Source: Caballeronia sp. SBC1 (GTDB lineage Bacteria; Pseudomonadota; Gammaproteobacteria; Burkholderiales; Burkholderiaceae). From it: 64,000 nt of DNA. The position numbers and the translations under genes are program-made. Shown piece after piece: positions 1 through 64,000 of this stretch. Location: the NCBI RefSeq assembly GCF_011493005.1, contig NZ_CP049156.1, positions 1,984,001-2,048,000 of the forward strand. Reading direction: 5' to 3'. The notes under the pieces were generated by a model. It searched no databases. It had not been told where the DNA came from and was given only the letters and a program-made list of their open reading frames with translations. Each line of letters opens with the position of its first letter. The first letter of the stretch is position 1.

Positions 1-404
1 GCAAGCGGTGCCAGCAAGTGCTCGTGCATCCGGGCTTCGAAAGCGGGCGTCTGCAGAAGCGCATCGGCGAGCGCGGCGAGCGTCGCGCGCTCCTTGTCCC
101 GCCCCATATGAACGGCGATACCCACCGCCGCGCGCCCCTCGCGAACCCGCAACCGAAGCGTCGCACGCGTCACCGTCACTTCACCCAGGTTGAACGCGTC
201 TCCGGTGCCGCCAACCCGTCCGCGCACCATCGCGAGACCGATATCGGGCGCACGCAGCCAGTCGAACTCGGGCGGCGAGACGCCGTCCAGTGCCGTATCA
301 AGCGCGTCCTTCATGCAGGCCCGCGGCGTGCGCGCCAGGATGGCCAACCACTCCTGCCGTGTCGCGGGACCGGGGGGCGCGGACGTCTGCGCAGATGTAC
401 TCAT
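1..404 (-). CDS. phnG: Phosphonate C-P lyase system protein PhnG (C-terminus cut by window edge)
   Basis: PhnG is a subunit of the C-P lyase core complex (PhnGHIJ), which attaches ATP-derived ribose triphosphate to alkylphosphonates in the cytoplasm. The frame opens at ATG 404 and runs off the left edge after about 134 codons, close to the usual 145-160 residues, so only the tail is missing. Family features are visible: an N-terminal RQEWLAILART helix, the block APDIGLAMVRGRVGGTGDAF followed by NLGEVTVTRATLRL, and a later GRDKERATLAALADALLQ helix. It is divergent from phnF across about 220 bp that hold a GntR-type operator-like palindrome and a Pho-box-like repeat. The remaining C-P lyase genes probably lie to the left, outside the window. 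Identification is firm. Confidence 0.93.
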   Translation of the reverse strand, partial: MSTSAQTSAPPGPATRQEWLAILARTPRACMKDALDTALDGVSPPEFDWLRAPDIGLAMVRGRVGGTGDAFNLGEVTVTRATLRLRVREGRAAVGIAVHMGRDKERATLAALADALLQTPAFEARMHEHLLAPL

Positions 405-503
405 GGTCTTTCCTCGTCAATAAAGGGCGCGCTTGAGACCCAAGCCGCGTCCGTGATTTCGTCGTCCTGTCCAGCCCTAACGCTACTAGAATAGTCATCC
501 GGT

Positions 504-513
504 CGTCTAGACG
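504..513. promoter_or_regulatory. Candidate PhnF (GntR/HutC-type) operator
   Basis: The perfect palindrome CGTCTAGACG contains GT-C-TA-G-AC, which fits the GT-N-TA-N-AC half-site pattern known for HutC-subfamily GntR regulators. It lies between phnG and the regulator gene phnF. A second imperfect dyad, ACTA-GAA-TAGT, is at 485-495. A near-copy of the palindrome, GTCTAGAT, precedes phnC at 5594-5601. Assignment to PhnF is inference. Confidence 0.5.
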
Positions 514-610
514 TTTGTGCAACCGGATAAAAATTCTTCAATAGCGCCCTGCTTTCACATTTTCGCCATCGGCGGCGCACTACAATGCCGAAAACGATAT
601 TCAAACCGAC

Positions 611-632
611 AGGAATGACAGCGACATGACAT
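611..632 (-). promoter_or_regulatory. Candidate Pho box upstream of phnG
   Basis: Read on the minus strand, the segment is ATGTCAT-GTCG-CTGTCAT-TCCT: two 7-bp CTGTCAT-like repeats with an exact 11-bp period, the classic PhoB box layout. It points toward phnG and overlaps the phnF start codon. The 4-bp spacer is not AT-rich as in the E. coli consensus, so the call is moderate. Confidence 0.42.
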
Positions 633-1384
633 CTAACGAAACTGGCACACCGGGCTTGGCCGTGGAACGCGGCGCGGGCGTTGCGGTATGGCGTCAGATC
701 GAACAGATTCTTTCGGCGGAGATCACGGCGAAAAGTTTCGGCGAAGATGGCCGCCTGCCCAGCGAGGCCGAACTTGCCCGGCGTTTCGACGTCAACCGGC
801 ACACGGTACGCCGGGCAATGTTGAGGCTGGCCGCGACGGGGCTGGTGAGCGTCGAACAAGGCCGCGGCACTTTCGTGCAGCCGGGTGCGATCGACTATCA
901 GATCGGGCGTCGCACGCGCTTCACTGAAAACCTGCGGCGCAATAACCAGGCATCCGTGGGGCTGATCCTCTCCAGCGCGAAAGTGAAGGCTGATCCGGTC
1001 ACCGCGAAAGCGCTCTCCATCCGCGCAGGGACGTTCGTGTACGAGATCGAGACCCGGCATGATTCCGACGATGTGCCGCTGACCTATGCGCGCAGCTGGT
1101 TTCCCGCCATGCGCTTCGCCGACTTACCCGGCGTGCTCGCCGGCGTGCAAGGCGTCAGCGCAGCGTTGGCGGAATTTGGCGTGGTTGATTACACGCGCAA
1201 ATGGAGCCGTATCGGCTGCATCCTGCCTAGCTCGGAAGTCGCGCGGCGCTTGCAGATCAATCGCGCACAACCTGTGATGTGGGTTGAAAGCGTGGACGTG
1301 GACGAAGCCGGCGTGCCCATCAAATACGGTATTACCCACTTCGCCGCTGACCGGGTGCAATTGCTGGTCGAGGACGGCGTATGA
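626..1384 (+). CDS. phnF: Phosphonate metabolism transcriptional regulator PhnF (GntR family, HutC subfamily)
   Basis: This is a 252-residue regulator. The N-terminal winged helix-turn-helix carries LPSEAELARRFDVNRHTVRR and the wing GLVSVEQGRGTFV (roughly residues 40-90). The C-terminal two thirds is a UTRA-type ligand domain, with features such as FVYEIETRHDSDDVPLTYAR and a final strand VDEAGVPIKYGITHF. PhnF regulators control C-P lyase genes. The gene heads phnF-DUF1045-phnN, joined by 4-bp ATGA overlaps, and is divergent from phnG. An operator-like GTCTAGAC palindrome sits between the two. ATG 626 lacks a strong Shine-Dalgarno sequence (AGGAA lies about 10 nt upstream). Whether it represses or activates cannot be read here. 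Confidence 0.93.
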   Translation: MTSNETGTPGLAVERGAGVAVWRQIEQILSAEITAKSFGEDGRLPSEAELARRFDVNRHTVRRAMLRLAATGLVSVEQGRGTFVQPGAIDYQIGRRTRFTENLRRNNQASVGLILSSAKVKADPVTAKALSIRAGTFVYEIETRHDSDDVPLTYARSWFPAMRFADLPGVLAGVQGVSAALAEFGVVDYTRKWSRIGCILPSSEVARRLQINRAQPVMWVESVDVDEAGVPIKYGITHFAADRVQLLVEDGV

Positions 1385-2142
1385 GCGGCGAAGCCAACGA
1401 CACCGTCTTGAATGCCTGGACGCCCGATGCACGCATCGCGCTTTACTACGCACCGCCGGCGTCTTCCACATGGTGGCGCGCGGGCTGCGAATGGCTTGGC
1501 CGCGATGCCGAGACCGGACGCTTGATCGAAACACCCGGGGAACCAGCAATTGCCGCGCTCGGACAGACCGTTGCGGCGCTCACCGGATCGCCGCGCCGGT
1601 ATGGCTGGCACGGAACGCTCGTCGCCCCTTTTCATATTGCAGAAGGGGTTACGCCGCAGCAGGTTTTGTCAGAGGCTCGCGAATGGGCGGGGCGCATCGC
1701 TCCCTTCGATGCCCCCCTGTCCGCCGTCGAGATGGGCCGCTTCGTCGCGTTGCGAGCCGCGCGTCCGGATGACGACGCATCCATCCGCCAGCTTGCTGCC
1801 AGCGCGTTGTGCGCGATCAACTCGCTGCGCGCGCGTCCCTCGGCAGAAGATACCGAACGACGCCTGGCGTCGGGCCTGAGCGCGCGGCAGCAAAAGCTGT
1901 TGCATGAATGGGGCTACCCGTACGTGCTCGATGAATTCCGCTTCCACATGACGCTCTCCGACGCACTTGATTCGGCTTCGGTGCGTGCAGCAATTGTCTC
2001 GCTGTGGCAAACCCGCGCTGAAACGCTCGGACCGCTTCCCCTCCACGGAGCGGCGCTTTTTGTTCAACTGCACCCGGCTGCGCCGTTCACTCTATGGCAG
2101 CGCCTGCCCTTCGCGAATGCCCACTCCGAGGCCGTTGAATGA
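1381..2142 (+). CDS. Phosphonate metabolism protein, DUF1045 family (2H phosphoesterase-like)
   Basis: The protein has 253 residues and belongs to the DUF1045 family often encoded in phn clusters. Two HxT motifs typical of the 2H phosphoesterase fold are visible: WHGTLVAPF at about residues 78-86 and FHMTLSDAL at about 188-196, the expected pair of catalytic histidine blocks. Family members are thought to act on cyclic or linear phosphoribosyl intermediates of the C-P lyase pathway; the exact substrate here is inference. The start ATG overlaps the phnF stop as ATGA, and its own stop overlaps phnN the same way, so the three genes are probably translationally coupled. Confidence 0.85.
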   Translation: MSGEANDTVLNAWTPDARIALYYAPPASSTWWRAGCEWLGRDAETGRLIETPGEPAIAALGQTVAALTGSPRRYGWHGTLVAPFHIAEGVTPQQVLSEAREWAGRIAPFDAPLSAVEMGRFVALRAARPDDDASIRQLAASALCAINSLRARPSAEDTERRLASGLSARQQKLLHEWGYPYVLDEFRFHMTLSDALDSASVRAAIVSLWQTRAETLGPLPLHGAALFVQLHPAAPFTLWQRLPFANAHSEAVE

Positions 2143-2693
2143 GCATGGAAACCGGTCGATTGATCTACGTAATGGGACCGTCGGGTGCCGGCAAGGACTC
2201 CTTGCTCGGCTTCGTTCGGGAGCGCATTGGCGCGCAGGTTATGTTCGCGCATCGCTACATCACGCGCCCCGTTTCCGATGGCGAGAACCATGTCGCCCTG
2301 AGCCGCGAGGAATTCGCCGCGCGTCTGGCCAGCGGCGTTTTCTCGATGCATTGGGAAAGTCTCGGGCTGCACTATGGCATCGGCGTTGAGATCGATGCGT
2401 GGCTCACGCGCGGATTGCCAGTCGTGGTCAACGGGTCGCGCCAACATGCGCCCGTTGCGCTCGAACGCTATCCGTTCGCCCAGTTCGTTCACATTCACGC
2501 AAACCCAACGGTGCTTGCCGCCCGGCTCGAGCGGCGCGGCCGCGAAGATTCGCGGCAGATGGAAGCGCGGCTTGCGCGTCGCCCTGCTTTGTTGCTTCCC
2601 GAGCAGGCGCGGCTTGTCACCATCGACAATTCGGGTCTGCTTTCGGAAGCCGGCCAGCAGCTACTGGCCGCAATCAGCCAGCAGCCGCTTTGA
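2139..2693 (+). CDS. phnN: Ribose 1,5-bisphosphate phosphokinase PhnN
   Basis: PhnN phosphorylates ribose 1,5-bisphosphate to PRPP, the step that returns the C-P lyase product to central metabolism. The 184-residue protein begins with the P-loop YVMGPSGAGKDSLL and continues with FAHRYITRPVSDGENHVALS, a guanylate-kinase-like substrate region diagnostic of PhnN. RLERRGREDSRQMEARLAR matches the lid segment. The first ATG overlaps the upstream stop; a second ATG two codons later is also possible. It converges with phnE, with 48 bp between the stops and no obvious hairpin terminator. Confidence 0.93.
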   Translation: MSMETGRLIYVMGPSGAGKDSLLGFVRERIGAQVMFAHRYITRPVSDGENHVALSREEFAARLASGVFSMHWESLGLHYGIGVEIDAWLTRGLPVVVNGSRQHAPVALERYPFAQFVHIHANPTVLAARLERRGREDSRQMEARLARRPALLLPEQARLVTIDNSGLLSEAGQQLLAAISQQPL

Positions 2694-2741
2694 ACTGTTG
2701 GCCGGCGGACCATTGGCCGCCGTCCAACACGGCCAACGCAT

Positions 2742-3575
2742 TCAGATCACGCGTTCACGAAGCCACGCGGATGCCAGATCGATCAGCGTCACGATCACGA
2801 TCACCATCAGCAGCACGGCTGAGGTTTGGGCATAGTTGAACGAGCGGATCGCTTCGTACAACACAACACCTATCCCGCCCGCGCCGACCATGCCGACCAC
2901 CATCGCCGAACGTACGTTCGACTCGAACCGGTACAACGCATACGAGATCCACAACGGCAGGACCTGCGGCAACACGCCGTAAAGGACTTCATCGAGACTG
3001 CTTGCACCCGTTGCGCGCACGCCTTCCGCGGGCCGTGCATCGATCGCTTCAACCGCTTCGGCGAACAGCTTTGCCAGTACGCCGGTGGTATGCACCCAGA
3101 GCGCGAGCACACCCGAGAACGGTCCAAGTCCCACCGCTACAATAAACAGCATTGCAAAGACCATCTCGTTGATCGCGCGGCATGAGTCCATCACGCGCCG
3201 CACCGGCTGCGCGATCCACATTGGCGCAATGTTGGAGGCCGACAACAGCCCGCACGGAACGGCGCACACCAGTGCGAGTGCCGTTCCCCACACCGCCACG
3301 GCAAGCGTGACGATCATCTCGTGAACATAGGTGCGCCAGTCGGAGAAGTCCGGCGGGAAAAAGTCCTTGCCGAACTGCAGCATGTTGCCGGAATCACTGA
3401 AGAGATCGAGCGGGCGCATGTCGGCACTGTGCCAGGACAGCCCGAGCACCGCCACCACCACGACCCATCCGAACATGGACAACCAGCTTCGCTTAGGTTG
3501 CCCTAGTTCGAGCTTCAGCGGCAGCGAACCGCCCCTCGCGCTGTTGAGGGAATACGCGTCGGCGTTGTGCTTCAC
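2742..3575 (-). CDS. phnE: Phosphonate ABC transporter permease PhnE
   Basis: This is the inner-membrane permease of the PhnCDE importer, 277 residues. Several hydrophobic segments are clear: [56 protein letters not shown] and [17 protein letters not shown]. The ATPase-docking loop lies in [20 protein letters not shown], followed by the conserved stretch [20 protein letters not shown]. The start codon overlaps the phnD stop by 4 bp, so phnC-phnD-phnE form one operon on the minus strand. Length and motif order fit the family. Confidence 0.93.
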
Positions 3576-4543
3576 TTCGCGGCCACGCTATCCAGTTGCG
3601 CAAGCTTCTGGTCGAGTGCCGCGATCTGCGATTTCTTGTCCGAGTCGGACATGTGCGCGTCATTCTGGACCTGCTGCTTCTTCTGGAACAAAGTCATTTG
3701 GCGAATGGGTATGAGCTGGGCGTCGGAGGAATCCGTGAAGCCCGACAAGCCCGTGATCCCCGCCATGATCGCCTGCTCGCGCGGATCGCTCTGTGCGTAG
3801 TGATCGAAGAAGTTGCGCAGCTTGTCCTTCGTCGCCTGCGGCAGGTCACGGCGCCATACAAGCGGGTCCGACGCAATCAGCGGCGACTTCCACAATACGC
3901 GGACCTGCTTGAGTAAATCGGGGTGATTTTGCCTCAGGGTCTCGACCATGTCGGTGTTGTTGGTCGCCACGTCGACACGGTTGTTCACCACCGCCAGCAT
4001 GTTCGCCTCATGGCTGGACGGAAGTACGCTCTTGAAGTCACTGCGCACCGAGATGCCGTTCTTCGCGAACAGGTAATACGACGGCACCAATGTGCCGGAG
4101 GTCGAGTTCGGATCGCCGAAACCGAGGTTGATGTCGTGCGTGTTCTTCAGCACCTGGTCGACAGTCTTCCACTTGCTGTTCACGTTCGTGATCAGCAAGG
4201 AGTAGTAACCCGCTTCGCCGCTCTTGTACTTCACCTTCGCGAACACTTCGCCGTTGCCGCGGTCGACCGCTTCAATAGCGGAGGCATTACCGAAGTAGCC
4301 AATCTGCACCTTGTTAAAACGCATGGCTTCGATAATGCCGGCATAGTCGGTCGCGAAGAACGGCTTGACGTCGAGACCGGTCTGCTTGTTCAGGTCGTCG
4401 ATCAGCGGCTGCCAGCGCTGCTTGAGCGCGGACGAATTATCGGTCGAGATGATGCCGAAATTAAGCGTTTCGGCGCGCGCCACCTGCGTGACAAAACAGG
4501 CGGCAAGGGCTACGCCGGCCAGAAGAAGACGGGCTGATTTCAT
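3572..4543 (-). CDS. phnD: Phosphonate ABC transporter substrate-binding protein PhnD
   Basis: This is the periplasmic receptor for phosphonates, 323 residues. The N-terminus [20 protein letters not shown] ends in ARA-E, a typical Sec signal peptide with cleavage near residue 24. The mature protein starts with [18 protein letters not shown] and carries the PhnD pattern [17 protein letters not shown] and [19 protein letters not shown], regions that line the ligand pocket in this family. It lies between phnC (64 bp upstream) and phnE (4-bp overlap). The C-terminus is charged and probably helical. Confidence 0.94.
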
Positions 4544-4607
4544 CGAATAAGTCCAGGTTTGGGAAAGTTCAAAGCGGGTGTTTCAAAAACACAATGAGGG
4601 CACACGC

Positions 4608-5507
4608 TCAGGAGCTGGCAGCGGAGGTCGACGCGAATGCAGCGGAGCGTGCCGACGCACCTTCGGGGCGCGCCGTGGCACGGTCAACGGCACGTTCGAC
4701 CTGCTTCGCCACGTCGCGCTGCGCGCTCTCCGTATCGGTCAGCAGCTCTTCGGCTGCAGCACCGTACAGGTCGCGCAGAAGGGATGGCGTGAGGCTGGCA
4801 GACGGGCCGTCGTAGACCACGCGGCCGTCGCGCAGCGCGACGGTGCGTGCACAGTATTTCATCGCTACGTCGATCTGATGCAAGGACACCACCACCGTCA
4901 ACCCGTGGTCCTCGTTCAGCGACTGAAGCAGTTCCATGACACGCCGCGACGACTCGGGATCAAGCGAAGCAATGGGTTCGTCGGCGAGAACAATGCGGGC
5001 ACGCTGCACAAGCGCACGCGCCAGCGCGGCACGCTGTTGCTGACCGCCGGACAGCGTGCTGGCGCGCTCGTTGATGTGGTCTCCAATGCCCATTGCGCTC
5101 AGCGACGCCATCGCAAGGTCATGCTCCACTCGCGGAAACCTGCCGATAAGACGCCGCCACAACGGCACCCGCGACAACGCGCCAAGCAGCACATTGGTGC
5201 GCACAGTGAGACGCCCCACGAGATTGAACTGCTGAAAGACAAACGCGACGTCGCGGCGAATTCGACGAACCTCGCGAGCGACCTTGCCGTTTTGCTGGAT
5301 GGGCCGGCCGAGCAGCGTGACATGCGAGGGCGCGGGGTCGGATGCCGTAAAGCCGGCAATGTGCCGCAAAAGCGTGGACTTCCCTGAGCCCGATGCACCG
5401 ATCAGCGCGATCATTTCTCCTTCACCCACTCTCAGGTCGATGGAGTCGAGTGCCTTGCGGCCGTTATTGAACGTCTTGCAGAGACGTTCAATGTGAATTG
5501 CATCCAT
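4608..5507 (-). CDS. phnC: Phosphonate ABC transporter ATP-binding protein PhnC
   Basis: This is the ATPase of the phosphonate importer, 299 residues. Visible motifs are Walker [10 protein letters not shown], the Q-loop in [15 protein letters not shown], signature [15 protein letters not shown], Walker [14 protein letters not shown] and the switch histidine in [14 protein letters not shown]. The frame is open for 40 more codons upstream, but ATG 5507 gives [13 protein letters not shown], where homologues begin, and leaves the upstream region for regulation. The C-terminal 40 or so residues, rich in Ala, Arg and Glu, extend past the ABC core. Pho-box-like and PhnF-like sites precede it. Confidence 0.93.
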
Positions 5508-5566
5508 GGTGTCCTCGGGATCGCGGTTCAAAGCTTTGCAGCGTCGAAGGATTCTAGGAATGCAAC

Positions 5567-5584
5567 ATGACGTTGCGGTGACGG
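5567..5584 (-). promoter_or_regulatory. Candidate Pho box upstream of phnC
   Basis: On the minus strand this reads CCGTCAC-CGCA-ACGTCAT: two CTGTCAT-like 7-mers with an 11-bp period, 60-77 bp upstream of the phnC ATG and oriented toward it. Together with the similar element before phnG it suggests PhoB control of both phn units. Each 7-mer has one or two mismatches to CTGTCAT. Confidence 0.38.
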
Positions 5585-5593
5585 TTGCAAGAC

Positions 5594-5601
5594 GTCTAGA
5601 T
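5594..5601. promoter_or_regulatory. Candidate second PhnF operator upstream of phnC
   Basis: GTCTAGAT differs at one base from the palindrome GTCTAGAC found between phnG and phnF, and shares its left flank (ACGTCTAGA). It lies 87-94 bp upstream of phnC. A further dyad, ATTC-TAG-GAAT, occurs at 5551-5561. Binding by PhnF is inference from the shared sequence. Confidence 0.35.
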
Positions 5602-5627
5602 GAATATACAAATTTAAACCGTTCCAA

Positions 5628-6138
5628 ACGATAACAACGCTGCGGCGAATTGCATGAACGCGCGACCGAAGACGATTCTGAACCCGGCCGCCGGACTGGC
5701 GAAAATTAAGGGTACGAACCGCTCTCGCGACGTCGCGCATGCATATGAAGAAATACAGGCGAGGTTAAAAAATGCCCACGCGAGTGGATATACACAATCA
5801 ACCGAGGGTTAAGCGGCGCGGACGCCTCTACAAGTTTCCCTACAATTGTGTCAGCCACCCCTTCGTTTCGAAAGCAAATTGAAATTTGTCTCTCGTCATT
5901 GCGGCCCGCATTCCGTCCGTATACCGCGATAGATTTCATTTGATGACTCGAATCAGTGCACGATATATTTACGGGCGACAGCGTTCTATCGACTGACACC
6001 CGCGCTGGCACCCATCTAGGCTCGAACATTGACCGAAGAGGGACGTGATCCTCGAATGAAACAACTCGGTCTACTATCCCGCTAACCGGCTTGTCTCGTC
6101 TGAGCGAAACAAGCCACCGATAGATGCAGGGGAACAGC
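5628..6138. other. Intergenic region between phnC and hpnI
   Basis: The two genes are divergent across about 630 bp. Nothing coding is convincing: a 144-codon minus-strand frame here (5706-6140) has no recognisable protein character and overlaps the hpnI start. The region is less GC-rich than its neighbours at about 5600-5640 and 5860-5990 and should hold the hpnI promoter, but I could not settle on a clear -35/-10 pair. Confidence 0.5.
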
Positions 6139-7410
6139 ATGACCTGGACGCCGCTACCCGTTACCGAATGGATGCTGATTGGTCTCTGCTGCCTCTCATC
6201 CGTCTACATAACGGTCGCGGCGCTCATGCGTCACGGTTCAAGGCCCTGGGGCATGACGCGCCCGGGCAGCCATGGACCGGGGGCCGTCACCATCAGTGTC
6301 CTCAAGCCCCTGTGCGGCCTTGAGCCCCGTCTTTACGCCAACCTCGAAACCTTCTGCCGGCAGACGCATCCGCGTTTTCAACTGCTCTTTGGCGTATCGT
6401 CGGCCACCGACCCCGCCGCCGGGGTCGTGAACCGGCTGCGTGAGGCATATCCCGACCTGGACATCACACTTGTCGTCAACGACTCCGTGCACGGCGTCAA
6501 CCTCAAGGTCAGCAACCTGATCAATCTTGCGCAGCACGCGCGCCACGAGATCATCGTGATTGCGGACAGCGACATCGCGGTCCCGCCGGATTACCTGTAC
6601 ACCGTGTCCGCCCCGCTCAGCTCCGGTCAGGTCGGCGTGGTCACCTGCCTCTATCGCGCGCGGCGGGTGGGTGAAGTGTGGGCGCGGCTCGGCGCGCTTT
6701 TCATCGACGAATGGTTCGTGCCTTCCGTGCATGTCGCGCGGGCGGCCGGCGCACGCCGTTTCGGTTTCGGCGCAACGCTCGCGCTGCGCCGCGAAACGCT
6801 CGATGCAATCGGCGGTTTTCGTGAGCTGAAGGATTGTGTTGCGGATGACTTCTGGCTCGCCGAATACGTGCGTGAGCTTGGCTTGCGCACGCATGTGTCC
6901 GAGCTCACTGTCACGACCGATGTGACCGAACGCGACCTGCCCTCGCTTTGGCAGCGGGAGACCCGCTGGCTGCGCACCATCCGCTCGATCAACCCTCTGG
7001 GTTTCGCGTTTCTCTTCATCACGTTCACGTCGCCGTGGCTAATGGCGAGCTGGCTGCTCGGCCTCGGTTTCGACTGGAGCGGTGGCGCGATTGCCGACTC
7101 CACCGCCGACATGATCGTTGACCTAAGCACTTCGTTCGGCCTCAGCGCGCGGCTGCTCCTGCACTGGAGAACCACCCGCGACTGGCGCTCATTCTGGCGC
7201 GACCTGCCGCTCATTCCGCTGCGCGACCTGCTGTTGTCCGCCGAATGGATCACGGCGGCGTTTGGATCGCACGTGATCTGGCGGGGAGCGCGCATCCGCA
7301 TCATGCCGCAGCCTGCCATGCCGGAAGTCAATTTGACGGACGCGTCCGACGAGCGCTACGACACCGCGCGCAGACCCACGCGCGTCGTCAATCACGACGC
7401 GAACCGGTAA
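6139..7410 (+). CDS. hpnI: Hopanoid biosynthesis glycosyltransferase HpnI
   Basis: This is a membrane GT2-type glycosyltransferase, 423 residues, related to ceramide glucosyltransferase. HpnI adds N-acetylglucosamine to bacteriohopanetetrol. Motifs in order: an N-terminal membrane helix WMLIGLCCLSSVYITVAAL, ISVLKPLCGLEPRLYANLET, the metal-binding DSD in IVIADSDIAVPPDYL, FGFGATLALRRETLDAIGGF, the base region VADDFWLAEY and the QRETRW acceptor motif, then C-terminal hydrophobic segments. ATG 6139 was preferred to the in-frame ATG 6124 because AGGGGA lies 5 nt before it. It is the first of four genes matching hpnI-hpnJ-hpnK-hpnL. Confidence 0.92.
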   Translation: MTWTPLPVTEWMLIGLCCLSSVYITVAALMRHGSRPWGMTRPGSHGPGAVTISVLKPLCGLEPRLYANLETFCRQTHPRFQLLFGVSSATDPAAGVVNRLREAYPDLDITLVVNDSVHGVNLKVSNLINLAQHARHEIIVIADSDIAVPPDYLYTVSAPLSSGQVGVVTCLYRARRVGEVWARLGALFIDEWFVPSVHVARAAGARRFGFGATLALRRETLDAIGGFRELKDCVADDFWLAEYVRELGLRTHVSELTVTTDVTERDLPSLWQRETRWLRTIRSINPLGFAFLFITFTSPWLMASWLLGLGFDWSGGAIADSTADMIVDLSTSFGLSARLLLHWRTTRDWRSFWRDLPLIPLRDLLLSAEWITAAFGSHVIWRGARIRIMPQPAMPEVNLTDASDERYDTARRPTRVVNHDANR

Positions 7411-7450
7411 AGCCATTCCATACGGCAGGTACAAGTTTCAGGAGCCACCC

Positions 7451-8872
7451 ATGAAAACACTGTTCTTGCAGGCCCCATCGTTCGACGGCTTCGATGGCGG
7501 TGCAGGCTCGCGCTACCAGGCGAAGCGCGAGATCCGTTCGTTCTGGTATCCGACCTGGCTCGCCCAGCCCGCAGCGCTCGTGCCGGGCAGCCGGGTGATC
7601 GATGCTCCCGCCGACGGCTTGTCGGTGGAAGCGACGCTCAAGATAGCCGAAGCTTACGAGCTCGTGATCATTCATACGAGCACCCCGTCGTTTCCAAGCG
7701 ATGCGTTGTTCGCCGAGAAGCTGAAGGCGCGCAAGCCGTCGGTGTTGATCGGCATGGTGGGAGCAAAGGTGGCAGTGGATCCGCACAATTCATTGGCAGC
7801 AAGCGATGCGATCGATTTCGTCTGCCGCGAGGAATTCGACTTCACCTGCATGGAAGTGTCCGAAGGGAAGCCCTTCCCTCAGATCAAGGGTCTGAGCTAT
7901 CGGCTTGCCGACGGTTCGATCGAACATAACGAAGCACGTCCCATTCTCGAAGACATGGACGCGTTGCCTTTTGTCGCGCCGGTCTACAAGCGCGACCTGA
8001 AAATCGAAAACTATTTTATCGGCTACCTGTCGCATCCTTATGTGTCGATCTACACGGGCCGGGGTTGCCGTTCACGCTGCACGTTCTGCCTGTGGCCTCA
8101 GACCGTGGGCGGGCATCGCTACCGCACCCGTTCTGTAGAAAACGTGCTGGAAGAAGTGAAGTGGATTCGCGACAACATGCCTGAAGTCAAGGAGATCATG
8201 TTCGATGACGACACCTTCACCGACTTCAAGCCGCGCGTGGAAGAAATTGCCCGGGGGCTGGGTAAGCTCGGCGTCACGTGGTCGTGCAACGCGAAGGCCA
8301 ACGTGCCGTATTCCACGCTCAAGATCATGAAAGAGAACGGCCTGCGTTTGTTGCTGGTGGGCTATGAATCAGGCGACGATCAGATCTTACTGAACATCAA
8401 GAAAGGGCTGCGCACGGACATGGCGCGGCGTTTCAGTGAAGATTGCCGCAAGCTTGGCATCAAGGTTCACGGCACCTTCATCCTGGGCCTGCCCGGCGAA
8501 ACGCGTGAGACGATCGAAAATACCATTCGTTATGCGAAGGAAATTAACCCGCACACCATTCAGGTGTCGCTCGCCGCGCCCTATCCGGGGACTACGCTCT
8601 ACAAGCAGGCCATAGACAACGGCTGGCTGGAAGAAAACAAGGTCATCAACCTGGTCAGCGCGGAAGGTGTGCAACTGGCCGCCATCGGTTATCCGCATTT
8701 GTCGCGTGAAGAGATCTATCACGGGCTCGAACGATTCTACAAACAGTTCTATTTCCGGCCGTCGAAGATCTGGGAGATCGTGCGCGAAATGCTGATGAGC
8801 TGGGAGATGATGAAGCGGCGCTTGCGTGAAGGCGTCGAGTTCTTCCGTTTCCTGCGCACGCACGAAGCATGA
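7451..8872 (+). CDS. hpnJ: Hopanoid biosynthesis radical SAM protein HpnJ
   Basis: This B12-binding radical SAM protein has 473 residues. The N-terminal half has the cobalamin-binding-type fold, with LVIIHTSTPSFPSDALFAEK and SVLIGMVGAKVAVDP. The cluster motif CxxxCxxC is in YTGRGCRSRCTFCLWP (about residue 200), and the GxP-like strand FILGLPGETRETIENT follows. HpnJ is reported to rearrange the glucosaminyl head group of bacteriohopanetetrol to the cyclitol ether. CAGGAG lies about 8 nt before ATG 7451. The stop overlaps hpnK by 4 bp. Confidence 0.93.
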   Translation: MKTLFLQAPSFDGFDGGAGSRYQAKREIRSFWYPTWLAQPAALVPGSRVIDAPADGLSVEATLKIAEAYELVIIHTSTPSFPSDALFAEKLKARKPSVLIGMVGAKVAVDPHNSLAASDAIDFVCREEFDFTCMEVSEGKPFPQIKGLSYRLADGSIEHNEARPILEDMDALPFVAPVYKRDLKIENYFIGYLSHPYVSIYTGRGCRSRCTFCLWPQTVGGHRYRTRSVENVLEEVKWIRDNMPEVKEIMFDDDTFTDFKPRVEEIARGLGKLGVTWSCNAKANVPYSTLKIMKENGLRLLLVGYESGDDQILLNIKKGLRTDMARRFSEDCRKLGIKVHGTFILGLPGETRETIENTIRYAKEINPHTIQVSLAAPYPGTTLYKQAIDNGWLEENKVINLVSAEGVQLAAIGYPHLSREEIYHGLERFYKQFYFRPSKIWEIVREMLMSWEMMKRRLREGVEFFRFLRTHEA

Positions 8873-9750
8873 GCGCAGGCCAAGCGGCGGTTGGTCCGGC
8901 ACGGCGCGCAATGATTGTGACCGCCGACGATTTCGGGCTGCACGCACGCGTGAACGAGGCGGTCGAGCGTGCCCATCGCAACGGCGTGCTGACCTCGGCC
9001 AGCCTGATGGTCGCAGGCGACGCCGCTGCGGATGCCGTGGAGCGCGCGCGGCGCCTGCCGACTTTGCGCGTGGGTCTGCATGTCGTCCTGGCGGACGGCC
9101 GGGCAACGTCGCCACGTAGTGACATTCCACAGCTAGTCGATGATCACGGCTATTTCGGCAATGCAATGGTTCGCGACGGCGTGCGCTTTTTCTTTCTTCC
9201 CCGCGTACGTACCCAGCTAGCCCATGAGATTCGCGCGCAGTTCAAGGCCTTTGCCGCGACCGGACTGCCGCTCGATCACGTCAATACGCACAAGCATTTT
9301 CATCTTCACCCGACTGTGCTGTCGCTCTTGCTTGAAATAGGCCGCGAATACGGTATGCGATCGATGCGCCTGCCTTACGAGCCGGGCGGGTCGCTTGCGT
9401 TGCGGCCCTGGATAGCGCTAGTGCGGGCGCGGCTGGACCGGTGCGGGATTGCCCATAACGATCACGTGGCGGGTCTCGCGCAGAGCGGGCGGATGGACGA
9501 GTTAGCGTTCATCAAGGCACTGGGCACGCTTCCCGATGGCGTGAACGAGATCTACTGTCACCCCGCCATACCGGGCGACGGTGCGCTCGCACCCTCCATG
9601 TCGGACTACCGGCACGCCGACGAGCTTACTGCACTGGTCTCACCGCGCGTGGCTGCCGCAATGGATGCCATGGGCCTCGCGCGCGGCGGCTTCAGCGACG
9701 TGTTCCCGGCCACTGTGTCACCCGTAGAGCCGGCGTTGCGCACCCTATGA
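8869..9750 (+). CDS. hpnK: Hopanoid biosynthesis deacetylase HpnK (YdjC family)
   Basis: This YdjC-like carbohydrate deacetylase has 293 residues. Diagnostic features are MIVTADDFGLHARVNEAVER near the N-terminus (the DD metal ligands), GLHVVLADGR, and LDHVNTHKHFHLHPTVLSLL with the clustered histidines of the metal site. YCHPAIPGDG matches the C-terminal active-site segment. HpnK removes the acetyl group from N-acetylglucosaminyl bacteriohopanetetrol, giving the free amine that HpnJ can process. The start overlaps hpnJ as ATGA and the stop overlaps hpnL the same way. Confidence 0.93.
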   Translation: MSAGQAAVGPARRAMIVTADDFGLHARVNEAVERAHRNGVLTSASLMVAGDAAADAVERARRLPTLRVGLHVVLADGRATSPRSDIPQLVDDHGYFGNAMVRDGVRFFFLPRVRTQLAHEIRAQFKAFAATGLPLDHVNTHKHFHLHPTVLSLLLEIGREYGMRSMRLPYEPGGSLALRPWIALVRARLDRCGIAHNDHVAGLAQSGRMDELAFIKALGTLPDGVNEIYCHPAIPGDGALAPSMSDYRHADELTALVSPRVAAAMDAMGLARGGFSDVFPATVSPVEPALRTL

Positions 9751-10733
9751 CCGCAGCAATGCGCTGGCTTGCCTGGGCCCGCTGGCCGCTCGCCATCGGC
9801 TTGCTGACCGTCTTCGCCGTGCACGAGGGTTTCGCCGACGTGCTGCGAGGCATCCCCCAAGCCGGTGTCACCATGCTCTGGCTGATCCCGTTCCACGCGC
9901 TGCCCTTGTTGCTCGATGCATGCGGATGGCGTGTCCTCCTTGGCCGCCTGGCGCCGCTGCGCGTCCTGTGGTGGATAGCAACCGTGCGTGAGTCGGTCAG
10001 CCGCCTGCTGCCCGCGGCCGGTGTAGGCGGCGAACTGGTCGGGATCAGGCTCGCGCACTGGTATATCGCCGATATCAATCGCGTCAGTGCATCGGTCATC
10101 GTGGAAGTGCTGGTGACAGTAGTCGTCCAATATGCGTTCTCCGCACTTGGCCTGTTATTACTGGTCGTCACCACCCACGCATTTGCAGGCGTGCGGCTGA
10201 TCGGTCTTGCGCTGGTGTTGTCATTGCCGGTTCCCATTGTGTTTTTTATTCTGGTCAGGCGCGGCGGCTTGTTTCAGGCCCTCGAAAAACAGGCTGCCCG
10301 CTGGCTCGGATCGTCGCACCGTCTGTTGTCGAAGCTGGATGGAGTGCGGCTCGACCGGGAAATCGACACGCTGATGCGCCGCCCAGGCTTGCTAGCCTGC
10401 GCGTTCGCGTGGCAGTTGGGCGGTTATATGCTTGGTGCGCTCGAGGTGTACTGGGCGCTCGCGTTCTTCGGTCACCCTGTCTCCATTACCAGCGCGCTTG
10501 CCGTGGAGGCGCTCACTCAAGCGGTCCGGCACGCGGCGTTTTTTATGCCGGCGGGGTTGGGGGTGCAGGAGGCCGCGATCATGGTGCTGGCGCATATGGC
10601 CGGCGTGGACAGGCAAGCGGGTATCGCGCTCGCGCTCGTCAAGCGGATGCGTGAAGTGCTGTTCGGCTGCATCGCGCTTGCCGGTTGGCAACTCGCTGAA
10701 ATGCGGCGCAATTCCCGTTCGCGGCTGACTTGA
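9747..10733 (+). CDS. hpnL: Hopanoid biosynthesis-associated membrane protein HpnL
   Basis: This is a polytopic membrane protein of 328 residues from the flippase-like (lysylphosphatidylglycerol synthase-type) family. Hydrophobic segments include MLWLIPFHALPLLLDACGW, VIVEVLVTVVVQYAFSALGL and LIGLALVLSLPVPIVFFILV. Conserved family sequence is seen in RESVSRLLPAAGVGGELVG and AFFMPAGLGVQEAAIMVLAH. HpnL accompanies hpnIJK and may move or present hopanoid lipids across the inner membrane; that role is inferred. It is the last gene of the tightly coupled operon; no hairpin terminator is obvious in the 435 bp that follow. Confidence 0.88.
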   Translation: MTAAMRWLAWARWPLAIGLLTVFAVHEGFADVLRGIPQAGVTMLWLIPFHALPLLLDACGWRVLLGRLAPLRVLWWIATVRESVSRLLPAAGVGGELVGIRLAHWYIADINRVSASVIVEVLVTVVVQYAFSALGLLLLVVTTHAFAGVRLIGLALVLSLPVPIVFFILVRRGGLFQALEKQAARWLGSSHRLLSKLDGVRLDREIDTLMRRPGLLACAFAWQLGGYMLGALEVYWALAFFGHPVSITSALAVEALTQAVRHAAFFMPAGLGVQEAAIMVLAHMAGVDRQAGIALALVKRMREVLFGCIALAGWQLAEMRRNSRSRLT

Positions 10734-11168
10734 AAGCGGTTTATCGAAGCCGTTGCAGGTTTTTCATGTGGAAAGACCTGTTGTACGATGCACGACTCAG
10801 CCACCAAATCAACCCGCCCCCATTTGCGGATTGAAGACGCATAACCGGCTGTTGCGCTGCTGATTTATACGACTTCGAATTGTCTGCAATGCCGGACAGC
10901 CGCGGTATCCCTTCCCTGCAGTAACTGCATTGCGCACGGATCGCCCGTCTCGCGCCCGCACAAGACCAGCACACACGGGCTTATTCCCCGAAACGATACG
11001 GGCGAACAAACATTCACTTGAGCCCAGTCGCGCCTAGTAAGACAATCCAATTCATCCGATGATAATCGGATCAGGTGATTTCAATAACTGCGGTAGTTCA
11101 AACAACTCGGCCCGGCACAGCCGACAGCCCTCATTAATTAATAAGGCTGCTAAAACTTACCCGAGAAC
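10734..11168. other. Intergenic region between hpnL and the GGDEF-EAL gene
   Basis: No convincing gene was seen; short minus-strand frames lack family character. The right half (about 11040-11160) is AT-richer, with ATTAATTAATAAGG near 11132, and probably contains the promoter of the downstream gene. No terminator hairpin with a T-run was found after hpnL. Confidence 0.45.
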
Positions 11169-13514
11169 ATGCTCACCTCCCTGCTTCCGCCGACGATCAC
11201 ACCCGCGCTTCGACTCTGCTTCCACCGCCGCTCGATGGATCAGCAACGGCCGCTGTCAACGTTCACCATGACCTTTACCGTGGTGGCGTTCCTGGTTTTC
11301 GTCACCGCCCGAGCACATGTAATGGGTATCGACTTACCGCTCTGGCCGCGCCTGCTATGCGCTATCGCAATGTTGCTGCTGGCCGCTGCCATTCCCCGAG
11401 CGCCGTCTACTTTCATATTCGGCCTGATCGGCGTGCTTTATGTCGTGGTCCTGCAGATCGGGATCGTGATCAATGTCGAAGGCGTGGAAAAACCGCTCTC
11501 GTGGATGCTGCCGGCCGGCATGGTCATCCCTATATGCGCGGCGCCGCTGTGGCTTACACCGCGGCATTTCATCCTGGGGACAATTGCGTTCTACCTGGCC
11601 GGACTGCCCTTTGTGATGTCGGTGCCCTTCACCCACGACGACTACGTCTTATGCGCAATGTGGGTGGCGATCGGCATTCCGATGGCGACCACGTTTCATT
11701 TCGGCTTCTATTGGTTCCGGCTCAACCACTTCCTGCTCGAAGAGAAACTACGGGCGCTCGCCGCCACCGATCCCTTGACCCAGCTCCTGAACCGGCGCGC
11801 TTTTCTCGAGCAGGCAGAACAGATGCTGAGCGAGACGAAAGGTCACGATGAAGTCGTCAGCGCGATCTTCCTGGACATTGATCGCTTCAAGTCCCTGAAC
11901 GACCAGTACGGCCACGCGCGCGGTGACGAAGCGTTGGTCGAAGTCACGCAGGTCCTGAACGACGCCGTGCCTCCGGACGCGGTGGTCGGACGGCTTGGAG
12001 GCGAAGAGTTCGCCGTGCTCATCAAGGCGCCCGGGCCCGATCGGGCGACCGAGCTGGCCGACACGCTGCGCATTCTTGTAGCTGCAATCCTCCGGCCCGA
12101 TGGTTTTCTCACCGCCAGCTTCGGCGTAGCTCATCGCCGGCCGAATGAGAACGTCGTCGAACTGCTCGACCGTGCCGACGAAGCGCTATTGCGCGCGAAA
12201 CACGCGGGCCATAACCGAGTGTTCGTCGAGCAAGCAAGGCGGGTCGAGCGCGTACGCGCCACCGCTCTTGATGAAGACAATGACATCCGGGTCGATGAGG
12301 AACCAGTCGTTGTCACGCGCTGGGGCGCGTTCGATCTCTTCACGCACTACCAGCCGGTTTACAGTTTGTCGCATCAGAAGCAGGTCGGTTTCGAAGCCCT
12401 GCTTCGCGGCTTCGACCGGCATGGCACGCCGCTGCAGCCCGACAAGTTGTTCGCCCCGCAGTCGAATCCCGGCGTCAGCGACCTGGATTCGCTGACCCAC
12501 CATCTCCATCTCGCGAACGCCCGCACGCGCTTGCCGCTCGACACGTGGCTCTTCCTGAACGTCGCGCCGTCCACCTTCATCCAGCCGGGTTATGAGCAGA
12601 CGCTAGCGGCCATGGTCTTCGAAGCGGGACTCGATCCTCGCGGGGTGGTGCTGGAAATTCTCGAGTCCGAGGGGGTGGACGTTGAGGAGCTTGCGCTGGC
12701 CGCGTGGCGGTATCGCGGCTGCGGTTTCCTGATTGCCGTCGATGACTTCGGCGCGGGCCATTCCAACCTCGACCGCCTTCTGCGCATCCAGCCTGACTTC
12801 GTGAAGCTCGATGGCGCGTTGATTCGCGCGAAGAGCCGTGCCTCGGATCAGCCCCTGCTCCCCACCATTGTTTCGCTGCTGCATCGGGCGGACATGCTGG
12901 TGGTGGTGGAAGGGATCGAGACGACCGAGGAGCTGATCCTGGCGGTCGAATCGAACGTCGATTTCGCGCAAGGATTCCTGCTAGGCCGACCTAGCGCCAC
13001 GCTGCCCTCGGCGGCGGCAGTCACGCGGCGCATCGACCACGCATTCGATGTAATTGCCGAAGGCCGGACCGTGCGCACCGCGCGCTTCGAAGCGCAGTTG
13101 GCGCCGTATCTCGCCATGCTCAACACTGCAGCGGCGGCATTGACGAACGGCGTGAGTATCGACGACGCCATAGCGCCCATGGCGAAGCTGGAACTGTGCA
13201 AACGCTGCTTTGTTCTCGACGATACCGGACGCATCTTGGGGCAGGAAGTGATCGGCCGCGCGGGATCGAGCGCGGACTTCCGGCTCGGGCCGTTATTCGC
13301 CGCGCAGTCGGGGCGATGGGATCATCGGCCGTATTACTGGAAGGCGGTGGCGAACATGGGAACGGCGGTGTTCTGCCAACCGTATTTGTCGCTGACGAGC
13401 GGACGGGCGTCGGTCGGCGTGACAATGGCGTTCATGTGCGACGAGCGGGTGATGGTTGTGGGTAGTGAACTCGACTGGACGTCGCCGCATTTGGCATGGC
13501 CCACGGTGGAATGA
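11169..13514 (+). CDS. Membrane GGDEF-EAL protein (c-di-GMP synthase/phosphodiesterase)
   Basis: This 781-residue protein likely makes or degrades c-di-GMP. Residues about 35-190 form roughly six membrane helices, for example TFIFGLIGVLYVVVLQIGIV. The GGDEF domain has FLDIDRFKSLND and an intact RLGGEEF at 275-281, but no RxxD product-inhibition site before it. The EAL domain keeps EALLR at 409-413, FLNVAPSTF, VLEILESEG, VDDFGAGHSN, FVKLDG, VEGIET and QGFLLGRP, so it may be active too. A C-terminal 140-residue domain (WDHRPYYWKAVANMGT, then FCQPYLSLTSGRASV) resembles the Cache/PAS-like tail of YkuI-type EAL proteins. Start weakly supported; ATG 11235 is possible. Coupled to the next gene by ATGA. 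Confidence 0.88.
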   Translation: MLTSLLPPTITPALRLCFHRRSMDQQRPLSTFTMTFTVVAFLVFVTARAHVMGIDLPLWPRLLCAIAMLLLAAAIPRAPSTFIFGLIGVLYVVVLQIGIVINVEGVEKPLSWMLPAGMVIPICAAPLWLTPRHFILGTIAFYLAGLPFVMSVPFTHDDYVLCAMWVAIGIPMATTFHFGFYWFRLNHFLLEEKLRALAATDPLTQLLNRRAFLEQAEQMLSETKGHDEVVSAIFLDIDRFKSLNDQYGHARGDEALVEVTQVLNDAVPPDAVVGRLGGEEFAVLIKAPGPDRATELADTLRILVAAILRPDGFLTASFGVAHRRPNENVVELLDRADEALLRAKHAGHNRVFVEQARRVERVRATALDEDNDIRVDEEPVVVTRWGAFDLFTHYQPVYSLSHQKQVGFEALLRGFDRHGTPLQPDKLFAPQSNPGVSDLDSLTHHLHLANARTRLPLDTWLFLNVAPSTFIQPGYEQTLAAMVFEAGLDPRGVVLEILESEGVDVEELALAAWRYRGCGFLIAVDDFGAGHSNLDRLLRIQPDFVKLDGALIRAKSRASDQPLLPTIVSLLHRADMLVVVEGIETTEELILAVESNVDFAQGFLLGRPSATLPSAAAVTRRIDHAFDVIAEGRTVRTARFEAQLAPYLAMLNTAAAALTNGVSIDDAIAPMAKLELCKRCFVLDDTGRILGQEVIGRAGSSADFRLGPLFAAQSGRWDHRPYYWKAVANMGTAVFCQPYLSLTSGRASVGVTMAFMCDERVMVVGSELDWTSPHLAWPTVE

Positions 13515-13939
13515 TGGCTAAGAGTGACACATGGTTGTTCCAGATCAGGATCACTGTCTCACCCGAGGCCGCCGCGACCTTGCGCGGAGATCCACAGCGT
13601 ATGCCCGCTGCGCTACGTGATGTACTGCGTCGCCATGACGCCTCGTTGACATGCCAGTTCGACGCGTTTTCTGCCTACGTGAACGAAGCAGAAAGACTCG
13701 GCCCGGAAAAGTATCCGCTTTACCGATGGACCAAGGATACGATCGAGAACCCTGATAAAAAATCCAGGTATCTGCGGTCTTTCACGGTTTATTTAGATAG
13801 TGAGGAGGTCTATCCAAGAAAAATCGCCGATCTGCTGCAGGTTGAATTGTCAGCGCTGGCAGATGCCGCCGGAATTGAGCGAGTAGTCAAGTTTGACAGT
13901 AACCCGGCAAACAACCCGCAACCGCCTGAATCGCAATGA
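13511..13939 (+). CDS. Unknown protein coupled to the GGDEF-EAL gene
   Basis: I do not recognise this 142-residue protein. It has no signal peptide or membrane segment. It starts TWLFQIRITVSPEAAATLRG, has a central charged stretch EAERLGPEKYPLYRWTKDT and a strand RSFTVYLDSEEVYPRKIADL, and ends in a Pro/Asn-rich tail. The ATG at 13511 overlaps the stop of the preceding gene, with GGTGGA just before it; ATG 13514 is an alternative. Its stop overlaps the next gene by 4 bp. The tight coupling on both sides argues that it is real and works with its neighbours, but gives no biochemical role. Confidence 0.65.
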   Translation: MMAKSDTWLFQIRITVSPEAAATLRGDPQRMPAALRDVLRRHDASLTCQFDAFSAYVNEAERLGPEKYPLYRWTKDTIENPDKKSRYLRSFTVYLDSEEVYPRKIADLLQVELSALADAAGIERVVKFDSNPANNPQPPESQ

Positions 13940-14685
13940 ACCAGATGAATTACCCTCCTCAACAGCATCGCGCGCGAGACATCCTCACTTCCTATTTCTG
14001 GAGTGGCGACGTCATTCGCAGCCGACGCGTGAGCGACATCGTGCTAACAGGCACGGTCGACGTGCCTGTGCCCCCTGCGCGTCTGCTTGCAGATTGGGAA
14101 AGGGAGATATCGTCGCGCCTGGTCCTGGAGCCCGGGGACGTCGAGACAATGCCTTTAGGAAGAGCGCGAGCTCGCTGGCCGGACTACAAACGTTGCGTGC
14201 AGGCGGTGTCGGACTGGACGTGCACGCTTGGATTGCCTGAGGTGCTTGCCGCCAGCGACGTAGCGCTCATGGCCTGCCGTGGCGCGAGGTACCACCATGA
14301 CGCCGCGCAATATGGCGGTGCGGCCTTTTGCAACCTCTTCATGAGCGAGGACAAGGGTCTGGACTTGCATTTTCCCTCTATGGATCATCGAATCCCTCTG
14401 AGCCGAGGTACGGTTGTGATATTCGATACCGGCCAGCCTCATGGCGTCATTCAACGCGGCAGCAGCGGTTTTAATGCGGCCGACTTCGCGCCGGAGCGGG
14501 ATTGCATTCAGATGTTCCTGACCTGGGAGCTTCCTATTGAAGATGCCCATGTTGGGGACGCACTTGGGGTTGCCTTCGACATCGACCCTTCGAGATCGCT
14601 GCAACTCGATGAAGAGCAAGTCCGGCTGAACGGCACGCGGGTCATTGTGTGCCCAGATTCTGGCCGATGGTGTCCGGCCGAGTAG
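13936..14685 (+). CDS. 2OG-Fe(II) oxygenase-like protein (tentative)
   Basis: The 249-residue protein resembles the 2-oxoglutarate/iron oxygenase fold: YHHDAAQYGGAAFCNLF (H120 or H121 with D122) could supply the HxD iron ligands, and GTVVIFDTGQPHGVI (H169) the distal histidine at a typical spacing in a beta-strand-rich core. A clear 2OG-binding Arg is not certain; R at about 172 (IQRGSSGF) is a candidate. No signal peptide is present. The gene is coupled to the unknown gene before it (ATGA), so it ends a three-gene unit with the GGDEF-EAL protein. No substrate can be proposed. Confidence 0.5.
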   Translation: MNQMNYPPQQHRARDILTSYFWSGDVIRSRRVSDIVLTGTVDVPVPPARLLADWEREISSRLVLEPGDVETMPLGRARARWPDYKRCVQAVSDWTCTLGLPEVLAASDVALMACRGARYHHDAAQYGGAAFCNLFMSEDKGLDLHFPSMDHRIPLSRGTVVIFDTGQPHGVIQRGSSGFNAADFAPERDCIQMFLTWELPIEDAHVGDALGVAFDIDPSRSLQLDEEQVRLNGTRVIVCPDSGRWCPAE

Positions 14686-14716
14686 TCGTCAGGTCCGCAC
14701 TCGCAACAATTCATGT

Positions 14717-14802
14717 CGAAATATGTCACGGCGCGCTTCGCGATCTCGTAACCCTCCGTCTGGCGGGCCTCCGCTGCGGTGACACCGCGTGACATATTTT
14801 CG
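14717..14802. repeat. Long inverted repeat between two genes
   Basis: CGAAATATGTCACG at 14717-14730 is the reverse complement of CGTGACATATTTTCG at 14788-14802, apart from one extra T. The arms are 14-15 nt with a 57-nt loop. It starts 32 bp after the oxygenase-like gene and ends about 88 bp before the next start. There is no T-run, so it is not a standard intrinsic terminator; it could be paired regulator sites or an mRNA structure. Confidence 0.6.
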
Positions 14803-14890
14803 CTGATGATTTAAATCACCCGCACTCCTATAGTCCGCTCATCGCCACGCCGCAGTGCTGAAAGTGGCCCTGAACCGCAAAGGAGATAGT

Positions 14891-15880
14891 GTGAATACCC
14901 GCTCGTTCGCCAACCCCACCACCGCAGCTTTCCTCGTGTTTGCCGCGACCACCGTATCAGTACGTGGCGCTCTGCGTAAGCTCGTTCTTGCAGCTACCGT
15001 CGCCATGCTTGCCCTCGGCAGCGCCTCAGCTTTCGCCTGGTCGCAACACGGCACCGCGTACACATCACGTGGCACGTATAACGGTGCTCGATACGGCTCG
15101 TGCGGCGGCGGCAGCTGTTCGCATGCAGGCGGCGTCGCTGGCCCTTACGGTGGTTTCGCGACCAACACCGGTACGGTAACCCGCAACGCGCCGGGCCAGT
15201 TTTCGAATTCGGGCACCGCGACCGGACGCTACGGCAATTCGGTGCAGCACGCCGGCGACACCAACTGCGCTGGCGGCACATGCTCGCACACCGGCACCGT
15301 CACCGGACCGGACGGCAAGACGGCCACCACATCCGGTGACGTGACCAGAACCGCGCCGGGCCAGTATTCATCATCCGGGTCGATCACCGGCTCGAACGGC
15401 AACACGGTCGACCATTCGGCATCGACGAATTGTGCGGGTGCTTCGTGCTCCCGTTCGGGCACGGTGACGGGTTCGGACGGCGGGACCGTCTATCACTCAG
15501 GTACGGCGACGCGGGTTGCGCCGGGAGTGGTCACGACGTCCACCAGCGCGACAGGTACACACGGCAACACCGTGACGACAAGTGGAGTGGTCACAACCGG
15601 GGGCGTTGTCACGACGACGGGCAGCACAACGGTCGTCGTCGCGCCCAAGCCGGTAGTCGTTGCTCCTCCGGTCGCGTATGTGCCGCCTCCTCCGGTCGTG
15701 TATGCGCCGCCTCCCCCGGTCGCGTATGTGCCGCCGCCACCGGTTGTCTACGCACCGCCCCCGCCGCCAGCCGTGTATGTTGCTCCGCGCGTCGTCTATA
15801 TGACGCCAGTGCCGCGGCCCGTAGTGTGGGTACCGGGTCACTGGGTCGGGAACGTCTGGGTAGCGGCGCACTGGTCATGA
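14891..15880 (+). CDS. Secreted Gly/Thr/Ser repeat protein with Pro-rich C-terminus
   Basis: This is a 329-residue exported protein of unknown function. GTG 14891 was chosen because AGGAG at 14881-14885 lies 5 nt before it. A signal region, RKLVLAATVAMLALGSASAF, ends at about AFA-W. The mature part has three repeats of about 50 residues built on the pattern NCAGGTCSHTGTVTGPDG, each with a Cys pair, then TSGDVTRTAPGQ. After a Thr/Val-rich linker come near-identical Pro-rich units (AYVPPPPVVYAPPPPV, about 30-bp DNA period) and a tail VWVPGHWVGNVWVAAHW like YXWGXW-type motifs. It is probably a surface or periplasmic structural protein. The next gene overlaps its stop. Confidence 0.75.
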   Translation: MNTRSFANPTTAAFLVFAATTVSVRGALRKLVLAATVAMLALGSASAFAWSQHGTAYTSRGTYNGARYGSCGGGSCSHAGGVAGPYGGFATNTGTVTRNAPGQFSNSGTATGRYGNSVQHAGDTNCAGGTCSHTGTVTGPDGKTATTSGDVTRTAPGQYSSSGSITGSNGNTVDHSASTNCAGASCSRSGTVTGSDGGTVYHSGTATRVAPGVVTTSTSATGTHGNTVTTSGVVTTGGVVTTTGSTTVVVAPKPVVVAPPVAYVPPPPVVYAPPPPVAYVPPPPVVYAPPPPPAVYVAPRVVYMTPVPRPVVWVPGHWVGNVWVAAHWS

Positions 15881-16326
15881 GCGATGACTTGCAGGGCGTG
15901 ACCGGCAGCATGGTCATCCGAATCAACCAGGAAATGACAGAGGGGCAAAGCGGTGTGATGCGCGTATATCCAACTTTTAAATCGCAGTGCAAACTGTTAT
16001 GCAAGGCTGGGGGAGCGGTAATACTGATCGTCGCGACGGTATTGGCACTTGGTGTGGGCGGCCGCATGACGACCGTCCACACTCCTGCCACGCATCGAAC
16101 GGTCGGACCATCGCAACAGTGCGCAAAAAAGTATGCGGAGTTGTTCGACCTTGCCCATCTGGCAAGACGCAATGAAAAAACGTCCGACGTCATGGTACGT
16201 GAACTCACCGTGATGTCCGGGCGCCTGAATGAGTGTCTGGTGACGGCTGCTGCACACGTTCAAGTTGCCGGACCGGACTTTTCCATCACTCCGGATGCGC
16301 GTGCCTCGAACAGCAGCCAAAGCTGA
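15877..16326 (+). CDS. Small single-pass membrane protein of unknown function
   Basis: The frame encodes up to 149 residues from ATG 15877, which overlaps the stop of the secreted repeat protein as ATGA; later in-frame ATGs could be used instead. One membrane helix, AVILIVATVLALGVGG, lies near residues 50-65 after a basic Cys-containing segment. The remainder, with two cysteines (QQCAKKYAEL and GRLNECLVTA), would lie on the other side of the membrane. I recognise no family. Coupling to the exported repeat protein suggests a shared envelope role. Confidence 0.6.
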   Translation: MSDDLQGVTGSMVIRINQEMTEGQSGVMRVYPTFKSQCKLLCKAGGAVILIVATVLALGVGGRMTTVHTPATHRTVGPSQQCAKKYAELFDLAHLARRNEKTSDVMVRELTVMSGRLNECLVTAAAHVQVAGPDFSITPDARASNSSQS

Positions 16327-16423
16327 TCGGCCGCCGCGTTCGCCGCTTGTCGGCCTATCGAAAAAATCTGGCATTCTATGGCAACCACACAACACGAACG
16401 TAGCCACGCTCGCCTGATCCGCC

Positions 16424-16816
16424 ATGCCAAATCATCTCGATGCTTCAGCTCTCTTAGCAATTGCGTTACACGCAGAGTCGCTGGCCGCAGGGCCATGCAA
16501 TTGCACTCGAACCCCGCTTGACGGCTGGAACTCACAGCCGGTTTCTCTGGACGAACAGCGCCTCGAGGAAATCGGCACGCTCGTTGTGGATGATGATCCC
16601 GAGCCTAGCTATCGGGAGCACCTGCCGGGCAAGGTTGATTATTGGTCTCCCGAGGCGCCCATCACACCGCGTTTTTTCCCCTATAACCGCTGCACCGTAT
16701 GGCAATGCACGCAATGCAGCCGGCTCTATCTTCGATACACGGAAGGCGGAGGTTACTTTGTCGACCGTCGAATCCGCGCGGTGAATTCGGCTTTGATCCA
16801 GGATATCCCTTTGTGA
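16424..16816 (+). CDS. Small Cys-rich hypothetical protein (possible zinc-binding)
   Basis: This is a 130-residue protein with no signal peptide. Cysteines cluster in GPCNCTRTPLDGW near residue 25 and in NRCTVWQCTQCSRLYLRYTE near residue 90, a layout suggestive of a metal-binding ribbon. It ends with GGYFVDRRIRAVNSALI, which looks like a conserved family core. I recall similar unnamed proteins in Burkholderia-group genomes but cannot give a function. It stands alone between a membrane protein on the same strand and the convergent NCS1 permease; the stops are 46 bp apart. Confidence 0.6.
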   Translation: MPNHLDASALLAIALHAESLAAGPCNCTRTPLDGWNSQPVSLDEQRLEEIGTLVVDDDPEPSYREHLPGKVDYWSPEAPITPRFFPYNRCTVWQCTQCSRLYLRYTEGGGYFVDRRIRAVNSALIQDIPL

Positions 16817-16862
16817 GCTGATGAGCGCCTGACGGGAGGGTGCAACCCAAAACAGGCGAGCG

Positions 16863-18311
16863 TTACTTCCCTGTAGACGTGGTCGGCTGGGCAGGCAGAA
16901 TCAAATGCGGGGGCGCAGCGTGCGCCTTGTGGCGAGCGGCAAAGTAATACAGCAGAGCCGGCACCGCGAGCCCGACGATCCAGGAAATGTCCGCGCCGTC
17001 GAGCTTGTCCACCAGCGGGCCGGTATAGAACGCGCTCGAAATGAAGGGCAATTGCACGAGCACCCCGATTGCATATACCGCGATACCCGTCATGTTCCAG
17101 CGCCCGTAGCGGCCATCCGGATCGTAAAGCGCGGGGACGTCGTAACGATCCTTGGTAATGAAGTAATAGTCGACCAGGTTGATCGCGCTCCACGGCGTAA
17201 AGAACGCGAGCAGAAACAGGATGAACGATGAGAACTCTTTCAGGAACGCGTGACGACCGGCGAGCGCGAGGCCCATCGCAAGTCCAACCATCGCGACAAT
17301 GTAGATCATGCGGTTACGCGTCGACAAACGCTGTTCACCGCGAAAGCCGCTGACCACCGTCGCGATCGACATCACGCTGCCGTACGCATTCAGCGTCGTG
17401 ATGGTGATCTTGCCAAACGCGATGGCGAAGTAAAGCAGCGCGGCAATCGCCCCGCTCCCGCCGAGACTGACGACAAACGACACCTCGTGATGCGAGAACT
17501 GCTTGCCGGCGAGCGCGGCGGCGAACACGCCGAACACCATCGCCACCTGCGCGCCGATCACTGAGCCAAGTCCGATGGCCCAGAACGTTTTGCGCGGCGA
17601 CGTGGAAGACGGCAGATAGCGAGAATAGTCGGCAACGTACGGGCCAAATGCGATTTGCCACGACGCGGACAGAGACATGGATAGCAGGAAGCTGCTCAAC
17701 GTGAAGTGACGGTTCGCCAGCAAGGAGCCGATATCGTGACCGGCCAGCAGCCGCGCAAACATGTACACGAACGCGAGCACGCCGATCACGCTGGCGACGC
17801 GGCCTATTGCGTGGATCACGCGATATCCGAACACCGTAAAGCCGACAATCACCGCCGTGAACACGACAATGCCAACCGCGTCGTCCACGTGCAGCAGCTG
17901 CGCGACTGCCTGCCCCGCGAGCACCGAACCGCTTGCCGAAAAGCCGACGTACATCAGGCACACCAGCGCGATAGGAATCACCGCACCGAACACCCCGAAC
18001 TGCACGCGGCTCGATATCATTTGCGGGAGTCCGAGTTGCGGCCCTTGCGCTCCATGCAACGCCATCACGCCACCACCTATCAGTTGACCGACCATCAGGC
18101 CGATCAAGGACCAGAACACGTCGCCGCCGAGCACGACCGCAAGCGCGCCAGTGACGATCGCGGTGATCTGCAGATTGGCGGCCAGCCATAGCGTGAACTG
18201 GCTGCCAAGGCCGCCATGACGTTCGGCGTCGGGGATGTAGTCGATGGTGCGGCGTTCGGCAATGGTGCTGCCCTGTGCGCCGCTCTGTGTGCCGGTCTGT
18301 GATGCGGACAT
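16863..18311 (-). CDS. NCS1 family nucleobase/cytosine-type permease
   Basis: This is an inner-membrane transporter of the nucleobase:cation symporter-1 family (purines, cytosine, thiamine, allantoin or hydantoin), 482 residues. The N-terminus IDYIPDAERHGGLGSQFTLW followed by AANLQITAIVTGALAVVLGG is characteristic. About 12 hydrophobic segments can be traced, including FWSLIGLMVGQLIGGGVMAL, and QIAFGPYVADYSRYLPSST is a conserved region. No catabolic gene lies beside it, so the substrate is open. The 388 bp upstream hold two copies of a 15-bp repeat with a GntR-type operator pattern. ATG 18311 gives a hydrophilic 30-residue lead, normal for the family. Confidence 0.85.
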   Translation of the reverse strand: MSASQTGTQSGAQGSTIAERRTIDYIPDAERHGGLGSQFTLWLAANLQITAIVTGALAVVLGGDVFWSLIGLMVGQLIGGGVMALHGAQGPQLGLPQMISSRVQFGVFGAVIPIALVCLMYVGFSASGSVLAGQAVAQLLHVDDAVGIVVFTAVIVGFTVFGYRVIHAIGRVASVIGVLAFVYMFARLLAGHDIGSLLANRHFTLSSFLLSMSLSASWQIAFGPYVADYSRYLPSSTSPRKTFWAIGLGSVIGAQVAMVFGVFAAALAGKQFSHHEVSFVVSLGGSGAIAALLYFAIAFGKITITTLNAYGSVMSIATVVSGFRGEQRLSTRNRMIYIVAMVGLAMGLALAGRHAFLKEFSSFILFLLAFFTPWSAINLVDYYFITKDRYDVPALYDPDGRYGRWNMTGIAVYAIGVLVQLPFISSAFYTGPLVDKLDGADISWIVGLAVPALLYYFAARHKAHAAPPHLILPAQPTTSTGK

Positions 18312-18699
18312 GGATACCCTCGAGTCAGTGGCGTCGCGTGAATCGCGTATTGCCAGCTTCTTTCAATACATCGTCGTGCAATACGTCTGCGCTACAGCCC
18401 GAACCGCGAACGTCGCCGGGCGGCAACTCACGATTCAATGCGACTTTATGGGAACCAATATGTATAGACAAGTCCGTTATTATCGATGTTTACCCCTAAC
18501 TGTAGTTTATAAAAATTCAGAGAATCTTGCACAAATTATCTATAAATCAATAGCTTGAGTTTAATTTTTCTTGATGATCGCGTGACTTATGCCGGCCAAT
18601 ATCTTTTTCATATGTATAGACAAGATGTAAGGTTGCCAACTTTATTTTGACTGGCCATCGCTCCCCCATCGCACGGACGCAAGGATGAAAACCGGATTT
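18312..18699. promoter_or_regulatory. Upstream region of the NCS1 permease with two operator-like direct repeats
   Basis: This AT-rich intergenic region carries ATATGTATAGACAAG twice, at 18458-18472 and 18610-18624. Each copy contains GTATAGAC (18462-18469 and 18614-18621), that is GT-A-TA-G-AC, the pattern typical of HutC-type GntR operators and close to the published M. smegmatis PhnF site. The cognate regulator is not adjacent. No coding frame is convincing here. Confidence 0.5.
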
Positions 18700-20259
18700 T
18701 CACGCAGTGGCTTTCAGGCGAAAAAGCGCCACCGCGTCATTCAACTGCCGGCTCTGCTCTTCCAGTGACACCGCGGCCGCAGACGCCTCTTCCACTAGCG
18801 CCGAGTTCTGCTGCGTCATCTCTTCCATTTGCGCCACCGTCACGTTGACCTGTTCGATACCCGTGGTCTGCTCGCCCGACGCCAGGCTGATCTCCGCCAT
18901 GATCGCGCTCACACGCCTGACCGCTTCCACGACCTCCACCATGGTCGCGCCCGCATGAGCCACCAGTTGGCTGCCGTCCTTCACACTCAACGTTGACGCA
19001 CCGATCAATTCCTTGATCTCCTTCGCCGCCGATGCCGACCGTTGCGCCAGGCTTCGCACCTCACTTGCAACGACCGCGAAACCCCGGCCCTGCTCGCCTG
19101 CCCGCGCGGCTTCCACGGCCGCATTCAGCGCGAGGATATTGGTCTGGAATGCAATCCCTTCAATCACGCTGACAATGCCAACAATCTTGTCGGAGCTACC
19201 CGAGATGGCGTCCATGGTCGCGACCACGCGATTCACTACATCCCCGCCGCGCAACGCGATGTCCGATGCGCCCGCAGCGAGTTCGCTGGCATTGCGCGCG
19301 TTGTCCGCGTTCTGCCTGACGGTGGCGGTCAACTGCTCCATGCTCGACGCCGCTTCCTGAAGCGACGCAGCTTGTTGCTCAGTACGCGCCGACAGATCGA
19401 GATTGCCGCCCGAGATCGCATGGGCATCACGCACGATTGTCTCCGCGCTCGAACGCACTTTGCGCACCGTCTGCGCAAGCCCCTCTTGCATGCCTTTCAA
19501 CGCATTGAGCATGTAGCCCATCTCGTTGTTGCGCTGGACCGTCACGGTGCTGGTCAGGTCGCCGGCCGAGATCCGGCCGAAATAATCGACGGCCATATCG
19601 ATCGGCCGCACGATCGCCCGGGTCAATATCCTCTGCGCGAAGAAGCCGATGACGAGCGCGACGACCGCAGCGGCGCCGAGTGCCCAGAGCATGGCTTCGA
19701 AACGTGCATCGGTGGTGTCGAAGCGTGCTTTCTGGCGTTCGACCTGGAAGTTTTCCAGCGCGGTCAGCGCACTTTGATAATCGGAGAACAGCGCGGGCGG
19801 CGCCTCTCGCTGGGTGGTAAGGAAATCCACCAGATTGTCCTGATCGAGCTCGGTCAGCGCCTTCTGGAACACTTGGGCCAGCAGTTGCTCGCGCCGCGCC
19901 TGCATCGCATCGATAAGCGCCTTCTCCGCTGGCACCGGCTCGTGAAGCTTCCGAAAAGCTTCCAGTTCCTTGTTGCTCTCGTTAAGGAGCGCATGCTGCC
20001 GGGCAATTTCGCGCTGGGCGGGCTTGCCGGCGCTGATCAGTTGCTCGACTTCGCCAAACCCGGCACGCAGCAAGAGCAAGCGCTCCGAGCTGGTTTTGAG
20101 GTGCAGCACCGAAGCGGTATCGTCGCGATACATCTCCCTGAGCGCCGAATTGCTGCCGTACAAACCCAGGATGCCCACCGCGATTACCGCGATGAGCAAG
20201 ACGGTGTAAATGGCGATCGTCGCGACCAGGCCGCCGCGAATAGTCATGTGTTTGCGCAT
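18700..20259 (-). CDS. Methyl-accepting chemotaxis protein (first)
   Basis: This transmembrane chemoreceptor has 519 residues. TM1 is [20 protein letters not shown] and TM2 [20 protein letters not shown] (about residue 190), enclosing a periplasmic Tar-like four-helix domain of about 150 residues. A HAMP domain follows ([20 protein letters not shown]), then the signalling hairpin with the invariant tip [20 protein letters not shown] and [20 protein letters not shown]. There is no C-terminal NWETF-type CheR tether. The sensed ligand is unknown. It is divergent from bluB. Either ATG 20259 or the ATG four codons later could be the start. Confidence 0.92.
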
Positions 20260-20603
20260 AAGGGCTAGTCCCCACTGCGTCGCTGTGGTGCGCGGCGCAA
20301 CAGGTCTGTATCCTCCGGATATCTGGGCGAACCGTGAAGGGAACCACTGGAATCAAGCATCGATTGATCAGATAACGGCAGCGCGCGATGCGAAGATTTA
20401 TCGGAAGGCGACGCGGATGTGGCGTATAGCGACATCGGTGCGCATTCGTGGTGCGTGGACAATGCGGCGGTGGACGTGGGTTGGGCAAATTCCGTTTCCT
20501 GTCGATCAACACCGTCGATTAACACCCACGGGTATGGCGCACTCCTTCGCCCGGTTGTTCGCCCGGTTGTTCGCCACTAAGGCACTTTTTTAAGCATGGA
20601 TGT
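20260..20603. other. Intergenic region before bluB with a 12-bp tandem repeat
   Basis: The region separates a divergent chemoreceptor and bluB. TTCGCCCGGTTG occurs twice in tandem at 20546-20557 and 20558-20569, with a partial third copy to 20575. I looked for a cobalamin riboswitch and saw no B12 box. No gene is supported. Confidence 0.5.
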
Positions 20604-21278
20604 ATGACTGATTCGACCTTCAAGCGTTTTTCCGAGCCCGAGATTGCCGCGGTGTACCGCGCGATCCACGAACGTCGCGACATGCGGCATTTCACCAATA
20701 CACCCGTTGCGGCCGATCAAATGGCGCGGTTGATCGACGCCGCGCACCATGCGCCAAGCGTCGGTTTCATGCAGCCCTGGCGCTTCGTGCGGGTGACGGA
20801 CCGGGACCTGCGCATCGCGCTGCATGACATCGTGGAAACCGAGCGGCGCGCCACCGCCGTTGCGCTCAACAAGCGTAGCGATGAATTCATGCGGCTCAAG
20901 GTGCAGGGCGTCCTGGACTGCGGCGAAGTCGTGGTCGTCGGTTTGATGGAGAATCGCGAGCGTCACATCTTCGGCCGCCGGACGCTGCCGGAAATGGACC
21001 TGGCGTCGGTCGCGTGCGCTATCCAGAACATCTGGCTGGCCGCGCGCGCCGAAGGGCTCGGGATGGGCTGGGTGTCGCTGTTCGATGTTGGCGCGGTGCA
21101 ACGGCTGCTGCATATGCCTGCCGACGCGAAGCCGGTTGCCATTCTGTGCATCGGGCATGTCGAGCATTTCTACGACGAACCAATGCTGCAAGCAGAAGGT
21201 TGGGCCAAGCGCGTCCCTACATCGAATTGCGTGGAAGAGAACCGCTGGCCCGAAACGCTTCCTCGTTCGGATGCATGA
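20604..21278 (+). CDS. bluB: 5,6-dimethylbenzimidazole synthase BluB
   Basis: BluB is a flavin-destructase that converts reduced FMN and oxygen to 5,6-dimethylbenzimidazole, the lower ligand of cobalamin. The 224-residue protein shows the nitroreductase-like fold with family signatures: AIHERRDMRHFTNTPV, APSVGFMQPWRFVRV, ERRATAVALNKRSDEF and FGRRTLPEMDLASVACAIQN followed by IWLAARAEGLGMGWVS. The start region lacks a good Shine-Dalgarno sequence. The gene is isolated between two chemoreceptor genes, with no other cobalamin gene in view. Confidence 0.93.
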   Translation: MTDSTFKRFSEPEIAAVYRAIHERRDMRHFTNTPVAADQMARLIDAAHHAPSVGFMQPWRFVRVTDRDLRIALHDIVETERRATAVALNKRSDEFMRLKVQGVLDCGEVVVVGLMENRERHIFGRRTLPEMDLASVACAIQNIWLAARAEGLGMGWVSLFDVGAVQRLLHMPADAKPVAILCIGHVEHFYDEPMLQAEGWAKRVPTSNCVEENRWPETLPRSDA

Positions 21279-21321
21279 GGCGGACGCGTGAGCCGCATGC
21301 ATAAAGCAAGTTAACGTACCG

Positions 21322-22872
21322 CTAAGCCTCCGCGAGTTTGAACAGCGCGACGGCCGCGTTCATCTGCGCCGCCTGCGTTTCCAGCGACGCCGCCGCTGCG
21401 GCCGCCTGCTCGACCAGCGCCGCGTTTTGCTGCGTCACCTGATCCATCTGCGCGATGGCCACGTTGACCTGCTCAATGCCGGTGGTCTGCTCCTCGGACG
21501 CCACCGTGATCTCCCGCATGATGTCCGTGACCCTGCCCACCGCAACAATGATGTCGCTCATCGCACTGCCCGCGTTCCTGACCAGCACGGAGCCGTTGCC
21601 AACGCGCTCCACCGACGTGGTGATCAGTTCGCGAATCTCCTTCGCGGCCCCGGCCGAACGTTGCGCCAACGAGCGGACTTCGCTTGCGACCACAGCGAAT
21701 CCGCGCCCTTGTTCTCCCGCACGCGCCGCTTCGACCGCCGCGTTCAGCGCAAGGATATTGGTCTGGAACGCAATCCCTTCGATCACCCCGATGATCTCCG
21801 AAATTTGCTTCGAACTACTATTGATTCCGCCCATGGTCGCCACGACGTCAGCGACAACCCGACCTCCGTGACCCGCTGTTGTCGATGCGGTTTGCGCGAG
21901 GCCGCTTGCTTGCCGCGCGCTGTCGGCGTTCTGTCGCACCGTACTTGTCAGTTGGCCAATACTCGCTGAAGTTTCCTGCAGCGAAGCCGCTTGTTCTTCA
22001 GTCCGTTGCGACAAGTCGATGTTCCCCGACGCTATCTCTCGTGTCCCCACGGCCATCTGTTCGGTGCCGTCGCGTACGCCGCCGACTATCGTGCTCAAGC
22101 CTTGCTGCATTGTCGATAACCCATCAATCAAGCGGCCGATTTCATCGTGCCGGCGCGCGCTGAGCCGGGTTGCCAGGTTGCCTCCGGCAATCTCCGTGCA
22201 TGCATCCACGGCTGCCCGCAACGGCACGATCACAATCCGCTCCAACGCAACACGCGAAAAGAACGCCAGCACGAGCCCGGCCGCCAGCAAAGTCGAGGCG
22301 ATCCAGGTGACTGTGTTGGTGCGTCGCTGTGAAGCTTCAAAACGTGCCTTGCCGTGCTCGAATTCCATGGCGACGAGCGGCTGCAGCGCGGCATCGTAGG
22401 CGTTGAATGCGTCCTTGATCTGATTCTCGTTGAACTCGCGGATATCGCTCACGCGCTTGGATTCCAGCGCTTGAACCGCCGGCAGCAATGTCTGCTGGAC
22501 GAGTTGCTCGCGTGCAGTGTTCGCGGTCTGCATGAGCGTTTGCTCTTCGTGGCCGCTTGCTAATACTGCAAACGCTCTCCATGCTGCGTTCGCGCCATCG
22601 ATCGCTCCCTGAGCGTCACGCAACAACGCGGCCGACTCTGCGCTGCCTGCGCGTGGGTCGTAGTCCTGCAACGCCGTGCGCGCGATCAGCAAGCGGATCG
22701 TGTCCTTGGCGAGCAAATCCAGACCGCCGGTGTCCTGCATGTAGAGCGCGCGCATGGATGCGTCCGCCGTTCGTGCCGCGTAGATGCTGTAGCCGCCCGT
22801 GGCAGCCAACATGATGGCGAATGCCGCCACCAGGATACTGAGCCATGCCTTGATGCTTACCGCTGTTTTCAT
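21322..22872 (-). CDS. Methyl-accepting chemotaxis protein (second)
   Basis: This second chemoreceptor has 516 residues. TM1 is [22 protein letters not shown]2 is [20 protein letters not shown] near residue 195. The periplasmic region between them starts [20 protein letters not shown] and differs from that of the first receptor. The HAMP and signalling regions are close to the first, with [20 protein letters not shown] and [20 protein letters not shown] at the tip. The shared 3' part points to duplication with a diverged sensor. It converges with bluB; the stops are 43 bp apart. Confidence 0.92.
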
Positions 22873-23503
22873 CGAATCTCCATACGATGCGCCGCTTCGC
22901 GCGAGGACATCGGCCCGTGCCGACCCTCTCCTTACGGCGGATGAGCGGATAAGTTTAGGCAGCCAAGCGGCTGGAACAGATTGCAGCGGGGTGACGCAAA
23001 GCCTTGTTTTATAAGGCTCTGCGGCGAGTCATGGAGTGCCGGACGACGAATCGGCAAATACCGGTTATATGCGTGGTAATGCGATTTGCACCTCGGAAGG
23101 CGGCCAGCCTGTCATTTCCGCAGTCGCGCGCCCATTCGCTACGCTCGCTCCTTGCAGCGTATTGCCGGCGCAATCGCCGACGCATGGACTTGACGTCCCG
23201 AGCGGGCGGATTGCAGGATGAACACGCCTGGCGGGATCGCCGCGATTGCGATCACATCGAGCATGCTCAACGGTTCGCTTGCCGGGACACAACCGATGAA
23301 CAGAGGCGCGGCTCCCGCAGTCTCGCGTAAGCCTCTAGAAAAAGGGCGCGTGTTGTAGGGAATACCCCTGCACAGTGCCTTTAGGCCGCCAACGCGCTTG
23401 CAGTACCGAAAAATCTCGATGTAATATGACGTCTGATAACGTATGAGATTGTCGAGATACTTCTGCGTCCAACTCAAGGCGTCAAGCCAGAGGAAGCCTA
23501 GCC
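22873..23503. other. Intergenic region before garL
   Basis: No intact gene is supported in these 630 bp. A short hairpin, AGCCTT-GTTTTAT-AAGGCT, lies at 23000-23018. Minus-strand sequence at about 23139-23330 translates to a protein-like tail (PASEPLSMLDVIAIAAIPPG) with no start or body, possibly a decayed gene. The last 100 bp before garL hold a dyad and an operator-like motif described separately. Confidence 0.4.
23413..23458. promoter_or_regulatory. Candidate regulator site upstream of garL
   Basis: ATCTCGA at 23413-23419 pairs with TCGAGAT at 23452-23458. Between them is GTAATATGAC (23421-23430), which matches 9 of 10 bases of GTCATATGAC, the palindrome core in the udh/gntR promoter region at 29338-29347. 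This suggests that one regulator, the FadR-type protein at 29420, controls both units. Inference from sequence similarity only. Confidence 0.35.
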
Positions 23504-24289
23504 ATGACATCGTCTTCGTCTTACCAGCCCTTACCCAACACGTTTCGCCAGTCGGTCCTGAAGAGCGAAACCCAGATCGGATGCTGGGCATCCCTCGGCA
23601 GCCCCATCACGACCGAACTGCTGGGCATGCTGGGCTTCGACTGGATCCTGCTCGATGCCGAGCACGCGCCCAACGACGTCCTTACCCTCATCCCCCAGCT
23701 CATGGCGCTCAAGGACAGCCGTAGCGCCCCCGTGGTGAGGCCGCCGGCCAACGACAGCGTGGTGATTAAGCGGCTGCTCGACAGTGGCTTCTTCAACTTC
23801 CTGATCCCCTTCGTCGACAGCGCCGCCGACGCCGCTCGCGCCGTCGCCGCCACGCGTTACCCGCCGCAAGGGATTCGCGGGGTGTCGGTGGGTCATCGCG
23901 GGAATCGCTACGGGACCGTAAGCGACTACTTAAGCACCGCGAACGAAAACATTTGCGTCGTGGTGCAGATCGAAAGCCGGACAGCGGTTGATGCAATCGA
24001 TGAGATCCTTGCCGTCGAAGGCGTTGACGCCGTGTTCCTCGGCCCGTCGGATCTGGCGGCATCGTATGGACACATTGGCAATCCGAATCACCCGGACGTG
24101 CAGCAGGCCATCGCCCACGTCTTCGAGCGCGCCCGTGCTGCGGGCAAAGCGAGCGGCACACTAGCGCCCGTGCAGGCCGATGCGGAACGGTATCTGTCGA
24201 TGGGTTGCCAGGTGGTCGCGGTTTGTGCCGACATGGGTCTTCTCAGGAATGCGGCGCAAGCCGTGCAAAAACATTTCATGCAGAAGTAG
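23504..24289 (+). CDS. garL: 5-keto-4-deoxy-D-glucarate aldolase GarL
   Basis: GarL cleaves 5-keto-4-deoxyglucarate to pyruvate and tartronate semialdehyde in glucarate/galactarate breakdown. The 261-residue HpcH/HpaI-type aldolase matches the E. coli GarL pattern from end to end: [76 protein letters not shown] and [25 protein letters not shown] lies about 8 nt before ATG 23504. garR follows after 52 bp on the same strand. Confidence 0.93.
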
Positions 24290-24341
24290 GACGAAAGCCG
24301 AACGGAAGCAGGACGCATCCAGACAACTTGTGGAGATAGAC

Positions 24342-25238
24342 ATGCAAAAAGCAGGCTTCATCGGTCTTGGCATCATGGGCAAACCCATGGCCGAGAACCT
24401 CATCAAGAACGGCGTGGCGCTGGCGGCATTTACGCGCAGCGGCGTGCCGGACACGCTGATCCAGGCCGGTGCCGTGGCATGCGACAGCCCGGCCGCGGTC
24501 GCGGCACAGGCGGACGTGATCTTCGTCATGGTGCCGGATACGCCGGACGTGGAACGGGTGCTGTTCGGCGACAACGGCGTGGTCGCCGCGCTGCGCGAAG
24601 GCCAGGTCGTAGTGGACATGAGCTCAATCTCGCCTATCGCGACTCGCGAGTTCGCAGCGAAGGTCCGCGAACGCGGCGCGGACTATCTGGACGCGCCCGT
24701 CTCGGGTGGCGAAGTCGGCGCGAAAGCCGCGTCGCTCACGATCATGGTCGGCGGCTCGCAAGCCACCTTCGACAGCGTGAAACCGCTCTTCGACATGATG
24801 GGCAAAAACGTCTCGCTGATCGGCGAAGTCGGCGCGGGACAGGTCTGCAAGCTGGCGAACCAGGTGATCGTCGCGGCGACGATCGAAGCGGTGGGTGAAG
24901 CGTTGTTGCTGGCGTCCAAAGCCGGTGTCGATGCTGAGAAAGTGCGTACCGCATTGATGGGCGGTTTCGCCTCCTCGCGCATTCTGGAAGTGCACGGCGA
25001 ACGCATGACCAAACGCACGTTCAATCCGGGCTTTCGCATTGAACTGCATCAGAAGGATTTGAACCTCGCGCTTTCAACAGCGCAGTCGCTTGGGGTGTCG
25101 CTGCCTAACACCGCGACCTGCCAGGCGCTGTTCAACGCTTGCGCAGCGCACGGCGGCAAGGCATGGGATCACTCCGGAATGGTTCGCGCGCTGGAGTTTC
25201 TGGCGAACCACGAAATCGGTCAGACACCTGCGGCCTGA
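24342..25238 (+). CDS. garR: 2-hydroxy-3-oxopropionate (tartronate semialdehyde) reductase GarR
   Basis: GarR reduces tartronate semialdehyde to D-glycerate, the step after GarL. The 298-residue beta-hydroxyacid dehydrogenase has the dinucleotide-binding start KAGFIGLGIMGKPMAENLIK, the substrate loop DAPVSGGEVGAKAASL and the catalytic lysine region GAGQVCKLANQVIVA. The frame is open 54 codons further upstream, into garL, but ATG 24342 has GTGGAGA before it and is where homologues start. A strong hairpin terminator follows at 25279. Confidence 0.92.
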   Translation: MQKAGFIGLGIMGKPMAENLIKNGVALAAFTRSGVPDTLIQAGAVACDSPAAVAAQADVIFVMVPDTPDVERVLFGDNGVVAALREGQVVVDMSSISPIATREFAAKVRERGADYLDAPVSGGEVGAKAASLTIMVGGSQATFDSVKPLFDMMGKNVSLIGEVGAGQVCKLANQVIVAATIEAVGEALLLASKAGVDAEKVRTALMGGFASSRILEVHGERMTKRTFNPGFRIELHQKDLNLALSTAQSLGVSLPNTATCQALFNACAAHGGKAWDHSGMVRALEFLANHEIGQTPAA

Positions 25239-25278
25239 TCTGCTTTTAGCGCAAACACGCGGAGGGCCCAAATCAAAT

Positions 25279-25315
25279 AAAAGGTCATCGCGGTCAACAT
25301 CGCGATGACCTTTTT
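25279..25315. terminator. Bidirectional intrinsic terminator between garR and the ABC operon
   Basis: AAAAGGTCATCGCG (25279-25292) is perfectly complementary to CGCGATGACCTTTT (25301-25314), with an 8-nt loop. TTTTT follows on the plus strand, and the minus strand gives TTTT then ATTTGATTT. It sits between the stops of garR and the convergent substrate-binding protein gene, so it can end both transcripts. Confidence 0.9.
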
Positions 25316-25341
25316 CACGTCATGCGGGACTAACCCTTTGC

Positions 25342-26148
25342 TTATCCCTTCGTCACGCTCGCCGGCAAATCGCGGCCGTGATACTTCTTGTAGATCGTGT
25401 TGAGCGTACCGTTTTTCTGGTTCGTGCTCACCCAGTTGTTGACCCATTCCTTGAGCTTCGGCTCATCCTTGTTCATCGCAATGCCCAGGTCGAAATCCTT
25501 CTGCGGGAACTTCAATTCCAGATTGCGATTCGGCGCGCGCTTGACCATCTCGGCAAGGTTCGACGGCGTGCTCGAGAAGATGTCGACCTGCCCCGTCACC
25601 ACGGACGTGATCAGCGTGGCGTCGTCTTCATAGCGCTGAATCTGCGCACCCTTCGCCAATTGCGTCGTGATGCTGTCGTTGACGGTGGCGCGCGTGAGGC
25701 CAATGGTCTTGCCGTTCAGGTCACCGTAATTCTTGACGTTCTCATTTTTCGTCCCGCCCACGATGATCGTGATCACCGCATAGGGAATCGAGAAGTCGAC
25801 GACCTTGGCGCGCTCAGGCGTGATCGACAAATCTGCTATCACCAGGTCCGCGCGCTTGGCCTGCAAGGTCGGCACGCGCGCTGCATTCGTGATCTGCACG
25901 AGCTCGAGCTTTACGCCCAGATCCTTGGCAAGTGCCACGGCCGTGTCCACATCGGACCCCGCGGGCTGTAGGTTGGCATCGGCGTAGCTGAAGAGCGGCG
26001 TGCCCATTGCGATTGCCACGCGGATCTTGCCTGCTTTCTTTATGTCGTCGAGCTGGTCGGCCATCGCGCTGTGCACGACACCCGCGAGCAACAAAGCGGC
26101 CACGCAGCCGCGCATGATGAATCGGTTGGTCTTCAAAGCAGTCTCCAT
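25342..26148 (-). CDS. Family 3 (amino-acid-type) ABC transporter substrate-binding protein
   Basis: This periplasmic binding protein has 268 residues. A signal peptide MRGCVAALLLAGVVHSAMA precedes DQLDDIKKAGKIRVAIAMGT. Family 3 features are clear: PLFSYADANLQPAGSDVDTA, VQITNAARVPTLQAKRADLV and ADLSITPERAKVVDFSIPYA. It is the last gene of a minus-strand operon beginning with udh, then two permeases and the ATPase. The family usually binds polar amino acids, yet the setting is uronate/aldarate catabolism, so either substrate class is possible. Confidence 0.88.
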   Translation of the reverse strand: METALKTNRFIMRGCVAALLLAGVVHSAMADQLDDIKKAGKIRVAIAMGTPLFSYADANLQPAGSDVDTAVALAKDLGVKLELVQITNAARVPTLQAKRADLVIADLSITPERAKVVDFSIPYAVITIIVGGTKNENVKNYGDLNGKTIGLTRATVNDSITTQLAKGAQIQRYEDDATLITSVVTGQVDIFSSTPSNLAEMVKRAPNRNLELKFPQKDFDLGIAMNKDEPKLKEWVNNWVSTNQKNGTLNTIYKKYHGRDLPASVTKG

Positions 26149-26200
26149 TTTTATGGTCGGTTCAAAAGATCTTCTTCGGGCCTGGACTACAGGCTAAAAG

Positions 26201-26929
26201 CTACAGGCCGTTGTTCAGGAACGTGCGCAACTCGGGCGTCTGCGGCGCATCGAGCATGTCACCGCTGCCGACCTCCCACACCTTTCCCTGATGCATATAA
26301 ATGATGCGGTCCGCCATGCGCTTGGCGAAAGCCATCTCGTGCGTGACCAGCAACATCGTCATGCCGTCCTTCGCCAGGTCCTCCATCACGCGCAGCACTT
26401 CACCCGTCAGTTGCGGATCGAGTGCAGACGTCACTTCGTCAAACAACATGACTTTCGGCGACATCGCAAGCGATCGAGCAATCGCCACGCGCTGCTGCTG
26501 TCCTCCAGAAAGTTGCTCGGGATAGGCATCGGCTTTCTGCGCGAGGCCGACCTGATCGAGCACGCTCATTGCCACTCGGCGCGCTTCATCGCGTCCGAGT
26601 TTCTTCACGTGGCGCAGCGCCAGCATGATGTTTTCTTCCACGGTCAAATGCGCGAACAAGTTGTAGCTTTGAAACACGATGCCGACTTCGCGACGCAACT
26701 GGTGCAGGTCCACCTTCGGGTCATCAACACGAATGCCGCATACCTCGATCGTGCCGCGGTCGATGGTTTCCAGACGATCGATACACCGAAGCGCTGTGCT
26801 TTTCCCTGAACCGCTCGCGCCGATCACGGCGATCATTTCGCCCTTGGCCACTTCCAGTGACACGCCCTTGAGCACCTGGTTCGAGCCGAAGCTCTTATAG
26901 ACGTCCCCGAGCTTAACGATTGCCGACAT
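26201..26929 (-). CDS. Amino-acid-type ABC transporter ATP-binding protein
   Basis: This ATPase has 242 residues and is GlnQ/HisP-like. Motifs: Walker [30 protein letters not shown], signature [15 protein letters not shown], Walker B VMLFDEVTSALDP and the switch histidine in LLVTHEMAFAKRMADRI. VTSALDP instead of the usual PTSALDP is within the family range. The start overlaps the end of the permease gene by 17 bp. It belongs to the udh-led operon. Confidence 0.9.
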   Translation of the reverse strand: MSAIVKLGDVYKSFGSNQVLKGVSLEVAKGEMIAVIGASGSGKSTALRCIDRLETIDRGTIEVCGIRVDDPKVDLHQLRREVGIVFQSYNLFAHLTVEENIMLALRHVKKLGRDEARRVAMSVLDQVGLAQKADAYPEQLSGGQQQRVAIARSLAMSPKVMLFDEVTSALDPQLTGEVLRVMEDLAKDGMTMLLVTHEMAFAKRMADRIIYMHQGKVWEVGSGDMLDAPQTPELRTFLNNGL

Positions 26930-27566
26930 TGAGCTTTTTCTCCATCGATTGGCTCCAGCGCGAGAGCGGATAACACAACACGAAATAGAAGACCCCGACC
27001 AGCCCGAACACGAGGAACGGTTGAAAAATCGAGTTGTTGATGATCTGGCCCGCGCGGGTCAATTCGACGAAACCAATCACCGAAGCGAGCGACGTCATCT
27101 TGATGACCTGCACCAAAAAACCAACCGTTGGCGGCAGCGCGAGACGCAGCGCTTGCGGGATGATCACGAGGCGCAGAGTCTGCCAGCGCGTCAATGACAG
27201 GCATTCAGCCGCTTCCCATTGGGGCTTCGGCATGGCGTCTATGCATCCGCGCCAGATGTCGCCGAGATACGCGCTCGTGTACACCATCAGCGCGAGGCCA
27301 GCCGCGACCAGCGCAGGCACCTGGAAGCCATACACGGACAAACCGAAGTAGACGATGAACAGCAGGATCAGCAGCGGAATGCCCTGAATCGCTTCGATAT
27401 AAACCATCGCCGGACGGCTGAGCCAGCGGTGCGGCGAGATGCGCGCGAGCATCACGCCGAAGCCGCCAATGCTGCCCAGCACGAAGGCCAACGCGGAGAG
27501 CACGAGCGTCCACCAGATCGAGTGCACGAGATAAAACAAGTGCGCCGTAGTGAAACCGCCGGTCAT
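26913..27566 (-). CDS. Amino-acid-type ABC transporter permease
   Basis: This HisM/GlnP-like permease has 217 residues. The frame is open far upstream, but ATG 27566 is preceded by GGAGGTGCAGC, an excellent ribosome site, and gives MTGGFTTAHLFYLVHSIWWT, a normal start. Membrane segments include LVLSALAFVLGSIGGFGVML and PLLILLFIVYFGLSVYGF. The ATPase-contact loop is WEAAECLSLTRWQTLRLVII, then PQALRLALPPTVGFLVQVIK. It overlaps the other permease gene by 4 bp, and the two probably form a heterodimer. Confidence 0.88.
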   Translation of the reverse strand: MTGGFTTAHLFYLVHSIWWTLVLSALAFVLGSIGGFGVMLARISPHRWLSRPAMVYIEAIQGIPLLILLFIVYFGLSVYGFQVPALVAAGLALMVYTSAYLGDIWRGCIDAMPKPQWEAAECLSLTRWQTLRLVIIPQALRLALPPTVGFLVQVIKMTSLASVIGFVELTRAGQIINNSIFQPFLVFGLVGVFYFVLCYPLSRWSQSMEKKLNVGNR

Positions 27567-28312
27567 GCTGCACCTCCGGGTATCACTGTATCGATACGTC
27601 CTTGATCGGGCACCGGCTTGCCGGCGCGCTCCGCCGCCTGGCGCATGACCCGCCGCCGCTTGAACGCAACCTCGCCTACGCCCCACGCAATCAGCTTGAT
27701 GAGCAGCGACAACGCGAGATACAGCAGCGCCACGACAATGTACGTTTCGAGCGAGCGGAAGGTATCGGACTGCACGGTGTTCGCCGTTGCCGTGAGCTCT
27801 TCCGCCGAGATCTGCGACGCGATGGCCGAGGCCTGCATCATCAGGAGGAACTGGCTGGTCAGCGCGGGATACACCTTCTCGATGGACGGCTGAAGCATCA
27901 CATGCCAGCCGATCCGCCAGCGCGACAACCCCAGGCATTCGGCCGCCTCGATCTGCCCGCGCGGCACCGATTCAAGACCTGCACGAATGATCTCGGCCGC
28001 GTAAGCGCCAATGTTGATTACCATCGCGAGCGCCGCGGCGGCGAACGTCGGCATGCGCACGCCGAAACTGGCAAGCCCGAAGTACAGCAGGAATATCTGC
28101 ACAAGAAACGGCGTGTTGCGCACGGCCTCGATATAGATCGAGCATAGCCGCGATAAAAGCCGGTTCCGGCCGCGCTTGGCAAATGCGACCAGCGTACCCA
28201 GGATCACACCGAAAAACACCGCCACGGTCGTCATCTTCAACGTCAGCCAGGCGCCTTTCAGGAAGACGGGCCAGTACGGAAGCAGCGGGCTGAAATCGAG
28301 AGAGAAAGTCAT
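27563..28312 (-). CDS. Amino-acid-type ABC transporter permease
   Basis: This second permease of the importer has 249 residues from ATG 28312 (a frame start 20 codons upstream is less likely). Hydrophobic segments include LKMTTVAVFFGVILGTLVAF and FLVQIFLLYFGLASFGV. The coupling loop is IEAAECLGLSRWRIGWHVML. Its C-terminus is basic (FKRRRVMRQAAERAGK), longer than in most homologues. The stop overlaps the next permease start by 4 bp. No good Shine-Dalgarno was seen before ATG 28312, so the start is approximate. Confidence 0.85.
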   Translation of the reverse strand: MTFSLDFSPLLPYWPVFLKGAWLTLKMTTVAVFFGVILGTLVAFAKRGRNRLLSRLCSIYIEAVRNTPFLVQIFLLYFGLASFGVRMPTFAAAALAMVINIGAYAAEIIRAGLESVPRGQIEAAECLGLSRWRIGWHVMLQPSIEKVYPALTSQFLLMMQASAIASQISAEELTATANTVQSDTFRSLETYIVVALLYLALSLLIKLIAWGVGEVAFKRRRVMRQAAERAGKPVPDQGRIDTVIPGGAA

Positions 28313-28425
28313 CGCGGCAGTGTCTAGGTTTGTGACGAGCACGGGCGTCGGTCTTGCGTCGCCCGCTGCCATAGCGTCCCGCAGCGCAGCGCCGCCAGCG
28401 CCCGGGCTTGCGGGCTTAGCGAACG

Positions 28426-29247
28426 CTATTCGAACGGCCCGGTGGTGGTGAACGCCCCGCCCTGCAACACCGCAACGGCACTGCCAGGCTCGGGCGCGGG
28501 CTGCGCCTCAACCTTCGCACGGAACGGCTCCGAGGAGTCACGCGCGATAAATCCGAGTCGCGCGGCAAACCGGTTGTCCCACCACGTGACTACGTTGTCA
28601 GACATGCCGTAGACCACGGTATGGCCGACATCGGGCGTGAAGAGACTGCGCTGCAGGAGTTCGAGCAGGTCGTCGTAGCTGAGCCAGCTCGCCATCATCC
28701 GGCGATCCTTCGGCTCAGGAAACGTGGAGCCGATACGGATGCTCACCGTCTCTATTCCGTAGCGATCGAAATAGAACTGGGCCACGTCTTCACCGAACGA
28801 TTTGGACAGGCCGTAGTAGCCGTCGGGACGTCGCAGCGCATGCGCGTCGATCTTCTCGTCCTGCCGATAAAACCCGGTGACGTGATTGGAGCTGGCGAAG
28901 ATGACACGCTTGACGCCATGCCGGCGGGCGCCTTCGTAGAGGTTGTACACCCCCTTGATATTGGCTTCCAGCACTTCTTCGAAGGGCCGTTCCACCGATA
29001 CCCCGCCAAGATGGATGATCGCGTCGCAACCGGCAACCAGCGCGTCGACCGCCTGCTTGTCCGAGAGATCGCACGGGATGACTTCTTCATGCGGCGCGGC
29101 GTCCGGGGACAACGTGGCCGACAGATCCGACACCCTGATTTTGTCCGCGAACGCGGCCATGCGCGAACGGATGACCTTGCCTACGCCGCCGGCAGCGCCG
29201 GTCAGCAACAGGCGTTTAAACGGGACTGTGTGTTCTTGATTGGCCAT
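28426..29247 (-). CDS. udh: Uronate dehydrogenase
   Basis: Udh oxidises D-glucuronate or D-galacturonate with NAD to the aldarolactone, feeding glucarate/galactarate catabolism. The 273-residue short-chain dehydrogenase has RLLLTGAAGGVGKVIRSRM at the N-terminus, HLGGVSVERPFEEVLEANIK, and the catalytic YxxxK in YYGLSKSFGEDVAQFYFDRY. The sequence SIRIGSTFPEPKDRRMMASW is typical of uronate dehydrogenases. ATG 29247 was chosen over an in-frame start 25 codons upstream because GGAGACAGG precedes it and the Rossmann fold then starts about 10 residues in. First gene of the transporter operon, divergent from the GntR regulator. Confidence 0.9.
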   Translation of the reverse strand: MANQEHTVPFKRLLLTGAAGGVGKVIRSRMAAFADKIRVSDLSATLSPDAAPHEEVIPCDLSDKQAVDALVAGCDAIIHLGGVSVERPFEEVLEANIKGVYNLYEGARRHGVKRVIFASSNHVTGFYRQDEKIDAHALRRPDGYYGLSKSFGEDVAQFYFDRYGIETVSIRIGSTFPEPKDRRMMASWLSYDDLLELLQRSLFTPDVGHTVVYGMSDNVVTWWDNRFAARLGFIARDSSEPFRAKVEAQPAPEPGSAVAVLQGGAFTTTGPFE

Positions 29248-29334
29248 GTAAGCCTGTCTCCAATAAGCGCGGCTACCGGGAGCTTGCACACTCCTTTCGG
29301 TCGGTTGGGCCGCTTGATCCATCTTTTATTGTAC

Positions 29335-29364
29335 GTTGTCATATGACTACAGGGTGCATATAAT
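29335..29364 (+). promoter_or_regulatory. Promoter of the GntR regulator with overlapping operator palindrome
   Basis: TTGTCA (29336-29341) and TATAAT (29359-29364) are separated by 17 bp, a near-consensus sigma-70 promoter reading toward the gntR gene. The -35 element lies in GTTGTCATATGACTAC (29335-29350), a palindrome with 7 of 8 paired positions and the perfect core GTCATATGAC. That layout predicts autoregulation, and control of the divergent udh operon. Confidence 0.65.
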
Positions 29365-29419
29365 CATTCGCAAATCCATTTGTCAACTTTCGCGAAACAT
29401 TATTCCAATCGAGGTAGCC

Positions 29420-30166
29420 GTGCAGAGACCGACTCGTGCTGTCTTCGAAACCCCGGCCTATCACTCGGTACGTCGCAGCCTGACGACCGAATTGGTCGAT
29501 GCACTGCGCCAGCAGATCGACACCGCCGAGCTCAAAGTGGGCGACCGGCTCGCGACTGAAGCGGAAATGGTGCAGCGCTTCAACGTGAGCCGCACGGTAG
29601 TACGCGAGGCGTTGTCGAAGTTGCAGGCCGCGGGGCTGGTGGAGACGCGGCATGGCATCGGCACGTTCGTCTGCGAGGCGCCGAGCAGAGGCCTGTTTCA
29701 ACTCGACCCTGCGGACGTGGCTGGTTCCATCGACGCCCTCGCCGTCCTTGAGCTGCGCATCAGCCTGGAGACGGAGAGCGCGGGACTGGCCGCGGCGCGA
29801 TGCGACACAGCGCAGATCGCTGCCATGCGGCGCGCGCTGAGCGACTTCGAGCGCAACCTTGGCGAAGCGAACGGGACCATATCGCCCGATATCCGCTTTC
29901 ATCTTGAGATCGCGCAGGCAACCGGCAACCGCTATTTTGTGGAGATCATGACGCATCTCGGCACCCACATGATCCCGCGCACCCGCCTCACCGCCACGCA
30001 GATTCCGCCCGCCCAGTACGCGGACTATCTGACGCGCGTGAACCGCGAGCATGAGCAGATCTGCGATGCCATCGAGCGTGGTGACGCCGACTCGGCTCGC
30101 ACCGCCATGCGGCTACATTTGATCAACAGCCGCGAGCGTTTGCGGCGCGCGCAGACAAGCGTTTGA
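29420..30166 (+). CDS. FadR-type GntR family regulator of the uronate genes (predicted)
   Basis: This 248-residue regulator has an N-terminal winged helix-turn-helix, LATEAEMVQRFNVSRTVVRE then ALSKLQAAGLVETRHGIGTF, and an FCD ligand domain of about 150 residues in which IRFHLEIAQATGNRYFVEIM and a late HEQICDAIERGD carry candidate metal-binding residues. GTG 29420 is preferred because GAGG at 29411-29414 lies 5 nt before it; a frame start 28 codons upstream would overlap the promoter. Being divergent from udh, it probably senses a uronate or aldarate. It converges with the lacI gene, with only GTCACG-like short repeats between. Confidence 0.87.
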   Translation: MQRPTRAVFETPAYHSVRRSLTTELVDALRQQIDTAELKVGDRLATEAEMVQRFNVSRTVVREALSKLQAAGLVETRHGIGTFVCEAPSRGLFQLDPADVAGSIDALAVLELRISLETESAGLAAARCDTAQIAAMRRALSDFERNLGEANGTISPDIRFHLEIAQATGNRYFVEIMTHLGTHMIPRTRLTATQIPPAQYADYLTRVNREHEQICDAIERGDADSARTAMRLHLINSRERLRRAQTSV

Positions 30167-30205
30167 GCGCCGCGGCGGCGTCACGTCACGTCACATCACG
30201 TTACT

Positions 30206-31228
30206 TTAAGTGCGCATTCGTTTTGCCGGAGCGGCAACCGACGCCCGGTTCGTAACCGTCACGGGAAACTCGCGATAGATCGTGTACGCGGTCCCATAAC
30301 ACGCGTTGAGCAACCATCGAACGGCGTTTTGCGTGAGATCGGCAGTCGGGATGTGAACCGATGTCAGGCCCGGCGCGGAGAACGCGGCCGAGTAGTCGTC
30401 GTCGTAACCTACGACCGACATTTCATTCGGCACCGAGATGCCCGCTTGCTGCAAACACGATAAGGCGCCTATCGCCATGGTGTCGTTGGCGCAGAACAGC
30501 CCGGTAAACCTTTTCTTCGACGCCAGCAGTTGCTTCGCCGAGTCATATCCGCCGTCCGGCGAAAAGTCCGATTCGATCAACTGGACCTCGGTCCGGTCAA
30601 TGCCGTTGCGCGCGAGTTCTTCGAAGAATCCTGCGATCCGCGCATGATTGTCGGAAGCCTGGAAAGGCCCTGAAATCACGGCTATTTTCTTGTGTTGATG
30701 CGCAAGCAGCGTCTGCGCCGCCAGCACCCCTCCCCGATGATGATCCGCGCAAAACGACGCCTCCGGCATCTGCGCGAAGTCGCGATTGAGGAACACCATT
30801 TTCGGATGCATGCGGTGCAGCTTGATGAGGTCATCGTCGTGCAGGTCATGGCTCGTCACGACTATACCGTCGCAATCGCGGCCGATCAGGAACTGCACGG
30901 CTTCGATCGCCTGGTCGCGCGGCGAGTCGTCACCGCAGCCCGTTGCCACCACCACGTGGCGATGCACCTTGCGCAACTCCATATCGGTCTGCTCGAGGAT
31001 CGTGCCGTAGTATGGGCCGAAGAACGTCGGCACGAAGATGCCGATCATGCCGAGCGATTGCGTCGAGAGCGCGCGCCCAAGCGATGATGGCCGGAAGTTC
31101 AACTCGGCGATCGCTGCCTGCACGCGCGCGAGCGCATCGGCGGAAACGGGTCCGCGGCCGGAGATAGCGCGCGATGCGGTGGACATGCCCACGCCGGCCA
31201 GGGCCGCGACGTCCTTCAGGGTTGCCAC
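30206..31228 (-). CDS. LacI family transcriptional regulator
   Basis: This sugar-responsive regulator has 340 residues from GTG 31228. The helix-turn-helix ATLKDVAALAGVGMSTASRA followed by hinge sequence FRPSSLGRALSTQSLGMIGI is standard LacI/GalR. The ligand domain follows, with GIFVPTFFGPYYGTILEQTD, a conserved GLFCANDTMAIGALSCL and MSVVGYDDDYSAAFSAPGLT. An in-frame GTG 11 codons upstream is possible, but the chosen start is where LacI proteins usually begin; GGAG lies 11 nt before it. It lies after the repeat element at the end of the beta-glucoside locus. The palindrome GTGGAAGCGCTTCCAC before the beta-glucosidase gene is its likely operator. Confidence 0.9.
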   Translation of the reverse strand: MATLKDVAALAGVGMSTASRAISGRGPVSADALARVQAAIAELNFRPSSLGRALSTQSLGMIGIFVPTFFGPYYGTILEQTDMELRKVHRHVVVATGCGDDSPRDQAIEAVQFLIGRDCDGIVVTSHDLHDDDLIKLHRMHPKMVFLNRDFAQMPEASFCADHHRGGVLAAQTLLAHQHKKIAVISGPFQASDNHARIAGFFEELARNGIDRTEVQLIESDFSPDGGYDSAKQLLASKKRFTGLFCANDTMAIGALSCLQQAGISVPNEMSVVGYDDDYSAAFSAPGLTSVHIPTADLTQNAVRWLLNACYGTAYTIYREFPVTVTNRASVAAPAKRMRT

Positions 31229-31320
31229 TTTTACTTTTACTCCGTGGTTTTTCGTTCGCACTCGGAGGGAATGGTCCGATGGCGCTTGGTGGTTAGGGGT
31301 CTATGTTGTCAGGTTTCTGC

Positions 31321-32215
31321 GGTAGCGGTTAGGGTCAGTGCAGGGGTGCCAGGTTCCGGGGTTAGCGGTCGGGGTCAGTGCCGGGTTGCTGCTTTCAGGG
31401 CCTTCGCGGGTTATATGTTGGCTATTTTCTTTATCGCTATTAGCCACTGCGCGTGGCGGCGCGTCATTTCTTTGTCCAAAGCGACAAAGAAACGAAGCAA
31501 AGAAAGCGCTTTCAAAACGCGGGCTCGTAAGTGTCCCCAGCGTGCAGTTTTCGTGCTTTTGGTACCCCAAAAGCACGGTGCTCGCCAGAGCGACGGATGT
31601 GTGAACCCCTCCTTCTCGCGAATCCTGACACGAACACGCTTCGCCCCCAACGCTCTCGGGCAAGCACCCTTGCCAATGAACGCATACGGCTTGACGCGTC
31701 TTTACTGCTTCGCCTCTTGGTGGGTTGGCGATGTGGTCTGCGTGGTTGTCTTCATGGGTTACGGCCTCACGCATTTTTTTGGCCGCTTTGTTTTGAAGTG
31801 GGTTGGCAACGTGATTCGGCGTGCATACAAATTCGGTGGAGGGTTGTCCGCGGATAGCGCGGGGCGCTCCTTTGGCAGGTTCAGTCACTGGTGGCGAAGC
31901 GTGTGGGTATCCGTGTTCGGAGAAAGAGGGGTTCACACATCCGTCGCTCTGGCGAGTACCGTGCTTTTGGCGTACCCATGTATCAGAACTGCACGCTGTG
32001 GACACTTATGAGCCCTCGTTCTGAAAGCGCTTTCTTTGCTTCGTTTCTTTGTCGCTTTGGACAAAGAAATGACGTGCCGCCACGCACAGTGGCTAACAAT
32101 GATAAAGAGAATATCCAACGCATGCAGACCACTAACCTTGAAAGCAGCAACCCGGCACTGACCACGACCGCTAACGCAGGAACCTGGCAACCCGGCACTG
32201 ACCACGACCGCTAAC
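31321..32215. repeat. Composite intergenic inverted-repeat element (about 0.9 kb)
   Basis: Two arms of about 300 bp, near 31321-31620 and 31917-32215, are close reverse complements with scattered substitutions; the stretch around 31441-31520 matches 32022-32095 with few changes. Each arm ends in a 40-bp tandem duplication (starts 31321 and 31361; CAACCCGGCACTGACCACGA at 32148 and 32188). Each also has a hairpin TTTCTTTGTC-N6-GACAAAGAAA (31467-31492 and 32044-32069) and the palindrome GAAAGCGCTTTC (31502-31513 and 32023-32034). About 300 bp of unpaired centre holds TGGGTTGGC twice. There is no transposase or real gene. I recall similar dispersed elements in Burkholderia-group genomes. Confidence 0.85.
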
Positions 32216-32252
32216 CCCGAAAGCCCCCCGCCCCCCGAGTGCGAACGAAAAC

Positions 32253-33338
32253 CTAAAGCCGCTCACCGCTGGTTTCATCGAAGAGCGAGATACGCTTGCT
32301 ATCGATTGAAAACCCCGTGATCTCGTCAACCGCCGCGTTCGCCGTATCCTGCGCGATCGACGCGATTTGGGCGCCATGATAATCGAGCCAAATTACCCGG
32401 TGGTTGCCCATCGGTTCAACGAGCGAAACCGTCCCGCGATGTTCGAACGCCGGATCGATCGATACATCTTCGGGACGCACACCGAGCACGCACGGCTGGT
32501 TCTCCGGCGGTGACTGAAGAAACGGATAGGCGGACACATCGATGTCAACGTGCTCATTGTGAAACCGCACCCCGCCGCCCTCGCGACGCAACGTACCTCT
32601 AAGCAGGTTCATGCCCGGCGAGCCAAGGAACGTGGCAACAAACAGATTGTTCGGATGCGCGTACACCTGCGCGGGCGTGCCGATCTGCTGAATCACCCCA
32701 CCGCGCATCACGGCCATGCGGGTCGCCAGCGTCATCGCTTCCACCTGGTCGTGGGTCACGTAGATCATGGTTGCGCCAAGACGCTTATGCAGTTGCTTCA
32801 ACTCACGCCTGAGCTCCGTGCGCAGCTTTGCGTCGAGGTTGGAGAGCGGCTCATCGAAGAGGAACACGTCCGCTTCACGCACGATCGCCCGACCAATTGC
32901 CACGCGCTGACGCTGCCCTCCCGACAACTGCGCGGGCCTGCGCTTGAGCAACGGCCCAAGCTGCAACATCTCGGCCGCACGCGCGACGCGCCGTTCGATC
33001 TCGGCTTTGGGCGTACCGGCAATACGCAAGCCAAACGAGAGATTTCGCTCGACGTTCATGGTCGGATACAACGCGTAGGACTGGAACACGAGCGCGATGC
33101 CGCGATCTTTCGGATCGGCCCACGTCATGTCCTGACCACCTATTTCGATGCTGCCGCCACTTACATCGATCAGTCCTGCAATGCTATGCAGCAAGGTGGA
33201 TTTACCGCAACCCGAAGGTCCGAGCAATACGAGGAACTCACCCGGTTCGACCTCAAGATCGAGCGACTCGATAATCGTATGGGAGCCAAGCTGGATCTCC
33301 AGATCGCGGATTGAAACGTTCGACATGACTGTAGACAT
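32253..33338 (-). CDS. Sugar ABC transporter ATP-binding protein (UgpC/MsmK-like)
   Basis: This ATPase has 361 residues and serves a carbohydrate importer. Motifs: Walker A GPSGCGKST, IALVFQSYALYPTMNVERNL, signature LSGGQRQRVAIGRAI, Walker B VFLFDEPLSNLDAKLR and IYVTHDQVEAMTLATRMAVM. The C-terminal 120 residues are the TOBE/OB regulatory part (VLGVRPEDVSIDPAFEHRGT). It is 14 bp downstream of the MalG-like permease gene and ends just before the repeat element. The C-terminal domain is the usual site for inducer-exclusion-type control in this family. Confidence 0.92.
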   Translation of the reverse strand: MSTVMSNVSIRDLEIQLGSHTIIESLDLEVEPGEFLVLLGPSGCGKSTLLHSIAGLIDVSGGSIEIGGQDMTWADPKDRGIALVFQSYALYPTMNVERNLSFGLRIAGTPKAEIERRVARAAEMLQLGPLLKRRPAQLSGGQRQRVAIGRAIVREADVFLFDEPLSNLDAKLRTELRRELKQLHKRLGATMIYVTHDQVEAMTLATRMAVMRGGVIQQIGTPAQVYAHPNNLFVATFLGSPGMNLLRGTLRREGGGVRFHNEHVDIDVSAYPFLQSPPENQPCVLGVRPEDVSIDPAFEHRGTVSLVEPMGNHRVIWLDYHGAQIASIAQDTANAAVDEITGFSIDSKRISLFDETSGERL

Positions 33339-33352
33339 GAATGAGCCCTGGA

Positions 33353-34237
33353 CTAACCCTTGACCGCACCGGAAGCAATGCCGCGCACGAACCAGCGACC
33401 CGAAACGAAGTAAATGGCAAGCGGCACCATGGACGTGAGGATGGTCGCCGCCATGTTGACGTTGTAAAGGCGCTCGCCTGTCGTGGTGTTGATGATGTTG
33501 TTCAGTTGTACTGTCATCGGCAGATTCCGGGTTCCGGCAAAAACGAGACCCAGGATGAAGTCATTCCAGATGCCCGTGACCTGCATGATGATGGCGACCA
33601 CAATAATAGGCGTGGACATGGGCACCATCAGTTGCAGGAAGATGCGCCAGAAACCGCCACCGTCCACACGCGCCGCCTGGAAAAGTTCATGCGGCAGCGC
33701 TGCATAATAGTTGCGGAACAACAGGGTCATCACGGGCATGCCGAAGATGGTGTGGATCAGCACAATTCCGGGCAACGAGCTGAACAAATGCACCGTTGCA
33801 AGCACCCGCACGAGCGGATAGACCATCACTTGCACGGGGATGAACGCACCCACCAGCAGGATGGCGAACAGCGTGCTCGCGCCACGAGGCTTCCAGAACG
33901 ACAACGCGTAGCCGTTCACCGCACCCACCAGAATGGACAGGACCGTACTTGGCACGACAATACGCACCGAGTTCCAGAAGCCGACCTGAATACCCTGGCA
34001 ATCCAGTCCCGTACACGCCGATTGCCACGCGACACGCCACGCATCCAGCGTGAAATGAACCGGCAGAGACAGGATATTGCCAAGGCGAATTTCCGTCATC
34101 GGCTTGACCGACGTGACGAGCATCACATACAGCGGCAACAGGAAAAACAAGGCCGAAGTCAGCAAGAACGCATACACGCCCAAGCGCGCGGGCGTGAAGC
34201 GCGACCTGCGTTTCAATGGGTGACGTGGCGCGTTCAT
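33353..34237 (-). CDS. Sugar ABC transporter permease (MalG-like)
   Basis: This inner-membrane permease has 294 residues. TM1 is LGVYAFLLTSALFFLLPLYV followed by VTSVKPMTEIRLGN, a MalG-type start. The ATPase-contact region LFQAARVDGGGFWRIFLQLM, then VPMSTPIIVVAIIMQVTGIW with NDFILGLVF, is diagnostic. The C-terminus RWFVRGIASGAVKG is standard for the family. It overlaps the partner permease gene by 4 bp, and its product would pair with that protein to form the translocation channel. Confidence 0.92.
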   Translation of the reverse strand: MNAPRHPLKRRSRFTPARLGVYAFLLTSALFFLLPLYVMLVTSVKPMTEIRLGNILSLPVHFTLDAWRVAWQSACTGLDCQGIQVGFWNSVRIVVPSTVLSILVGAVNGYALSFWKPRGASTLFAILLVGAFIPVQVMVYPLVRVLATVHLFSSLPGIVLIHTIFGMPVMTLLFRNYYAALPHELFQAARVDGGGFWRIFLQLMVPMSTPIIVVAIIMQVTGIWNDFILGLVFAGTRNLPMTVQLNNIINTTTGERLYNVNMAATILTSMVPLAIYFVSGRWFVRGIASGAVKG

Positions 34238-35187
34238 CGGGAATCCCTGAGCCGCAATGCGCGGCTGCGAATATAGAAGACCGGCGCGAGAATCGCGAGC
34301 ACGGTCACGAGAAGAACGATAGACGCCGCCGACGCCAGCCCAAGATTCGCGCGTCCGAACAAGTAATCCATGATGAACTTCGCGGGCACTTCGCTGGCCG
34401 TGCCGGGGCCGCCTTGCGTCATGGCGACCACCGCATCGTAGAGTTTGATGACCATCACGAACAGCAGGATAAAGGCCGTTGAAATGGACGCGCCGAGCAT
34501 GGGAATGACAATACTGACGTAGACACGCCAGCGCGGAATGCCATCTATGCGCGCCGCCTTCCAGATCTCTTCATCAATGCCGCGCAGCCCCGCGAGCAAC
34601 AGCGCCATCACGAGTCCCGACGCCTGCCAGACCGTTGCAATCACCAGCGTGTAGATCACGCGATCCTGATCGACGATCCAGTCGAAGCGTGCGTGCGTGA
34701 ACCCGATCCGGTGCAGCACTTCCTGAATGCCCAGTTCCGGATTCAGGATCCACTGCCACACGAGCCCCGTTGCCACGAACGACATGGCGTACGGATACAG
34801 GAAGACCGTGCGCAGCGCGCCCTCCGCCACCACCTTCTGATCGATAAACACCGCCAGCAGCAAGCCGATCGCGAGGCATATGACGATGAAAAAAACCCCA
34901 TAGATCACGATGTTTTGCAGCGACAGCATCCACCGGTCGTTATTGAAAAGCCGCACGTATTGCGACACGCCCGCAAAACTATTCGACGCGAACGTGCGCG
35001 AGTTCGTGAACGACGTGCGCAAGCTCCATAACATCGTACCCAGATAGGCGAACACCACGGTGAGCGCCATCGGCAGCAACGCAATATAGGCTGCCAGCGC
35101 AAACCGCTTCCTCAGCGGTTTGCGCTTCACGTGGCCGGCCGGCGCGCGCAAGGTTTTGCCGGCAGGCGCATACGTCCTCACAGCCAT
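34234..35187 (-). CDS. Sugar ABC transporter permease (MalF/UgpA-like)
   Basis: This permease has 317 residues with a basic cytoplasmic N-terminus (GHVKRKPLRKRFALAAYIAL). TM segments include IVIYGVFFIVICLAIGLLLA and a final AASIVLLVTVLAILAPVFYI. The coupling loop IWKAARIDGIPRWRVYVSIV and the preceding ATVWQASGLVMALLLAGLRG identify the family. The start codon shares one base with the stop of the binding-protein gene (TGATG), so translation is coupled. Confidence 0.92.
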   Translation of the reverse strand: MAVRTYAPAGKTLRAPAGHVKRKPLRKRFALAAYIALLPMALTVVFAYLGTMLWSLRTSFTNSRTFASNSFAGVSQYVRLFNNDRWMLSLQNIVIYGVFFIVICLAIGLLLAVFIDQKVVAEGALRTVFLYPYAMSFVATGLVWQWILNPELGIQEVLHRIGFTHARFDWIVDQDRVIYTLVIATVWQASGLVMALLLAGLRGIDEEIWKAARIDGIPRWRVYVSIVIPMLGASISTAFILLFVMVIKLYDAVVAMTQGGPGTASEVPAKFIMDYLFGRANLGLASAASIVLLVTVLAILAPVFYIRSRALRLRDSR

Positions 35188-36422
35188 CAGCTTTTCAGCC
35201 CGCTGGCGAAGGCCTTTTGCGCATCCTCCACCGACTGGTTCTTGTTCCAGAAGTTGGTGATGACATCCTGCAACGCACCGTTGATATCAGGCGGCGTCAG
35301 CATTTCTGGATTCGGCAACTGCCGCGACTTGTCCTTCATGATCGCGATGCCCTCCTTCGCACACATGTCGAGACTCGAATCGTTGATGTCCGATCGAATC
35401 GGAATCGAACCCTTCTTCGCGCTGAACGCGACCTGGGCAGCCGGCGATGTCATGACCGTCGCCAGCAGTTTTTGCGCCTTGACCGCGTTGGGGTCGTCGG
35501 TCTTCGGGAAGACAAACGCGTCGCCGGCGACCAGATACGGCGAATGCGGGCCGAAGCCCGGGAAGCAACCGAAGTCCTTGCCGGCCGTTTGATTGGCGGC
35601 GACGAACTCGCCCTTCGCCCAGTCGCCCATGATCTGCACGCCAGCCTTGCCCGAGATCACCAGCGCAGTGGCGTCGTTCCAGTTGCGGCCCGGCGAGCCC
35701 GGATCAATATAGTTATGCAGGCGCTTGAACTGCGTCAGCACTTTCTTGAACGCATCGGACTTGACCGCGTTCACATCGCGATCGCGATACACCTTCAAAT
35801 AAAGGTCCGGGCCGCCGACATCGGCGAACACGGCGTCGAAGGTGATCTTTTCCTGCCATGCCTGACCACCGAGCGCGAGCGGAATCACACCGGCCGCTTT
35901 CAGCTTGTCGAGATCCGCGATGAACTCATCGTAGTTGGCCGGCTCCTTCGTGATGCCGGCCTTCTGGAACGCCGGCTTCGAATAGAAGAACCATGCAGGC
36001 ATGTGGATGTCCACGGGCGCCGCGTAGTAATGCCCGTTCGACTTGATGCTTTCAATGATTGACACCGGGAAGATCTTGTCCCAGTTCTCCTTGGCCGCCA
36101 CATCGTCCACGTTGTTCAGCAACCCCTGGTCGATGATGTCGTGGAATTGCTTCGACGTATTGAACTGCGCGGCGGTCGGCGGATCACCGCCCATGATGCG
36201 GTTGATTGCCGTGGAGCGCGCCTGGTCCGCGCCGGCCACGGCCTGGTCGATCCACAATCCACCCGCCTTGTTATAGGCATCGGCGAACTGCTTGATGGCC
36301 GCTGACTCGCCACCCGATGTCCACCAGTGGATCACGGTCGCTTTCAACGGATCGGCGTGCGCGGCGCTGCTCGCCACAACGGCTGCGATGACACTGACCA
36401 CCAGTTTCTTCATGCTGTTCAT
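35187..36422 (-). CDS. Sugar ABC transporter substrate-binding protein
   Basis: This family 1 solute-binding protein has 411 residues. A signal peptide, MKKLVVSVIAAVVASSAAHA, is followed by DPLKATVIHWWTSGGESAAI, a typical mature start. Features include FNTSKQFHDIIDQGLLNNVD, GVQIMGDWAKGEFVAANQTA and FGCFPGFGPHSPYLVAGDAF, as in glucose/cello-oligosaccharide-type receptors. GGAGGAGACTCA precedes ATG 36422. It is the first transporter gene after the beta-glucosidase gene. The substrate is probably a beta-glucoside or glucose, inferred from the neighbour. An inverted repeat lies just upstream. Confidence 0.92.
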   Translation of the reverse strand: MNSMKKLVVSVIAAVVASSAAHADPLKATVIHWWTSGGESAAIKQFADAYNKAGGLWIDQAVAGADQARSTAINRIMGGDPPTAAQFNTSKQFHDIIDQGLLNNVDDVAAKENWDKIFPVSIIESIKSNGHYYAAPVDIHMPAWFFYSKPAFQKAGITKEPANYDEFIADLDKLKAAGVIPLALGGQAWQEKITFDAVFADVGGPDLYLKVYRDRDVNAVKSDAFKKVLTQFKRLHNYIDPGSPGRNWNDATALVISGKAGVQIMGDWAKGEFVAANQTAGKDFGCFPGFGPHSPYLVAGDAFVFPKTDDPNAVKAQKLLATVMTSPAAQVAFSAKKGSIPIRSDINDSSLDMCAKEGIAIMKDKSRQLPNPEMLTPPDINGALQDVITNFWNKNQSVEDAQKAFASGLKS

Positions 36423-36450
36423 TGAGTCTCCTCCGGGCTATGTCTTCTAT

Positions 36451-36476
36451 TTGGACCTGTAGTCCATAGGGTCCAA
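36451..36476. repeat. Small inverted repeat between the GH1 and binding-protein genes
   Basis: TTGGACC (36451-36457) pairs with GGTCCAA (36470-36476) around a 12-nt loop, 29-54 bp upstream of the binding-protein ATG. There is no T-run. It could be an operator or an mRNA structure setting the ratio between the glucosidase and transporter messages. Confidence 0.4.
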
Positions 36477-36505
36477 CGGCTTCGGTATTGAAATCGAACC
36501 GCGGG

Positions 36506-37891
36506 TCAGGCGCTCGCGTTTGCGTTGCGCTCTTGAAGGAACTTCGCAATCAGTTCAGCGCTGTGTTTCATGGTGCGTTTCTGCGTCTTGTAGTCGACAT
36601 GAAACACACCGAAGCGACGTTCATAACCGAAGGCCCATTCGAAGTTATCCATCAGCGACCAGATGAAATAGCCGCGTATGTCGACACCGGCTTTGATCGC
36701 GCTATCCACGGCGGCCAGATGGCGCTTGAGGAACGAGATGCGCTGCGGATCATCGACGCGTCCATCGACCACCTTGTCATCCGACGCCATGCCGTTTTCA
36801 GTGATGTAGATCGGCGGCAGTGACGGATACGTCTTGTTGAATCCGATCAGCAGGTCGCGTAAGCCATCGGGATGAATCTCCCAGCCCATCTGCGTGCGCT
36901 CAACGCCTGGCAATGGCACTTCCGTGAAACCATGCGCGCCGTCGCTCTTCACGTTCGTGCGGAAGTAATAGTTGATGCCGAGGAAATCGAGCGGTGTACC
37001 GATGGTGTCCATATCGCCGTCGAGCACCAGCGGCTCGGTGCCCGGCCATAGCTCGAAAAGGTCCTTCGGATAAGCCTTTTTCAACAACGGGTCCAGTATC
37101 CACGCGTTGTGCTGGACTTCAAAAAGATGCGCGGCGCGTACGTCGGCTTCGCTGTTGGTGTCAGGGGTACCGCGGCCCACATTCGCGACAATGCCCTTGA
37201 GCGACGCCGGATCGTTAGCCCGCAGGACCGGCACGGCGGTACCGTGCGCGAGCAGCAGATGATGCATGGCCTGGGTCGCGTAGCGGCCGTTCGCCAGACC
37301 CGGCGCATGATGGCCGTTGCCATAGCCGAGGTACGCAGAACACCAGGGTTCGTTGAGCGTGGCCCAGGCATCGACCTGGCCGCTCAGTTCGCGGCTCATC
37401 AGGTCGACGTAGTCAGCGAAGCGATGCACAACGTCACGATTCAGCCAACCGCCGCGGTCTTCCAGATATTGCGGCAAGTCCCAGTGATAAAGCGTGACGA
37501 AAGTCTTGAGCCCCTTCTCTTTCAGCCGCCCGATCAGGCGCTTGTAAAAGTCGATGCCCTTCTGGTTCGAACGCCCTGCTTCATCCATCACGCGCGGCCA
37601 TGCGATGGATAGACGATACCCATCAACATTAAGCGCGGAAAGCAAGTCGAGGTCCGATTCCCACCGATGATAGTGATCGCAAGCGACCGCGCCGGTGTCG
37701 CCGGCCAGCACTTTGCCGGGCGTGGCCGAGAACGTGTCCCAGATCGACGGGAGCCTGCCGTCTTCGTTGACGGCGCCTTCGATCTGATAGGAGGCGGTTG
37801 CTGCGCCGAGCAGAAAGTCTCGTCGCCAGAGGGCTGAATCGGAGGGTGGGGAAAACGGATCGCTGGAGACAACGGATGCGTCGAGTGCCAC
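36506..37891 (-). CDS. GH1 family beta-glucosidase
   Basis: This cytoplasmic glycoside hydrolase has 461 residues, the usual GH1 length. The N-terminus has FLLGAATASYQIEGAVNEDG and PSIWDTFSATPGKV. The acid/base Glu is in WATLNEPWCSAYLGY and the nucleophile Glu in PPIYITENGM; the C-terminal ISFLKRHLAAVDSAIKAGVD and WSLMDNFEWAFGYERRFG complete the signature. GTG 37891 was chosen because AGGAG lies 5 nt upstream; an earlier in-frame start would place the LacI-type palindrome inside the gene. No signal peptide, so it hydrolyses imported beta-glucosides. Confidence 0.93.
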   Translation of the reverse strand: MALDASVVSSDPFSPPSDSALWRRDFLLGAATASYQIEGAVNEDGRLPSIWDTFSATPGKVLAGDTGAVACDHYHRWESDLDLLSALNVDGYRLSIAWPRVMDEAGRSNQKGIDFYKRLIGRLKEKGLKTFVTLYHWDLPQYLEDRGGWLNRDVVHRFADYVDLMSRELSGQVDAWATLNEPWCSAYLGYGNGHHAPGLANGRYATQAMHHLLLAHGTAVPVLRANDPASLKGIVANVGRGTPDTNSEADVRAAHLFEVQHNAWILDPLLKKAYPKDLFELWPGTEPLVLDGDMDTIGTPLDFLGINYYFRTNVKSDGAHGFTEVPLPGVERTQMGWEIHPDGLRDLLIGFNKTYPSLPPIYITENGMASDDKVVDGRVDDPQRISFLKRHLAAVDSAIKAGVDIRGYFIWSLMDNFEWAFGYERRFGVFHVDYKTQKRTMKHSAELIAKFLQERNANASA

Positions 37892-37914
37892 GAGGACTCC
37901 TGGTGAGCGGTGGA

Positions 37915-37930
37915 GTGGAAGCGCTTCCAC
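37915..37930. promoter_or_regulatory. LacI-type operator of the beta-glucosidase/transporter operon
   Basis: GTGGAAGCGCTTCCAC is a perfect 16-bp palindrome with the CG-centred AAGCGCTT core common to LacI/GalR operators and close to the published CelR site TGGGAGCGCTCCCA. It lies 12 bp downstream of the predicted -10 element, overlapping the expected transcription start, a classic repressor position. The LacI protein at 30206-31228 is the likely ligand-responsive partner. Confidence 0.75.
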
Positions 37931-37942
37931 AAGCGCCTGCGA

Positions 37943-37972
37943 ACGATAGCAGCGCCGAATTGGCGGGGACAA
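37943..37972 (-). promoter_or_regulatory. Predicted promoter of the beta-glucosidase operon
   Basis: On the minus strand, TTGTCC (37972-37967) and TATCGT (37948-37943) are 18 bp apart, a moderate sigma-70 match placed directly upstream of the LacI-type operator and about 50 bp before the GTG start. Confidence 0.45.
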
Positions 37973-38106
37973 TCCGGGTTTGTATGGAGAGGGTTGGGGT
38001 GACTGAAAGGCGTGATTGCCGCGAGGGAGATCGCGACAAATCGGGAAAAGGCGGGGTACTACGATCGTCCGTAGTGCTTATGCCGGCGGCCGGCGTTCAC
38101 ACCCTG

Positions 38107-39327
38107 TCACTCACACGGTATCCGTGCCACAAAACACGTCCCCGTCTCCGCCGATGAACTCACGGACAACATGCCACCGTGCGCCTTGACGATCTGCGAG
38201 CAAATATAGAGTCCCAACCCGAGGCCCCCGCCCGGCTGGCTGGTCGCCGGCCGCCAATACGGTTCGAAGACTTTTTCCAGGTCTTGCGGCGCGATCGGTG
38301 CACCTAGATTAGAGACCGAGATCGCAAGCGCGCCTGCATCGACCGATACCACCACCCGCACCGGTTGATCCGGCGAGCCGTGCGTCAGCGCATTGGCGAG
38401 CAGGTTGGACAGCAATTGCTGGATGCGCCCACGGTCGCAGTGGATGCAGCCGTCCACCGCGATCTGTTCCAGGACAACGCGTCCCGGATTCGCATCGCGC
38501 AGTTCCGTGACCACATGGCGCAGCGAATCGGCGAGATCGTCAACCGGAGCAAGCGACACGCCAATACCCGCACCAAGCCGGCCACGGGCGAAGTCGAGCA
38601 CGTCGTCTATTAGCCGCGACATGCGCTGCGTCGTCGCCCGCAACCGCGTGCCGATGCTCACCAGTTCCGGTTCGCTGCTGCGTCGCGCCAGCCATTCCGC
38701 GGTCGCGCCCACGGCGGCAAGCGGATTACGCAGATCGTGGCCGAGCACGGCGATGAACTGCTCGCGCAACTCGGCGGTCGCCCGCTCGTTGAGGAGTGCG
38801 GCTTCGGTCGCCGAGCGCTCGTTCTCGCTCTCCAGTTGCAGTGCGATCAGTTCTGCGAAGAGCGTGAACATGGTCAGCGTTCGTGCATCCGATACCAGCG
38901 CGGGACGTGGATCGATTGCGCACAAATTGCCGAAATAGTCGCCGTTCGGAAGAATGATTGGCACCGAGATATAACTCTCGATGTTGTAGATGCGTGGCGT
39001 ATGGTGGTCGCGGTAGACCGGATCGGTGCTCGCATGGTCAATAGCAACAGGCCGGCGCATGGCGCGAGACTCACTGCACAGCGTGGTGTGGACATCGAGC
39101 TGGCCGCCAGGCAAGAGCCCGAAGTGAATGTCGTCCTGCACGGCACAGGCGGTCCATGTTCCCTCGGTGACGCGCGCCACCGCCGCGAAACCGAGGCCGG
39201 TGTTTTTGCAGATCACGCGCAGCATGGACGGAACGGCGCCGATCCGGCCGACAGTGGCCACATCGCGAGCTATGGCTTCGTCGCTGTCGTCCATGGTGGC
39301 CTGCAAAACTCCGGAAACAGGGTTCAA
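38107..39327 (-). CDS. GAF-domain sensor histidine kinase
   Basis: This soluble kinase has about 406 residues. An N-terminal GAF domain (about 20-180) includes SMLRVICKNTGLGFAAVARV and SYISVPIILPNGDYFGNLCA. The H-box is FIAVLGHDLRNPLAAVGATA, the N-box LLSNLLANALTHGS, and the G-boxes LGLGLYICSQIVKAHGG. No membrane segment is present. TTG 39327 is chosen because GAGAGG lies 7 nt upstream; ATG 39294 (MDDSDEAIARD) is the main alternative. It is divergent from the kaiC gene across about 220 bp and may feed the same pathway. No separate response regulator gene is adjacent. Confidence 0.88.
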   Translation of the reverse strand: MNPVSGVLQATMDDSDEAIARDVATVGRIGAVPSMLRVICKNTGLGFAAVARVTEGTWTACAVQDDIHFGLLPGGQLDVHTTLCSESRAMRRPVAIDHASTDPVYRDHHTPRIYNIESYISVPIILPNGDYFGNLCAIDPRPALVSDARTLTMFTLFAELIALQLESENERSATEAALLNERATAELREQFIAVLGHDLRNPLAAVGATAEWLARRSSEPELVSIGTRLRATTQRMSRLIDDVLDFARGRLGAGIGVSLAPVDDLADSLRHVVTELRDANPGRVVLEQIAVDGCIHCDRGRIQQLLSNLLANALTHGSPDQPVRVVVSVDAGALAISVSNLGAPIAPQDLEKVFEPYWRPATSQPGGGLGLGLYICSQIVKAHGGMLSVSSSAETGTCFVARIPCE

Positions 39328-39549
39328 GATTCTACCTCTCAGTGCTCGATATTTTTTGTTCGGTGCTGCGGTCAATTGTACGGATCAAGATGCCCGCGAC
39401 AAGGGCTGGAGACACGGTTGGATCGTAATCTTCTGGATTGCATAGTGCGTACCGCGATGCCAAGATGCGCTGTCGCCATTGACCCATTGGCGCAGGTATC
39501 GAGCCGGGGGCGGCCGGTGCCTTCCTGTTAAACCTTACAAAGAAAAACA

Positions 39550-41232
39550 ATGACCGGTGCAGCGCTTTCAAAATCGCCGACAGGCATTTCAGGCTTTGAC
39601 GACGTCACCCTCGGCGGGTTGCCAGCGGGCCGTCCCACCCTGATGTGCGGCGCGGCGGGATGCGGCAAGACCCTGTTCGCCATGACGTTCCTCGTGGAAG
39701 GCGTGTTGAAGTACGGCGAACCTGGCGTGCTGGTGAGCTTCGAGGAATCGGCGGAGGACCTGGCCGCGAACGTGGCGTCGCTTGGCTATGACGTGATGTC
39801 GATGATCGACCAGAAGAAACTCGCCATAGATCACGTCAAGATCGATCCGGCGGGAATCGAAAACACCGGTGAATATGACCTCGAAGGCCTGTTCGTGCGG
39901 CTCGACTACGCCATCAAAAGCGTGAACGCAAAGCGTGTCGTACTCGATACCCTCGAAGCACTGTTCGCCAGTTTCCCCGACGCCATCTTGCTGCGCGCCG
40001 AGTTGCGGTGCCTGTTCGACTGGCTTAAAGAGCGCGGCGTCACTGCCATTGTGACCGCGGAACGTGGAATCGGGGATCCGAACCAATTGACGCGGCACGG
40101 CATTGAGGAATATGTGTCCGACTGCGTGATCCTGCTCGATAACCGGGTCGAAAACCAAGTCACCACGCGGCGCTTGAGGATCGTCAAATATCGCGGCTCG
40201 GCGCATGGGACCAACGAATACCCGTTTCTTATCGATACCACCGGCATCAGCGTCCTTCCCATTACCTCAGCCGGTCTGGCGCACCTGACGTCGAGCGATG
40301 TCATCTCCACGGGCATCGCGGATCTCGACTCCATGCTGGGCGTGGGCGGTTATTTCGTCGGCTCCAGCGTACTTGTGTCGGGACTCGCGGGAACGGGCAA
40401 AACTACCTTTGCCGCGAAGTTCGTCGAAGCCCGCTGCAAGCTCGGCGAACGCACGCTCTGGTTCGCGTTTGAAGAGTCGCCCGAACAGATCGTGCGCAAC
40501 ATGCGCTCGGTGGGCGTGGATCTTGCGCACTTTCTGGGGGATACGCTCAGGATTGAATCTGCGCGGCCCAGCTTTTTCGGGTTGGAAATGCATTTGGCGC
40601 GGATGGTTCGCGACATCGACCTGTTCACGCCGTCCGCCGTGGTGATCGACCCAATTTCCTCGCTTCGCGGCGTGGAGTCGGAAGTGCACGCGACGCTGTT
40701 GCGACTCGTCGATCTCCTCAAATCCCGTGGCGTTACGGCAGTTTTTACAAGTCTCACCAGTACCGACCAGGCGTCCAGCGTGAACGACCGCAGCATTTCA
40801 TCGTTGATGGATACCTGGATTTCGCTGTCGCATATTGAAACGAACGGCGAGCGCAACCGGCTTGTCTACGTGCTGAAATCGCGTGGCATGGATCACTCGA
40901 ACCAGGTCCGCGAGTATCAGATCAGCAATGGGGGAATCGCCATGGTGCCGGCTTACGTAGGCGCAGGCGGCGTGCTGACAGGTTCCGCACGGCTCGCGCA
41001 GGAAGCGCAGGAACGAGACGAATCCGCCGCACGCGACCAGCTTGTGATGCAAAAGAAGCGCGAGCTCGCAAGACGCCGCGAAGCGGTCGAGCATCAGGTC
41101 GCAGAACTGCAATCGGCGCTCGATGCTGAAGCGTTGGAACTCGATGCGCTGATTGAGCAAAGCAATGAACACAAGCGTCAGCTGGACGCCGACCGTACCC
41201 GGATGGCACAACTGCGGCGATCGAAAAAATGA
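39550..41232 (+). CDS. kaiC: KaiC-family double RecA ATPase
   Basis: This KaiC-like protein has 560 residues and two RecA-type domains. CI has Walker A GAAGCGKT at 34-41 and [19 protein letters not shown] has Walker A GLAGTGKT near 278-285 and [15 protein letters not shown], so both paired catalytic glutamates are present. The segment matching the cyanobacterial phosphorylation loop reads [14 protein letters not shown]: the positions of S431 and T432 are Ser-Ser, and that of T426 is Asn. A C-terminal coiled coil of about 75 residues (from about 485, [20 protein letters not shown]) replaces the usual A-loop tail. It overlaps the first kaiB by 4 bp. It acts as an ATPase and probably an autokinase in stress or time signalling. 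Confidence 0.92.
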
Positions 41233-41576
41233 CCGAACAGGACTCGTCCGCGCCGGCGGAACACGAAACGGCCCCCGCAGGCACGCCCGCCGCTTGCTCG
41301 TATTTGCTGCGCTTATATGTGGCGGGGGAAACGCCCAAATCGATGGCCGCCATTCGCAACCTGCGTGCGCTCTGCGCCACGCACCTGGCCGGCCAGTATT
41401 CGATCGAAGTCATTGATCTGCGCGTGAACCCGCAGCTTGCAGCCGCTGACCAGATCCTTGCGATACCGACCGTCGTGCGGCATCTGCCCGCGCCGCTCAG
41501 GAAAGTGATCGGCGATTTGTCCAATACCGAGCGCGTGCTAGTCGGCCTCGATATCTGGCCAAAGGACTCTTCGTGA
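41229..41576 (+). CDS. kaiB: KaiB-domain protein (first copy)
   Basis: This thioredoxin-like KaiB protein has 115 residues. After a Pro/Ala-rich lead of about 20 residues comes [20 protein letters not shown], then [20 protein letters not shown], the cis-proline region [12 protein letters not shown] and [20 protein letters not shown]. KaiB binds phosphorylated KaiC in cyanobacteria; non-cyanobacterial KaiB proteins are found in kaiBC stress modules. The start overlaps the kaiC stop and the stop overlaps the second kaiB start, each by 4 bp. Confidence 0.9.
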
Positions 41577-41947
41577 GCGCCCTGTCCGTCGAAGCCGACG
41601 CTGGGGGCGGCGCAGCGCCTCCGCAGCCATCGGACACGCTTGTGCTGCGGCTGTACGTGACGGGCAATACGCTGCGCTCCACGCGTGCCGTCGACAACGC
41701 CCGGCGCTTGCTGGAAACCTATGCGGCAGGCCGCTTCGAGCTTGAAGTGATCGATATCTACCTGCATCCGGAAGCCGCGATCGCGGCTCAGATCATTGCC
41801 GCGCCGACGCTGGTGAAGCTGCGTCCAGGGCCCTCGCGAAGAGTGATCGGCGACCTGTCGGATTCGAACAAGGTGCTGGCCCTGCTCGGCGTGACGGTGT
41901 CGAACGTAACCGCGAATGCGTCCTCGGGCGTGTCCGTCAAACCCTGA
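41573..41947 (+). CDS. KaiB-domain protein (second copy)
   Basis: A second KaiB paralogue, 124 residues from GTG 41573, which overlaps the first kaiB stop (GTGA). The core is [60 protein letters not shown] and [14 protein letters not shown]. It has a Gly/Ala-rich lead and a Ser/Thr-rich tail not found in the first copy. The two share the fold but diverge at the surface, so they may bind different states or partners. It shares one base with the downstream kinase start (TGATG). Confidence 0.88.
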
Positions 41948-43590
41948 TGCGTATGTCCGATCAATCCTACCCCGCCTCACTGGAAACCGCGTCTATCGAG
42001 GAGCTGCGCGAGCGGCTGCGGGAAGCAGAAGATACCCTCGACGCCATCCGCAGCGGCGCGGTGGACGCCGTGGTGGTCGGCAGCGACGACGATCGCCGCA
42101 TCTACACGCTCGAGAGCGCGGACCGGCCGTACCGCGTGCTCGTGGAGCAGATGCAGGAAGGCGCGGTGATGCTCTCAGCGGACGGCACCATTCTCTACGC
42201 CAACGAACGTGCCGGGCAGTTGCTCGGCGCCCAGGTAGAGCACGTGGTTGGGTCCGCGTTCAGCGCTTTTGTGCTCGATGGCCAGCACGCGCGCCTGCAG
42301 GAATTGATCCGCGAAAGCGCTACCGGCACTGCCCGCGACGAACTGACGGTGCTGTCGGCCAATGGGGAAACACCCGTCTCTTGCAGCTTCAAGGCATTTG
42401 AAGCCGGCCGTGACCAGGACCGCCTGATCTGCGGCGTGATCTCCGATCTCTCGCAGCAACGGCAGATGGAAGCGCGCCTGCACCAAGCTCAGAAAATGGA
42501 GGCGGTCGGTCAGTTGACGGGCGGCCTGGCCCACGATTTCAACAACCTGCTGCAGGCCATTCACGGCAATCTCGAACTCGTGAAGCGCTCGCCGGCCGAT
42601 CCCGAACGCGTGCTGCGCTGGACCGGCAACGCCATGCGGGCCGTCAGCCGCGGCGCCAAGCTCACCGCCCAATTGCTGGCATTTTCGCGCTCTCAGAAAC
42701 TCGAATTGAAACCGGTTGGGCTGGCGGCGCTCGTACACGGCATGGCCGATCTGTTCGACCGCACGCTGGGCGCCGGGATCGACCTGCGACTGGAACTCGG
42801 CGACGACAACGCCCTGGTCGTGGCGGACCCGACCCAGCTCGAACTCGCGTTGCTCAACCTCGCAATCAACGCACGCGACGCGATGCCCACGGGCGGCGTG
42901 CTGCGCATCAGCACGTTAGCGTGGACGGTCACGGACGACCCCGATCTCGCCGATGGCGACTACGTGGAACTCAGCGTCGCCGATACAGGCACCGGCATGC
43001 CCGCCGATGTCGCGGCCCGGGCGTTCGAGCCGTTTTTTACCACCAAGGAACTCGGCGCGGGAACCGGTCTCGGCCTCGCCCAGGTGTACGGAATCTGCCA
43101 GCAGGCCGGCGGCCATGCACAGATCGAGAGCAGCCCGCGCGGCACGCGGGTTTCTTTGTTTCTGCGGCGTTCGCCCGCGGCAGCCGATGCACCGGACCCG
43201 TCGGGGGCGGCTATCGTCAATGCGAGCGACCGGAGTGCGCCGCGCATCCTGGTCGTCGACGATGATCCTGATGTTCGTACGTTCATGGTCGAAACGCTGG
43301 TCGCGCTGGGGTATCGCGTGGACTCGGCAGCAGGTGGGCGCGCGGCGCTCCACATGATGGCCAGCAATCCTCCCGACTTGCTGGTGCTGGACTTCGCGAT
43401 GCCGCATCTTGATGGCGCTACGGTAGCGAAACTGGCACGGTCCCAGGGTTTGCAGATGCCTATTGTCTTTGCGAGCGGTTACGCGGACACCTCCGCACTC
43501 GATGCCGCGATGGGCAACAATATCTCGCTGCTTCGAAAACCATTTTCTATCGGGAATTTGTCCGCGGTCGTTGCGGCGGCGTTGGGGTAA
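41947..43590 (+). CDS. Hybrid sensor histidine kinase/response regulator
   Basis: This soluble hybrid kinase has 547 residues. A coiled N-terminus (IEELRERLREAEDTLDAIRS) leads to a PAS domain (about 60-160; MQEGAVMLSADGTILYANER). The H-box is GGLAHDFNNLLQAIHGNLEL, a LytS/NtrB-like variant; ATPase boxes follow in LALLNLAINARDAMP and GAGTGLGLAQVYGICQQAGG. The C-terminal receiver starts ILVVDDDPDVRTFMVETL, with phospho-acceptor Asp in LLVLDFAMP and the Lys in LLRKPFSI. It has no DNA-binding output domain. It ends the kaiC-kaiB-kaiB operon, making it the likely partner for Kai signalling. Confidence 0.92.
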   Translation: MRMSDQSYPASLETASIEELRERLREAEDTLDAIRSGAVDAVVVGSDDDRRIYTLESADRPYRVLVEQMQEGAVMLSADGTILYANERAGQLLGAQVEHVVGSAFSAFVLDGQHARLQELIRESATGTARDELTVLSANGETPVSCSFKAFEAGRDQDRLICGVISDLSQQRQMEARLHQAQKMEAVGQLTGGLAHDFNNLLQAIHGNLELVKRSPADPERVLRWTGNAMRAVSRGAKLTAQLLAFSRSQKLELKPVGLAALVHGMADLFDRTLGAGIDLRLELGDDNALVVADPTQLELALLNLAINARDAMPTGGVLRISTLAWTVTDDPDLADGDYVELSVADTGTGMPADVAARAFEPFFTTKELGAGTGLGLAQVYGICQQAGGHAQIESSPRGTRVSLFLRRSPAAADAPDPSGAAIVNASDRSAPRILVVDDDPDVRTFMVETLVALGYRVDSAAGGRAALHMMASNPPDLLVLDFAMPHLDGATVAKLARSQGLQMPIVFASGYADTSALDAAMGNNISLLRKPFSIGNLSAVVAAALG

Positions 43591-43853
43591 GGCGTGGACA
43601 GCATCGGGTTGCTGGCCATGCCAAGCGAACGGGCGTCGGTCGCTTTTAAAAGACTCGCGCGTAAGCCGATGAACGAGCGCGGCGACAATCCGTGCACTGC
43701 TGACAGAAACTGGCAGTAGTCGCGCTTACGATGGGTTCGACTTCAGCACCGGCGGTTGATCGCCGGCTCATTGCTGGATTCTCGGCCCTAGACCCGGCTA
43801 TTCCTCATCGAACAACCCTCGACCCGACCCTCGACCCAACGCGAGCGAACACC

Positions 43854-44228
43854 ATGACCGATCCCAACTTCATCATCCTGTACGTCGACAACCCTTCCTT
43901 CAGCGCCAATTTCTATGCGAGTCTGCTCGGCAAAACGCCCGTCGAATCTTCCCCGACGTTCGCCCTGTTCATCATGGAATCGGGTCTCAAGCTGGGCTTG
44001 TGGTCAAAGCATACGGTCGAACCGGCAGCGGCAGCAGCAGCAGGTGGCGGCGGCGAGCTCGGGTTCCCTGTGAACAACAGCGACGCTGTGCACAGTCTCT
44101 TCGCCGACTGGGTCAAGCGCGGCATGGAAATCATCCAGCGGCCGACAGAAATGGATTTCGGTTTTACGTTCGTCGCGCTGGACCCGGACGGTCATCGCCT
44201 GCGCGTGTTTGCACTTTCCGGGCAATAA
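43854..44228 (+). CDS. VOC family protein (glyoxalase/bleomycin-resistance-like)
   Basis: This small VOC-fold protein has 124 residues. It begins PNFIILYVDNPSFSANFYAS, the typical first beta-alpha unit, and ends FGFTFVALDPDGHRLRVFAL. A Gly/Ala run near residue 60 is unusual. ATG 43854 is favoured because homologues start here; the frame is open upstream over a repeat-like stretch (CTCGACCC) that seems non-coding. It may be a drug-binding or metal-dependent enzyme; the exact role is unknown. Confidence 0.78.
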   Translation: MTDPNFIILYVDNPSFSANFYASLLGKTPVESSPTFALFIMESGLKLGLWSKHTVEPAAAAAAGGGGELGFPVNNSDAVHSLFADWVKRGMEIIQRPTEMDFGFTFVALDPDGHRLRVFALSGQ

Positions 44229-44273
44229 GACGACGCTGCACGACGTCCGCTTTCAAGCGGACGGACGGCTCGG

Positions 44274-45131
44274 TCACCACCTTCTCAACGGCACTATTGC
44301 TTTGGCCGCTCTAGCCGTCACGCGCATGTGCAGGTCGGGTTCGTCGAAGGCGCCGTCTCCTCTGCGCCGCGCGTGGTCGAGTTCTTCCGCCAGCCGTTTC
44401 GCTTCCCAGTCGCGTTGCCACGCCTCTGCATTGTTCCGGCGTTCGATCGCGCGCAGCGCTTCGTCCTCACGATCGATCCATGCAGCGAACGTCGAAAATG
44501 CGCGGTCTATCGCTTCATATTTTTCTGCCGGGCCAGTCACCGAAAACATCAAGCGATCACCCTGCCCTGGGTGTTTCCAGTACACGCCCATTTCACGTTC
44601 TTCACGTTCGCCAGCCAGCGCCGTGGTCTCGCCGGTGCCGGACGCCGAGGTCGCTCGCTCGCCCACCCATCGGGCTGCTGACGCTCGGGATCCAAAGCCC
44701 CCGGCATTCGACACAGGCTCGGGCTCAACCGCCAGCACCCGGAACGGCCATTCGAAGCGGCCGGAGCGCAAGCGTTGAAACTCGCCGGGAGCATCGGTCG
44801 AGACGAATCGCTTCGCCACTTTGTTGACCGTTAGCGTTCGCGACGCGAGGTGCAAAGTGAGATCGACACCGCCGCCCGCGACCCGAATCCGGCCCTCGTC
44901 CTCGCGAATCTCTGCGTCGCATTGCGCCGACGCATACGACGACCGCTTGCCTTCACGATACCCATGCAGCCAGAGTGCGCCGATCACGGCAAGCGACAGC
45001 GCAATCTGGGTGCCCGACTGCGGCGTCGAGGTAAGACCCGCATACAACACGACGGCCGCCGCGCCGCACGTACCCGTCTTGACGATACGGCCGAAAAAGG
45101 TTTCAGCCTGGAACAAAGCAAACAGCCACAT
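44274..45131 (-). CDS. Unknown membrane-anchored protein
   Basis: I do not recognise this 285-residue protein. ATG 45131 is preferred (GGGAAA 7 nt upstream) over GTG 45149. Two hydrophobic segments sit near the N-terminus (GTCGAAAVVLYAGLTS and IALSLAVIGALWLHGY). The soluble remainder begins with a beta-rich part (EIREDEGRIRVAGGGVDLTL) and ends in a long charged helical stretch (AIERRNNAEAWQRDWEAKRL). It converges with the VOC gene. It could be a membrane-tethered adaptor; no functional motif is seen. Confidence 0.6.
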   Translation of the reverse strand: MWLFALFQAETFFGRIVKTGTCGAAAVVLYAGLTSTPQSGTQIALSLAVIGALWLHGYREGKRSSYASAQCDAEIREDEGRIRVAGGGVDLTLHLASRTLTVNKVAKRFVSTDAPGEFQRLRSGRFEWPFRVLAVEPEPVSNAGGFGSRASAARWVGERATSASGTGETTALAGEREEREMGVYWKHPGQGDRLMFSVTGPAEKYEAIDRAFSTFAAWIDREDEALRAIERRNNAEAWQRDWEAKRLAEELDHARRRGDGAFDEPDLHMRVTARAAKAIVPLRRW

Positions 45132-45809
45132 GTGTTTTCCCGATGTCACGTTTTTCTTGGTTTAAGGTCGAACACGCCGCGGCTCGATGTCCGTGACATC
45201 TCCCCGCGATGCGTGTTCGCCTTGAAGCGTCTTGAAGACGCTTTCTCTCTCAGGTCGGCGATTCTGTGCTTTTCAGCGTTCAGGCGCGGTCAGGTCTGAA
45301 CGCTGCGGGACGGACGTTGCGGCCCGCACCTGCCTGCGCGCGCATGCATCCGGCGACTGATGACCGCTGCAGTGTTGGCGCTGATGACCCGGCGTAGCCA
45401 CAGCGTTTGCGCCGGGCGATTCGGGCGCGCTGTTGTAGCCGTAGTGGTCTATCAGAGTCAGAGTTGCCGCAGTGGCGCTTGCCGTGGATACCGAGGGCTA
45501 GGGAACCCGGGTTTGCATCCGATGCGCAAGGCGTCCGCAACGCGCACGGAGAGCGCGTGGTTCATCGCGAAAGCGGCCAGCGCCAGCAGTTGGCGACACC
45601 TTCCGCGACCGAGAAATAACCGGCCTCCTTTTCCCCGCTTCGGCGTCTGGTCAATACCGTTCACGATGCCTGCGTGCACGCCCGGCAATGATGCCTTCGA
45701 CGCACGCTGCCACCCTCTCATTCCGTCCGCTCTTTCCGCCCATTTCGTTCAACGCGTCGAGGATTTGTTTGATTGTTTATCCACACTTACAGTTGCGCTT
45801 ACAGTCGCT
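45132..45809. other. Intergenic region with a short perfect inverted repeat
   Basis: About 680 bp without a supported gene. AAGCGTCTT-G-AAGACGCTT at 45225-45243 is a perfect 9-bp dyad followed by TCTCTCT. Frames on both strands over 45360-45827 are GC-rich but look like noncoding shadow sequence; the part near 45460-45600 reminds me of dispersed intergenic repeats in this group, which I cannot verify. Confidence 0.4.
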
Positions 45810-46886
45810 TTACGCGCTCCGCGCTGACCCGCCCAGGCTGCGGATCGTCGCTGCGGTCCGGAAGCCAACGCCGCGCGCATCGCGCAAGCGGCTGCTATCG
45901 TCCACTGGCGTAGTGGCGCCAACCAGTACCGCGGCTGCGCGTTGCCTGCGGGCTTCTGTCGGCGTGCAGCCAAATCGCTCCTTGAACGCGCGGTTGAACG
46001 TCGATTCGCTCATGAAGCCGACCGCGCAGGCAATTGCACCAATGAGATCGCGCGAATGCAGCGGCGATTCGAGCCGGCGCATGGCTTCGTCGAGCCGGCG
46101 AGCGCGTACATACTCCGCCACGCCGCCCATCGGTTCGAAAAGTTCATAAAGCGCGGTTCGCGACACCTTCAGGATTTCGCGCAGCCTCGCCGGGCCGAGG
46201 CTCATGTCCGCCAGATTGCCTTCGATAAAACTCAGCGCCTGCGCGCGGATCACCGGCGTCAGGCGCGGGTCGCCGGATTGCTCCCAGCGCTTGGCGCGCC
46301 GCAGCACGCAAGCCGCGACGAAGTCCAGCGTGGCTTCGCCCGCCACGCGAGCCTGTTCGTCGTCCATCGAGCTCGCGACGCTCACCAGGCTGCGCATATG
46401 CGAAGCGATCAGCAGGCCAATAGGGTCGGCCGCCTCCCAGGTCAATCCGTGCATGCGCAGCGCGCCGCCCGTGCGCCGGTCAATGGCTTGGCGCGGAATG
46501 GTGAGCGTCAGCATGGGCGCGTCGCGAGTAAAACCGACGTTTTCGACGACGAGGTCACGCACGACAACCGATCCGAGCGACACCTGCTGGATATCGCGGC
46601 CAAAGGTCGACATCAGCGTGCCGTCGAGGAGGCAATGCACCAGGTAATGGTCGATGCCGGAGGTCGCTATCCTGCGGCGGGTGCGCTGAAATTCGACGTC
46701 TCCGCCAACGACGTGCGACATAAGGAGCATTGAACCTAAAGACCAGCTTTCCATCTTCGCGCGAAACGGCACGGATGGATCTTTCGGGCGCTGAATCTCA
46801 AATATGGCGTCGATCCCTTCGCGCCAGATTTCCTCGGCGTCATTGTCGGGGAAATCGGCACTGTCGAATCTGATGGGTGTGGACAT
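45810..46886 (-). CDS. AraC family transcriptional regulator
   Basis: This regulator has 358 residues. The N-terminal 200 residues are an AraC-binding-like domain of the type found with FEIQRPKDPSVPFRAKMESW, which resembles cupin-like ligand domains. The C-terminal double helix-turn-helix is clear: LGPARLREILKVSRTALYEL, then DLIGAIACAVGFMSESTFNR and AFKERFGCTPTEARRQR. A tail of about 40 residues follows. ATG 46886 (MSTPIRFDSADFPD) is preferred over an in-frame start 28 codons upstream. The target genes are not evident. Confidence 0.86.
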   Translation of the reverse strand: MSTPIRFDSADFPDNDAEEIWREGIDAIFEIQRPKDPSVPFRAKMESWSLGSMLLMSHVVGGDVEFQRTRRRIATSGIDHYLVHCLLDGTLMSTFGRDIQQVSLGSVVVRDLVVENVGFTRDAPMLTLTIPRQAIDRRTGGALRMHGLTWEAADPIGLLIASHMRSLVSVASSMDDEQARVAGEATLDFVAACVLRRAKRWEQSGDPRLTPVIRAQALSFIEGNLADMSLGPARLREILKVSRTALYELFEPMGGVAEYVRARRLDEAMRRLESPLHSRDLIGAIACAVGFMSESTFNRAFKERFGCTPTEARRQRAAAVLVGATTPVDDSSRLRDARGVGFRTAATIRSLGGSARSA

Positions 46887-47374
46887 GGCGTTACTCAGCC
46901 TCCATAGCAGGGTTCGACATGATTTTCCAGATTTGCCGGGTTCGGCTTTTGGCATTACCCGGCATCGCAAAGGAATTAACGGCGTTTTAGCGACAAAACT
47001 TTAGCATGTGTTTAAAGCGATCCGAAGGGAACGGGGAATTGTCGCGATATCCCTGCTCGTTCACTTTCTGGCAGACCAGACGGGAAGCGGCTTTCCAGAA
47101 GCCGCCGTCCGTCGATGCTCCCCGCGTCACACAGGATGCTAATTGCCAAAAACGATGGAATCGATAATGCGGCCCGCACGGGTTATGGGTTTGGGCAAAG
47201 AACGTTAGCTCTCCCGCGATCAGAACTTTCGCTCCACTTTCATTAATAACGGACGGGTTTGTTTTGTGCGCTGCAATGCACCGATTCGTTTTATCCACGT
47301 AATCTTTAGCAAGAAAATCAGCGTTCTACTAAAAATCTTTATCGCGAATTCCGGCTGGTTGTTTCAGCGGCTCG
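46887..47374. other. Intergenic region between the AraC regulator and lhr
   Basis: No convincing gene. A 103-codon minus-strand frame at 46987-47298 has lower GC than real genes here and no recognisable features. The region should hold the promoter of the AraC regulator gene. Confidence 0.4.
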
Positions 47375-50300
47375 TCAGCGGCTCGTCATTAACGGGGAAA
47401 CGGGCATTCGGTCAAAGCTGCGCCGGACAAGATGCCAGCGCACGCGCTCTTGCGATTCCACATCAAGTTCCACCAGGAAACGCGTTTTCCCCGCGATAAC
47501 CGCCCCCACTGGCAAACCATCGCAATACAACACGCGATTCCCCGGCAGCGCCGGCACTTTCTCCCCGGGCAACAAGGTGCCGGCGAGATTCAGCGGATCG
47601 ACCGCGCTTATCGCGATAAAGCTGCTATCGGCGGGTCGGTTGCGCATGGTGCGTAAAAGCGGCACGGCTTCGGGCAACGCGAACTGCTCGCCCGCCAACC
47701 CCGCAACGAATCGGCCGCCGCGAATCTCGCCGCGCGCTTCCAGCCGATGAAACACGCGCAGCAGATCCCGCCACGGCGGCAACCAGTCGGCCTCACGTTC
47801 GAGCAAGCGCCAAAAGATCACGCCGTATCGGCGCAACAGGGTCATCGCGACATGCTCGAGTGAATCGGCGCCGGGCGCGGTGCTGCTTTCAGAGCGTCGC
47901 AGCAGCGCCCAACGCCCGGCGTCGTCCATCCCGCCTATAAAACGGCCGCCGCGCCGTGGCCGTCGCCCGAAACTGTTGCGGCGCGCGGCCGGCGCGAGCA
48001 ACGCACGCAGGCCGGCGAAACTATCGGCGTTCACCAGTCCAAGCGACACCAGTTCGCCCAGCGCGGTTTCGAGTTCGGTACCTAGCAGGCGAACGTCCGA
48101 ACGCAGTTCATCGAAGAACATGGCGCCGTGTTGCGTGAGCGCGTCGAACACGAGCTGGGCACGCGATGAAGGCTCGGGAGACTGCACCGGTTGCATCAAC
48201 GGATTCCACGCCGCCAGATTTCGACGCGGCAGCAACACGATCGGCGTGGTGCGCACCGGGCCGCCCGAACTGCGCGATCGAGCACCCGGACGGCTCCAGA
48301 CAACCTTGCCGGAGCGGCAGAGGTCGTCGAGCCAGGTCATGGAATAAGCGCTCAGGCGCGCCGGCAGGATCTCATCCTCCCACGCGACCGCGGGCGCTTC
48401 GTAGCCTTCGAGCTGTTCGATCGCGAGCATCAGCGCGTCGTGGCCGTCGCCATGCGGATCGGCTTTCGCGTCCACGCTGACGTGTTGCCAGTCGAACAGG
48501 AAACGCATGAAATCCTGCAACTCGACCGGCTCGATTTCGCGCCGCAAACGCCGCACGGTGTATCGATGAATACGCGCCAGCAGATGCCGTTCGCACCACT
48601 CTTCGTCGGTTGTGTTTATTGCGCCCGGCGTGAAGCGGCCTCGCATGACATAACCTTCGGCTTCGAGGCGCGTCAGTGCGAGCGCTACCGACGAAACCGG
48701 CACGGCCAAGGCGCGAGCAATAAGAGGCGCTGGCAGCGGACCAAAGCCGCTCAGACGGGCGCGCACGATCTCGACGAGCGCATCGTCTTCGGTCCACGCT
48801 GCGTCGAAGCCGGGCAGCGGGTTGAGCGGCGGCTGCATCGGTGCAACCGGATGGATCGCGCGCAAGCACGTCAGGCGTTCGACCGGCACCCATAAGCCAT
48901 CTGCCGATGTCACCTGCAAACGCGTCGCACGCCCCGACGCGGCGAGCTGCTGAAGCCACGCCGGCCAGCCGTCGTTAGCTTGGCACTCGACTTCGGTGAT
49001 GCATGAAAGCCCCGACAGCGCCTCGTGCATTTCATCGGCGTTGCGAACCGTTGGCCACGCTTCTTCGCGCACACCCGCGATTGCCACGGCGTCGAGAGCG
49101 CCCAGGTCATCGCTCGATTGTGGATCGGTCCAGCCGCGCGCGAGCACGGCCTGGGTGCGGCGTTCTTCGATAGGGGCATCGTCGAGAAAGGCGTAAGGAC
49201 GCGCCGATAAAACCTCCGCCGCCAACGGCGACGGCGCGGGCAAATCGCGTGTGACGAGCCGAACGTCGCCACTCTCGATGCGTCTTAATAGCGCGATCCA
49301 CGCATCGCAATCCATGGCGTCGTGCAGACAATCATCGATCGTCTGATCGACCAGCGGATGACGCGGCACGTCACGCTCGCCCACCACATTTTCGATGCAC
49401 GCAACCTGATCGGGAAACACGGTTGCCAGCAGATCCTCGCTCTTCATGCGCTGCAATTGCGGTGCGACCCGACGCCCGCCCGCGTAGCGTGGCAACGCAA
49501 GCGCATTGGTCGCGTTCCAACGCCAGCGCACGCCAAACAGCGGCGCGTCGAGCAGCGCCTGGATCAGCACATGTTCCGCAGTATTCGACCGCAGACAACG
49601 CCAGACTTCATCGAGCGGAAAACTGTGGCTGCCCGTCAGCGACAGCACAATGGCGTCCTCTGTCGCCGCAGCCTGTAATTCGAAGTTGAACGTGCGGCAA
49701 AACCGCTTGCGTAGAGCAAGGCCCCACGCGCGGTTCACGCGGCTGCCGAACGGTGCGTGAATGACCAGTTGCGTGCCGCCGGAGGCATCGAAGAAACGCT
49801 CCATGACCAGAACGTCCTGAGTGGGCAGAACGGAGAGCGCGGCTCGCGAGCGCGCCAGATAATCCACGATCTGCCGCGCCGCTTCCTCGCCAATTCCGGT
49901 TTGATCAGCCAGCCTGGTGGTGGCGATGTCGAGCGAGAATTCGCCTAGCCAGGCGTCCACTTGCGCATGCAAACGCGCTATCGCCGCCGACAATTCGTTG
50001 CTCCGTCCCGGCGCTTCTCCGAGCCAGAACGGAATGTTCGGCGGCTGGCCGTGCGCGTCTTCCACGCGCACCCGGCCACCCTCCACACGCAAAATCTTGT
50101 ACGACGCATTGCCGAGCTGGAACACGTCGCCGGCCAGGCTTTCGACCGCGAAGTCCTCGTTGACCGTGCCAATCTGCAAACCCTGCGGTTCGAGCAGCAC
50201 GGCGAAATCGGCGTTGTCCGGAATGGCTCCGCCGGACGTGACTGCGGTCAGCCTGCCGCCGCGCCGGCCACGCAAACTTCGAGCCACCACATCACGATGC

Positions 50301-51739
50301 ACGTAAGCCCCCCGCACACCGTGCCGGCTCGTATAACCCTCGGCGAGCATGCGCAGAACTGCGTCGTACTGTGTACGATCAAGCAGTGCGTACGGCATCG
50401 CGCTGCGCACGAGTTCGAACAGCGCGTCTTCGCTCCACTCACGGCATGCCACTTCAGCAACGATGTGCTGGGCGAGGACATCGAGCGGCGCCTGGGGAAT
50501 ATGCAGCACGTCGAGTTCACCGCGCGCCACGCAATCGAGCAACGCCGCACATTCGATGAGATCGTCGCGCGATTCAGGAAAGATCCGCCCTTTCGGCGTG
50601 CCGCTCACCTGATGCCCCGAGCGCCCGACACGCTGCAGGAAACCGCCGATCGAGCCCGGCGAACCGAGTTGACAGACCAGCTCCACATCGCCGATATCGA
50701 TACCCAGTTCCAGCGAAGCCGTTGCAATCAGCACTTGCAGCTCACCGCGTTTGAGCCGCTGCTCGGCATCCAGCCGCTGCTCTTTCGCGAGACTGCCGTG
50801 ATGCGCCGCGACGGCAGGCTTGCCGAGCCGCTCGGTGAGATGACGCGCGACACGCTCGGCCATCCGCCGCGTGTTCACGAACACGAGCGTGGTGCGGTGC
50901 TGCGCGATGAGATCGGCGAGGCGGTCGTAGACACGCTCGCGCGCATCGTTCGACATGATGGCTTCAAGCGGGATGGGTGGCAGTTCGAGCGCGAGATCGC
51001 GTTTGCGCACATGGCCGACATCGACGATTGAACACGCCCGATTACCTGTCAGGAATTGCGCAACCAGTTCGATCGGCTTTTGCGTCGCCGATAACCCGAT
51101 CCGCACAGGTGCTTCGTGATTATGTTCAACGCACAGCGCGTCCAGGCGTTCGAGACTGAGCGCGAGATGAGCGCCGCGTTTGTTGCCGGCAACTGCATGG
51201 ATTTCATCGACGATCACCGTGCGCACCGTCGTCAACATCGCGCGGCCGGAATCAGAACCGAGCAGCACGTAAAGCGATTCGGGCGTGGTGACGAGGATAT
51301 GCGGCGGGCGTTTTTTGACCGCACTGCGCTCCTTGGGTGTGGTGTCCCCGGTGCGCACCGCTGCACGGATGTCGATGGGCGGCAGGCCCAGACGCTCAAG
51401 TTCGTCCGAGATGCCCGCGAGCGGTTCCTGCAGGTTCACACGGATATCGTTGGAAAGCGCCTTCAGCGGCGACACATAGACCACAGTCGTCTCGTCGGGC
51501 AACGGGTTAGTGCTCGCCAGCGCTTCCCGAACGAGTTCATCGATTGCTGAAAGAAACGCCGTCAGCGTCTTGCCGGAGCCGGTCGGCGCGGCCACGAGCG
51601 TCGACCGGCGGGCCTTGATCAACGGCCAAGCACACTTCTGCGCCTCCGTGGGCGCAGGAAAATGCCGGCTGAACCAGGCCGCAACGGCGGGATGGAAGCC
51701 GTCGAGCGGGTTGGAAGTCGATGATTTTGCAGCGGTCAT
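47375..51739 (-). CDS. lhr: Large DEAD/DEAH-type helicase Lhr
   Basis: Lhr is a very large superfamily 2 DNA helicase implicated in DNA repair. The 1454 residues compare with about 1500 for long proteobacterial Lhr. Walker A is APTGSGKT (51-58), followed by [20 protein letters not shown] and the Walker B segment [16 protein letters not shown]. Later motifs are [40 protein letters not shown] and [20 protein letters not shown]. The second half has the Lhr-specific winged-helix and C-terminal domains. No partner gene is adjacent; the upstream gene is 187 bp away on the same strand. Confidence 0.93.
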
Positions 51740-51926
51740 GACGCTAGTTTATTAGCGGCCGGGAAAACGCGTTTGATCGCGGTCGGTGCGCAACGGCTAA
51801 CGAGCAGCCGTGGGCGAGTGTCCGGGAATGATCAGATCAATCATTAAAACGATCGATTTGCCCATCCAACGCGCCGTTCACGGGCGCGCTGCACAGCCCC
51901 GCCGGGTTGCGGCTGTGGACGTACGC

Positions 51927-53237
51927 CTACTCCCTCATCCCCTTCATCTCCGCCGCTCGCTCAAGCAACAACTCCTTCTCCCTAACATTGCGTGTCATTG
52001 ATGCGGCACGTTCAAATTCCACCCGTGCCTCCTCACGACGGCCCAGCTTCGCCAGCAAATCGCCGCGCACGCTCGGCAGCCAGTGGTAATTCGTCAGTAC
52101 TGCGTTCGACCCCAGCTCGTCGACTATCTCTAGCGCCGCCGCCGGACCGAACGCCATCCCCACCGCCACCGCGCGGTTCAGCTCCACCACGGGCGACGGG
52201 GCCACCATCGCCAGCGCGTCATACAGCGCCACAATCTGCGCCCAGTCCGTATCCTCCGCCCGCCGCGCACGCGCATGGCAAGCCGCTAGCGCGCCCTGCA
52301 ACGCATAAGGCCCGCGCGCGCCGTTCAGTTTCTCCGACCGTTCCAATGCCGCGAGGCCGCGACGGATCAGCAACGGGTCCCATCGGCTGCGGTCCTGGTC
52401 CATCAACAAGACCGGCCGCCCGTTCGCATCGGTTCGTGCATGAGTGCGGGATGCCTGTATCTCCATCAACGCAACCAGTCCGAATACCTCGCTCTCATCA
52501 GGCGTCAACCCCGCTAAAATCCGCCCGAGACGCAACGCGTCATCACACAACGATGGGCGCATCCAGTCATCCCCCGCGGTCGCCGAATACCCTTCGTTGA
52601 AGATCAGGTAGATGACTTCCAGCACCGACGCCAGCCGTGCCGCCCGCGCATCGGCTTTCGGCACTTCGAACGGCACCCTTGCCGCAGACAAGGTCCGCTT
52701 CGCCCGCACAATACGTTGCGCGATGGTCGGCTCGGGCTGCAGGAACGCCCGTGCAATCTCGTCCGTGGTCAGCCCGCCGAGCAGCCGCAACGTCAGCGCA
52801 ACCCGCGCATCGACTGAGAGCACCGGATGACACGCAGTGAACACGAGCCGCAGCAAGTCGTCGCCAATATCGTCCTCACGCGCGGCATCCAGCGCATCCA
52901 CGAAATCCGGCGTGACGTGCTCCTCGCGCGCATCCATGTCAAGCCCCAACTCTTCGTGCTTGCGGGCGTGCAATGCATCCTGCCTCAAGCGATCAAGCGC
53001 ACGATGCTTCGCCGTGGTCATCAACCATGCGCCTGGATTGTCCGGCACGCCGTCCACACGCCAATGCTCAAGTGCCGCGATCAGCGCGTCCTGAGCAAAC
53101 TCCTCGGCGAGCGACACGTCGCGCACCAAACGCGCCACGACCGCAATCACTTTCGCCGATTCCATCCGCCACACTGCCTCTATCGCGCGATGCGTGGCCG
53201 ACTCCAGGCGGCTGGACTCGCCGGACGATCCACTCAC
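51927..53237 (-). CDS. ECF sigma factor with C-terminal helical extension (ECF42-like)
   Basis: This sigma-70 family factor has 436 residues, far longer than a standard ECF. Region 2 includes VIAVVARLVRDVSLAEEFAQ and NPGAWLMTTAKHRALDRLRQ; region 4 LTLRLLGGLTTDEIARAFLQ followed by QRIVRAKRTL. The C-terminal half is a helical, TPR-like domain (FGLVALMEIQASRTHARTDA, SPVVELNRAVAVGMAFGPAA). That architecture with YCII/DGPF genes is the ECF42 group. GTG 53237 overlaps the VOC gene stop (GTGA). There is no anti-sigma gene; control is thought to rest on the C-terminal domain. Confidence 0.88.
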   Translation of the reverse strand: MSGSSGESSRLESATHRAIEAVWRMESAKVIAVVARLVRDVSLAEEFAQDALIAALEHWRVDGVPDNPGAWLMTTAKHRALDRLRQDALHARKHEELGLDMDAREEHVTPDFVDALDAAREDDIGDDLLRLVFTACHPVLSVDARVALTLRLLGGLTTDEIARAFLQPEPTIAQRIVRAKRTLSAARVPFEVPKADARAARLASVLEVIYLIFNEGYSATAGDDWMRPSLCDDALRLGRILAGLTPDESEVFGLVALMEIQASRTHARTDANGRPVLLMDQDRSRWDPLLIRRGLAALERSEKLNGARGPYALQGALAACHARARRAEDTDWAQIVALYDALAMVAPSPVVELNRAVAVGMAFGPAAALEIVDELGSNAVLTNYHWLPSVRGDLLAKLGRREEARVEFERAASMTRNVREKELLLERAAEMKGMRE

Positions 53238-53641
53238 GGCGCGGCCGCCGCATTCGGGTCCATGTAGACAAACTCCCATGCGTGGCCGTCGAGATCATCA
53301 AAGCCGTGGCCGTACATAAACCCAAGATCTTGTATCGGTCGCGGCGTCGTGCCGCCCGCGCGCACGGCCTTGGCCACGATTTCATCGACCTCGGCGCGGC
53401 TCTCGCAAGACAGGCACGTCAGCGCTTCAACCTGCTGTTTCGGGTCGATGATCGTCTTCGTGGTGAAGGTCTGGAAGAACGGCTTGACCAGCAGCATCGC
53501 GTAGATGTTCTCGCCGAGGATCAGGCACGCGCCCTGATCGTTGCTGAACGTCGGGTTGAAGCTGAAGCCGAGTTCGCTGAAAAACGCCCGCGCTTTCGGC
53601 AGGTCCGCCACCGCCAGGTTTACGTAGATTTGTTTATGCAT
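53234..53641 (-). CDS. VOC family protein in the ECF42-like operon
   Basis: This VOC-fold protein has 135 residues. It starts MHKQIYVNLAVADLPKARAF and has FSELGFSFNPTFSNDQGACL and MYGHGFDDLDGHAWEFVYMD at the end, as in the lactoylglutathione-lyase-like proteins often encoded beside ECF42 factors. It is coupled to the sigma gene by a 4-bp overlap. The function is unproven; VOC proteins often bind a metal and a small toxic compound. Confidence 0.85.
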   Translation of the reverse strand: MHKQIYVNLAVADLPKARAFFSELGFSFNPTFSNDQGACLILGENIYAMLLVKPFFQTFTTKTIIDPKQQVEALTCLSCESRAEVDEIVAKAVRAGGTTPRPIQDLGFMYGHGFDDLDGHAWEFVYMDPNAAAAP

Positions 53642-53716
53642 TTTTTGCCCTTCAAGGATGAGAGATGCTGGCGTAAGCCGGCTTCCGGGGATGTCTTCAA
53701 GTTGTTCAAGCCGCGT

Positions 53717-54133
53717 TCAAACTCGCCGCGCCGCTTCAAGCTCGCGGAAACGCTCGATCGATTCTCCCGAGCCGAGGTCGTCCAGTTCAAACAACTGCCG
53801 CACTTCGATTTCGCCGCTTTCATGCTCGCCCATCGGCGAAGGAAAACGGCGTGCCCATTCGATCGCTTCTTCGCGTGAACGCACCTGGATCAGCGTGTAG
53901 CCCGCAACCAGTTCCTTTGTCTCCGCGAACGGCCCTTCGATCACGCTGCGCCTGCCACCTTCGTAGCGCACGCGCCAGCCTTTGGCGCTCGGCTGGAGAC
54001 CGTTCGCGTCGAGCAGCACGCCCGCTTTCGCCAGTTCTTCGTGGTAGGTCGCCATCGCGCCGATCAGCGCGTCCTCGGGGAGCACACCCGCTTCGCTTTT
54101 TTCGGTCGCCTTGACCAGGATGATGAATCGCAT
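53717..54133 (-). CDS. YCII/DGPF-domain protein (first)
   Basis: This protein has 138 residues and the YCII-related fold. MRFIILVKATEKSEAGVLPE opens the ferredoxin-like domain, and VIEGPFAETKELVAGYTLIQ carries the hallmark region, with EGPF in place of DGPF. ATG 54133 is favoured over a frame start 22 codons upstream because the family begins MRFIILVK. It lies 75 bp upstream of the VOC gene in the same orientation. DGPF proteins accompany ECF42 sigma factors; their biochemical role is not established. Confidence 0.88.
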   Translation of the reverse strand: MRFIILVKATEKSEAGVLPEDALIGAMATYHEELAKAGVLLDANGLQPSAKGWRVRYEGGRRSVIEGPFAETKELVAGYTLIQVRSREEAIEWARRFPSPMGEHESGEIEVRQLFELDDLGSGESIERFRELEAARRV

Positions 54134-54289
54134 TGTTGTTCTCCTCGTGGTGTGCTTGTGGTCTGCAAACGAGAACGCTGGCCGCGCTCTCATCCCCACG
54201 ACGAACCACGCCCGGAGAAATCGACAATTTTTATATGACCAAGGGTAAACGCGTACTAGAACGACGTGTACGAAAACGACGCGAAAACC

Positions 54290-54637
54290 TCACTCCCAGC
54301 AGGGACCGATCTTGCGCACCTCGACCTCGCACCATTGCGCGGCCGGACACGCCGATGCAATCTCGATGGCCTCTTCCTTCGTCGCACAATCCAGCAGGTA
54401 GAACCCGCCGATCATTTCCTTCGCCTCCGCGAACGGGCCGTCGATCAGGCTAGCCTCACCGTTGCGTTTCTTGACACGTACACCGCCCGTTGCCAGCGAT
54501 TCACTCGCGATCAGCAAGCCGCGTTCTTTCAGTTCCGCGCCGAACTCGACCATGCTGTCGTAGCGAAGCTTGCCTTCGGCTTGCGAGTGCTCGGCCCGCT
54601 GTCCCACAGGTTCGGCGATGAGCAACATATAAGACAT
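54290..54637 (-). CDS. YCII/DGPF-domain protein (second)
   Basis: A second YCII-type protein, 115 residues, MSYMLLIAEPVGQRAEHSQA at the start and SLIDGPFAEAKEMIGGFYLL with an exact DGPF. It is a paralogue of the first but shorter. It lies 156 bp upstream of the first YCII gene and is the most distal member of the ECF42-like cluster on this strand. Two DGPF paralogues plus a VOC protein make a four-gene set. Confidence 0.88.
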   Translation of the reverse strand: MSYMLLIAEPVGQRAEHSQAEGKLRYDSMVEFGAELKERGLLIASESLATGGVRVKKRNGEASLIDGPFAEAKEMIGGFYLLDCATKEEAIEIASACPAAQWCEVEVRKIGPCWE

Positions 54638-54907
54638 GACGTCTCCTGGATTAAGGTTTCAACCGCCCTTCAAGGTATCAACTGTGAAGGAAGCTTTCAA
54701 TCCCCCATCGCATCGCCCCTAAGCGGTGGACTGCCGAAAAGCGGCTAATCCGTCGCCCTCTTTCACGGCCCGCACTCATGGTCGATTTATCGCCGGCAAG
54801 CAGCCGGTCTGGATGATCGTCGTGGTGGCGAAAACTGCGCGTTATACAGTGATCGCCGCGTTGCTGACCATGCAACCTCCATGGTCATGGTTGCAAAAGA
54901 CACGAGC

Positions 54908-55732
54908 TTACTTTGCCGCAGCGCGGCTTAACCGGCGCAAACGCGCCCGATGATGCCGCGCGCTCAAGCGCTTGAACAGGCTGCCGGCGTGGGGATCGCC
55001 GAAATGAAATAGCGCGGTGCAGCGCACGCTGGTAGGCAGGCACGGCTGGTTGGCGTGCAGCGAACGCATTCCCCAAAAGAAATAAATGTTGCCCGGCCGC
55101 ATAGGCACTGTGCGCGCCGACATTGCCCGCTGCACCGCGCTGCGTTTCCACAAGCGACAAGCGAGCGGACTTTCGACCAACAGCTTCTCGACGATATTGA
55201 ACAGCGGCCGCAGACGCACGCGGCGCAAGTTCGGGTACATCACGAGATCGCCGGACAGTCCGCCGCGACCATCGGGAATCTGCAGTGGGATCAGTGCGGT
55301 GACCACGTATGAATCGTAGTGAAAGAGCCAGGAGTGTTTCGCGCCCGTGCCGCCTGACAACACCCGGATAGACGTCGCGATGCGCGATTCAGCGGGCGCG
55401 CCCTTCATCGCCCGGCGATACAGTCCTGCAAGTGCGGCATTCAGTGCAACGGACGTGGGGAACGCCGCAAGCGGACTGTCCTGGATCCACGCCGGACCCG
55501 CCAAACCCAGGTATTCGACGTTACGCCGTGTCAGTTCGCTATCGACATACTCGCGCATGGCGTCGAGCAACGGCGTTCCAATCACGTCGCGCAGAACCGC
55601 AAAGCCAGTGGTATCCATGGCGTGCGCCAGCGCGTCGATGTCCGCGTCGGACAAGCTCGGAAGCGGATCGGCGGGAAACCCGGCGCCCGGATGCGCGGCA
55701 TGGCGCGCAGGCGTCGTTACGTCGATATTCAT
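54908..55732 (-). CDS. Phytanoyl-CoA dioxygenase-like (PhyH) protein
   Basis: This Fe(II)/2OG-type dioxygenase has 274 residues. The HxD iron ligands are H138 and D140 in WLFHYDSYVVTALIPLQ; the distal histidine is H226 in GMRSLHANQPCL. The N-terminus has TTGFAVLRDVIGTPLLDAMR, the usual PhyH start. The basic C-terminus KRLSARHHRARLRRLSRAAA is unusual. There is no partner biosynthetic gene adjacent; it lies between the sigma factor cluster and the cellulose operon. The substrate is unknown. Confidence 0.8.
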   Translation of the reverse strand: MNIDVTTPARHAAHPGAGFPADPLPSLSDADIDALAHAMDTTGFAVLRDVIGTPLLDAMREYVDSELTRRNVEYLGLAGPAWIQDSPLAAFPTSVALNAALAGLYRRAMKGAPAESRIATSIRVLSGGTGAKHSWLFHYDSYVVTALIPLQIPDGRGGLSGDLVMYPNLRRVRLRPLFNIVEKLLVESPLACRLWKRSAVQRAMSARTVPMRPGNIYFFWGMRSLHANQPCLPTSVRCTALFHFGDPHAGSLFKRLSARHHRARLRRLSRAAAK

Positions 55733-56558
55733 GGTGTCCCCGTCTGTTGTCCCCGTCTGTTCACCAACCTCGGCAGAGTTCGGAAATCATAAGTGTCCCG
55801 AACAATCCGCTGTGCGCGCTCACCCACACACCGGAAAAGCAACCGACAGGCCCATTTCATCAGAGGAAATCAACGGCCATGCGGCGCGCTCCAACCCGCT
55901 CCAATCAATATGCCATCCTGAACAAAACGACCATCGCGTGACGCATTAGCTATCCACGTCTTTCCTCAACAAACTTCGCCGCCCCGGTTCACGTGACAAC
56001 GCGGCAATAATTGCTCGCCGGAAAAAGGCGCGGTGAAGTTTCTATTACCGATAAGCGTAGGGTTACCTCGGTATGCGACTAGTCTTATTCCGCCACGCTG
56101 AATCGGATTGACGGATATCGGCAACCCCAGGTCCTCGGCAAATCTACGGATGAAGCGGCCGGCAAACCCTGAATTCGTTAGCGCCAGCTTATGCAATATC
56201 AACAAGCAGTTCGACTCACGCCAACTTACCGACACAAGCGCTAGATGCAAGATTAAACTGACGAATGAATGGGTGGGATTAAACGTTTGCGCTAATGGCG
56301 GGGGGCTACATAACGTGGACATAACGAAGTTTTTGCCCTCTGTTTGCGGCTTTAACCACACAACTATTTGCTAATGTGAGTTATGTGGCAAAAACAAATC
56401 GCCTTGAAGTAGACTCCCGGCTTACAAGGTAAGCCGTAACACTATTACCGTCCATTGCAGGAAGGCGCAGTGTAAATACTACTGGTTGCGCCGTTAGCCT
56501 GTATCGCCTGTATCGTTTTTTCGCGTTCATTCAGCTGAAAGCTTTCCTCTCTAAGAAT
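55733..56558. other. AT-richer leader/intergenic region before the cellulose operon
   Basis: About 825 bp with no supported gene, distinctly less GC-rich from about 56000 to 56560. It contains a tight dyad GGCTTAC-AAG-GTAAGCC at 56420-56436, and CCTGTATCG twice in tandem at 56498-56506 and 56507-56515. It should carry the bcs promoter and regulator sites, and possibly a long untranslated leader. A 131-codon minus-strand frame (55966-56361) shows no family character. Confidence 0.5.
56420..56436. promoter_or_regulatory. Dyad upstream of bcsD (candidate operator)
   Basis: GGCTTAC and GTAAGCC form a perfect 7-bp inverted repeat around AAG, about 123 bp before the bcsD start. No T-run follows, so it is more like a regulator site than a terminator. 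The binding factor is unknown. Confidence 0.35.
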
Positions 56559-57014
56559 ATGGCCATGACTCTCGACTATCTGCTGGACCGGCAAATTTCC
56601 TCGCAATGGCGAGGCGTACTGGTTGCGCTGGCGGAAGAATTCGATACCCAGATCGGCCGCGACGAGCTGCGTCAGTTGATGCAACGGGTAGGACGCCGTT
56701 TTGCCGCCGCCCACCCGCTGGCGCCTTGCGCCACCACGCCCGAACTCGGCGCCGCGTTAAACGCGATCTGGAATGACGTCGACTGGGGGTTTGTCGAGGT
56801 GGGCGACGAGCCGGATTATCTACGCATCGTTCATTGCTGTCCGCCGTTGCTCGCGTTCGGCGCGAACGCGCTTCCCTGGAGCCCCGCATTTCTCGAAGGC
56901 GCGTATCAGGAGTGGTTAAGCGCACTCGGCGCGCAAGGCTTGTCGGTAGTGCAAGCGGGCGAGTTCGACGAAAGCGCTGCAGTCGAATTCAGACTCGGCC
57001 GCTATAGCAACTAA
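56559..57014 (+). CDS. bcsD: Cellulose synthase subunit BcsD
   Basis: BcsD (AxCesD) forms a periplasmic octamer that helps align glucan chains into ribbons in bacteria with type I bcs operons. The 151-residue protein fits the family length. Features: LDYLLDRQISSQWRGVLVAL, LRQLMQRVGRRFAAAHPLAP, a core IWNDVDWGFVEVGDEPDYLR and the C-terminal WSPAFLEGAYQEWLSALGAQ. It has no signal peptide, as usual. ATG 56559 or the ATG 6 bp later can be the start; neither has a strong Shine-Dalgarno. About 230 bp separate it from bcsP. Confidence 0.88.
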   Translation: MAMTLDYLLDRQISSQWRGVLVALAEEFDTQIGRDELRQLMQRVGRRFAAAHPLAPCATTPELGAALNAIWNDVDWGFVEVGDEPDYLRIVHCCPPLLAFGANALPWSPAFLEGAYQEWLSALGAQGLSVVQAGEFDESAAVEFRLGRYSN

Positions 57015-57244
57015 GGGCAGCTCAGAGCACGTTCAGCTTCGCTTGGCTGAGCGAGCCTGAGGCTGGACCGGAAACTCCCTTAGCTTTTACGAATGCAGTA
57101 CGGGTCCGACACCGGACCCGGCAGTCAACCAGGTAGTCAATCAGGCATTGCCCGCATCAGCGCCCAAAAGCGCGCGAGACGTCACTGGCCAGTGGTCGTC
57201 GAGGCAAGGCCCAAAGTACAACCGAGAGTACGAGGACGCAGCAC

Positions 57245-58150
57245 ATGAACCCTTCGCGCGATATTGAGAAGCTGTTCGACAAATTTGGCGGCGATGCCGG
57301 CAACTACCAGGAGATCGGCCGCGAAAACGAGGCGATCCACGCCCGCACGCGCTGGCCGTTGCTCGCGACCCTTGACCTCTCGCAGCCATCGATCCCGAAC
57401 ATCGCGCCTCGCCGCGATGCTCACCTGCCCCACACGCACGACCGCTCCGGCGAACATCGCAACGTGCCGAACAGCTTGACGGAGCCGTCGGACGCGGCGC
57501 CGCTCAACCGCGGCAAACCACCGCTCTTCGCGCGCGCGCATCGGAAGACGATTCCGCCGGTCGCCAATGTCGCCTTGCCGTCGGCGCCGGTCGGCGCAGC
57601 GCGTTTCTCGGCGCTGGTCGAAGCGGTTGAAGAAACGTCGAACGCGGTGGAAGCCGAGACCGTGCCGCCAGCCGCCGCGCAACCGCAGCAGCCAGCACGA
57701 CTGCCGCAGCCGCTGTTCCGGCCGTTCCACACGCAACAAGAGCAACACCTCCCGCAGCGCGCCCAACAACCACAACCGCGCACGCAACCGCTCACCACGC
57801 CTGCGAGCGCGCCCGGCCAGCCCACGGGTTTCGCTGCCGCGCTGCAACGCTCGAACACCACGGCGAGATCGCCGTCGTTGCCGCGTGTGCAAGCACCCGT
57901 CGCAACGCCGACACCCGCACCCGCGCCTGAACCCAAGGCCCAATCGATCCTCGGCAAGCTGTTCCGGCCGCAGGCGCACGCCCAGCCTGCGCCTCAACCG
58001 AGCGCACCGCCGGACTCCCTCGAGTCGATGTTCCAGCGTCTGCGCGCACCGGTCGCGCCGGCAACGGCACCGGCACCCGTCAACTCGCCGCTGAACGCAC
58101 CGGTCCCGGGCGCAGGTTCGTGGCTCGCCAAGCGCAACGCATCGTCATGA
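57245..58150 (+). CDS. bcsP: Proline-rich cellulose biosynthesis protein BcsP with BcsR-like N-terminus
   Basis: This 301-residue protein is of low complexity. The first 20 residues, SRDIEKLFDKFGGDAGNYQE, match the short BcsR-type motif; the rest is a Pro/Gln/Ala-rich linker with short conserved segments (SILGKLFRPQ, DSLESMFQRLRAP) that repeat a K/Q-LF/MF-x-R pattern. Such BcsP proteins precede bcsQ in Burkholderia-group and related cellulose operons and may localise the synthase. The stop overlaps the bcsQ start by 4 bp. Identification rests on the motif and the context. Confidence 0.78.
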   Translation: MNPSRDIEKLFDKFGGDAGNYQEIGRENEAIHARTRWPLLATLDLSQPSIPNIAPRRDAHLPHTHDRSGEHRNVPNSLTEPSDAAPLNRGKPPLFARAHRKTIPPVANVALPSAPVGAARFSALVEAVEETSNAVEAETVPPAAAQPQQPARLPQPLFRPFHTQQEQHLPQRAQQPQPRTQPLTTPASAPGQPTGFAAALQRSNTTARSPSLPRVQAPVATPTPAPAPEPKAQSILGKLFRPQAHAQPAPQPSAPPDSLESMFQRLRAPVAPATAPAPVNSPLNAPVPGAGSWLAKRNASS

Positions 58151-58935
58151 AAGTCATCACCGTCGTCTCTGCCAAGGGTGGTGTCGGTAAAACCACGCTC
58201 GCGGCGAACCTGGCCTCGGTGCTCGCTGCACGCGGGCGGCGCGTGATCGCGCTCGACCTCGATCCACAAAACGCGCTGCGCCTGCATTTCGGCATTCCGC
58301 TCGACAGCATCGACGGACTGTCGCGCGCCACGCTCGCCGGCGATCCGTGGCAAACGGTGATGTTCGATGGTGTCGACGGCGTCACGGTCCTGCCCTACGG
58401 CGCGGTGGTGGAAGACGATCGCCGCCGCTTCGAATCGCACATCGACCGCGACCCGCAATGGCTCGCTCAATCGCTTGAAAAACTGGGACTCGATGCCGCG
58501 GATATCGTGATAGTCGATACCCCGCCGGGGTCGTCGGTCTATACGCGCACGGCGCTGTGCGCGTCGAATTTTGCGTTGAACGTCGTGCTGGCCGATGCCG
58601 CTTCGTACGCCGCCATCCCGCAGATGGAACGCATGATCGAGGCCTACGCCACGCCGCGTTCGAATTTCGTGGGCACGGGCTACGTGGTGAACCAGGTGGA
58701 CCAGTCGCGGCAATTGACGAAGGACGTACTCAAGGTGCTGCGCAACCTGCTCGGCGACAAGCTGTTCCCGGGCGTTATCCACCTTGACGAAGGCGTGAGC
58801 GAGTCGCTTGCCTGCGACACCACGCTGATCCATTACGACCCGTTGAGCCAGGCGGCCGCCGATCTGCGCACGTGCGGCGAATGGCTCACCAGCGCGGTCG
58901 ATTCCAAGCAGCTCTCGCCAAGGAACGTCGCATGA
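58147..58935 (+). CDS. bcsQ: Cellulose biosynthesis ATPase BcsQ (MinD/ParA-like)
   Basis: BcsQ is a MinD/ParA-type ATPase that positions cellulose synthesis at the pole or supports complex assembly. The 262-residue protein starts MKVITVVSAKGGVGKTTLAA with a deviant Walker A (KGGVGKT), continues RRVIALDLDPQNALRLHFGI, and has IVIVDTPPGSSVYTRTAL as switch II. ATG 58147 overlaps the bcsP stop; an in-frame ATG nine codons earlier is less likely. Its own stop overlaps bcsA as ATGA. Confidence 0.93.
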   Translation: MKVITVVSAKGGVGKTTLAANLASVLAARGRRVIALDLDPQNALRLHFGIPLDSIDGLSRATLAGDPWQTVMFDGVDGVTVLPYGAVVEDDRRRFESHIDRDPQWLAQSLEKLGLDAADIVIVDTPPGSSVYTRTALCASNFALNVVLADAASYAAIPQMERMIEAYATPRSNFVGTGYVVNQVDQSRQLTKDVLKVLRNLLGDKLFPGVIHLDEGVSESLACDTTLIHYDPLSQAAADLRTCGEWLTSAVDSKQLSPRNVA

Positions 58936-61142
58936 GCAAGCCACGCGCACAGGCATTGTCCGAAGCCGACGAAGTTGCGTCGCGGCTGGAAGGTTTTGTC
59001 GATTCAAGGATCTGGAGCAGCCGGATTTTTACGACGATCCTCACGCTGTTCGCCCTCTCGACAATGTATTTCGTCTGGACCGTACCGCTCGAGTTCACCC
59101 AGCAACTGATTTTCGCGTGCTGCTGCTTCGCTTTCGCACTCGCGTTCCGGCGGCTGCGCGGCCAGTACGCGACGCTCGTCATGATCATGTTGTCTGTCGC
59201 GGTCACCGGCCGCTACATGTACTGGCGGCTGACCGAGACAACTTACTGGGAACGTCCGCTCGACGCCGCCTGGGGTTTGCTGCTGGTCGCAGCCGAGGTC
59301 TACTCGGCTATCGTCCTGATGCTCGGTTATTTCCAGACCGCATGGCCGCTGCAGAGAAAGCCTATGCCGTTGCCGGAAAACCGCGATGAATGGCCGACCG
59401 TCGACGTTTTCATCCCGACGTACAACGAGCCGCTCGGCGTGGTGAAGCCGACTATCTATGCGGCGCTTGCGATCGATTATCCGGCGGACAAGATCTCCAT
59501 TCACGTTCTCGATGACGGCCGTCGTCCGGAGTTCAAGGCGTTCTGCGAAGAGGTCGGCGTTACCTGGACGATCCGCACGCACAACCGGCATGCGAAGGCC
59601 GGCAATATCAACGAAGCGCTGAAAATCACGAAGGGCGAGTTCCTCGCCATCTTCGATTGCGATCACATTCCCACGCGCTCGTTCCTGCAGATCGGCCTTG
59701 GCTGGTTCCTGCGCGACAAGAAGCTGTCGATGCTGCAAACGCCGCACCACTTCTTCTCGCCCGATCCGTTCGAACGCAACCTGGGCACGTTCCGCAAGGT
59801 GCCTAACGAAGGCGAGCTGTTCTATGGCCTCGTGCAGGACGGCAACGACCTCTGGAACGCGACCTTCTTCTGCGGCTCGTGCGCGCTGCTGCGCCGGACA
59901 ATGGTGGAAGAGATTGGCGGCATCGCGGTCGAGACGGTGACGGAAGACGCGCATACGGCGCTCAAGTTGCATCGGCTCGGCTATACGACCGCGTATCTCG
60001 CGATCCCGCAGGCGGCTGGCCTCGCCACCGAAAGTTTGTCCGGCCACATCGGCCAGCGGATTCGCTGGGCGCGCGGCATGACGCAGATTTTCCGGATCGA
60101 TAACCCGCTCACCGGCAAGGGCCTGAAAATCGGTCAGCGGCTCTGTTACCTGAACGGGATGATGCACTTCTTCTACGGCATCCCGCGCCTTGTGTTCTTG
60201 ACCGCGCCGCTGTCATATCTGTTTTTTGGCGCGCACGTGATCCACGCGGCGGCCGGCACGATCGCCATCTTCGCGCTGCCGCACATGATGCATGCGAGCA
60301 TCACGAACTCGCGCATGCAGCGCTCGTTCCGGCATTCGTTCTGGGCTGAAGTGTATGAGTCCGTGCTGGCGTCGTACATCACCGCGCCTACTCTCCTCGC
60401 ACTGATCAACCCGAAACTCGGCAAGTTCAACGTAACGGCGAAGGGCGGCCAGATCTCGAAGGATTATTTCGACTACGCCATCTCGCGCCCGTATCTGTTC
60501 CTGCTGGTGCTGAACCTCCTCGGGTTTATCGCGGGACTCGTGAACATCTACCTGCACTGGGATGTCAGCAGCGAAGTGAACACGGTCTTGCTGAACCTCG
60601 CGTGGACCACCTACAACATGCTGATCCTCGGTGCGAGCGTGGCGGCTGCAAGCGAACGCCGGCAAGTGCGCACGACACATCGGGTAGAAATGAAAATGCC
60701 CGTGATGCTCAAGTTCTCGACCGGCCGCACCCTCGCCTGCGAAACCATGGACTACTCGGAAGGCGGCGTGGGCGTGAAGCTGCCAGGCGACCTGGAAGTG
60801 CCGCTGCACGAGAAAGTCACCGTCTCGCTATTTCGTGGCGATGAAGAATACGCGTTCCCGGCGACCGTCGGTTTTACCGCCGTCGGGCGTGTGGGTCTGC
60901 GTTTTTCGGCACTCACGCGTGAGCAGGAATTCGAGTTCGTGAAGACCACCTTCGCCCGCGCCGACGCCTGGACCAACTGGTCTGAAGGACGCACGCCGGA
61001 CGCGCCGCTACGCGGCTTGCGGCATGTGCTGGTGGTAGGCATGGGCGGTATCGGCGCGTTGTTCGACCACCTTTTCACCGACGCGAAGAACTGGCTCACG
61101 ACCCGTTCACCCGACGTTAAAAAACTGAAGACGAAAGACTGA
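58932..61142 (+). CDS. bcsA: Cellulose synthase catalytic subunit BcsA (UDP-forming)
   Basis: BcsA polymerises UDP-glucose into beta-1,4-glucan and moves the chain across the inner membrane. The 736-residue protein has four N-terminal membrane helices, a GT2 domain with VDVFIPTYNEPLGVVKPTIY, DDGRRPEFKAF, the DxD in FDCDHIP, the TED in TVTEDAHTALKLHRLGY and the QxxRW motif GQRIRWARGM, then more membrane helices. The C-terminal PilZ domain has RRQVR and DYSEGGVGV, so c-di-GMP activation is expected. ATG 58932 overlaps bcsQ; bcsB begins 1 bp after the stop. Confidence 0.95.
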   Translation: MSKPRAQALSEADEVASRLEGFVDSRIWSSRIFTTILTLFALSTMYFVWTVPLEFTQQLIFACCCFAFALAFRRLRGQYATLVMIMLSVAVTGRYMYWRLTETTYWERPLDAAWGLLLVAAEVYSAIVLMLGYFQTAWPLQRKPMPLPENRDEWPTVDVFIPTYNEPLGVVKPTIYAALAIDYPADKISIHVLDDGRRPEFKAFCEEVGVTWTIRTHNRHAKAGNINEALKITKGEFLAIFDCDHIPTRSFLQIGLGWFLRDKKLSMLQTPHHFFSPDPFERNLGTFRKVPNEGELFYGLVQDGNDLWNATFFCGSCALLRRTMVEEIGGIAVETVTEDAHTALKLHRLGYTTAYLAIPQAAGLATESLSGHIGQRIRWARGMTQIFRIDNPLTGKGLKIGQRLCYLNGMMHFFYGIPRLVFLTAPLSYLFFGAHVIHAAAGTIAIFALPHMMHASITNSRMQRSFRHSFWAEVYESVLASYITAPTLLALINPKLGKFNVTAKGGQISKDYFDYAISRPYLFLLVLNLLGFIAGLVNIYLHWDVSSEVNTVLLNLAWTTYNMLILGASVAAASERRQVRTTHRVEMKMPVMLKFSTGRTLACETMDYSEGGVGVKLPGDLEVPLHEKVTVSLFRGDEEYAFPATVGFTAVGRVGLRFSALTREQEFEFVKTTFARADAWTNWSEGRTPDAPLRGLRHVLVVGMGGIGALFDHLFTDAKNWLTTRSPDVKKLKTKD

Positions 61143-61143
61143 C

Positions 61144-63693
61144 ATGGGTAAGGGAATTTCGATGCTGCGCCCGGACAATGAACAAGGCGAACCGGACATG
61201 ACGGTTTTCACCCCGTTCAGCTCCCGTCCCATTCCCCGCGCCCTGATGCGCAGCCTCGCTTGCTGGCTTGCATTGCAAACGGCACTGGCTGTGCCGCTGG
61301 CGTCGCTGGCAAGCGCTGCGGCGAATGCCACGGTGAATACGTCGACGAGCGCAACCGCTACCGGTGTGGGCGCCGTGCCGCCTCCCGGCCCCGCCATGCC
61401 GTTCAACCGGGCAACCATCGAGCAACCGCAGCTCGCTGTGCCCGTGCCGGCGTTCGCACAGGCGGCCTCGGGACCGTTGGGCGCGTCGGCCGTGCCTGCC
61501 GCGCACACGCTTGTGTCCAGGACGCCGACCACGGCTGAGCCTGGCACGCTGGTGCCGGGCGGCCGCCGCCAGACGCTCACATTCTCTGACCTCGGCGCGC
61601 TCGATCCGCTGCAACTGCGTGGCACGGACGGCCAGAACGGCGTGCCGTTCTCGGTACGCAGCGACGAAGTCGTGACCAGCGCGGTGCTGCACCTGATCTA
61701 CAGCTATTCGCCTTCGCTGCTGCCGTCGATCTCGCAACTCAAGGTGCTGGTCAACGGCGAAGTCGCTGCCACGCTGCCCGTGCCGCGCGAGCAGGCCGGC
61801 ATCCTGGTTGCGCGCGATGTGTCCATCGATCCGCGCTTCATCACGGAATTCAATCACCTGAACGTGCAGTTGATCGGCCACTACACGCAGCAGTGCGAGG
61901 ACCCGTCGAACTCCACGCTATGGGCGACCGTCAGCAACGCAAGCTCGCTCGATCTCACGTATGCATCGCTTGAAAGCAAGCCCGACCTCGCCTCGTTGCC
62001 CGCGCCTTTCTTCGATCGCCGCGATGTTCGCCGCCTCGAACTGCCGTTCGTGTTCGCCGAAAAACCCAGCGCGGCCACACTCGAAGCAGCGGGCGCGGTG
62101 GCGTCGTGGTTTGGCTCGCTTAGCGGGTATCGTGGCGCTGTGTTTCCGGCGCAGATCGACAACGTGCCGCTGTCCGGCAACGCCGTGGTGTTCGCCACCA
62201 GCGACCAGCACCCGGCCGGCGTGAAGATTCCCGAGATAACCGGCCCGACCATCGCGGTGATGGATCGAGACACTCCGTCGCGCGGCCGCTTGCTGCTCGT
62301 GATGGGCCGCAACGACGCCGAGCTGAAGACCGCCGCGAAGGCGCTCGGCATTGGCCAGAACACGTTGTCCGGCACGACCGCCACAATCACGCAACTGAAC
62401 GACTTCGCGCCGCGCAAACCCTACGATGCGCCGAACTGGCTGCCGACCGACCGGCCGGTGCGTTTCGGCGAACTGGCGGAAGCGCGTGACCTCTCGGTGA
62501 CGGGTTATAACGCCGACGCCGTGCGCGTGAACATGCGTGTGCCGCCCGACCTCTTCATGTGGCAAACGAAGGGCGTGCCTATTGATCTGGGTTATCGCTA
62601 CACGGTGCGTCCCGCGCTCGACCGGTCCACGCTGAACATCAATGTGAACGATGGTTTTGTGCAGTCGCTGCGGATTCCTGCGGTCGCCACGTCCACCTTT
62701 GATCTCGGCCGCTACTTCAATCAGGTGATGCCCGACAAGACGGCCGCTGCGCGTCACGAGATCTATGTGCCGCCACTGCTGCTCACGCCGCGCTCGCAGT
62801 TACGGCTGCACTTCTACTACGACTACCCGAAGACCGGCGAATGCCAGGGCCGCGTGCTGGATAACGTGGTGGGTTCCATCGATCCGAATTCGACTATCGA
62901 CCTGTCGGGCTTCCCGCACTACATGGCGCTGCCCGATCTCGCGGCATTTGCCAATGGCGGCTTCCCGTTCACGCGCATGGCCGACCTGTCCGAGACGGCG
63001 GTGATCATGCCGAATGATGCCAACTCCGCCGACTTCAGCCTGTACTTGCTGGAGATGGGACGCATGGGGGCATCGACGGGTTATCCGGTCACTGGCGTGA
63101 CTGTCGCCCAAGCCGATCAGGTCGACAATCTCGCCGATAAAGACCTCCTGATCCTCGGCTCCCCCGGCCGCCAGCCGCTGCTGCAGCGCTGGGCGAAGCA
63201 GATGCCGTTCTCGGGTGACGGCGAGTCGCGCAACTTCGAACTCTCCGACGTCGCGTTCAAGGTCGTCGACTGGTGGCACGGCCCGCATGGTGTGGAGCGC
63301 CTGCCGGCGCGCGCCGACCTGTCGCTTGTCAGCGCCAGCGGCGACGCGCTCATCACCGGCTTCGAATCTCCCCTGAAAAGCAATCGTAGCGCGGTGGCGC
63401 TGATCAGCGCGCCCGGACAGTCCAATGCCGACCTGTCCGCCGCCTTGCTCGACAACGACGTGCTGCCCGAGATCCAGGGCGCCATGGCGGTGATTCACGG
63501 ACGCGACGTGACGGTGACATCGAATGGCGAGGCGTATTACGTCGGCCGCCTGTCGCCGTTCGAATACATGCGCTGGGCGTTGTCGTCGCATCCGCTCTTG
63601 CTGGTGCTCGGCGGCTTGCTCGCGGCCATCATCATCGCGGCATTGTTTTACCGGTCGCTGCGCGCCATTGCCGCGCGCCGTTTGAGGGATTGA
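61144..63693 (+). CDS. bcsB: Cellulose synthase regulatory subunit BcsB
   Basis: BcsB is the periplasmic, membrane-anchored partner needed for BcsA activity. The protein has 849 residues from ATG 61144; ATG 61198 (MTVFTPFSSRP) is possible. A signal region (SLACWLALQTALAVPLASLA) is followed by a Pro/Ala linker, jelly-roll domains (GVPFSVRSDEVVTSAVLHLI, LNVQLIGHYTQQCEDPSNST, LHFYYDYPKTGECQGRVLDN) and flavodoxin-like parts. A single C-terminal helix, PLLLVLGGLLAAIIIAALFY, anchors it next to BcsA. It lies between bcsA and bcsZ with almost no spacing. Confidence 0.94.
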   Translation: MGKGISMLRPDNEQGEPDMTVFTPFSSRPIPRALMRSLACWLALQTALAVPLASLASAAANATVNTSTSATATGVGAVPPPGPAMPFNRATIEQPQLAVPVPAFAQAASGPLGASAVPAAHTLVSRTPTTAEPGTLVPGGRRQTLTFSDLGALDPLQLRGTDGQNGVPFSVRSDEVVTSAVLHLIYSYSPSLLPSISQLKVLVNGEVAATLPVPREQAGILVARDVSIDPRFITEFNHLNVQLIGHYTQQCEDPSNSTLWATVSNASSLDLTYASLESKPDLASLPAPFFDRRDVRRLELPFVFAEKPSAATLEAAGAVASWFGSLSGYRGAVFPAQIDNVPLSGNAVVFATSDQHPAGVKIPEITGPTIAVMDRDTPSRGRLLLVMGRNDAELKTAAKALGIGQNTLSGTTATITQLNDFAPRKPYDAPNWLPTDRPVRFGELAEARDLSVTGYNADAVRVNMRVPPDLFMWQTKGVPIDLGYRYTVRPALDRSTLNINVNDGFVQSLRIPAVATSTFDLGRYFNQVMPDKTAAARHEIYVPPLLLTPRSQLRLHFYYDYPKTGECQGRVLDNVVGSIDPNSTIDLSGFPHYMALPDLAAFANGGFPFTRMADLSETAVIMPNDANSADFSLYLLEMGRMGASTGYPVTGVTVAQADQVDNLADKDLLILGSPGRQPLLQRWAKQMPFSGDGESRNFELSDVAFKVVDWWHGPHGVERLPARADLSLVSASGDALITGFESPLKSNRSAVALISAPGQSNADLSAALLDNDVLPEIQGAMAVIHGRDVTVTSNGEAYYVGRLSPFEYMRWALSSHPLLLVLGGLLAAIIIAALFYRSLRAIAARRLRD

Positions 63694-63694
63694 T

Positions 63695-64000
63695 ATGCAG
63701 GTTGGTTTCAGACGTGGATCGAAGACGGCAATTCTGGCGCTGGCGCTGACCGCCATGGGGACAACCTTCAGCGCTCAAGCGTCGTCATCGCCCACGCCGC
63801 AATGTACCGACTGGCCCGCTTACCGGACCTTCACGGCACGCTTCGTGCAGGCTGACGGCCGCGTGATCGATTACTCCACGCCGACGCAGCAAACGACCTC
63901 CGAAGGCCAGTCGTACGCCATGTTCTTCGCGCTGGTCGCGAACGACCGCGCGACCTTCAACCGGCTGCTCGCCTGGACCCGCACGAACCTCGCCGCGAAC
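63695..64000 (+). CDS. bcsZ: Endoglucanase BcsZ, GH8 (cut by window end)
   Basis: BcsZ is a periplasmic GH8 endo-beta-1,4-glucanase of cellulose operons. The frame starts at ATG 63695, directly after bcsB, and runs off the window after 102 codons. An N-terminal signal peptide (TAILALALTAMGTTFSAQAS) precedes CTDWPAYRTFTARFVQADGR. The segment TSEGQSYAMFFALVANDRAT holds the GH8 catalytic acid (Glu in SEGQSY). bcsC is expected to follow outside the window. Confidence 0.92.
   Translation, partial: MQVGFRRGSKTAILALALTAMGTTFSAQASSSPTPQCTDWPAYRTFTARFVQADGRVIDYSTPTQQTTSEGQSYAMFFALVANDRATFNRLLAWTRTNLAAN

Follow-up and report, generated by a model that had tools for sequence, protein, structure and literature searches.

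Open reading frame (ORF) calling on the window, that is, the whole 64,000-nucleotide stretch analyzed from the soil bacterium Caballeronia sp. SBC1, indicated that kaiC, two kaiB genes (kaiB-a and kaiB-b), and a hybrid histidine kinase gene lie in a single run on the plus strand (Table 1). The overlaps of 1-4 bp by which the initial annotation had linked the four genes were recovered from the ORFs as 4, 4, and 1 bp. The order kaiC-kaiB-kaiB-kinase is found again in relatives ranging from Proteobacteria to Bacteroidota and Methanoperedens, indicating more than chance. The ORFs, the Pfam matches, and the matches between structures and sequences also ruled out that the four genes are fortuitous or misannotated.

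Table 1 Features of the kai operon in the window.
Feature	Position	Strand	Remarks
kaiC	39550-41232	+	560 aa; double RecA-type, with C-terminal coiled-coil tail of about 80 residues; R. sphaeroides type
KaiC C-terminal coiled-coil tail	40990-41229	+	Residues after 480; feature accompanying the module
kaiB-a (first KaiB)	41229-41576	+	115 aa; 4-bp overlap with kaiC; class of R. sphaeroides KaiB
kaiB-b (second KaiB)	41573-41947	+	124 aa; GTG start; 4-bp overlap with kaiB-a
PAS-HisKA-HATPase-receiver hybrid histidine kinase	41947-43590	+	547 aa; 1-bp overlap with kaiB-b
Helix-PAS module of the kinase	41998-42462	+	Kinase residues 18-172; common to proteins encoded after kaiB, with any output domain

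KaiC was matched by PF06745 in two stretches (352 bits), and both the two Walker A motifs (GAAGCGKT at residues 34-41 and GLAGTGKT at 278-285) and the paired catalytic glutamates (65/66 and 308/309) that had been noted initially were present. Alignment placed the autophosphorylation sites at Ser417 and Ser418, and a Ser-Ser pair was found at these sites in 81/81 loci. The Rhodobacter (Cereibacter) sphaeroides KaiC structure 8dba aligned to residues 5-557 with 656 bits, and the tail comprised the 80 residues past position 480 of the 560-aa protein. With two RecA domains, Walker A motifs, paired glutamates, Ser-Ser, and the coiled-coil extension, the protein is a KaiC of the R. sphaeroides type. 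Since 80 loci were gathered using KaiC peptides that contain the tail, they are uninformative on tail frequency; in the tail count, the KaiC fragments of L127 and L136 lie under the score limit, L106, L109, L110, and L117 have no KaiC match, and the measurements were confined to samples other than the genus sample.

A profile search of the genome for KaiA gave 0 matches to PF07688, whereas the Synechococcus control was matched. This agrees with the reported lack of kaiA in the operon, and the KaiA expected of a KaiABC circadian oscillator is therefore missing from this genome. The initial annotation had put the kinase in the place of KaiA/SasA. In R. sphaeroides KaiC, however, the coiled-coil tail is reported to take the place of KaiA (PMC10076222), and KaiC's own tail, rather than the kinase, more probably does so here. 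By analogy with the R. sphaeroides protein, KaiC would autophosphorylate without KaiA and track the ATP/ADP ratio.

Both small proteins were matched by PF07689 (81.9 and 79.6 bits; cut-off, 27), although both fell short of the NF006798 and TIGR02654 equivalog cut-offs, and a genome search found no KaiB other than these two. The two distinct KaiBs described initially were borne out: across 81 loci in bacteria and archaea, KaiBs split into two old classes in a fixed order, with the kaiB-b class being the more variable. AlphaFold2, which gave one state per model only, predicted the ground-state fold for KaiB-a (pLDDT 62, weak) and the fold-switched, thioredoxin-like fold for KaiB-b (core pLDDT 91-96). 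The structure nearest to the KaiB-b model was 4kun, and plain thioredoxins matched the model as well as SasA did. The classes had little overlap in ten alignment columns; position 83 was V or I in 64/67 KaiB-a and mixed in KaiB-b, and position 68, a reported fold determinant, gave no clear-cut split. Judged against relatives, KaiB-b resembles a sensor domain that has become a separate protein. The suggestion that two KaiBs serve two partners is plausible, since the classes separated long ago and differ in predicted fold.

The PAS, HisKA, HATPase_c, and Response_reg domains of the kinase exceeded their Pfam cut-offs, and motifs were present around His196, Asp482, and Lys531, to which we assign the usual roles in such kinases by assumption. 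The part conserved after kaiB was the N-terminal helix-PAS module (77/81 loci), and the output behind it varied among HisKA-hybrid, HWE, HD (L071), or none. In P0156 and P0202, the Pfam accessions listed after the module, or after a fusion of KaiB and module, presumably denote a sigma54-type activator. The initial annotation had made co-conservation of the kinase with kaiC and the two kaiBs a point on which its reading could fail. A downstream signaling protein was indeed retained, but only its helix-PAS N-terminus was common, the kinase part being replaced or absent elsewhere; the idea that the hybrid kinase is the conserved core was rejected accordingly. In the phylum and class genome samples, the full-length module was found solely after kaiB and solely with tailed KaiC, in a search that scored at most 14 or 19 candidates per genome and may thus have missed some. 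These sequence comparisons suggest that the start of the kinase is a plug-like domain joined to different outputs in other species.

In a large protein database, some proteins join the second-class KaiB to the module and a kinase. Such fusions were found only there; the sampled genomes yielded no clear covalent KaiB-kinase, where no open frame with a KaiB match exceeded 360 aa. The search was run with a KaiB-b query, which is biased, and then with a KaiB-a query. Among 100 distinct chains, the junctions were KaiC to KaiB-a (58), KaiB-b to output (25), KaiB-a to output (9), KaiB-a to KaiB-b (8), and KaiC to KaiB-b (1), counts that track gene order and may therefore be partly artefactual. The clusters with multiple members or contigs comprised KaiB-b to output (9), KaiC to KaiB-a (6), KaiB-a to output (2), and KaiB-a to KaiB-b (1); P0132 looks frameshifted, yet enters three of these cluster counts, and P0121 looks frameshifted too.

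The kaiC-kaiB-kaiB-regulator arrangement itself is already known. In Methylorubrum extorquens, a kaiC1-kaiB2-kaiB1-kaiR1 cluster has been named, and strain AM1, although of another genus, shares the gene order of the window and phosphorylates KaiC1 on the paired serines (PMC8069551). Two Methylorubrum loci (L079 and L083) likewise carry kaiC, two kaiBs, and a module-HisKA-HATPase-REC protein. R. sphaeroides KaiBC (PDB 8dba, 8fwi, and 8fwj) resembles the present system in the Ser-Ser sites, the coiled-coil tail, the KaiB-a class, and a module-bearing kinase after kaiB, but it has a single KaiB and an HWE kinase instead of a HisKA hybrid; the main text of the R. sphaeroides paper never uses the term "histidine kinase" (PMC10076222). 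As in cyanobacterial SasA, a predicted thioredoxin-like domain (KaiB-b) is encoded right before a histidine kinase. Here, however, the KaiB-like domain is supplied in trans from a separate gene, with fused forms in relatives, and the kinase has the helix-PAS module and a receiver; the comparison with the SasA model NF006800 gave 23 bits against a cut-off of 342. KaiB-4 (KaiBTV-4) and Legionella KaiB are fold-switched (PMC10808063), as is predicted for KaiB-b, which nevertheless forms a separate class inside kaiC operons adjoining the output gene. Neighborhoods of kaiC-kaiB with a histidine kinase or GGDEF/EAL gene were noticed in 2011, and the context section of that paper mentions neither a common N-terminal module nor two KaiB classes (PMC3164672). 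What is new here is the two KaiB classes, the conserved helix-PAS module, the association of that module with kaiB and with tailed KaiC, and the KaiB-b-module-kinase fusions.

Starting from the observed gene content, overlaps, active-site residues, Ser-Ser pair, tail, lack of KaiA, KaiB classes, and module with its links, we tentatively favor an R. sphaeroides-type KaiBC system that works without KaiA, as a timer or as a switch responding to energy state, and that feeds a phosphorelay of its own with a split-SasA output, though with less than even confidence. KaiB-a would act as the metamorphic KaiB, switching slowly and setting the dephosphorylation phase, and KaiB-b, held in the fold-switched state, would read the KaiC CI ring like the N-terminal domain of SasA. 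The helix-PAS module may dock the kinase onto the KaiC/KaiB-b complex, and the kinase may hand the state via its receiver domain to a putative HPt protein. KaiB-b and the kinase would together form the split SasA, with KaiB-a and KaiB-b competing for KaiC.

Some observations point away from a split SasA. A mirror-tree test on distances gave no special pairing of KaiB-b with the module (with related sequences, the partial Mantel p values come out too favorable), KaiB-b is absent from most HWE loci, and thioredoxins fit the KaiB-b model equally.

A stress or energy sensor without hourglass timing, in which KaiC phosphorylation or amount tracks ATP/ADP, temperature, or UV, the kinase tunes stress resistance, and the KaiBs modulate, is somewhat unlikely. 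It overlaps the timer or switch, because the biochemical chain would be identical, and M. extorquens AM1 becomes more sensitive to UV when kaiC1 is lost, and its KaiC1 level drops with growth temperature (PMC8069551). Against it, published work treats R. sphaeroides KaiBC as an hourglass timer (PMC10076222) and attributes proto-circadian timekeeping to R. palustris (PMC4794148).

The kinase might alternatively be an input, with PAS and receiver sensing redox or another signal and setting the KaiC/KaiB state. CikA consists of a sensor, HisKA, HATPase, and receiver, an outline that the window kinase resembles, and the R. sphaeroides operon kinase has been suggested as a redox transducer (cited in PMC5520375). 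The receiver, however, keeps the Asp482 and Lys531 motifs and is thus unlike the CikA pseudo-receiver, and the HD and presumed sigma54-type domains behind the module or fusion fit an output role better, leaving an input role improbable. A reading of kaiB-b as a redundant copy that acts by dosage only appears least likely: both KaiBs exceed the PF07689 cut-off and single-kaiB loci are common (14/81), but the class split over bacteria and archaea, the fixed order, the unlike predicted folds, the ten low-overlap columns, and the retention of kaiB-b where kaiB-a is a remnant all argue against it.

The favored timer or switch bears on the route from KaiBC to gene expression in organisms other than cyanobacteria. 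KaiC stimulation of SasA homologues outside cyanobacteria has been called very unlikely for want of the KaiB-like domain (PMC5520375). Should KaiB-b supply this domain in trans, the operon itself would encode the missing link, which would also be present in a tractable strain, M. extorquens AM1; a split SasA, if true, would run counter to the view that only cyanobacteria have SasA-type coupling. It is conceivable, although rather doubtful, that KaiC outside cyanobacteria drives its outputs via a split SasA composed of a locked fold-switched KaiB-b and a helix-PAS docking module that is swapped among HisKA hybrid, HWE, HD, sigma54-type activator, and effector-free adaptor proteins and co-evolved with the KaiC coiled-coil tail. 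The kinase encoded next to the structurally solved R. sphaeroides KaiC bears the module and could be added to the in vitro system directly. The related operons point to a way in which clocks of this kind may act on outputs even though the cyanobacterial components are absent.

The initial annotation had described an operon of a KaiC with intact catalytic motifs, two consecutive KaiBs, and a hybrid kinase, with no kaiA, and this description held throughout. The ORF check placed four ORFs at the positions assigned there, successive ones overlapping by 4, 4, and 1 bp. By Pfam, the first matches KaiC over two stretches, the next two (kaiB-a and kaiB-b) each match KaiB, and the last carries PAS, HisKA, HATPase_c, and Response_reg. 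KaiA was not found in the window's own genome (8.85 Mb, 5 contigs). Both phosphosite serines, the Walker A lysines, and the catalytic Glu pairs were intact in KaiC at 81 of 81 loci (80 relatives and the window). In NCBIfam, the window KaiC matched NF006799 (KaiC) at 695 bits (cut-off 408), and neither KaiB reached an equivalog cut-off. The nearest loci by KaiC identity were from Caballeronia sp. (94%) and Burkholderia sp. Leaf177 (84%). We found no report of such an operon in this host, but the operon is of a known kind, of which the window carries a typical example. The gene order was published for M. extorquens AM1, where kaiB2 is the first copy (PMC8069551), kaiC-kaiB followed by a kinase or a GGDEF/EAL protein is a published context (PMC3164672), and kaiC-kaiB-PAS kinase was described in R. 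palustris (PMC4794148).

Features around the operon and elsewhere are listed in the table, including two further double-domain KaiCs of the same genome. The copy on C5 overlaps a gene whose product, by eye, has GGDEF-like and histidine-kinase-like sequence. The divergent kinase beside kaiC had matches at E<=1e-30 only in L011 and L012 among the 80 relative loci, and the solute-binding protein and glycosidase genes beyond it showed no sign of a link.

Locations of features in the window, its genome (G000), and related loci
Feature	Location	Strand	Remark
Solute-binding protein (extracellular) and GH1 glycosidase genes	window 35187-37972	-	upstream of kaiC, past the GAF kinase
GAF-HisKA kinase, divergent	window 38107-39375	-	adjoining kaiC
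Double-domain KaiC (L092)	G000:C5 ~115 kb		without kaiB or module
Double-domain KaiC (L093)	G000:C3 ~330 kb		without kaiB or module
kaiB-a remnant	L012 9680-9796		also L097, L100 (G031, G036)

Two kaiB genes were present at 66 of the 81 loci, three at one, and one at 14. A single split of the KaiB tree (support 0.75) separated all 67 first copies from 66 of the 67 second copies; the sole exception comes from the three-kaiB locus L061. Twelve of the 14 single KaiBs were first-class and two (L012 and L071) second-class. Mean column identity, calculated from 65 of the 66 two-kaiB loci because the second copy of L014 was cut, reached 65% among first-class and 48% among second-class sequences. AlphaFold2 with class-only alignments gave KaiB-a the ground-state order of elements (pLDDT 62) and KaiB-b the fold-switched order (core, 91-96). 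By both Foldseek and VIA-align, the KaiB-a model was nearest to the ground-state KaiBs 1r5p, 1wwj, 1vgl, 2qke, and 4kso, and the KaiB-b model to 5jwr, 4kun, 5jyt, and 8fwj, all of them fold-switched KaiBs; these neighbours agree with the fold assigned to each. SasA ranked lower for KaiB-b, level with plain thioredoxins, and the SasA model NF006800 hit all 65 second copies and 48 of the 65 first copies, with scores far under its cut-off. The models suggest that the second class is apparently held in the fold-switched state. In PMC10808063, close-sequence predictions of this kind are reported to agree with experiment for R. sphaeroides KaiB, Legionella KaiB, and KaiBTV-4; the parallel is inexact, since ten sequences were used there and 65 here.

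A profile built from the N-terminal 175 residues of the window's kinase located its helix-PAS module (residues 18-172) directly after the last KaiB at 77 of the 81 loci, where it begins 52 to 206 bp past the KaiB domain; L011 (at a contig end), L061, and L088 matched over part of the profile only. L061 is an archaeal locus where three kaiBs precede the module-bearing kinase. Among the four loci lacking a match, L014 and L085 stop at a contig edge, and L086 and L087 are without the module. An alignment of 46 of the 77 modules had exactly one match in the window's genome, at this operon. Among 58 genomes from the genus, 9 carry KaiB, and these 9 are also the ones with the module, a single copy in each, adjoining KaiB. 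In 398 genomes of the phylum, the module gave 12 matches in 11 genomes (E up to 1e-8); all 10 full-length ones come after a KaiB and the other two span only part of the PAS half. KaiB was found in 36 of these genomes, most of which therefore lacked the module. The class to which G391 belongs was sampled with 289 genomes; all 4 module matches there followed KaiB, which occurred in 10, and one of the four genomes, G391 itself, was shared with the phylum sample. On R. sphaeroides 2.4.1 plasmid pB the order is kaiC, kaiB, HWE kinase, and this kinase matches the module profile over positions 1-155 (96 bits). The three other kaiC-kaiB plasmid loci examined (Pararhizobium, Rhizobium, and Falsirhodobacter) have the module as well; the profile did not find it at the Aquisphaera kaiB-kaiC locus.

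The domains behind the module were called in the 77 proteins with in-house profiles whose seeds were cut at Pfam coordinates, Pfam itself being run on 10 of them and the window kinase. HisKA-HATPase-receiver followed in 47, HWE in 11 (7 of these loci without KaiB-b), HisKA-HATPase without receiver in five (L016 cut), HisKA only in one, and an HD domain, which we read as HD-GYP-like, in one. Twelve had no recognised output domain; with the cut L011 removed, the 11 left were all Bacteroidota (L050 checked with Pfam). These proteins (L050, L052, L060, L062, L064-L067, L070, L072, and L080) are of ~235 aa, and in L065 a 694-aa ORF lies directly 3'. The module is KaiB-linked, with exchangeable outputs.

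KaiBs within chains of at least 293 aa were also collected (KaiB-b query, 39 hits; KaiB-a control, 71; 100 distinct chains). KaiB-b preceded a module or kinase in 25 chains versus 9 for KaiB-a, KaiC preceded KaiB-a in 58 versus KaiB-b in 1, and KaiB-a preceded KaiB-b in 8. Much of this pattern is predicted by gene order alone, since neighbouring genes fuse, and frameshifts may add to the counts. Fusions of KaiB-b to an output recur in clusters (P0144, P0148, P0153, and P0155; P0136 and P0138, with a weak module match of 72 bits; P0150), which are better evidence than the raw counts that KaiB-b can sit covalently on an output protein. In P0156 and P0202, the latter with 8 member sequences, a first-class KaiB is fused to the module and, going by the Pfam accessions listed, a sigma54-type activator.

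The best solved relative of the window KaiC was R. sphaeroides KaiC 8dba (656 bits, residues 5-557), including the C-terminal coiled-coil tail (after residue 480); alignments with the other full-length KaiCs listed, R. sphaeroides entries apart, end at 462-498 (<=387 bits). According to PMC10076222, that tail makes a dodecamer, the protein autophosphorylates without KaiA, and the KaiBC system is driven by the ATP-to-ADP ratio. Of 34 KaiCs beside KaiB in the phylum sample, 8 had 80-92 residues past position 480, all with the module; the other 26 had 0-28, and no module match at their loci started before profile position 12, so that only generic PAS matches were seen there. The tail was also present in the window and G036, the remaining two module genomes. 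In the class sample, KaiC alignments reached 556-558 at three further module loci and stopped at 463-484 at three module-free ones; L148 has a broken KaiC, and L147 a tailed KaiC and divergent KaiB with no module. The full-length module therefore always accompanied a tailed KaiC (13 of 13, in samples that include related, non-independent genomes), and the tail can exist without the module. Given KaiC core distances (64 loci), module distances correlated with those of the tail (r 0.34) and KaiB-a (r 0.29), and not with those of KaiB-b (r -0.03). Another kaiB context in the phylum sample (L119-L138) has receiver genes, then kaiB and a tailless kaiC, often with another kaiB 3' of kaiC.

Only remnants of kaiB-a, unequal in length and perhaps left by a single old deletion, survive in L012 and G036. 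Both kaiB-b and the kinase are still open there, so that KaiB-a looks dispensable in L012/G031 and G036. G031 DNA is the same as L012 over the stretch compared; KaiC is complete in L012 and known from its later part only in G036.

In the open-licence literature, we found no paper that describes a common helix-PAS module, its link with the KaiC tail, or a second KaiB of the fold-switched type within these operons. The functional reading of the operon is one that we infer, its weakest step being the contact of KaiB-b with the kinase. The interest lies in the output-side anatomy: two KaiB classes and a KaiB-linked helix-PAS module with swappable outputs.
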